From Spirochaetia bacterium (lineage in GTDB: Bacteria > Spirochaetota > Spirochaetia > Treponematales > Breznakiellaceae), in NCBI GenBank assembly GCA_026002305.1, contig BOBI01000013.1, positions 1 through 26,105 on the forward strand: a stretch of 26,105 nucleotides of DNA, read 5' to 3'. Position numbers and translations under genes: made by a program. Below, piece by piece: positions 1-26,105 of the stretch (position 1 is the first letter of the stretch; the number at the start of each line of letters is the position of its first letter). The notes below the pieces were generated by a model. That model did no database searches. It was given only the letters and a program-made list of their open reading frames with translations, and was not told the origin of the DNA.

Positions 1-594
1 AATTAAATTATAATAAACTTCATCCGGCAAGCCCTCGTCCGCTGTAATATTTAGTTTTTTTGCCTGCGATAGCAATGTTTTATTTTCGATTGCTTCTATC
101 AAACTAAAACCTGCAAACCGGATAAATGCCTCGTCCATTGTCATACGGATAAAAGGCGGCGCAAATGTTGAATGATCCGCACAATTATTGTTTGTTAAAA
201 TAAAGTCAAATAAAGCTTCGGTAATTTTTAAAGAATCGATGTAACCGGCATTCATCGTATAATATTCCAGCATGGTAAATTCAGGACTGTGATACCTGCC
301 GGACGATTCACAGTTTCTAAAACTTTTACAAATTTGATATATATTTTCCCTGTTAGACGCAATGAGTTTTTTCATCCATATTTCGGGCGATGGAATAAGC
401 CAATATTTTTGAGTTTTATTGCTGCGGCTGTTTTTTGCAGTAAGCCTTAATGTTTCAAAAACTTCCAGGCAAGATTCAGGAATTAAATCAGGGGACAAAA
501 GAGGCGTATCTACTTCCAGATAACCATTAGCATCGAAGAAATTACGAACACTCTGTATTATTTTTGCTCTTTTTTTTAGTAAATCAATGTCCAT
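1..594 (-). CDS. epmA: EpmA-like lysyl-tRNA synthetase paralogue (EF-P lysine ligase), C-terminus cut by window edge
   Basis: This is a class II aminoacyl-tRNA synthetase catalytic core of the EpmA/GenX/PoxA type. The family attaches (R)-beta-lysine or lysine to a conserved lysine of elongation factor P and lacks the anticodon-binding domain of LysRS. The visible 198 codons begin MDIDLLKKRAKIIQSVRNFF, with no room for an OB-fold domain, and continue through EVDTPLLS (motif 1 region), PSPEIWMKKL, and motif 2 with SFRNCESSGRYHSPEFTMLEYY-like order. The reading frame is open to base 1, so motif 3 lies outside the window. The ATG is 12 bases after the stop of the TPR gene, which implies one operon. 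I saw no strong Shine-Dalgarno site, so coupling to the upstream gene is likely. Oddity: motif 2 reads FRNCE where E. coli EpmA has FRNEE. A short class II LysRS without its N-terminal domain is the alternative reading. Confidence 0.85.
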   Translation of the reverse strand, partial: MDIDLLKKRAKIIQSVRNFFDANGYLEVDTPLLSPDLIPESCLEVFETLRLTAKNSRSNKTQKYWLIPSPEIWMKKLIASNRENIYQICKSFRNCESSGRYHSPEFTMLEYYTMNAGYIDSLKITEALFDFILTNNNCADHSTFAPPFIRMTMDEAFIRFAGFSLIEAIENKTLLSQAKKLNITADEGLPDEVYYNLI

Positions 595-606
595 CGCAAT
601 AAATAA

Positions 607-1734
607 TTAACTTATTCTTCCTTTTGTCCTTTCGCGGTTGTATTGGGCATCATAATAGTATGGATTAAGCCTGAGCGCATGATTAAAATCTTCCAAGGCT
701 TTATAGGTATCGCCTGAAAGCGCATAGGCAACGCCCCTATTGTTATACGCAATAGCGTAACCTTCATATTTTTTAATTGCTTCGTCAAATTGTTTAATCG
801 CGTCGCTATAATTCCCCAAATTGCATAATTCAACACCATGATCATTGAAAGAAGCGGTAATAGGGTCTATATACTTATCAAATACAACGGAGGTACGCTG
901 GGTATTTGTTTTAAGCGACAATGATGTTTTTGCGGTATAGTTATTGTCTGTAAATGTTGAAGGCGGTACAGTGGTTACCGGAACAAGCCCGTCTTGGCGG
1001 GCTTGATTGTATGATGAATAAGAGCCGGACTTGCCGGTATAGGAACCAACAGGGTACTCATTGTACGAAGCGGCAGGGTACACACTGGCTGCAGCTTGAG
1101 GATATGATGCGCCGGTAACCGACTGTCTGAAACCGCCGATATTTCTATAAGTGGGCGTTACGCTGGGCATCGCTGTCCCGGGACGTGTTTGGCGGACAGT
1201 AACCGGCGGATATGTTATTTCCTGACTGGTTAGCGATTGGGTTTGGCTATAACCGGTTTGAGCCGGTGCGGTGTTATATGAATATGAGAGCGCAGGCGCG
1301 CTCTGGTAAGAATTTACATTTTGATTAACCGGAGCCGCCAGCGCGGATATTTGCTGAGGCGGTAAAGGAGCGGCATAGTTTGCGGTGTTTGTTTTTTTCG
1401 CCAATGCCGTAAGATTATGCTGCGCCTGCGCGGAATAAGGGTTAAGAGCCAAAGCCCTTTGATAGTCGGCGTAGGCCTCCGCATAGTTGCCGCGTTTTTC
1501 TTGTACAAATCCCCTATCAACATATATTTGCGGATCATTCGGGTCTATTTTTAGCGCGGTCATCAAATCGTCATAGGCTTCGTTGAATTTTCCTTGATAC
1601 CTTTCGTACATAGCCTTTCCAATGTAATAACTTTTATCATGGGCCTGCCCAAAAAGCGAACCGCATAATGTGGAAAGACCTAATATTAAAATCAACAACC
1701 CCTCAACACGAATAACCATCTTTCTATTTTTCAT
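607..1734 (-). CDS. Exported TPR-repeat protein with Tyr/Ser/Pro/Gln-rich linker
   Basis: This 375-residue protein has a basic N-terminus, a hydrophobic stretch (about residues 12-28) and a likely signal peptidase I site near SLFGQA, so it is probably periplasmic or surface-linked. Two TPR units follow at about residues 32-100 (each ending in a KIDPND or ALNPYS type turn). Then comes a low-complexity linker of about 180 residues rich in Tyr, Ser, Pro, Ala, Thr and Gln, and two more TPR units at about 295-365 (YNNRGVAYALSGD, RLNPYY). TPRs are protein-protein interaction scaffolds; the partner cannot be read from sequence. The start is set by a purine-rich ribosome site (AGGAGG and GGGGGG) 6-12 bases upstream. 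It is the first gene of an operon with epmA. No named family beyond TPR was recognised. Confidence 0.85.
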   Translation of the reverse strand: MKNRKMVIRVEGLLILILGLSTLCGSLFGQAHDKSYYIGKAMYERYQGKFNEAYDDLMTALKIDPNDPQIYVDRGFVQEKRGNYAEAYADYQRALALNPYSAQAQHNLTALAKKTNTANYAAPLPPQQISALAAPVNQNVNSYQSAPALSYSYNTAPAQTGYSQTQSLTSQEITYPPVTVRQTRPGTAMPSVTPTYRNIGGFRQSVTGASYPQAAASVYPAASYNEYPVGSYTGKSGSYSSYNQARQDGLVPVTTVPPSTFTDNNYTAKTSLSLKTNTQRTSVVFDKYIDPITASFNDHGVELCNLGNYSDAIKQFDEAIKKYEGYAIAYNNRGVAYALSGDTYKALEDFNHALRLNPYYYDAQYNRERTKGRIS

Positions 1735-1777
1735 CTTTTACCCCCCTCCTCCTCTAAACTATGGTATACGGGTTTTT

Positions 1778-1805
1778 AAATTAAATCAATACATTTATTT
1801 GTCAA
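1778..1805 (-). promoter_or_regulatory. Predicted sigma70 promoter for the TPR-epmA operon
   Basis: On the minus strand there is a perfect -35 TTGACA (1800-1805), a 16-base spacer and a -10-like TAATTT (1778-1783). It lies about 45 bases upstream of the TPR gene start, with the strong ribosome site between. The -10 is a weaker match than the -35. Confidence 0.45.
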
Positions 1806-1857
1806 GGGCGCCAAAACCCTCGTCCAGGGAAAGCGGAAATCTTCATTCCTTCTTTCA

Positions 1858-2631
1858 TTACATTGTGCCTTTAAGCATGGAAACCGTATTGTTAATTATA
1901 CTTCCGCATAATATACTGTAACATAAATCTTGATCGAAATTGTTAATCATTGAAATTATTTTGTTTGGGTAAGTATCATAAATATTTTTTTCTGCATCAC
2001 TTTTATTGAAAAATAATATTTTTTTACCTACTGCCGCATCAAACAAACCTTTGTGTTTTTGATTATTAAAAAAATTATTGCCGGTTATAACAGAATAGAT
2101 ATGCTCATGTTTTATTGTCTCTGTTTCCTGCGCACCGGTTAATTGCGTAAACAGAGGCAGCCTGTGAACCGTCTCATTATTAACAATTTTACCGATTGTA
2201 TTTAACGGCAGTATGCCTATCGTTACAGTGGTGCTTTTTGTTATAACAGGCTCGTAGTGTTCCCATGCTTTCAAAGGGCGGCTGCGGCTGCCGTCCGCTT
2301 CTATGTAAACATAATCGAAAAACGGAATTATTTTTTCCAGCGCTTCAAGCGGCAGAGAACCAGAATGTCCTGACACGTCATCAATATGAACGGCAAATGT
2401 TATGCCGGTTTTTATTTCTTGCGGCTGTTTGGGCAAAGTATCGTCTGAAATTAAAAAATCATATTTGCCGGACGCGCTTGAGGGATTTTGAATATGCGTT
2501 GTTGTTGTAACTAAAACCTTTTTGTTTCTGTTGCTTTGCGCAAGCACCCAAACCAGCGATGTTTTACCGCCGCAGCCTATTATGCTATAAACCTGCCGTC
2601 CAAGTCCCGCAAAGTATTCTGTCAACGTCAT
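1858..2631 (-). CDS. yqeC: YqeC-family protein, selenium/molybdenum hydroxylase accessory factor
   Basis: This is a 257-residue P-loop protein of the YqeC family, found beside genes for selenium-dependent molybdenum hydroxylases (xanthine dehydrogenase type) and thought to help mature their cofactor; the biochemistry is not settled. Evidence: a Walker A-like IGCGGKTSL at residues 18-26, the family signature VLVTTTTHI shortly after, EADGSRSRPLKAW in the middle, and ILFFNKSD near the C-terminus, resembling a nucleotide-specificity NKxD motif. I prefer the ATG at 2629-2631. A longer reading from a TTG at 2688 adds 19 residues with no family resemblance and would run across the promoter-like elements. 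No Shine-Dalgarno precedes the ATG, but a TATAAT lies 7 bases upstream. It is divergent from the TonB-type receptor gene. No hydroxylase subunits lie in this window; the molybdopterin-binding protein at 22884-23915 is the only functional companion. Confidence 0.85.
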   Translation of the reverse strand: MTLTEYFAGLGRQVYSIIGCGGKTSLVWVLAQSNRNKKVLVTTTTHIQNPSSASGKYDFLISDDTLPKQPQEIKTGITFAVHIDDVSGHSGSLPLEALEKIIPFFDYVYIEADGSRSRPLKAWEHYEPVITKSTTVTIGILPLNTIGKIVNNETVHRLPLFTQLTGAQETETIKHEHIYSVITGNNFFNNQKHKGLFDAAVGKKILFFNKSDAEKNIYDTYPNKIISMINNFDQDLCYSILCGSIINNTVSMLKGTM

Positions 2632-2638
2632 TAGGTTA

Positions 2639-2667
2639 ATTATATAGAGAAATAAGTTGTCTGTGTA
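2639..2667 (-). promoter_or_regulatory. Predicted leaderless promoter of yqeC
   Basis: Minus strand: TACACA (2662-2667), a 17-base spacer, perfect TATAAT (2639-2644), then 7 bases to the ATG. Transcription would begin at or next to the start codon. The -35 is a 4/6 match. The same TACACA-17-GATAAT layout precedes glgX. Confidence 0.45.
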
Positions 2668-2690
2668 CAGGGGGAGACTTCCCGCCAAAA

Positions 2691-5003
2691 ATGAGTTATA
2701 ATGGCTATGTGTTTAAAAAAGTTATTGGTATCCTGTGTTGTTTTATTTTCTTTCTGCCTGCCGCGTTTGCACAGGAAGACGAATTAGACATAATGGACGC
2801 CGACGACGAGCTTGTAATTGAAGGAACAAGGGTACCGCAGACAACGGCAAAGACAGGACGAAGCATAACACTGGACAGCGCGGAAATAAAATTAACCGCC
2901 GAAATCGGCGTTATAGAAGATGTAATGGCATCGATACGCTTATTGCCGGGTGTTGGTTATACGGGGATGTTTAACGCACAGCCTTCGATACGCGGCGGCA
3001 CACCGGGTGATATGGTTGCGAGTTTAGACGGTTTTTATATATTCAATCCGTATCATTGGGGCGGAGCGTTTTCGATATTCGATCCGAAAATGGTAGACAA
3101 TGCGCAGTTGTATCATGGTGTGTTCTCCGCACGATACGGCAGCTCAATTTCAGGATTGCTTGCGATAACATCAAAGACCGCGATAAAACAAGATGTAACA
3201 TTTGAATTAGGTTTGTCTACAAGCGCGGCAAGTTTTTCTTTATCGCATCCGTTGCCGGATTTTATCAATAAAACTAAAACGGCAAGAGGCGGCGTTATTG
3301 TTACAGGTAAGGTTTCCTACTGGGATCCGTTTGTATGGGTGGCGAAAGGACTTGCTACATTTGTTGAAGTATTGGAACCGATAAACATTGTTAATGTTCC
3401 TCCGTATATAAGAAGTGTGGCATTGTCCGCAAATTATAATTTTACAAACACTGTGGAAGGCCGGCTTAACGGTTATATAGGCGGTGATGGCGTGGGTGCG
3501 TTATACGTAAATGAAGGCGCCAATACCATGGGAACCCGCCTTTCCAATATGCAATTTGATTGGGATAATTTAATCGGGTATTTAGGAACATCGGCAACTG
3601 TTAATTTAAGAACGGATATGTTGTTAAAAACAATGTTAGGCGTTAGTTTTAATCAATCAATGGTTGATTCACAGATACATTATAAACTTACCGCAAGAAA
3701 CAGCGCGGGACGCCTCGTAAATATTGATAACTATACGATATTAAAAAATAAAGAGTCTTCTGTTAATTTTCAGGCACGCGGCGACTTTGACTGGGAGCTG
3801 CCGGCGGGATTTATCTTTTCAGCGGGCATGGAAGAGTTATACCGTATGTGGAAAGGGGAAACGGAAACAAATCAAAGAGCAACGGTAGAACTTCCGGCAG
3901 GTTCAGGCAATATAGTTTCTGTTCCGTATTCGTATCCGACAATTAATAATGGCGCTCTGTTTACTTCGGTTTGGTCGTTAGCAGAATACAAAGATTCAAA
4001 GCAGCGCTTTGCCGCCGAACTTGGTGTGCGCATGGATCATATATTTTTTGTCGGCAATGATTTTACCGTTCAGACGGACCCGGTTGTTAATCCGCGTTTT
4101 AACTTTGACTATTTCCCGATCCGGAAAAAAGGTGTTATAGACTTGCTAACACTTACAGTAGGAACAGGGTTGTTTTCTTCGTTAAATGACAACATCACAA
4201 GCATAGAAAACAAGCCCTCGCTTACCGACTTTTCTTTAAAACAAAATAAATCTTCAATATCCGTTATAGGCGGTAAACTTGATCTTGCGGGGGGATTAAG
4301 TCTTAATGTTGAATTTTATTATAAATATATTTTTGACCGCTCTTATTCTGTTTCAAGGGCGAATGTAACATCGGCTTACGTAAGCTATTATTTTGACGGA
4401 ACAGGTCATGTATTCGGTATTGATTTGATGCTGCAAAAATTAACAGGGCGTTTTATAAGCGGCTGGATTTCTTATTCGTTTAATTGGACGCGTTATAATG
4501 ATCCGTTAAGCTCTCAAGCGTTTAGCGGCGCGAGATTTCCGGCTGAATCCTCAAAATGGTATTACCCGTCCTTTCAAAGATTTTCTAATTTGAACATAGT
4601 GTTAAATATAAAACCGATAAAACCATTTAATATTTATGTACGTTTTGGTTTCGCAAGCGGCGCTCCGCAGGCCGAACCGGGTTCCACAGAACCTTATAGA
4701 AGTGTTGAACCTAATGGCAGCACGGTTATAAAATACCGGCGCATCAATTATTATTCCGATACGGAGCGCACGCCTTTTTCACTGCCGCTTGATTTAAAAT
4801 TTTCATGGTATTTATTTAACACCACAGGCAGGGTTCAGACCGAAATTTATCTTGCCATTGAAAACGCGCTCTCACTTGTTTACACACCGAAAGGAACCAC
4901 AACAACAAACCCATACACCGGCGAGGAAGAACAAGGCGGGGCCTCTGCCTCTTTCGAACTTCCTATACCGATGGTTTCTTTCGGGTTTCGATGGTCGTAT
5001 TAA
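2691..5003 (+). CDS. TonB-dependent receptor-like outer-membrane beta-barrel protein
   Basis: This 770-residue outer-membrane protein has a signal peptide (hydrophobic core about residues 11-26, cleavage near AAFAQ). A possible TonB-box-like DELVIEG follows at 39-45. A plug domain spans about 50-165, with IRGGTPGDMVASLDG, the YHG-VFSARYG turn and SGLLAITSK. The rest is a long beta-barrel of alternating aromatic/polar segments ending in the C-terminal aromatic WSY expected for Bam-dependent insertion. Such proteins import siderophores, metal complexes, cobalamin or glycans with energy from TonB-ExbBD; no substrate can be assigned, since no transport genes lie nearby. The ATG at 2691 has a G-rich stretch about 13 bases upstream; a GTG at 2709 would give a more typical signal peptide and is a real alternative. 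Its stop overlaps that of glyS. Confidence 0.85.
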   Translation: MSYNGYVFKKVIGILCCFIFFLPAAFAQEDELDIMDADDELVIEGTRVPQTTAKTGRSITLDSAEIKLTAEIGVIEDVMASIRLLPGVGYTGMFNAQPSIRGGTPGDMVASLDGFYIFNPYHWGGAFSIFDPKMVDNAQLYHGVFSARYGSSISGLLAITSKTAIKQDVTFELGLSTSAASFSLSHPLPDFINKTKTARGGVIVTGKVSYWDPFVWVAKGLATFVEVLEPINIVNVPPYIRSVALSANYNFTNTVEGRLNGYIGGDGVGALYVNEGANTMGTRLSNMQFDWDNLIGYLGTSATVNLRTDMLLKTMLGVSFNQSMVDSQIHYKLTARNSAGRLVNIDNYTILKNKESSVNFQARGDFDWELPAGFIFSAGMEELYRMWKGETETNQRATVELPAGSGNIVSVPYSYPTINNGALFTSVWSLAEYKDSKQRFAAELGVRMDHIFFVGNDFTVQTDPVVNPRFNFDYFPIRKKGVIDLLTLTVGTGLFSSLNDNITSIENKPSLTDFSLKQNKSSISVIGGKLDLAGGLSLNVEFYYKYIFDRSYSVSRANVTSAYVSYYFDGTGHVFGIDLMLQKLTGRFISGWISYSFNWTRYNDPLSSQAFSGARFPAESSKWYYPSFQRFSNLNIVLNIKPIKPFNIYVRFGFASGAPQAEPGSTEPYRSVEPNGSTVIKYRRINYYSDTERTPFSLPLDLKFSWYLFNTTGRVQTEIYLAIENALSLVYTPKGTTTTNPYTGEEEQGGASASFELPIPMVSFGFRWSY

Positions 5004-6370
5004 TTTATACGTTTGTAATCTTTAATTTCCTGCGTTATTCGTGATGTCAGCTCCGCGATGGGGACGCGTTTTTGTTCCATTGAATCGCGGAAGCGCAGTG
5101 TTACCGTGTTGGTCTCTTTCGATTCGTAATCCACTGTCACACAGAATGGTGTACCGATTTCGTCCTGCCTGCGGTAGCGCCTGCCGATAGCGCCGCTTTG
5201 ATCGTAGTCTGTCGAAAAATCTTCTTTGAGCGTTTGACGAATATCCTGCGCCAACTCAGCAAGACCGTCTTTTTTCATTAACGGTAGAACGGCAACTGTA
5301 ACGGGCGCTACAAACGGGCTAAAGCGCAGCACTGTGCGGATGTCGTCGGCATTGCCGTTGTCGGCGACTTTTTCTTCGTCGTAGGCGTCGCATAACAACA
5401 TTAACAAATTGCGCGTAAGGCCGGCGGATGTTTCGATGATAAACGGCGTGTACTTTTTGTTACCATCGTCCTGATCAATATACTGCATATCCTTGCCGCT
5501 GAATTCGCCGTGCCGTGTAAGATCGTAGTCGGAACGGTTATGCACGCCTTCCAGTTCACGCCACCCCATCGGGAAAAGGTATTCAATGTCATAGGCATCT
5601 TTCGCATAATGGGCAAGCTCGCCTGGGCCGTGTTGATGCCAGCGCAGGTGATCCATTTTAACCTGTAACTTTTTGTAATATTCCCAACGCTCCTCCCGCC
5701 ACTTATCAAACCACTGCACATCGGTACCGGGTTTTACAAAATACTGCATTTCCATTTGCTCGAATTCGCAGGTGCGGAAAATAAAATTCTTGGTAACTAT
5801 TTCGTTGCGGAACGCTTTGCCAATTTGAGCGATACCAAATGGTAGCTTAACGCGGCTGGATTGAATAACGTTTTTGTAATTTACATAAATGCCCTGCGCG
5901 GTTTCCGGCCGCAGATACAAAATGTTGGAGTTGTCTTCTACGGCGCCGATATTTGTTTTAAACATCAAATTGAATTTACGGGTATCCGTTAATTCGCCGC
6001 CGCAGTCGGGACATTTTTTTTGCTGCAGGTTTTCCTCCGGGATTTGATCCGCGCGGAAACGCGCCTTACACTTTTTACAATCCACTAGAGGGTCGGTAAA
6101 ATTTTCGACATGGCCGGATGCTTCCCATGTGCGGGGATGCATAAAAATAGCCGCGTCTATGCCAACTATATTGTCATGCAGACGCGTCATTGTTTTCCAC
6201 CAAAATTGCGCAATACGGTTTTTTAACTCAACACCCATAGGCCCGTAATCCCAAGCGCCGTTTTGTCCCCCGTAAATCTCGGACGATTGGAATACAAAGC
6301 CCCGCCTTTTAGAAAGCGAGGCTATTTTTTCCATTGTGGCCTTGCCGGTATATTCTGTTAGTTCGCTCAT
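5000..6370 (-). CDS. glyS: Glycyl-tRNA synthetase, single-chain (archaeal/eukaryotic-type alpha2)
   Basis: This class II synthetase of 456 residues charges tRNA-Gly as a homodimer. It is the single-polypeptide form, not the bacterial alpha2-beta2 GlyQ/GlyS form. Visible features: the family N-terminus (RRGFVFQSSEIYGG, DYGPMGVELK), a zinc-ribbon insert with Cys98, Cys101, Cys120 and Cys123, LRPETAQGIYVNYK, motif 2 at FRNE (187-190), ETSAGLTRNLL (motif 3) near residues 310-325, and a C-terminal anticodon-binding domain from about 350. AAGGAG lies 7 bases before the ATG. The 3' end overlaps the convergent receptor gene by 4 bases. The length is normal for the family and no motif is missing. Confidence 0.97.
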   Translation of the reverse strand: MSELTEYTGKATMEKIASLSKRRGFVFQSSEIYGGQNGAWDYGPMGVELKNRIAQFWWKTMTRLHDNIVGIDAAIFMHPRTWEASGHVENFTDPLVDCKKCKARFRADQIPEENLQQKKCPDCGGELTDTRKFNLMFKTNIGAVEDNSNILYLRPETAQGIYVNYKNVIQSSRVKLPFGIAQIGKAFRNEIVTKNFIFRTCEFEQMEMQYFVKPGTDVQWFDKWREERWEYYKKLQVKMDHLRWHQHGPGELAHYAKDAYDIEYLFPMGWRELEGVHNRSDYDLTRHGEFSGKDMQYIDQDDGNKKYTPFIIETSAGLTRNLLMLLCDAYDEEKVADNGNADDIRTVLRFSPFVAPVTVAVLPLMKKDGLAELAQDIRQTLKEDFSTDYDQSGAIGRRYRRQDEIGTPFCVTVDYESKETNTVTLRFRDSMEQKRVPIAELTSRITQEIKDYKRIN

Positions 6371-6377
6371 TAAAAAT

Positions 6378-6399
6378 TCTCCTTGTTTTTTAGAGTATA
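6378..6399 (-). promoter_or_regulatory. glyS ribosome site and -10-like element
   Basis: Minus strand: AAGGAGA (6378-6384) sets the glyS ATG. TATACT (6394-6399) just upstream is a good -10 match, but I found no convincing -35. The 5' leader would be about 15-20 bases, too short for a T-box riboswitch. Confidence 0.35.
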
Positions 6400-6420
6400 C
6401 CAGCGAATTGCGCGGCTTTT

Positions 6421-7800
6421 CTACTTGTTAGCCGGAATGTCGGGAATTCCGGCAAAACCCTTTGCTAGCTCGGCATCGGTGGGAACGGCGTCGCTCATGG
6501 TTTTATCGTTGTAAGAAATGTAGGCGCTCATATCGAAGTAGCCGGTTCCGGTTAAGCCGAATAGGATTGTCTTTTTCTCGCCGGTTTTTTTACATTCCAG
6601 AGCCTCGTCGATAGCGGCCTTTATCGCGTGCGAAGATTCGGGCGCCGGAAGGATGCCTTCGATTTTTGCGAAGCGGACGGCGGCATCGAACACATCGGTT
6701 TGCACAACGCTGCGGGCTTCAAGATAGCCGTCTTTGTAGAGCTTGGACAATGTTGAGTTCATGCCGTGATAACGCAGGCCGCCCGCGTGGTTGGCCGATG
6801 GTATATAACCGGAGCCCAGTGTGTACATCCGCAGAAGCGGGGTGGTTTTCGCGGTGTCGCCAAAGTCGTAGGCATAGCGGCCGCGGGTAAAAGACGGGCA
6901 CGAAGCCGGTTCCACGGCGATAAAGCGGGTTTTGCTTTTACCGGCAAGTTTGTCGCTCATGAATGGGGCGATAAGGCCGCCTAAATTGGAGCCGCCGCCT
7001 GCGCACCCTATGATGATGTCCGGTTTAACGCCGTATTTATCCATCGCCAGTTTGGTTTCCTGCCCTATTACAGACTGATGTAGCAGAACGTGGTTAAGGA
7101 CACTGCCCAAAACATACCGGCATTTATCGGTTTTAACGGCGGTTTCTATTGCCTCGGAAATTGCGCAGCCCAAGCTGCCGCCGGTTTCGGGATTTTGCGC
7201 CAGTATGGCACGTCCCGATTCCGTTGTGTCCGATGGCGAAGGGATTAGATGCGCGCCGTAGGTTTCGATAAGGGCGCGCCGGTAAGGTTTTTGCTGCGAA
7301 CTTACTTTGACCATGTAAACTTTAAGGTCTAAACCGAAAAAAGCGCAGGCCATTGCCATTGCACTGCCCCACTGCCCTGCTCCGGTTTCGGTGGTAAGCG
7401 ATGTAAGCCCTTCTTCCTTGGCATAATATGCCTGTGCCGCCGCAGAATTGAGTTTGTGCGACCCTGAAGTATTGGTGCCTTCAAACTTATAGTAGATTTC
7501 CGCCGGAGTCCCCAGCGCTTTTTCCAGAAAATAGGCGCGGATAAGGGGGGCGGGTCTGTAAGCGCGGTAAAATTCCTGCAACCCTTCGGGTATCGGAATT
7601 AAAAGGGTGGTGTCGTCAAGCTCCTGCTTAACGCACTCTTTGCAGAATACCGGATAGAGGTCTTCAGCAACGGCGGGTTTCAACGTGCCCGGGTGCAGAA
7701 TAGGATCGGGCTTCTGCGCCATACAGGCGCGCAGGTTGAACCAGTTTTTAGGCATCTCGTCTTCTGCCAGATAAAGACGGGTTGGAATTTTTTTTGACAT
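6421..7800 (-). CDS. trpB2: TrpB2-type tryptophan synthase beta chain, stand-alone
   Basis: This PLP enzyme of 459 residues converts indole and L-serine to L-tryptophan. It belongs to the TrpB2 branch, which is longer than TrpB1 and often works without TrpA. Evidence: the N-terminal extension (TRLYLAEDEMPKNWFN), the PLP lysine K116 in GSHKLNSA, catalytic Glu138 in TTETGAGQWGS, the phosphate-binding GCAGGGSNLGG, and the C-terminal GTGYFDMSAY. The ATG at 7798-7800 is chosen because AAAGGAG lies 5 bases upstream; a longer reading to 7878 would use an upstream start inside the -35 box. No trpA or other trp gene lies nearby, so indole salvage or serine deamination is as likely as de novo synthesis. 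It is divergent from araD across a region with two palindromes. Confidence 0.93.
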   Translation of the reverse strand: MSKKIPTRLYLAEDEMPKNWFNLRACMAQKPDPILHPGTLKPAVAEDLYPVFCKECVKQELDDTTLLIPIPEGLQEFYRAYRPAPLIRAYFLEKALGTPAEIYYKFEGTNTSGSHKLNSAAAQAYYAKEEGLTSLTTETGAGQWGSAMAMACAFFGLDLKVYMVKVSSQQKPYRRALIETYGAHLIPSPSDTTESGRAILAQNPETGGSLGCAISEAIETAVKTDKCRYVLGSVLNHVLLHQSVIGQETKLAMDKYGVKPDIIIGCAGGGSNLGGLIAPFMSDKLAGKSKTRFIAVEPASCPSFTRGRYAYDFGDTAKTTPLLRMYTLGSGYIPSANHAGGLRYHGMNSTLSKLYKDGYLEARSVVQTDVFDAAVRFAKIEGILPAPESSHAIKAAIDEALECKKTGEKKTILFGLTGTGYFDMSAYISYNDKTMSDAVPTDAELAKGFAGIPDIPANK

Positions 7801-7805
7801 AATAG

Positions 7806-7812
7806 CTCCTTT
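7806..7812 (-). promoter_or_regulatory. Ribosome binding site deciding the trpB2 start
   Basis: AAAGGAG on the minus strand lies 5 bases before the ATG at 7798-7800. It fixes this ATG rather than the longer in-frame reading. Confidence 0.8.
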
Positions 7813-7831
7813 AGGGGCATCGCAGACGCCT

Positions 7832-7865
7832 TTCTTGATGTTTCTATACATAGTAACATCAAGAA
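7832..7865. promoter_or_regulatory. 34-bp near-perfect palindrome, probable operator over the trpB2 -10
   Basis: The outer arms TTCTTGATGTT and AACATCAAGAA match over 11 bp. Inside each arm is one mismatched position, then CTAT/ATAG (4 bp) around a 2-base centre. The palindrome spans the predicted -10 of trpB2 (7850-7855), and the predicted start of transcription falls inside it. Only half would therefore be transcribed, so a protein-binding operator fits better than an RNA hairpin. The regulator is unknown. Confidence 0.7.
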
Positions 7866-7878
7866 TTGAGGTTGTCAA
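7850..7878 (-). promoter_or_regulatory. Predicted strong sigma70 promoter of trpB2
   Basis: Minus strand: perfect -35 TTGACA (7873-7878), a 17-base spacer and -10 TACTAT (7850-7855). The transcript would start near 7843, giving a 5' leader of about 43 bases that ends in the ribosome site. Confidence 0.75.
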
Positions 7879-7881
7879 CCT
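7869..7881. promoter_or_regulatory. 13-bp palindrome carrying back-to-back -35 boxes
   Basis: AGGTTGTCAACCT is a perfect 6+1+6 palindrome. It contains the trpB2 -35 (TTGACA, minus strand) and, on the plus strand, TTGTCA (7872-7877), a plausible araD -35 followed after 16 bases by TAAAAA. The two divergent promoters would compete or share control. Confidence 0.5.
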
Positions 7882-7925
7882 TATGTTTTAAGTTAAAAAT
7901 AGAATTATCTAAAAAGGAGTTAACG

Positions 7926-8630
7926 GTGAAAAGTGAATTTTTATCATTACGCCAAGAGGCTTTCGAGGCCAATATGGAGATTCCACAGCGTGGCCTTGCC
8001 ATATATACATGGGGAAATGTGTCGGCATTTGATGCGGCTAGAAGTGTTTTTGCGATAAAGCCTTCCGGCGTGCCCTACGACAGGTTGACGCCGGAATCAA
8101 TGGTGGTTGTAGATCTAGACGGCAAAGTTGCGGACGGGACGCTACGGCCTTCGTCCGACACAAAAACACACCTTGTGTTGTACCGTGAATTTTCAGGTTT
8201 AGGGGGCATTACACATACCCATTCACCATACGCGGTGGCGTGGGCGCAGGCGCGTAAAAGTTTGCCTGTTTTCGGAACAACCCATGCCGACCACGGCGCG
8301 GAAAGCGTGCTCTGTACGCCATTTATGAGCAGCGAGGCGGTCAACAGGGATTACGAGCTTGAAACCGGCAGCCTGATAGTAGAAACCTTTAAAAAAGAAA
8401 ACCGAAACCCCCACGATATGGAAATGGTTCTTGTAGCGGGACACGGCCCCTTTACATGGGGCAAGGATGCCGCAGACTCCGTCTACCATGCCGCAGTTTT
8501 GGAGGAGATTTGTAAAATGGGAATTTTAACCTTACAGCTTGAACCGCATACGCCCCAACTGCCCGAATACATTATTCGCAAACACTGGGAACGCAAACAC
8601 GGCGCGGGCGCCTATTACGGGCAAAAATGA
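7926..8630 (+). CDS. araD: L-ribulose-5-phosphate 4-epimerase family protein
   Basis: This class II aldolase/epimerase of 234 residues (E. coli AraD has 231) converts L-ribulose 5-phosphate to D-xylulose 5-phosphate, linking arabinose or ascorbate-type sugar catabolism to the pentose phosphate pathway. Metal ligands are visible as His97 and His99 in THTHSPYA and His173 in AGHGPFTWG. The active-site SSD (76-78), Asp122 in GTTHADHG and the C-terminal AGAYYGQK are also conserved. The start is the GTG at 7926, with AAGGAG 6 bases upstream; a 20-residue upstream extension has no ribosome site. No araA, araB or ula genes lie nearby, so UlaF/SgbE-type use cannot be excluded. It ends 6 bases from the stop of convergent tpiA. 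Confidence 0.93.
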   Translation: MKSEFLSLRQEAFEANMEIPQRGLAIYTWGNVSAFDAARSVFAIKPSGVPYDRLTPESMVVVDLDGKVADGTLRPSSDTKTHLVLYREFSGLGGITHTHSPYAVAWAQARKSLPVFGTTHADHGAESVLCTPFMSSEAVNRDYELETGSLIVETFKKENRNPHDMEMVLVAGHGPFTWGKDAADSVYHAAVLEEICKMGILTLQLEPHTPQLPEYIIRKHWERKHGAGAYYGQK

Positions 8631-8636
8631 GGGCGG

Positions 8637-9389
8637 TTACGCAAACTTTGCTATAGGCACAAAGGTGTCGGCCTTAAGAGCCGCGCCGCCAACCAAAGCG
8701 CCGTCAATGTTTTCTTTAGCCATAAGCTGCGTGGCATTTTCAGGCTTTACCGAGCCGCCGTACTGAATAATAATTTTTGCGGCCTCCGCCCCTCCGTATA
8801 ACTTTTCCACGACGTTGCGGATACTGCCATGGATAGCGTCGGCATCTTCCGGCGTGGCTGTTTTCCCGGTGCCTATAGCCCAAACCGGCTCGTAGGCGAT
8901 GGTAACACGGGAAAGGCCGCCCGCCGTTACACCCTTTAAGCCTTCGGTAGTCTGCCTTTCGCAAACAGCTTCCGCCCTGCCCTGTTCGCGTTCTTCCAGA
9001 AGCTCGCCAACGCAGAGAATCACATCAAAGCCGTGCTTTAGCGCAAGCAGCACCTTCTTGTTGATAAGCGCGTCATCTTCCCTATAGTTATGCCGCCTCT
9101 CGCTGTGCCCAAGTATTATCGCCTGTACACCCAGATCCTTCAGTTGTAGCACCGAAACCTCCCCCGTATGCGCCCCCTGCTCCTCGACAGCGCAATTTTG
9201 CGCCCCCAAAAGAATATTTGTCCCCTTTACAATAGGCGCAACCGTCTCAAGCAGCGTAAAACCCGGCGCCACAAGGTATTTGTGCTTACCGTCTTTCAAA
9301 GCCTCCACAAGCTCCTTCGCCAATGCTGCCGCCTCGGCGCGTGTTTTGTGCATCTTCCAGTTACCCGCGATATAATAATTTCTTGCCAT
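8637..9389 (-). CDS. tpiA: Triosephosphate isomerase
   Basis: This TIM-barrel enzyme of 250 residues interconverts dihydroxyacetone phosphate and glyceraldehyde 3-phosphate in glycolysis. All hallmarks are present: Asn10 and Lys12 in AGNWKMHK, catalytic His96 in ILGHSERR, catalytic Glu168 in AYEPVWAIGTG, the mobile loop after it, and the phosphate-binding GGSVKP and GALVGGAAL loops. AAGGAG (9396-9401) lies 6 bases before the ATG. It appears to be a single-gene unit, with convergent araD downstream and the edge of the accessory island upstream. Confidence 0.98.
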   Translation of the reverse strand: MARNYYIAGNWKMHKTRAEAAALAKELVEALKDGKHKYLVAPGFTLLETVAPIVKGTNILLGAQNCAVEEQGAHTGEVSVLQLKDLGVQAIILGHSERRHNYREDDALINKKVLLALKHGFDVILCVGELLEEREQGRAEAVCERQTTEGLKGVTAGGLSRVTIAYEPVWAIGTGKTATPEDADAIHGSIRNVVEKLYGGAEAAKIIIQYGGSVKPENATQLMAKENIDGALVGGAALKADTFVPIAKFA

Positions 9390-9450
9390 GTTTAACTCCT
9401 TCGATTAACTTTCGCACGCAATATGGGTGCGCTTTTATTAGTTTTGTTTT

Positions 9451-9456
9451 AGTATA
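9451..9456 (-). promoter_or_regulatory. -10-like element upstream of tpiA
   Basis: TATACT on the minus strand lies about 61 bases before the tpiA ATG. The expected -35 position holds an AT-rich sequence with no good TTGACA match. Confidence 0.35.
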
Positions 9457-9502
9457 TCAAAAAATAATAAAATTGAGGAGCACCGGACGCTTAAATACCC
9501 AA

Positions 9503-9533
9503 ACATGGTTTGCACCGGTGCGGGAAACCATGT
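9503..9533. repeat. Stem-loop with 9-bp perfect stem
   Basis: ACATGGTTT (9503-9511) pairs perfectly with AAACCATGT (9525-9533) around a 13-base GC-rich loop that itself holds the palindrome GCACCGGTGC. No T-run follows on either strand, so it is not a standard terminator. It could be a small repeat-element end or a protein site. Confidence 0.6.
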
Positions 9534-9547
9534 GATGTGCCTTTGGT

Positions 9548-9573
9548 AAAAAGGCTGCATTTACAGAAATTTT
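9548..9573 (+). repeat. Left copy of the 26-bp direct repeat flanking the RM island
   Basis: It matches 17443-17468 at 25 of 26 positions; the shared 18-base core is TGCATTTACAGAAATTTT. Similarity extends a few bases further left (TTTGG in both, with one extra base here). Both copies have the same orientation, 7.9 kb apart, and enclose the RM/PIN operon. Confidence 0.85.
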
Positions 9574-9657
9574 ATGCATAGATTATATTGCATAAAATCT
9601 CCGGGGGACTACATGAACATTTTTTGTGTATATAGTGTTATGCGAGATTTTTTATGC
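9569..9657 (+). repeat. Three-part inverted-repeat set able to form alternative hairpins
   Basis: Segment A (ATTTTATGCA, 9569-9578) pairs perfectly over 10 bp with segment B (TGCATAAAAT, 9589-9598). Segment B extended (9590-9601) also pairs with segment C (9644-9657): 8 bp, a 2-base bulge, then 4 bp. A:B and B:C cannot form together, an attenuator-like arrangement. Alternatively the three copies are binding sites for one regulator. Confidence 0.45.
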
Positions 9658-9702
9658 CATGGTTCCGCACGTCCTTGCGCGGCGATGTACTGGTATTGTT
9701 GA
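9613..9702 (+). CDS. Possible small leader ORF, 29 residues
   Basis: ATG at 9613 follows GGGGGA at a suitable distance for a ribosome site, and the frame runs 29 codons to TGA at 9700. The peptide is Cys-rich (5 Cys) with no recognised family. A TTTACA (9560-9565) and TATATT (9584-9589) 18 bases apart could form a promoter. Chance occurrence is quite possible. Confidence 0.2.
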   Translation: MNIFCVYSVMRDFLCHGSARPCAAMYWYC

Positions 9703-9727
9703 AGGTTTTGGAAATAAGCCCTATAAT
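9699..9727 (+). promoter_or_regulatory. Predicted leaderless promoter of the RM operon
   Basis: TTGAAG (9699-9704), a 17-base spacer and perfect TATAAT (9722-9727), then 8 bases to the RM1 ATG. No Shine-Dalgarno precedes the ATG, so the transcript probably starts at or within a base or two of the start codon. Confidence 0.6.
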
Positions 9728-9735
9728 AGACCAAT

Positions 9736-12561
9736 ATGAAGGACAAAATTGCCCAACTTTCGATTGACGTTGACTCAGCCTCTGCGAGTCTTAAAAAACT
9801 TACAGACCGCTTTGAGTCAAATTATGCACAATATATGAGCAATGAGTACGACGAATCGAATACACGGACTGATTTTATAGACAGGTTTTTCGAGTTGTTG
9901 GGTTGGGATGTACGGAACGAACAGGGTTTTTCAGAAATTTACCGTGATGTAGTCCGGGAAGATAAAGTCGTAATTAACGGACAAACAAAAGCACCGGATT
10001 ATAGCTTTCGTGTTGGCGGAATAGTAAAGTTTTATGTCGAGGCAAAAAAGCCTTCTGTAAATATAAAGGAAAATACAGAACCGGCATATCAAGTTAGACG
10101 TTACGCATGGACAAAAAAATTACCGTTATCAATTCTTACCGATTTTGAAGAATTCGCGATATACGATACCCGTATAAAACCAAATTCAAATGATGCCGCA
10201 TCTGCGGCGCGCATTTTTTATTGCACATTCCGTGAATACGAAAAGCACTTTGATTTTATTTACAATACATTTTCAAAAAACGCAATTCTTAAAGGGAGCT
10301 TTGATAAGTATATTGACGAGAATAAAAACAAAAAAGGTACAGCCGAAGTAGACAGTGAACTATTAAATCTTGTAGAAGAATGGCGTATGGATCTGGCACG
10401 CAATATCGCCTTGCGTAATAATAATATTTCAATTTACAACTTGAATACTATTGTTCAAAAAATTACCAGCCGCATAATATTTTTGCGTATTACGGAGGAT
10501 AAGGGAATTGAAGATGCGGATTCTCTGCTCACTGCATCAAAGTGTCCAAACATTTATGAACATTTGAATCATCTTTTTGTTAAAGCTAATGTAAAATACA
10601 ATTCAGGATTATTTAAAACAGAAAAATGGATCGAAGATGTTATAATTGACGATAAGATTTTACAAAACATTATCGAATGTTTATATTATCCAAAAAGCCC
10701 TTACGAATTTTCTGTTTTGCCAATCGAAATTCTTGGAAACATTTACGAAAAGTTTTTAGGAAAGACAATTTACTTTAGAGGTGTAAAAGGCGGACATACC
10801 GCCATCATCGAAGAAAAACCCGAAGTGAAAAAAGCGGGCGGTGTTTTTTATACACCACAGTATATAGTGGATTTTATTGTGCAAAATACAATCGGTATTA
10901 TGATCAAGGATAAAACGCCCGACGAAATCGCCGCTTTGCGTTTTGTAGATCCTGCTTGTGGTTCGGGATCATTTTTAGTTGGCGTCTACCAGTATCTTTT
11001 AAACTATCATCTTGATTATTACAGCAGCGAAAAGAATTTAAAAAGTTCTCTAAAAAAAGAAAAGATATACGAAGCAACACACGGGGCTTATAAATTGACA
11101 ATAAGCGAGAAACAAAAAATTTTACAAAACAATATTTACGGTGTTGATATTGATAATCAGGCAGTTGAAGTTACAAAACTTTCATTGTATTTAAAGCTGT
11201 TAGAAAACGAAGGCAATGAAGCAAAAGAACAATTATATAAATTTACAGACATTACCTTACTGCCGTCTTTGGAAAATAATATAAAATGCGGAAATTCGCT
11301 TATCGGTACCGATTTTTACGCACAGGGTGAACTTAGCTTGAGTGAGGAAGAACAATTTAAAGTTAATTGCTTTGATTGGGAAAAAGAGTTTGCAGCGATT
11401 TTCAAGAATGACGGCTTTGATGCTGTGATTGGGAATCCGCCGTATGGGGCAGAGCTTCTAGATAGTGAACGGGAATATTTAGATAGCAAATTTAAAATTG
11501 GTAACACAGATACTGCCGCACTATTTTTATTAAAAGCTAGAAACTTATTAAATGAAAATGGAAAGACAGGTTTTATAATTCCAAAGGCTTTTACTTATGC
11601 ATCTAATTGGCAGAAGACAAGAAATATCATTCTTCCTGATATAGAAGTTGTGGCTGATTGTGGAAAGGTTTGGCAGGAAGTAAAACTTGAAATGAGTATA
11701 TGTATTAACCAAAAAAACAATAAAAAATCTACATTTGTTTACTATAAAAGGGAAGATAAAAAACTTACCAAATTCGGCTCAAAAAAAAGAGCGCTTTGCA
11801 AAGAATTTGATTTAATTTTAAACGGTGTTGACGATAAAGAAACAGAAATTGGGTTAAAAATAAAACGAGCTAACAAAACACTAAATGATTTTATAGAAAA
11901 TAAGCGTGGTGCTATGTTGCAAAAAAATGTTTCTAAAAAAGGAAATATTTTTGTTTTGGCAGGAAAACAAGTTGGAAGATATTTTTTGGAAACAAAAATA
12001 GTAAAAGGAAAAATTGATTCTAAATTAGTTTTAGATGAAAAAGCATTGTTAGCAAATAATTCTGTATTAGTTCAGAATATTGTTGCACATATTGAAAAAC
12101 CATATCCGCATATTTTGATAAGTGCTTCTTTAAATAATTTAGAAAACAGAAAATCATTTGTAATTTTAGACACCGTAAATCAATTAACTATAAAAAATGA
12201 TTTCTCACCAACTTTTATTTTAGGTATAATAAACTCACATCTAGTTTCTTGGTACGCATACCGTTTTATTTTTGCCAATGCCATTAGAACAATGCATTTT
12301 GACAGTGTAACAACAATGAAGATTCCTTTTCCCGAAATATACCTTTCCAAACCTGCCGACAAAACAGAGCACGACAAACTTGTTACGCTTGTGGACAAGA
12401 TGCTTGACTTAAAGCGCAGAGAGCACGATGAACCTAATCCACAGGCGAAAACGGTGTTGCAACGGCAAATTGACGCTGTGGATTCGCAGATTGATACGGT
12501 GGTGTATAAGCTGTACAATTTGACGGACGATGAGGTTAAAGTAGTGGAGGGAGAACAATGA
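9736..12561 (+). CDS. Single-chain restriction-modification enzyme RM1 (Type IIG-like, Eco57I/TaqI-type)
   Basis: This 941-residue protein joins a nuclease, a DNA N6-adenine methylase and a target-recognition region in one chain. The N-terminal domain (about 20-200) resembles HsdR_N, with Glu53, PD at 87-88 and the E-x-K of VEAKK (Glu102, Lys104), the PD-(D/E)XK active site. A helical linker follows to about 330, then SAM-binding motif I DPACGSGSF (405-413), VDIDNQAVEVTKLSLYL, and catalytic NPPY (567-570). The C-terminal third varies in sequence and is the likely TaqI-like specificity domain, ending in a helical segment rich in charged residues. It is expected to methylate one DNA sequence and cut unmodified DNA. 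It opens the operon, and its stop overlaps the PIN gene start by 4 bases. Its nuclease region is nearly identical in DNA to that of RM2. Confidence 0.9.
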   Translation: MKDKIAQLSIDVDSASASLKKLTDRFESNYAQYMSNEYDESNTRTDFIDRFFELLGWDVRNEQGFSEIYRDVVREDKVVINGQTKAPDYSFRVGGIVKFYVEAKKPSVNIKENTEPAYQVRRYAWTKKLPLSILTDFEEFAIYDTRIKPNSNDAASAARIFYCTFREYEKHFDFIYNTFSKNAILKGSFDKYIDENKNKKGTAEVDSELLNLVEEWRMDLARNIALRNNNISIYNLNTIVQKITSRIIFLRITEDKGIEDADSLLTASKCPNIYEHLNHLFVKANVKYNSGLFKTEKWIEDVIIDDKILQNIIECLYYPKSPYEFSVLPIEILGNIYEKFLGKTIYFRGVKGGHTAIIEEKPEVKKAGGVFYTPQYIVDFIVQNTIGIMIKDKTPDEIAALRFVDPACGSGSFLVGVYQYLLNYHLDYYSSEKNLKSSLKKEKIYEATHGAYKLTISEKQKILQNNIYGVDIDNQAVEVTKLSLYLKLLENEGNEAKEQLYKFTDITLLPSLENNIKCGNSLIGTDFYAQGELSLSEEEQFKVNCFDWEKEFAAIFKNDGFDAVIGNPPYGAELLDSEREYLDSKFKIGNTDTAALFLLKARNLLNENGKTGFIIPKAFTYASNWQKTRNIILPDIEVVADCGKVWQEVKLEMSICINQKNNKKSTFVYYKREDKKLTKFGSKKRALCKEFDLILNGVDDKETEIGLKIKRANKTLNDFIENKRGAMLQKNVSKKGNIFVLAGKQVGRYFLETKIVKGKIDSKLVLDEKALLANNSVLVQNIVAHIEKPYPHILISASLNNLENRKSFVILDTVNQLTIKNDFSPTFILGIINSHLVSWYAYRFIFANAIRTMHFDSVTTMKIPFPEIYLSKPADKTEHDKLVTLVDKMLDLKRREHDEPNPQAKTVLQRQIDAVDSQIDTVVYKLYNLTDDEVKVVEGEQ
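9847..10334 (+). repeat. Nuclease-domain segment shared with RM2 (copy 1)
   Basis: This 488-bp segment aligns without gaps to 13336-13823 with about 20 mismatches by eye (about 96% identity), many of them silent. Similarity falls sharply at the right edge, where the proteins remain only moderately alike. This points to recent gene conversion or domain exchange. Confidence 0.85.
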
Positions 12562-13031
12562 AAAAACTTAAATTATATCTTGATACTTCCATTATTAGTT
12601 ATCTTGATCAACAAGATTCCCCTGAAAAAATGACAGAGACGCATCGGTTTTGGGATCAACTAAAAGCCGGAGTGTATTCTGTTGTTCTATCTGATGTCGA
12701 TATTATCGAAATTGATGGTTGCGAAGAAGAAAAAAGAGATAAATTAAAAAATTATTTAAAAGATATAGAATACGAATTGATAAAATCAGAACCAAAAGCT
12801 GTTGATATTGCAAGCCGTATTGTTGACTTGGGTATTCTAAAACAAAAAAGTTTTGATGATTGCCGCCATATAGCAAATGCCATCGTAAGCGGCTGCGATG
12901 CAATAGTTTCGTGGAATTTTAAACATATTGTAAACCATAAAACGATGATAGGTATAAAAGCCATTACTGCGCTTGAAGGGTATAGCGACCTCTTAATATA
13001 TTCCCCGCCAAGCCTAATAGAAGGAGAATAA
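12558..13031 (+). CDS. PIN-domain ribonuclease, VapC-like toxin candidate
   Basis: This 157-residue PIN-fold protein is a predicted metal-dependent RNase; VapC relatives cut tRNA or rRNA. The acidic residues expected in the active site are visible: Asp9 in LYLDTS, Glu51 in DVDIIEID, Asp100/Asp101 in FDDCRHIANAI and Asp114 in GCDAIVSWN. Its ATG overlaps the RM1 stop (ATGA, 4 bases), so it is translationally coupled to the restriction enzyme. A 66-residue antitoxin-like gene follows after one base. The toxin-before-antitoxin order is less common than antitoxin first. The name VapC is not certain, since this subfamily is typed only by its partner. Confidence 0.85.
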   Translation: MKKLKLYLDTSIISYLDQQDSPEKMTETHRFWDQLKAGVYSVVLSDVDIIEIDGCEEEKRDKLKNYLKDIEYELIKSEPKAVDIASRIVDLGILKQKSFDDCRHIANAIVSGCDAIVSWNFKHIVNHKTMIGIKAITALEGYSDLLIYSPPSLIEGE

Positions 13032-13032
13032 A

Positions 13033-13233
13033 ATGATACACTATGACATTCCAAAGCCAGACTTAAGTCCTAATTTTACTCTCGATGACATTCATAAAAT
13101 ACGAGAGTGGAATTACGAACGTCTTAAAGATGCAACTGTAGAGGAGCAATTAGCCGATATTCACAAACGAGCAGAGCCGCTAATCTTAGAATTGAACGCT
13201 CAAAAAAATGTTGGAAACAATCATACAAAATAA
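13033..13233 (+). CDS. Small antitoxin-like partner of the PIN protein
   Basis: This 66-residue charged protein begins MIHYDIPKPDLSPNFTLDDI, a start I associate with small proteins encoded beside PIN toxins (a Pro-rich opening, then an IREWNYE helix). It is mostly helical in appearance, with no clear ribbon-helix-helix or AbrB motif. Ribosome site GAAGGAG lies just upstream, inside the end of the PIN gene, and the gap between the genes is one base. Its likely role is to bind and restrain the PIN nuclease; this rests on context and general resemblance. Confidence 0.75.
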   Translation: MIHYDIPKPDLSPNFTLDDIHKIREWNYERLKDATVEEQLADIHKRAEPLILELNAQKNVGNNHTK

Positions 13234-13257
13234 CAATAGGAATATGCCAATAACAAC

Positions 13258-16200
13258 ATGAATGAAAAAAATAATAAACTTAAAACCTTAACAGACCGCT
13301 TTGAGTCAAATTTGCCATCATATATTAGCAATTCCTACGACGAATCGAATACACGGACTGATTTTATAGACAGGTTTTTAGAGTTGTTGGGTTGGGATGT
13401 ACGAAACGAACAGGGTTTTTCAGAAATTTACCGTGATGTAGTTCGGGAAGATAAAGTCGTAATTAACGGACAAACAAAAGCACCGGATTATAGCTTTCGT
13501 GTTGGCGGAATAGTAAAGTTTTATGTCGAGGCAAAAAAGCCTTCTGTCAACATAAAGGAAAATACCGAACCGGCATATCAAGTTAGGCGTTACGCGTGGA
13601 CAAAGAAATTACCTTTATCAATTCTTACCGATTTTGAGGAATTTGCGATATACGATACCCGCATAAAACCAAATTCAACTGATGCCGCATCTGTGGCGCG
13701 CATTTTTTATTGCACATTCCATGAGTATGAAAAGCAATTTGATTTTATTTACAATACATTTTCAAAAAACGCAATCCTTAAAGGGAGCTTTGATAAGTAT
13801 ATTGACGAGAATAAAAACAAAAAGGGAACGAGTGAAGTAGATAGCGACTTGCTTTCGACAATTGAATCATGGAGAGAACAACTCTCAAAAAACATTGCAA
13901 TACGAAACAACGAAATTTCAATTTACAAACTAAATACCGCCGTTCAAAAAATTATTGACAGAGTAATATTTTTGCGCATAGCCGAAGACAAATCTATTGA
14001 AGATGAGGCAGTTTTAAAAACGGTAATTCAGACTCAAAACATTTACGAGAAATTAAATCTTCTTTTTGAAAAAGCTAATATAAAATATAATTCTGGACTT
14101 TTTATAAGTGATGAGTGGCTTCTCCATTTAAACATTGACGATAAAATATTAAAAGATATTATCGAAAATCTTTATTACCCAAAATGTCCCTATGAATTTT
14201 CTGTCCTTCCAATCGAAATACTCGGCAACATTTACGAAAAGTTTCTAGGAAAAGAAATAAGCTTTAGAGGAGTAAAAGGCGGACATACTGCAATAATTGA
14301 AGATAAACCGGAGGTTAAAAAAGCCGGAGGCGTATTTTATACGCCGCAATATATTGTGGACTTTATTGTTAGAGAAACTATCGGAAAAGCCATAAACGGT
14401 AGAGCTCCGATAGATGTCGTAAATTTAAAAATTTGCGACCCTTCATGCGGTAGCGGGTCTTTTCTTGTTGGCTCATACACTTATCTATTAAATTACCATC
14501 TAAATTATTATTGCCAAGAAAAAAATATTAAAAATGCTTTAAAGAACGAAAAAATATACGAAACAACAAATAAAAACCAAGGCACTAATTACAAACTTAC
14601 AATAACGGAAAAACAAAAAATCCTTTTAAACAATATCTATGGAGTTGATATAGACAGTCAAGCTGTTGAAGTAACAAAATTAAGTTTGTATTTGAAACTT
14701 TTAGAGAATGAAACAAAAGAAGCGGAAGGCCAACTGTTTAAGCACAGCGATTTAGCCTTATTACCTTCGCTTGAAAATAATATCAAATGCGGAAACAGTT
14801 TAATAAACACAGATTTTTACGACAAAAAGGATACTTTTAATTTTGATGTAGAACAGCAGCGAAAAATAAATGCTTTTGACTGGAAAGAAGAGTTTTTAGA
14901 TATATTTAAAAATGGCGGTTTTGATATTGTTATTGGTAATCCGCCGTATGTTAAAGAATATACCTCCCGTGAAATTTTTGAAGATATTAAAAAATCACAT
15001 TTAGCTAAATATTATGAAGGCAAAATGGATTTATGGTATTTCTTTGTCTGCCATGGAATTGATATTTTAAAGCCAACCGGAAAGTTAGGGTTTATCGCAC
15101 CAAGTAATTGGATAACTAATTCGGGGGCTTCGATTTTACGAAATAAACTCATGACAGAATCCAAAATAGAAAATTATGTTGATTTTGGCGATTTTATGGT
15201 TTTTGCAGAAGCAAGCATACAAACCTGCGTCTTTATTCTAAATAAACAACTTGCACCGGAAGGTTATACAATAACGTTTAACAAAGTGCTTTCAAAAAAA
15301 ATAAGTGCAACTGAGCTTATTGCATATTTAACAAATAATCAAACCACAAAAAACGTAAGCTCTACAAGTGTTTTAATAAATCCTGCAATTATGAAAGATG
15401 GATTGATAAACTTTGTAGGGAATGATAAAGAAAAAATACTGCAAAAAATTGCAGGTCTTGCAAATTATACTTTTAATGAAAAAGAAATTGCACAGGGTAT
15501 TGTGTGTCCGCAAGATTCATTACTTACAAAGCATTTAGATGTTCTAAAAAATAATGACTTGAAAAAAGGCGATGGTGTTTTTGTAATTAACACTATCGAA
15601 AAAACAAATTTAAAATTAGCACAAAAAGAAGATAGTATTGTAAAACCTTATTATACTACAGAGCAATTAAAAACCTATTTTGGTGATACAAATAATTCTC
15701 ATTGGGTTATTTATTCAGATTTATCCGTTAGGCAAAACATTTCAAAATACCCAAACATAAAACAACATCTTGATAAATACAAAAAAATTATAACTTCGGA
15801 TTTTGCACCGTATGGATTACACAGGGCGCGTGAGCAAAAGTTTTTTGAAGGCGAAAAAATAATATCTCTGCGAAAAACGCCATACCCTCGTTTTACATAT
15901 AATGATTTTCCTTGTTATGTTTCACAATCATACTATGTATTAAAACCACAGAATATAAATTTAAAATATTTATTAGGAATTCTAAACTCACACCTTATGT
16001 ATTTTTGGCTTTATAACAGAGGTAAAAAACAAGGCGAGCAATTACAGGTTGATAAAGAACCATTATTAGACATTCCCGTGTTTATAGGAACAGACGCTCA
16101 GCAACAAGAGCTAATTGATCTTGTTGACAAAATGCTTATGCTGCTCAAACAAGAACATGAGACAGCAGATACCGATTCAAAAAACATAATACAGCGCACT

Positions 16201-16290
16201 ATAAAAGCTACGCAAAAAATGATTGATAAAGCGGTGTATGGTTTGTATAGATTGGATATTGACGAAGTTGATATATTGGAGAGGGCATGA
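13258..16290 (+). CDS. Single-chain restriction-modification enzyme RM2 (Type IIG-like, paralogue of RM1)
   Basis: This 1010-residue paralogue of RM1 has the same plan: PD-(D/E)XK nuclease with PD at 76-77 and Glu91-Ala-Lys93, a helical linker, SAM motif I DPSCGSGSF (394-402), VDIDSQAVEVTKLSLYL, NPPY at 561-564, then a C-terminal specificity region. From about residue 27 to 190 the protein is almost identical to RM1. The methylase core is clearly related but diverged. The region after NPPY is hardly alike, so a different recognition sequence is expected. The start ATG at 13258 has no strong Shine-Dalgarno (AGGA about 15 bases upstream). The stop at 16288-16290 directly touches the TTG start of the large PIN-like gene. 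No frameshift or missing catalytic residue was seen. Confidence 0.9.
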   Translation: MNEKNNKLKTLTDRFESNLPSYISNSYDESNTRTDFIDRFLELLGWDVRNEQGFSEIYRDVVREDKVVINGQTKAPDYSFRVGGIVKFYVEAKKPSVNIKENTEPAYQVRRYAWTKKLPLSILTDFEEFAIYDTRIKPNSTDAASVARIFYCTFHEYEKQFDFIYNTFSKNAILKGSFDKYIDENKNKKGTSEVDSDLLSTIESWREQLSKNIAIRNNEISIYKLNTAVQKIIDRVIFLRIAEDKSIEDEAVLKTVIQTQNIYEKLNLLFEKANIKYNSGLFISDEWLLHLNIDDKILKDIIENLYYPKCPYEFSVLPIEILGNIYEKFLGKEISFRGVKGGHTAIIEDKPEVKKAGGVFYTPQYIVDFIVRETIGKAINGRAPIDVVNLKICDPSCGSGSFLVGSYTYLLNYHLNYYCQEKNIKNALKNEKIYETTNKNQGTNYKLTITEKQKILLNNIYGVDIDSQAVEVTKLSLYLKLLENETKEAEGQLFKHSDLALLPSLENNIKCGNSLINTDFYDKKDTFNFDVEQQRKINAFDWKEEFLDIFKNGGFDIVIGNPPYVKEYTSREIFEDIKKSHLAKYYEGKMDLWYFFVCHGIDILKPTGKLGFIAPSNWITNSGASILRNKLMTESKIENYVDFGDFMVFAEASIQTCVFILNKQLAPEGYTITFNKVLSKKISATELIAYLTNNQTTKNVSSTSVLINPAIMKDGLINFVGNDKEKILQKIAGLANYTFNEKEIAQGIVCPQDSLLTKHLDVLKNNDLKKGDGVFVINTIEKTNLKLAQKEDSIVKPYYTTEQLKTYFGDTNNSHWVIYSDLSVRQNISKYPNIKQHLDKYKKIITSDFAPYGLHRAREQKFFEGEKIISLRKTPYPRFTYNDFPCYVSQSYYVLKPQNINLKYLLGILNSHLMYFWLYNRGKKQGEQLQVDKEPLLDIPVFIGTDAQQQELIDLVDKMLMLLKQEHETADTDSKNIIQRTIKATQKMIDKAVYGLYRLDIDEVDILERA
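13336..13823 (+). repeat. Nuclease-domain segment shared with RM1 (copy 2)
   Basis: Counterpart of 9847-10334; see that entry for the alignment. A direct repeat of this length and identity, 3.5 kb apart, is itself a substrate for recombination that could fuse RM1 and RM2 and delete the toxin-antitoxin pair. Confidence 0.85.
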
Positions 16291-17223
16291 TTGAATTTAG
16301 TTAAGATATATTTGGACACCAATATTTTTACTCGTTTACGAAATTCTGAGATTAGATTAGGTATTGATCCAAAAAACAATGTAGCCTTCTTTTTCTCACA
16401 TGCACATATACTAGATTTAAAAAACGATTCGTCAAATGAAAAGTTTTTAGATTTAGAATTTATAGCATCAGTGGTATACAGAAATTATTTACACAAATAT
16501 TTCAATAAGCCAATACTGCTTTATAATTTAAGTCCCAAAGAAGCATTTGATGAAGAAATGCAGGACTATGACATATCATCATTTGACTGGTCTTTATTAA
16601 ACAGTATTTCACAGATAACTGAGAATATGGCTAATTTAAATGAAAACCTACCAAAAATTGATACAAAGAATATTGATTTATCTGTGCTATCTCCAGCTTT
16701 ACAATTATACATTCAAAATATATTTAATATTACTAAAGATGATTTTGATGTATCAAAATTTATGAAAAATGCATTAGAATTTCAATATAGTATTGAGAAT
16801 AATAAAGATGAATATAAAAAATTAAAACAACTTATAAGTAAGAATAGTAAATTACTTTTTGGAAAAGATGGAATTTCAATCAATAAAAATGATATTGATA
16901 AAATATTTTTGGAATCTCAATTTCACATGAATTTTTTGGATTATATAGACAAAAATATCACAATTAACATATATGAAAACAATGACAGGTTTTATCATAG
17001 ATTTTTAACGGGATATAGCATATTAAATAGCTTTGGCTTCGATGAAGAGTCAAATAAAAAAGCAAAATTTAGAAATACTTTTGACGATGGGTTACATGCT
17101 TTTTATGCAAGTACGTGTGACTTATTAATTAGTGCCGATAAAAAGATGATAGAAAGAACAAGATTTATGTATAAATTATTTGATATACCTACAAAAACAA
17201 TGTATATACAACTGACAAAATGA
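16291..17223 (+). CDS. Large PIN-like nuclease, partner of RM2
   Basis: This 310-residue protein begins KIYLDTNIFTRL with Asp9, the first PIN acidic residue. It ends with FDDGLHAFYASTCDLLISADKKM (Asp265, Asp266, Asp283), the usual second half of a PIN active site. The acidic residues are separated by a helical insert of about 200 residues, which makes it roughly twice the size of VapC. The start is a TTG directly after the RM2 stop (TGATTG), with GGAGAGGG 5 bases before it. An ATG at 16287 leads only to a 5-codon frame. The gene is the most AT-rich in the window. No antitoxin gene follows. The activity is inferred from the fold signature, and the exact PIN subfamily was not recognised. Confidence 0.75.
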   Translation: MNLVKIYLDTNIFTRLRNSEIRLGIDPKNNVAFFFSHAHILDLKNDSSNEKFLDLEFIASVVYRNYLHKYFNKPILLYNLSPKEAFDEEMQDYDISSFDWSLLNSISQITENMANLNENLPKIDTKNIDLSVLSPALQLYIQNIFNITKDDFDVSKFMKNALEFQYSIENNKDEYKKLKQLISKNSKLLFGKDGISINKNDIDKIFLESQFHMNFLDYIDKNITINIYENNDRFYHRFLTGYSILNSFGFDEESNKKAKFRNTFDDGLHAFYASTCDLLISADKKMIERTRFMYKLFDIPTKTMYIQLTK

Positions 17224-17249
17224 GAATCTGTAGAAAAAGAGAGCAAACT

Positions 17250-17387
17250 ATGACCGACACCATCAAAAACGAGCTGGAAATTATCACCAACGCCATAACT
17301 GCCAATACAACGGAGTGGCTTATGGAAATTGAAACCGTAACAGAATGGTTTTACTTAGCTAATCGGTGCCTGACACATTTTGGATAG
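17250..17387 (+). pseudogene. 45-codon ORF, possible gene remnant at the island edge
   Basis: ATG at 17250 follows a GAGAG ribosome-like site. The frame MTDTIKNELEIITNAITANT... stops at TAG (17385-17387). The first 20 residues resemble the N-terminus of small stand-alone nucleotidyltransferase-domain proteins (MNT type), but the catalytic GS-x10-DxD core is absent. It would therefore be a 5' fragment. GGTGCCTGACAC (17365-17376) lies in its last third; similar strings occur at ends of small mobile repeats. The resemblance is weak and this may be noncoding. Confidence 0.3.
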
Positions 17388-17442
17388 GACCAAGCGCCGC
17401 ACTTTTTGCTTTTGCGCACCGTACTTGAGAATTGCTGTTTGG

Positions 17443-17468
17443 AAAAAGGGTGCATTTACAGAAATTTT
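17443..17468 (+). repeat. Right copy of the 26-bp direct repeat flanking the RM island
   Basis: It differs from 9548-9573 at one position (G for C at base 8). The copy includes TTTACA (17455-17460), the probable -35 of the Crp/Fnr gene that follows, so it may be the original chromosomal copy and the left one the duplicate. Confidence 0.85.
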
Positions 17469-17483
17469 GCCTTGGTATAAAAT
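17455..17483 (+). promoter_or_regulatory. Predicted promoter of the Crp/Fnr-family regulator
   Basis: TTTACA (17455-17460), a 17-base spacer and TAAAAT (17478-17483), about 24 bases before the TTG start. The -35 lies inside the right direct repeat. Confidence 0.5.
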
Positions 17484-17506
17484 GAGTATGCATTAGGAGT
17501 AAAGTT

Positions 17507-18169
17507 TTGGAAAAATACCTGCCGGTGCTAAAACGGTGCCCGCTTTTTCAAACAATAGCCGAACAGGATATTTTAGCACTTTTGAATTGTCTTACCGTTA
17601 AAAAGAAAAAATATGAAAAGGATGCATTGATTTTTTGCCCGGGCGATGATATAAGCTCGGTTGGAATTGTTTTAACAGGAGCTATTCACATAGAGAGCGA
17701 TGATTTTTGGGGCAACCGTACAATTATTTCCCGTGTTGAATCCGGCGAAATGTTTGGCGAGTCTTTTTCTTTTGCAGAGGACAGGGCATTATCTGTTAGC
17801 ATTACCACAGCGGAGCCTACCAAAATCATTTTAATTGACTATAAAAAAATAATTAAGACATGTTCATCGGCTTGTAATTTTCACACAAGGCTTATACAAA
17901 ATATACTAAGAAACCTTGCGGAACAAAATATTGCCCTTGTGTCAAAAATGGAATTTATCACACAACGTACAACACGGGAAAAATTATTATCTTATCTTTC
18001 AACTTGTGCGCGTAACGAAAAGAAGCCTTCTTTTGAAATCCCGTTTAACCGTCAGCAATTAGCGGATTTTCTTTCCGTCGAAAGAAGCGCAATGTCGGCG
18101 GAACTTGGACGTATGCGCGACGAAGGCCTTATCGTGTTTAATAAAAATCAATTCAAACTTAGCAAATAA
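17507..18169 (+). CDS. Crp/Fnr-family transcription regulator
   Basis: This 220-residue regulator has an N-terminal cyclic-nucleotide-binding beta-roll (about 12-120, with VGIVLTGAIHIE and ESGEMFGE), a dimer helix and a C-terminal winged helix-turn-helix (about 178-210, FNRQQLADFLSVERSAMSAELGRM). The Arg-Ser/Thr pair that grips cAMP phosphate in CRP is not evident, and there is no FNR-type Cys cluster. It most resembles Crp/Fnr proteins of anaerobes whose ligand is unknown. The start is a TTG with AGGAG 7 bases upstream; no in-frame ATG is better placed. It stands alone, just outside the right repeat of the RM island, and converges on the wecG-like gene. Confidence 0.9.
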   Translation: MEKYLPVLKRCPLFQTIAEQDILALLNCLTVKKKKYEKDALIFCPGDDISSVGIVLTGAIHIESDDFWGNRTIISRVESGEMFGESFSFAEDRALSVSITTAEPTKIILIDYKKIIKTCSSACNFHTRLIQNILRNLAEQNIALVSKMEFITQRTTREKLLSYLSTCARNEKKPSFEIPFNRQQLADFLSVERSAMSAELGRMRDEGLIVFNKNQFKLSK

Positions 18170-18233
18170 AACAACTTTATTGTCCGTGTTTTGGTTTAAT
18201 ACCGCGTAACTCTGCTACGCAGTAGTTCATTTG

Positions 18234-19031
18234 CTAATGTTTCTTTTTTTTGATTTTTTCAAGGAGGAGGGCGAAATTATAATATAGAAACGGGAATAAA
18301 CGGAAAAAGCGTACCGGTTTTTGAAAGAAAAATCCTATCCATTCCAAGCCGCTGTCAAAACTTGTACGCGATGGACGTTTTTTGCGCTCGGCAAAAACCT
18401 CAAAAATATCACTGCACCATAAACGGAGACCGTTGTTTAAACGCAGGTTGTTTTTTGCAAGCCAGCGCTCCCGCCCGTGAACGCCAAGCCCCACCAATAG
18501 CAGGGACGGGGCGGACTTTCTTATAACGTTTAAAAGATTTTCTTCAAATTGTTTTTTTATATTTCCCGGGTAGCGTCCTATTATGCGCAATTTTGGAAAT
18601 GTCTGCCGGATATTTTTTTCCGTCTTTGTCAGGATGACGGGTTTTCCGCCAAGCAGATACAATGAATTCTCGCGTTGTTCAATAACGGTAAGCAGGCGGA
18701 CAACAAAATTAAAAGGCATATACCGGATTGGTGTTTTTCCTGTAAGAAAACGAGCGCCGCCCGCGATGCTTTTTGATATGGGAATTACCAAAGCTGCGTT
18801 TTGAACATAGCTTTTATATTCGCCGTTTCTTCTTGCCCGCAAAAGATCCCACAAAGAAAGCAAAACAATATTTACGCCTTCGTTTTTCCGCCCTAATAGT
18901 TCAAAAAAAACGTTTTCAAAATCAGCTTCTTCAAGTATATCAACAGGAACGCCAAGTACGTGTACCCTTTCGCATAACGGTTGTCCATCGGGATTTTGAG
19001 ATTCTAATTCTTCATTCTGGTTTTCGTCCAT
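18234..19031 (-). CDS. WecG/TagA/CpsF-family glycosyltransferase-like protein
   Basis: This 265-residue protein has the GT26 plan: VHVLGVPVDIL at the start, NIVLLSLWDLL, NAALVIP, LYLLGGKP, the TFPKLRIIGRYPG segment, and LLLVGLGVHGRERWLAKN near residues 175-192. GT26 enzymes transfer ManNAc(A)-type sugars to lipid-linked acceptors in surface-polymer synthesis at the membrane. Oddity: where family members have a PDG motif with the proposed catalytic Asp after NAD-LVLP, this protein reads PISKS, and the later GxD is MPFNF. It may be divergent or inactive. The basic C-terminus fits membrane association. The ATG has GGAGAG 4 bases upstream and overlaps the end of rsmE by 28 bases, so the two are co-transcribed. 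Confidence 0.85.
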   Translation of the reverse strand: MDENQNEELESQNPDGQPLCERVHVLGVPVDILEEADFENVFFELLGRKNEGVNIVLLSLWDLLRARRNGEYKSYVQNAALVIPISKSIAGGARFLTGKTPIRYMPFNFVVRLLTVIEQRENSLYLLGGKPVILTKTEKNIRQTFPKLRIIGRYPGNIKKQFEENLLNVIRKSAPSLLLVGLGVHGRERWLAKNNLRLNNGLRLWCSDIFEVFAERKKRPSRTSFDSGLEWIGFFFQKPVRFFRLFPFLYYNFALLLEKIKKKKH

Positions 19032-19783
19032 TCTCTCTCCATAAACAGCGTTTTTATAATAGCTTCCGCATACAGCGCGGCAGTCTCTGTACGCAAAATG
19101 TTACCTCTTATTTTTATCGGTTTAAAACCGCTTTCAATAAAGACAGCAGCTTCTTTTTCCGAAAATCCCCCCTCAGGACCTATGGCGATAGCCACATGGT
19201 TTATATCACCTGAAAGCAGATCATGAAAACCGGAGGTGTTTTCTGCAGCCTCGTATAACAAAATACCCAGCGACAGAGGCTCGGCAAGCTGTATTCCACG
19301 CCAATTTTCCAGTATTTTGCCGAATGTGGCGGCAGGATAAATTTTTGTATCAACAACAGAGCCGCTTTGTTCCCGCGCGGCGTTTATTATGCGCTGCAGG
19401 CGGGGAAGGCGTTTGTTTATTTCGGCAATATTCCGAGGCAATGAATGTTCCGAAACAAACGGGTATATTTTACAGACGCCGACTTCGGTTGCCTGCCTGA
19501 CTATTAAATCCAGTTTCTCGCCCTTTGGCAAACTCTGAAAAAGACTAATTTTATAAGACGGTTCGCTATCGGCAGCATATTTTTGTGAGCATATTTGCGC
19601 AACAAGCGTATCTTGAGTAATATTTTTTATATATAAGCTAATTTTGCTTCCGTCAGGAAGCCCGCCTGTAAATGTATCACCTGTTTTATATCGGAGTACA
19701 TGGACAAAATAGTGATAGTAACCGCCACAAATATGCAGCAAACCATCTTTATCGGGCATGGTAGTGGAAATAAATTGTTTCAT
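19004..19783 (-). CDS. rsmE: 16S rRNA (uracil1498-N3)-methyltransferase
   Basis: This 259-residue SPOUT methyltransferase methylates N3 of U1498 of 16S rRNA using SAM. The N-terminal PUA-like region (about 1-75) carries HYFVHVLRYKTGD. The SPOUT domain has LPKGEKLDLIVRQATEVGV, INAAREQSG, the cofactor-binding knot IAIGPEGGFSEKE (near residue 200) and RGNILRTETAALYA at the C-terminus, all diagnostic. Its length is normal (E. coli RsmE has 243). The start has only a weak ribosome site (GGAT). It shares a divergent upstream region with the DUF2284 gene and overlaps the wecG-like gene downstream. Confidence 0.95.
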   Translation of the reverse strand: MKQFISTTMPDKDGLLHICGGYYHYFVHVLRYKTGDTFTGGLPDGSKISLYIKNITQDTLVAQICSQKYAADSEPSYKISLFQSLPKGEKLDLIVRQATEVGVCKIYPFVSEHSLPRNIAEINKRLPRLQRIINAAREQSGSVVDTKIYPAATFGKILENWRGIQLAEPLSLGILLYEAAENTSGFHDLLSGDINHVAIAIGPEGGFSEKEAAVFIESGFKPIKIRGNILRTETAALYAEAIIKTLFMEREWTKTRMKN

Positions 19784-19836
19784 TTATCCAACAGTTTACT
19801 TTTAAAAGCGATAAGTGATAAGTTAGGGGATAAACC

Positions 19837-20370
19837 ATGATAGAGCGCTTTAGGGCAATGGCTGCGGAATGCGGGTTTTCTTATACCGGAATGTTGGACG
19901 TTGGCACGATAAAGGTACGTCAGGAGGTACGGGATGCATGTGCCGCCGATAAGTGTAAAGCCTATAACAAAACATGGTCGTGCCCGCCCGCTTGCGGAAC
20001 CCTTGACGAAGGGCTTGCAAAAATACGGAAATACAAAATGGGTATACTGCTTCAAACAACAGGAAATTTAGAAGACTCATTGGATTATGAGTCAATGGAA
20101 CAAACAGGAATTCAGCACGGAAAAAACCTTGACAAATTTGCAAAAGAGATAAAAAAACTGTACCCAGCCTGCAAGGTGATCGGGGCTGGCGCATGTACAC
20201 GGTGTTCCCCGTGTACCTATCCCGATTCCCCCTGCCGCTTTCCCGATGATATGACCTCGTCAATGGAGGCATTGGGTATGGTTGTAAGTGATGTCTGCAA
20301 GGATAATAACCTGCCCTATTATTACGGCGCCGGAACTTTAACATATACCAGCTGTATCCTTTTAGGGTAA
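19837..20370 (+). CDS. DUF2284 iron-sulfur/metal-binding protein
   Basis: This 177-residue cysteine-rich protein of the DUF2284 family is a predicted cytoplasmic metal- or Fe-S-binding protein common in anaerobes, with no proven function. Cysteines fall in an N-terminal group (Cys35, Cys40, WSCPPACG at 49-53) and a cluster Cys120-x2-Cys123-x2-Cys126-x6-Cys133 (GACTRCSPC...SPC), which would suit a [4Fe-4S] centre. AGGGG lies 8-12 bases before the ATG. It lies 46 bases upstream of glgX on the same strand, but glgX seems to have its own promoter. Confidence 0.88.
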   Translation: MIERFRAMAAECGFSYTGMLDVGTIKVRQEVRDACAADKCKAYNKTWSCPPACGTLDEGLAKIRKYKMGILLQTTGNLEDSLDYESMEQTGIQHGKNLDKFAKEIKKLYPACKVIGAGACTRCSPCTYPDSPCRFPDDMTSSMEALGMVVSDVCKDNNLPYYYGAGTLTYTSCILLG

Positions 20371-20382
20371 TTATATAACCCT

Positions 20383-20411
20383 TACACAAAAAGGCGCTTT
20401 TGACCGATAAT
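20383..20411 (+). promoter_or_regulatory. Predicted leaderless promoter of glgX
   Basis: TACACA (20383-20388), a 17-base spacer and GATAAT (20406-20411), then 5 bases to the ATG. There is no Shine-Dalgarno before the ATG. The layout matches that of yqeC. Confidence 0.4.
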
Positions 20412-20416
20412 AACAC

Positions 20417-22582
20417 ATGGAAACAATCGACGGCATATTGGTAGGCAATTGGGTTGTCGAAGATGGTAAGCCCCTCCCGCTTGGCGCGGCACACAGGGCA
20501 AACGGGGTTAATTTTGCGATCTTCAGCAGGAACGCAACTTCCGTAACACTGGTTCTTTTTGAAAATGATCAGCCTAACTGCCGTAGGCAGGAAATTCTCC
20601 TTGATAACCGGATGAACCGCACCGGTGATATATGGCATTGTTTTATCCCCGGCCTTCCCTGCGGTACCTGCTATGTGTATCGTGTTGACGGGCCCTTTGC
20701 ACCTGAACGCGGCCTTCGTTTTAATAAAAATATCGCCCTGCTCGATCCTTACACGCACGCCCTTGCTAACACCGAAAACTGGGATTTTTCAAAATCAACC
20801 GCATATATTGACGGCGATGCCGCAGGTGATCTTTCGTATAATACAAATGATAATATTGGAACGGCGCCGCGCTGTATTGTAGTAACAAATAAATTTGACT
20901 GGCAGGGCGATAAACCGCTTAATTATCCGCTACGGCACAGCGTTCTTTACGAGACTCATGTACGCGGTTTAACCATGTATAAAGAAACAGACGCGAAATA
21001 TCCGGGAACATACCGCGGCATTATTGAAAAAATACCTTTCTTTAAGGAGTTGGGTGTAACAAGTCTTGAATTACTTCCGGTACATGAATTTTGTGAAAAT
21101 GAATTATTACGAATAAATCCGAGAACAGGCGAAAAATTAAAAAACTATTGGGGCTATTCAACCGTTGCTTTTTTTGCCCCGAAAAATTCTTACGCTTGGG
21201 ATAAAACACCCGGGGCGCAGGTAGTTGAATTTAAAGAAATGGTTAGGGAATTACACAAGGCCGGTTTGGAAGTAATACTTGATGTTGTTTTTAACCATAC
21301 CGCCGAAGGCAATGAATACGGCCCGACACTTTCGTTCCGCGGTTTGGATAATCCTATTTATTACATACTTAGCGAAAACAAGCGTTATTATCAAAATTAT
21401 TCAGGGTGCGGCAATACCGTTAACTGTAATAATCCCGTTATGCGAAGTATGATTCTGGACTGTCTTATTTACTGGGTTGTAGAGATGCACGTTGACGGTT
21501 TCCGGTTCGATTTAGGTTCTATTCTGGGACGCGATCAAAAGGGCAACCTTATGGAAAACCCGCCCATGCTTGAAAAAATTGCCGAGGAACCGGTGCTGCG
21601 CAATACAAAAATTATTGCCGAAGCATGGGATGCAGGCGGCGCTTATCAGGTTGGCTGGTTTCCCGGAGGCCGCTGGGCTGAATGGAACGACCATTACCGC
21701 GACGATGTACGTAAATTTTGGCGTGGGGACCCGGGCTTTATAAGGCACGTAGCAACGCGCCTTTCAGGTTCAAGCGATCTTTATTTACGCGACGGCAGAA
21801 AACCTTTTCATTCGATAAATTATATAACATGTCACGACGGATTTACATTAAAAGATTTGGTTTCGTATAACGGAAAGCATAACGATGAAAACGGTGAGGA
21901 AAATAGAGACGGGAATAACGCGAACTATAGTTACAATTATGGTTTTGAGGGGCCCTCGTTAAATCCGGTAATCGAGACAACACGCCAACAACAAATGAAA
22001 AATTTTATTGCTACTTTGATGATCTCACAGGGAACACCGATGCTTTCAGGCGGCGATGAATTTGCCCGCACGCAAAATGGAAATAACAACGCGTATTGTC
22101 AGGATAACGAAACATCCTGGTATGATTGGAATTTATTAAAACATAACAACGGCCTGTTTCGGTTTACCAAAGAAATGATTGCTTTCAGGCTGCGGCATCA
22201 ATGTTTTATGCGGCCGGAATTTTATTCGGGGCGCGAAGGTTCGTATAACGCACCGCCTGAAATTATTTGGTACGATGAAAAAGGTTCTGCTTTGAACTGG
22301 GAAAAAACCGACTCGTGTTTTTCATTTTGTATGTTCGGGACAAAATCCAAAATTCTTGCCGACCTCGACGACAATGATTTTTTTATTATGTTCAACGCCG
22401 GAACAAAAAATGTTCAGTTTACCGTAGTTGACGCGCCAAAGGGCAAAAGCTGGTTTCGCATTGTTGACACCTCCCTTACCCCGCCGGATGACATCTGCGA
22501 AATGGGCACGGAAACCCCGCTTGATTTTAAAGATAAATACACCGCGCGAGGCCGCAGCGTGGTTATTTTACTCTCAAAATGA
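20417..22582 (+). CDS. glgX: Glycogen debranching enzyme GlgX (isoamylase type)
   Basis: This 721-residue GH13 enzyme hydrolyses alpha-1,6 branches of glycogen after phosphorylase action. An N-terminal CBM48-like beta-sandwich (about 1-150) starts PLGAAHRANGVNFAIFSRNA. The catalytic barrel shows DVVFNHTAEG (region I), the nucleophile Asp365 in DGFRFDLGS, the acid/base Glu402 in IIAEAWDAGG and the third acid Asp474 in TCHDGFTLKDLV. A C-terminal beta domain follows. Length and motifs match the GlgX/TreX group. No other glycogen genes lie in the window; the GH63/trehalase-like enzyme at 24054 is the only other glycan enzyme nearby. Confidence 0.95.
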   Translation: METIDGILVGNWVVEDGKPLPLGAAHRANGVNFAIFSRNATSVTLVLFENDQPNCRRQEILLDNRMNRTGDIWHCFIPGLPCGTCYVYRVDGPFAPERGLRFNKNIALLDPYTHALANTENWDFSKSTAYIDGDAAGDLSYNTNDNIGTAPRCIVVTNKFDWQGDKPLNYPLRHSVLYETHVRGLTMYKETDAKYPGTYRGIIEKIPFFKELGVTSLELLPVHEFCENELLRINPRTGEKLKNYWGYSTVAFFAPKNSYAWDKTPGAQVVEFKEMVRELHKAGLEVILDVVFNHTAEGNEYGPTLSFRGLDNPIYYILSENKRYYQNYSGCGNTVNCNNPVMRSMILDCLIYWVVEMHVDGFRFDLGSILGRDQKGNLMENPPMLEKIAEEPVLRNTKIIAEAWDAGGAYQVGWFPGGRWAEWNDHYRDDVRKFWRGDPGFIRHVATRLSGSSDLYLRDGRKPFHSINYITCHDGFTLKDLVSYNGKHNDENGEENRDGNNANYSYNYGFEGPSLNPVIETTRQQQMKNFIATLMISQGTPMLSGGDEFARTQNGNNNAYCQDNETSWYDWNLLKHNNGLFRFTKEMIAFRLRHQCFMRPEFYSGREGSYNAPPEIIWYDEKGSALNWEKTDSCFSFCMFGTKSKILADLDDNDFFIMFNAGTKNVQFTVVDAPKGKSWFRIVDTSLTPPDDICEMGTETPLDFKDKYTARGRSVVILLSK

Positions 22583-22644
22583 ACTGTCGCAGAGCAAGAC
22601 GCGGCAATGAACCAAAATACGGACAATAACACTGCCCTCTTTAG

Positions 22645-22845
22645 CTACACCACCGAAAAGCCGGCTTCGGTTACCGCAGCCTTCATGGCGTCAAGCGTAA
22701 CGGTATCGGCGTGTTCCACATCGGCCTTCTTGGCTTTAAGATTTACCTTTGCCTTTTTTACACCCGCAACCGCCTGTAAGCCCTGGGTTACAGCCTTTAC
22801 GCAATGCTCGCAGGACATCCCCTCAATGTTTAGTGTTGTTTTCAT
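22645..22845 (-). CDS. Heavy-metal-associated (HMA) domain protein, CopZ-like metallochaperone
   Basis: This 66-residue single HMA domain has the metal-binding loop GMSCEHC (Cys12, Cys15) and the ferredoxin-like pattern of the family (VKAVTQGLQAVAGVKKAKVNL, then AGFSVV at the end). It is expected to carry Cu(I) or a similar soft metal in the cytoplasm. TAGGAG lies just before the ATG. It lies 38 bases downstream of the molybdopterin-binding gene on the same strand and probably shares its transcript. No copper ATPase or CsoR gene is in view, so CopZ is a family label, not a proven role. Confidence 0.9.
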   Translation of the reverse strand: MKTTLNIEGMSCEHCVKAVTQGLQAVAGVKKAKVNLKAKKADVEHADTVTLDAMKAAVTEAGFSVV

Positions 22846-22883
22846 ACATACTCCTATTGTTAAGTTTTATATTTTACGGTTGT

Positions 22884-23915
22884 CTATTTTCCAAACGGAC
22901 AAACCGGATAATTACATTTCTCGCAATTAAGGCACAAACCGCCCTGCCACAATCGTGTAAAGTCCTTTTTTGTAATTTCTATCCCGGCCGCGATACGTGG
23001 CAAAAAAATATCAAAAATTGTAACACCGGCAAACATTACACAGCCGGGAAGACCCGCAACCGGTATACCGGCGCTTCCGTCGGCGTTATCAAAATAACCA
23101 AGCATAAACATAGCGCCGGGCATTACAGGCGCGCCGTAGTGTACAATGCGGACGCCGGAGGCTTTTATGGCGCCCGGGGTGTTATCGTCGGGGTCTACAC
23201 TCATGCCGCCGGTACAGATAATAAAATCCGCCCCCGCATCTTTTACCTTTTTAATTTCCGCCGCGATTTTTTTGCTGTCATCCCCGGGATAGCTCAATGA
23301 TGCTACGCTAATACCGTAAGATTCAAGTTTTTCAGCTACAACAGGTGAAAACGTATCTTTAATAAGCCCCTTCTCCACTTCGCTGCCCGTTACAATAATA
23401 CCGGCATTTTTAAGTTTAAAAGGCATTACATTAAGCAACGGTTTTTTTGCGATTTTCTCAGCCGAATACAACTTTTCTTCATCAATAACAAGCGGGATTG
23501 CCTTCATTCCGGCCAACTTTTCGGACATTTTTACCGCCTGATAATTATGCCTTGTTACGATAACCAGCCCTTCAATTTCGTTAATTTTATTAACAACATC
23601 TTCATCTATACAAAAAACACCGTTAACCGCCGCAAAATGCTCTATTTTGCCCTCGGTTGGGCCTGCGGCCCTTATATTTAAACCACGGCATATTTTATCA
23701 AGCCTGCTTGCCGCCTCGTCTTCGTGAACCCGACCTTCAGTTTTTTCCCACACAAAGATCTGTTCTTTTCCCATGGACAAAAGCACCGGTATATCTTCAT
23801 TTTTTATAATATGTCCCTTGCGAAAAGCCGCTCCTTTAAACTCAGAGCGCACAATCCGTGTTAAATCATGGCATAATACAGAACCCACAGCATCGCGGGT
23901 GCGAATCATTTTCAT
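22884..23915 (-). CDS. Molybdopterin-binding protein (MoCF/MoeA-related) with C-terminal Cys cluster
   Basis: This 343-residue protein has a MoeA/MogA-type molybdopterin-binding domain at about 170-315, seen in GIIVTGSEVEKGLI, DFIICTGGMSVDPDDNTPGAI and AGLPGCVMFAGVTIFD. It lacks the full MoeA multidomain plan, and the N-terminal half (VGSVLCHDLTRI, FRKGHII) resembles the first MoeA segment. This short type occurs in anaerobes with molybdenum hydroxylases, which fits yqeC in the same window. The C-terminus carries Cys-x2-Cys-x2-Cys-x4-Cys (CLNCEKCNYPVC), a possible metal or Fe-S site. The ATG has no Shine-Dalgarno and lies 6 bases after a -10-like TACAAT. Confidence 0.88.
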   Translation of the reverse strand: MKMIRTRDAVGSVLCHDLTRIVRSEFKGAAFRKGHIIKNEDIPVLLSMGKEQIFVWEKTEGRVHEDEAASRLDKICRGLNIRAAGPTEGKIEHFAAVNGVFCIDEDVVNKINEIEGLVIVTRHNYQAVKMSEKLAGMKAIPLVIDEEKLYSAEKIAKKPLLNVMPFKLKNAGIIVTGSEVEKGLIKDTFSPVVAEKLESYGISVASLSYPGDDSKKIAAEIKKVKDAGADFIICTGGMSVDPDDNTPGAIKASGVRIVHYGAPVMPGAMFMLGYFDNADGSAGIPVAGLPGCVMFAGVTIFDIFLPRIAAGIEITKKDFTRLWQGGLCLNCEKCNYPVCPFGK

Positions 23916-23921
23916 AAATAA

Positions 23922-23950
23922 ATTGTAACGTGGGCAATTTTTATTTTCAA
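23922..23950 (-). promoter_or_regulatory. Predicted leaderless promoter of the molybdopterin-binding gene
   Basis: Minus strand: TTGAAA (23945-23950), a 17-base spacer and TACAAT (23922-23927), then 6 bases to the ATG, which puts the predicted transcript start on the A of the start codon. Confidence 0.6.
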
Positions 23951-23998
23951 TCTACCATAAATTCAAGTTTTAAGCCTAAATTCCTAAATTGCGTAAAT

Positions 23999-24027
23999 TT
24001 GACTTTTTTGGCGGTACCAGTTAAAAT
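23999..24027 (+). promoter_or_regulatory. Predicted promoter of the GH63/trehalase-like gene
   Basis: TTGACT (23999-24004), a 17-base spacer and TAAAAT (24022-24027). It leaves a leader of about 20 bases with a weak GGGG ribosome site before the GTG. Confidence 0.6.
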
Positions 24028-24053
24028 CAATACGAATACAAGCGGGGTTAAGA

Positions 24054-25502
24054 GTGGTTAAACGGGATTTTCCTAAGATAAATTTTTATGATCAAGATTT
24101 TGTTGATATATATGATAAAACATGGGCTTGGATTCAAGATTATTGGGATAAAAATTCCGATAGCGCAAAAATAGAGGGGAAATTCTTTTCCTACCCGGGA
24201 AGCGCGACCCTTACCCAATTGGATGCGATTTTTTCGTCGTTTTTTCTTGTTTATTCAAATAGGATTTATCAGGCAAACCCTACGATAGATGCGTTTTATG
24301 AGAGGCAAGAGGAAGATGGGGCTATCCGGTGCGCCTACAACATAGAAACAGGCCGTCCGGTTTTTGAAGAAAATAACCCGCAGGGGTTGGGGCTGCCGCT
24401 TTTTTCTTGGGCGGAATTTAACCTTTATCATAAATCTGCAAATAAAAAACGTATAAAGGATATTTTACCAATTCTTGACAAATATACGTCATGGATAGAT
24501 TCGCTTTTTAAGCAGCCCAACGGGCTTTACTCGGTGCCGCTTGCCGCAACAGGTATGTTTAATGCCCCCAGGGAAAAAGCGGTTTACCTTGTGGATTTTA
24601 ATTCGATAATGGCGCTTAATGTGCTGTATTTATCCGCATTGGCCGAAATTTTAAATGATAAAGAATCCAGTTTTCGTTATAAAAAGCAGTATTTTTCATT
24701 AAAAACCAGAATTAACGGCTTGATGTGGGATGCAAACGATGAATTTTACTATGACCTTGATGAAAATGAACAACGAATTCCTGTAAAAACAATCGCCTGT
24801 TACTGGACGCTGCTTGCCGAACTTCCCAATGACGATAAGGCCGAAAAAATTGTTTCTAAGTTGCAGGATCCGCATCTTTTTGGTACACAGCACCCTTTTC
24901 CGTCTGTTGCAAAAAACGAGCCTTCGTTCAGGGAAAACGGCGAAGGTTACCGCGGCTCTGTTTTCCCGCACCTTACGTTCATGGTGATAAAAGGCTTGGA
25001 GCGTTATCAACGCTGGAATTTAGCCCGCGAGTGCGCAATCCGGCATCTTTATTTTGTACTGGATTCCATGAGCCCCGATGGAAATCACCAAAAGGGAAAT
25101 CTTTGGGAGGCGTATTTGCCCACAAAAGAGGGACCGGCGGTTTTAACGGAATCTCCATCCCCGCCTGAATGGGGCGAGGCAAAGTTTCCGCGTTATCAAT
25201 ATTTAACGTACAGTGCCTTATCGACAATCTGCCTTATGGTTGAAAATATTGTAGGTCTTTTTATTTCGCTGCCCCGTAAAACAGTTGATTGGATTATCCC
25301 AAACTTGGAAATTATGGGCGTCGAAAATCTTTCGCTTAAAAAGAACATGATCACCATAGTTTCAAATAAATCGGGCCGCGGCTGGGAAATTCACATGGAA
25401 AGTGAAAAACTTTATTACTTTACGATAAACATTCTTGGTAAAAAAAAGAAAACCCTGCCAATTCCGTCCGGCAAGTGTTCAATGTTGATCGATAAGTTAT
25501 GA
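24054..25502 (+). CDS. GH63/trehalase-like (alpha/alpha)6-barrel glycoside hydrolase
   Basis: This 482-residue cytoplasmic protein (no signal peptide) looks like the MGH1/GH63/GH37 clan of inverting (alpha/alpha)6-barrel hydrolases. Supporting segments: SYPGSATLTQLDAIFSS near the start, a DGAIRCAYN and NPQGLGLPLFSWAEF region, VDFNSIMALN, the GLMWDANDEFYYD strand-helix junction, GYRGSVFPHLTFMVIKG, and GNLWEAYLP. The last 60 residues form a beta tail. Known members act on trehalose, mannosylglycerate or glucosylated glycans; the substrate cannot be read here. The GTG start is supported by the promoter and by resemblance from residue 3 onward. The gene stands alone, divergent from the molybdopterin-binding gene and convergent with carB. 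Confidence 0.75.
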   Translation: MVKRDFPKINFYDQDFVDIYDKTWAWIQDYWDKNSDSAKIEGKFFSYPGSATLTQLDAIFSSFFLVYSNRIYQANPTIDAFYERQEEDGAIRCAYNIETGRPVFEENNPQGLGLPLFSWAEFNLYHKSANKKRIKDILPILDKYTSWIDSLFKQPNGLYSVPLAATGMFNAPREKAVYLVDFNSIMALNVLYLSALAEILNDKESSFRYKKQYFSLKTRINGLMWDANDEFYYDLDENEQRIPVKTIACYWTLLAELPNDDKAEKIVSKLQDPHLFGTQHPFPSVAKNEPSFRENGEGYRGSVFPHLTFMVIKGLERYQRWNLARECAIRHLYFVLDSMSPDGNHQKGNLWEAYLPTKEGPAVLTESPSPPEWGEAKFPRYQYLTYSALSTICLMVENIVGLFISLPRKTVDWIIPNLEIMGVENLSLKKNMITIVSNKSGRGWEIHMESEKLYYFTINILGKKKKTLPIPSGKCSMLIDKL

Positions 25503-25548
25503 CAAATTTTGAATGAATTTCACCGGGAAATACATTATTTTTCTACCC

Positions 25549-26105
25549 TCACCTATACTCTTCCCATGCCTTTACCTCAAGGCCGTTTTTTCGGTAATTC
25601 ACCAGGGCGTCTATGAACTCGCGGGCAACTTTGATATTTGTTATAAGCGGCACGTCAAAATCTACCGCCATGCGGCGTATTATGTAGTTGTTTTTTAATT
25701 CGGCGCGCGCGTTGTTTTTGGGAATATTGATGATTAGGTCGATGTTTCGTTGTCTTATATAATCGGCTATGTTATTATGCCCGCCTTCAAGGGGCCACGC
25801 CAGATCGGTTGCTTTTATGTTTTTACCCGCAAGAAATTTTGCCGTTCCGTGCGAGGCGAAAATCTCGTAGCCCATTTCAATAAGTTTTTTTGCAGAATCC
25901 AAAAAATCCAGCTTTTCTTCAAGCGAGCCTGTGGAAAGCAAAATTCGCTTTGCCGGTATTCTGTAACCCACCGAAAGCATTGCCTTTAAAAAGGCGTCGT
26001 CCAAGTTGCTGCCAATGCAGCCAACCTCGCCGGTGCTTGCCATTTCCACACCGCTTACAGGGTCGGCGCCGTGGAGCCTTGAATAGCTAAACTGAGCCGC
26101 CTTTA
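25549..26105 (-). CDS. carB: Carbamoyl-phosphate synthase large subunit, C-terminal part only
   Basis: The frame is open to the right edge of the window. The visible 185 codons begin KAAQFSYSRLHGADPVSGVEM, then ASTGEVGCIG and AFLKAMLSVG, which are the end of the second synthetase half. The MGS-like allosteric domain follows (ILLSTGSLEEKLDFLDSAKKL, GYEIFASHGTAKFL, DLIINIPKNN, RRMAVDFDVPLITN). The full enzyme makes carbamoyl phosphate from bicarbonate, ammonia and two ATP for pyrimidine and arginine synthesis, and the MGS domain binds nucleotide or ornithine effectors. The start and both ATP-grasp domains lie outside the window. The stop lies 46 bases from the end of the convergent hydrolase gene. 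Confidence 0.95.
   Translation of the reverse strand, partial: KAAQFSYSRLHGADPVSGVEMASTGEVGCIGSNLDDAFLKAMLSVGYRIPAKRILLSTGSLEEKLDFLDSAKKLIEMGYEIFASHGTAKFLAGKNIKATDLAWPLEGGHNNIADYIRQRNIDLIINIPKNNARAELKNNYIIRRMAVDFDVPLITNIKVAREFIDALVNYRKNGLEVKAWEEYR

What the first reader, a model, noticed from the sequence alone, without database searches (positions are those of the whole stretch)
9736..17223. Duplicated pairing of a single-chain RM enzyme with a PIN-family nuclease
Each of two Type IIG-like RM genes is followed with no spacing by a PIN nuclease gene: ATGA overlap at 12558, TGATTG junction at 16288. The first PIN is VapC-sized with an antitoxin-like partner; the second is a 310-residue PIN-like protein with none. 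The coupling suggests each PIN protein works with its RM enzyme, for example as an RNase back-up when restriction fails or modification is lost. The motifs and junctions are seen directly; the joint function is inference.
Basis: partly seen in the sequence, partly recalled or inferred. Interest (0 to 1): 0.8.

Follow-up and report, generated by a model that had tools for sequence, protein, structure and literature searches.

The report
Swappable toxin slots behind restriction genes
Two copies of a one-protein DNA-cutting defence enzyme are each followed by an RNA-cutting-type gene, but in relatives that spot usually holds a different toxin-like or defence gene, and leftover copies of the enzyme gene's tail suggest that such genes come and go there.

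Summary
In detail: RM1 (9736-12561) overlaps a 157-aa PIN gene by ATGA, and RM2 (13258-16290) runs straight into a 310-aa gene (TTG at 16291). Both RM proteins are Type IIG-like. PIN1 belongs to a large VapC-like family with a conserved 66-aa partner. PIN2 has a PIN-like acidic pattern, and its predicted structure aligns best with VapC/PIN chains.

The specific pairing is not supported. Of 35 RM pairs at least 60% identical (next genes of >=140 aa, plus two HicA), none share a next gene by BLASTP. The slot holds HicA, HicB, ApeA, KAP NTPase, RhuM, DUF4160 and others. PIN1 recurs in two other RM arrays at other distances; only 1 of 29 other PIN1 loci checked has an RM tail nearby.

A stronger pattern emerged. 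DNA from the last 150 nt of the RM gene recurs downstream in 12 of 70 RM genes, against 1 of 1214 control windows and 0 of 58 upstream regions, in several phyla. In spirochaete loci 6 of 11 such copies abut the next ORF, though chance positions do so about as often. I read the RM 3' end as a recombination hub where toxin/defence genes are swapped. That mechanism, and any joint function, are inferred.

The parts
9736..12561 (+). RM1, single-chain Type IIG-like restriction-modification enzyme (941 aa)
   Evidence: Pfam Eco57I 3e-33, N6_Mtase, HSDR_N; PADLOC IIG 603 bits
12412..12561 (+). RM1 3' tail (last 150 nt) ending in a Shine-Dalgarno-like purine run (AAAGTAGTGGAGGGAGAACAATGA)
   Evidence: duplex energy -9.8 kcal/mol; its protein end matches full and orphan RM tails in other loci
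12558..13031 (+). PIN1, VapC-like PIN gene overlapping RM1 by ATGA
   Evidence: 19 of 22 aligned members match PF01850; invariant D9, E51, D101, D114
13033..13233 (+). 66-aa antitoxin-like partner of PIN1
   Evidence: the same gene follows PIN1 in L131 and L050; DNA of 13030-13260 also matches L160-L163, L165, L178, L011 and L148
13258..16290 (+). RM2, second Type IIG-like enzyme (1010 aa)
   Evidence: Pfam Eco57I 8e-45, TaqI_C 1e-8; PADLOC 598 bits
9833..10330 (+). block 93-99% identical between RM1 and RM2, 46-84% further on: recombination or conversion tract
   Evidence: sliding identity; 300-nt repeat at 94%
16291..17223 (+). PIN2, 310-aa likely PIN-fold protein with a long helical insertion
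   Evidence: 9 other relatives found in about 5.8 billion proteins by two capped word-based searches
17245..17308 (+). fragment that reads (by eye) like the start of an MNT nucleotidyltransferase gene, shared with other RM arrays
   Evidence: 78-84% DNA match to L050, L011, L123; 45-codon frame 17250-17387
9556..9573 (+). left copy of an 18-nt exact direct repeat flanking the whole island
   Evidence: two copies in the 2.2 Mb assembly at up to 1 mismatch; 0.02 expected in the window
17451..17468 (+). right copy of the same direct repeat (43 nt at 81% around it)

Best explanation
The two PIN genes are interchangeable passengers in a variable slot at the 3' end of a single-chain RM gene. Shown: close RM relatives carry unrelated next genes (HicA, ApeA, KAP NTPase, PIN and others), and stretches of the RM gene's 3' end (mostly 37-158 nt) recur downstream, in several loci between such genes. 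Inferred: recombination within the conserved RM tail inserts or displaces gene cassettes and leaves tail fragments as scars, with the newest cassette next to the full RM gene. The window, RM1-PIN1-partner-RM2-PIN2, would be two such units in tandem, before a second RM body is worn down to a tail. Also inferred: the last RM codons form a Shine-Dalgarno-like run, so a gene placed at the stop codon is translated with the RM message. PIN1 plus its partner is a free-standing VapC-like toxin-antitoxin module; PIN2 is a PIN RNase candidate without a recognised partner. Their likely benefit is defence or addiction that rides with the RM gene, not a dedicated RM-PIN mechanism.
For: None of 35 RM pairs >=60% identical over >=450 aa share a next gene (next genes >=140 aa or HicA; RM identity up to 80%; 0 of 52 when ORFs down to 60 aa, some surely spurious, are let in). 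Pfam families in the slot are mostly single occurrences. Of 20 slot genes that I chose for PADLOC, 8 match PDC families (phage defence candidates; expansion recalled) at E<=1e-10. RM tail DNA is re-found downstream at E<1e-8 in 12 of 70 RM genes, against 1 of 1214 control windows and 0 of 58 upstream regions, some on contigs of 184-585 kb (L049, L090, L113, L115). PIN1-partner lies directly at RM1 here, behind a C39-like gene in L050, and behind two genes, an orphan tail and a 219-aa gene in L131. The end of PIN2 relative P0002 fits an RM tail read in another frame (0 of 150 shuffles reach its score). In Phycisphaerae L119 an orphan tail overlaps a PIN gene by GTGA. Tail SD energy -6.9 against -2.2 inside the same genes, stronger than the mean of synonymous resampling in 64 of 86.
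Against: Abutment is barely above background (34 of 80 against 166 of 542). Tail copies that keep their 3' end abut an ORF start in 7 of 16 cases, against 1244 of 3600 random positions: not distinguishable by this test. In L070, L072, L078, L090, L114 and L115 no copy abuts an ORF, and in L113 the copy lacks its 3' part; L072 also involves dispersed repeats. In the window no tail copy lies downstream of either RM gene, and the RM1 and RM2 tails do not match each other at DNA level (best E 0.36). Some slot families do recur (HicA twice, DUF4160 twice, PDC-M30A three times). P0003's extension is weak (5 of 150). No recombinase was systematically sought. Much of the SD strength follows from the amino acids. 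Most genomes are draft MAGs, the own one 64.5% complete.
Confidence: 0.57

Rival explanations
1. Dedicated RM-PIN back-up: each PIN is held in check by its RM enzyme and cleaves RNA when restriction is blocked or modification lost, as PrrC does with PrrI.
For: Two RM-PIN junctions in one island; PIN2 has no recognised antitoxin, so some other restraint is needed if it is toxic; PrrC-PrrI precedent and HEPN/PIN back-up effectors in R-M and BREX loci (passages of PMC3710099, and PMC12839542).
Against: The pairing is not conserved; PIN1 has its own conserved partner; the two other close RM genes of the own genome lack a PIN next door.
Confidence: 0.12
2. Tail copies are debris of RM gene duplication or of target-recognition-domain exchange; the genes between them arrived independently, as in any defence island.
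For: RM1/RM2 tandem copies with a recombination tract; in 7 of the 12 loci no tail copy has an ORF start directly behind it; orphan frames of 71 to 265 aa carry parts of the RM C-terminus.
Against: The copies concentrate on the last 150 nt: 12 of 70 against 1 of 1214 for other RM segments, which whole-gene decay would not give; in L011, L049, L123, L131 and L119 copies run into a gene start.
Confidence: 0.33
3. Site-specific insertion: a recombinase acting in trans uses the RM 3' end as an attachment site, as with elements that integrate at gene 3' ends.
For: Most copies in L011, L049, L114, L119, L123 and L131 end at or within about 25 nt of the stop codon; inserted stretches are small.
Against: Copy start, end and length vary (26-211 nt) and identity is 77-96%, not perfect; a Y1-transposase-like frame read by eye at one tail (L090) is the only lead.
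Confidence: 0.15

Closest known systems
HEPN-containing R-M operons and PrrC-PrrI
   Same: An RNase or toxin gene is linked to an R-M locus as a proposed second line; ApeA embedded in R-M operons is listed there (passages of PMC3710099)
   Different: Here the R-M is single-chain Type IIG-like, the next gene differs between close RM relatives, and RM 3'-end copies lie downstream
BREX auxiliary/back-up effectors (PMC12839542)
   Same: Many effector families, PIN included, recruited next to a methyltransferase-based system (passages)
   Different: The slot here is the RM gene's own 3' end; none of the 10 window proteins scanned is a BREX core protein, but BREX genes were not searched for
Pneumococcal tvr locus (PMC6265443)
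   Same: A Doc-Phd-like gene pair inside a recombining R-M locus with repeats (passages)
   Different: Type I; one TA-like pair plus tyrosine recombinase TvrR; shuffles specificity segments
Insertion with long target duplication (Nobusato 2000, seen only as a reference in PMC3874152; content recalled)
   Same: A long stretch duplicated on insertion around R-M genes
   Different: There (recalled) R-M is the inserted unit; here the RM 3' end is the duplicated stretch
Orphan toxin modules of CDI/Rhs polymorphic toxins (recalled)
   Same: Displaced modules with leftover conserved coding segments lie downstream of a complete gene
   Different: There the toxin is the C-terminus of a secreted carrier; here it is a separate gene after the stop codon

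Membership tests
Type IIG restriction-modification enzyme | N-terminal nuclease domain of R-M type | tested here: met
   HSDR_N above cut-off in both; PDYSF...EAK stretch visible in both sequences
Type IIG restriction-modification enzyme | N6-adenine methyltransferase (NPPY, DPxCGSGSFL) in the same chain | tested here: met
   Eco57I and N6_Mtase above cut-off; motifs in alignment A2
Type IIG restriction-modification enzyme | C-terminal target recognition domain | tested here: inconclusive
   TaqI_C above cut-off in RM2 (1e-8), below it in RM1 (0.0015)
Type IIG restriction-modification enzyme | cleavage and methylation activity | not testable with these tools
   -
VapC-type toxin-antitoxin module (PIN1) | PIN domain toxin | tested here: met
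   19 of 22 aligned members match PF01850; the window protein itself is below cut-off
VapC-type toxin-antitoxin module (PIN1) | adjacent small antitoxin conserved with the toxin | tested here: met
   partner follows PIN1 in L131 and L050; further DNA matches. It follows the toxin gene, whereas classic vapB precedes vapC (recalled), and it matches no antitoxin family
VapC-type toxin-antitoxin module (PIN1) | partner neutralises the toxin | not testable with these tools
   -
PIN-domain protein (PIN2) | conserved acidic active-site pattern | tested here: met
   D9, D42, D46, D266, D283 invariant in 10 aligned sequences; their match to the PIN pattern is by eye
PIN-domain protein (PIN2) | PIN fold | tested here: met
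VapC-type toxin-antitoxin module (PIN2) | adjacent small antitoxin gene | tested here: inconclusive
   no further same-strand ORF of >=60 aa between RM2 and the Crp-like gene at 17507; only a 45-codon frame at 17250-17387 that reads like a gene remnant
PrrC-PrrI-type RM-guarded nuclease | HEPN nuclease with ABC NTPase domain | tested here: not met
   no HEPN or NTPase match; PIN-type genes instead
Integron-type cassette array | integrase and attC sites | not tested
   no systematic search for recombinase genes or attC was made
BREX | PglX with PglZ/BrxC core genes | tested here: inconclusive
   RM proteins hit BREX PglX models far below cut-off; no PglZ/BrxC search was made

The most novel reading that the evidence does not exclude
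The 3' end of single-chain RM genes is a widespread cassette platform: a conserved coding segment that serves at once as recombination homology and as ribosome-binding leader, so that toxin and defence genes can be captured, expressed from the RM message, stacked and displaced across many phyla, as an integron-like archive without attC sites.
Probability: 0.3. Interest if true: 0.8.

Novelty: new variant of a known kind. Interest (0 to 1): 0.57.

Why it matters
Defence genes cluster and turn over quickly, but how a new gene lands in an expressed position is mostly unknown. A conserved gene end that supplies both homology and a translation start would be a concrete, testable answer, and RM tail sequences could be used as bait to find new toxins and defence genes. 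It also warns against reading adjacency to an RM gene as functional pairing.

Tried and rejected
Dedicated RM-PIN pairing: rejected as a general rule. Abutment as evidence of coupling: near background. Orphan tails always abutting a gene start: not distinguishable from random positions by my crude test. The 0 of 52 count includes doubtful short ORFs (for instance L010 and L108), so I recounted with next genes of >=140 aa plus two HicA: 0 of 35. BLASTP at E<1e-3 misses two family matches among next genes (L101/L113 DUF4160; L068/L131 PDC-M30A); those RM pairs are 55% and 45% identical, outside the >=60% set. First AF2 model of PIN2 with 4 sequences was poor (pLDDT 52.9) and its Foldseek search unhelpful; a 10-sequence alignment gave a better model. 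hhalign of PIN2 against PIN1 profiles aligned 45 columns only (probability 41%, E 0.00028). Sequence search of solved structures named no PIN protein for either. Empty site: in 12 other Crp-like loci with up to about 1.5 kb of flank none of the ten window neighbour proteins tried, other than the Crp-like one, was found; TIM loci were fetched but not examined further, so I cannot tell whether the island was inserted between the 18-nt repeats. PIN2 by profile in 195 family genomes: own genome only, so its context elsewhere is known only through the protein ends of P0002 and P0003. Literature: 10 searches; no listed title or abstract start described RM 3'-end copies between toxin genes. Four papers were looked into by passages (one also by its abstract). 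Most subscription papers, and preprints, are not held.
Full report
What is there. The window is from a draft genome (G000, 2.2 Mb in 352 contigs, 64.5% complete). The closest named relatives of PIN1 and PIN2 come from Spirochaetia. RM1 and RM2 are Type IIG-like: HSDR_N nuclease end, N6-methyltransferase centre, TaqI_C-type end above cut-off in RM2, PADLOC REase_MTase_IIG at about 600 bits each. They are 69% identical over 652 alignment columns, with a block of about 500 nt at 93-99% DNA identity that ends abruptly, a sign of recombination between the copies; their C-terminal recognition regions differ.

Is it a pairing? The own genome holds two further close RM genes. One (contig C14, L011) is followed by hicA with an ATGA overlap, then a HicB-like gene and other small genes, several toxin-antitoxin-like by eye; the other (C116, L010) ends towards a convergent transporter-like gene. 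A more distant RM-like gene on C25 was not examined. Next genes were called mechanically, and some short ones are surely spurious. With ORFs of >=60 aa starting within -45..+60 of the RM stop there are 44 next genes, of which two pairs are alike by BLASTP at E<1e-3 (HicA with HicA, and two proteins with membrane character by eye), and 52 RM pairs >=60% identical, none sharing it. With next genes of >=140 aa plus the two HicA there are 31 genes and 35 RM pairs (23 RM genes), again none sharing it; pairs share members and are not independent. Pfam (30 proteins; a set of 44 from RM tails, full and orphan) names HicA, HicB, MNT-type nucleotidyltransferase, C39 peptidase, KAP NTPase, DUF488, UPF0175, ApeA with HEPN, DUF4238, DUF2971, RhuM, DUF4160 and FGE-sulfatase; many others match nothing. 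Of 20 slot genes scanned one by one with PADLOC (chosen by me, not at random), 8 match PDC families at E<=1e-10, three of them PDC-M30A (TcmP-like by eye). PIN matched 1 of 44, evidently the L119 gene; the two window PINs fall below that threshold. In the other direction, of 30 PIN1 loci (the window and 29 others, kept from 72 genomes with a match), only the window and one other hold an RM tail within their flanks. The pairing is therefore not specific, and abutment itself is close to background (34 of 80 against 166 of 542).

The tails. In L011 the RM 3' end occurs three times, each running into a new ORF: hicA at the full gene, then a 211-aa and a 198-aa gene. I tested this across loci (an earlier version is). 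The last 150 nt of each RM gene was searched in up to 6 kb downstream for 70 distinct RM genes with at least 1.5 kb of downstream DNA. At E<1e-8, 12 of 70 tails are re-found, against 1 of 1214 other 150-nt windows of the same genes (the 35 control windows of the two window genes left out, because RM2 itself lies downstream of RM1) and 0 of 58 upstream regions. At E<1e-3 the counts are 17 of 70, 11 of 1214 and 3 of 58. The 12 loci are L011, L049, L070, L072, L078, L090, L113, L114, L115, L119, L123 and L131, from spirochaetes, Bacteroidetes, Sumerlaeota, Chloroflexi, Phycisphaerae and unassigned bacteria (titles; L011, L123 and L131 are from the window's genome and family). In L011, L049, L123, L131 and L119 copies run into gene starts through ATGA, GTGA or near overlaps; L119's is a PIN gene. 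Against this, by a mechanical test 7 of 16 copies that keep their 3' end abut an ORF start (6 of 11 in spirochaete loci), and random positions in the same DNA do so in 1244 of 3600 cases; L072 involves dispersed repeats; and the window shows no tail copy.

PIN1 moves, PIN2 may carry a tail. PIN1 with its partner lies directly at RM1 here, behind a C39-like gene in L050, and behind a TcmP-like gene, a second gene, an orphan tail and a 219-aa gene in L131. P0002, 70% identical to PIN2, has a 37-residue extension whose shifted frame fits the RM tail (score 136; best of 150 shuffles 108); P0003 is weaker (5 of 150 shuffles reach it). So PIN2 too seems to sit beside an RM tail elsewhere, though I could not read that DNA. 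A 64-nt fragment behind PIN2 (17245-17308), like the start of a nucleotidyltransferase gene by eye, recurs in L050, L011 and L123.

How it may work. The last seven RM codons before the stop (endings such as VVEGE or IVEGK) pair with the 16S tail: mean -6.9 kcal/mol over 86 RM genes, against -2.2 for 860 inner 21-mers. Synonymous resampling gives -5.3, and 64 of 86 genes exceed their own resampled mean; genes with a close next ORF average -8.1, others -6.1. Much of the effect comes from the amino acids, and codon choice adds some. I infer that a gene joined to the tail is translated from the RM message, and that recombination within the tail stacks or replaces cassettes. The window would be a young case with two whole RM genes. 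The 18-nt exact repeat that flanks the island (9556-9573 and 17451-17468) occurs nowhere else in the assembly at up to one mismatch and may mark a past insertion, but I found no empty site.

Known or new. R-M loci with second-line RNases are known (HEPN analysis PMC3710099, passages; BREX effectors PMC12839542, passages and abstract), as is a toxin-antitoxin-like pair within a recombining Type I locus (PMC6265443, passages). None of the titles and abstract starts listed by ten literature searches described RM 3'-end copies between toxin genes. I rate it a new variant of a known kind.

Noticed in passing
window 9556-9573 and 17451-17468: 18-nt exact direct repeat, two copies in the assembly, flanking the RM-PIN island (43 nt at 81%)
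   Followed up: partly
L011 (own contig C14) 5013-8624 and L148 24-3154: dense array of HicA/HicB-like, MNT/HEPN-like, orphan antitoxin and other small genes (names mostly by eye), with RM tail copies in L011
   Followed up: partly
L090 11835-12626: frame read by eye as IS200/Y1-transposase-like, carrying RM tail pieces at its end
   Followed up: no
L123 10148-10351: small ORF beginning with a piece of the RM tail (MLALKKREQAETE) joined to an unrelated sequence
   Followed up: no
L078 6937-8831: gene read by eye as SIR2-like, on the opposite strand, lying between the RM gene and an orphan RM tail
   Followed up: no
window 17250-17387: 45-codon frame starting like MNT nucleotidyltransferases (by eye), a fragment also seen in L050, L011 and L123
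   Followed up: partly
own contig C25 (L012): a further, more distant RM-like gene (30-38% identity in pieces) whose neighbours were not examined
   Followed up: no
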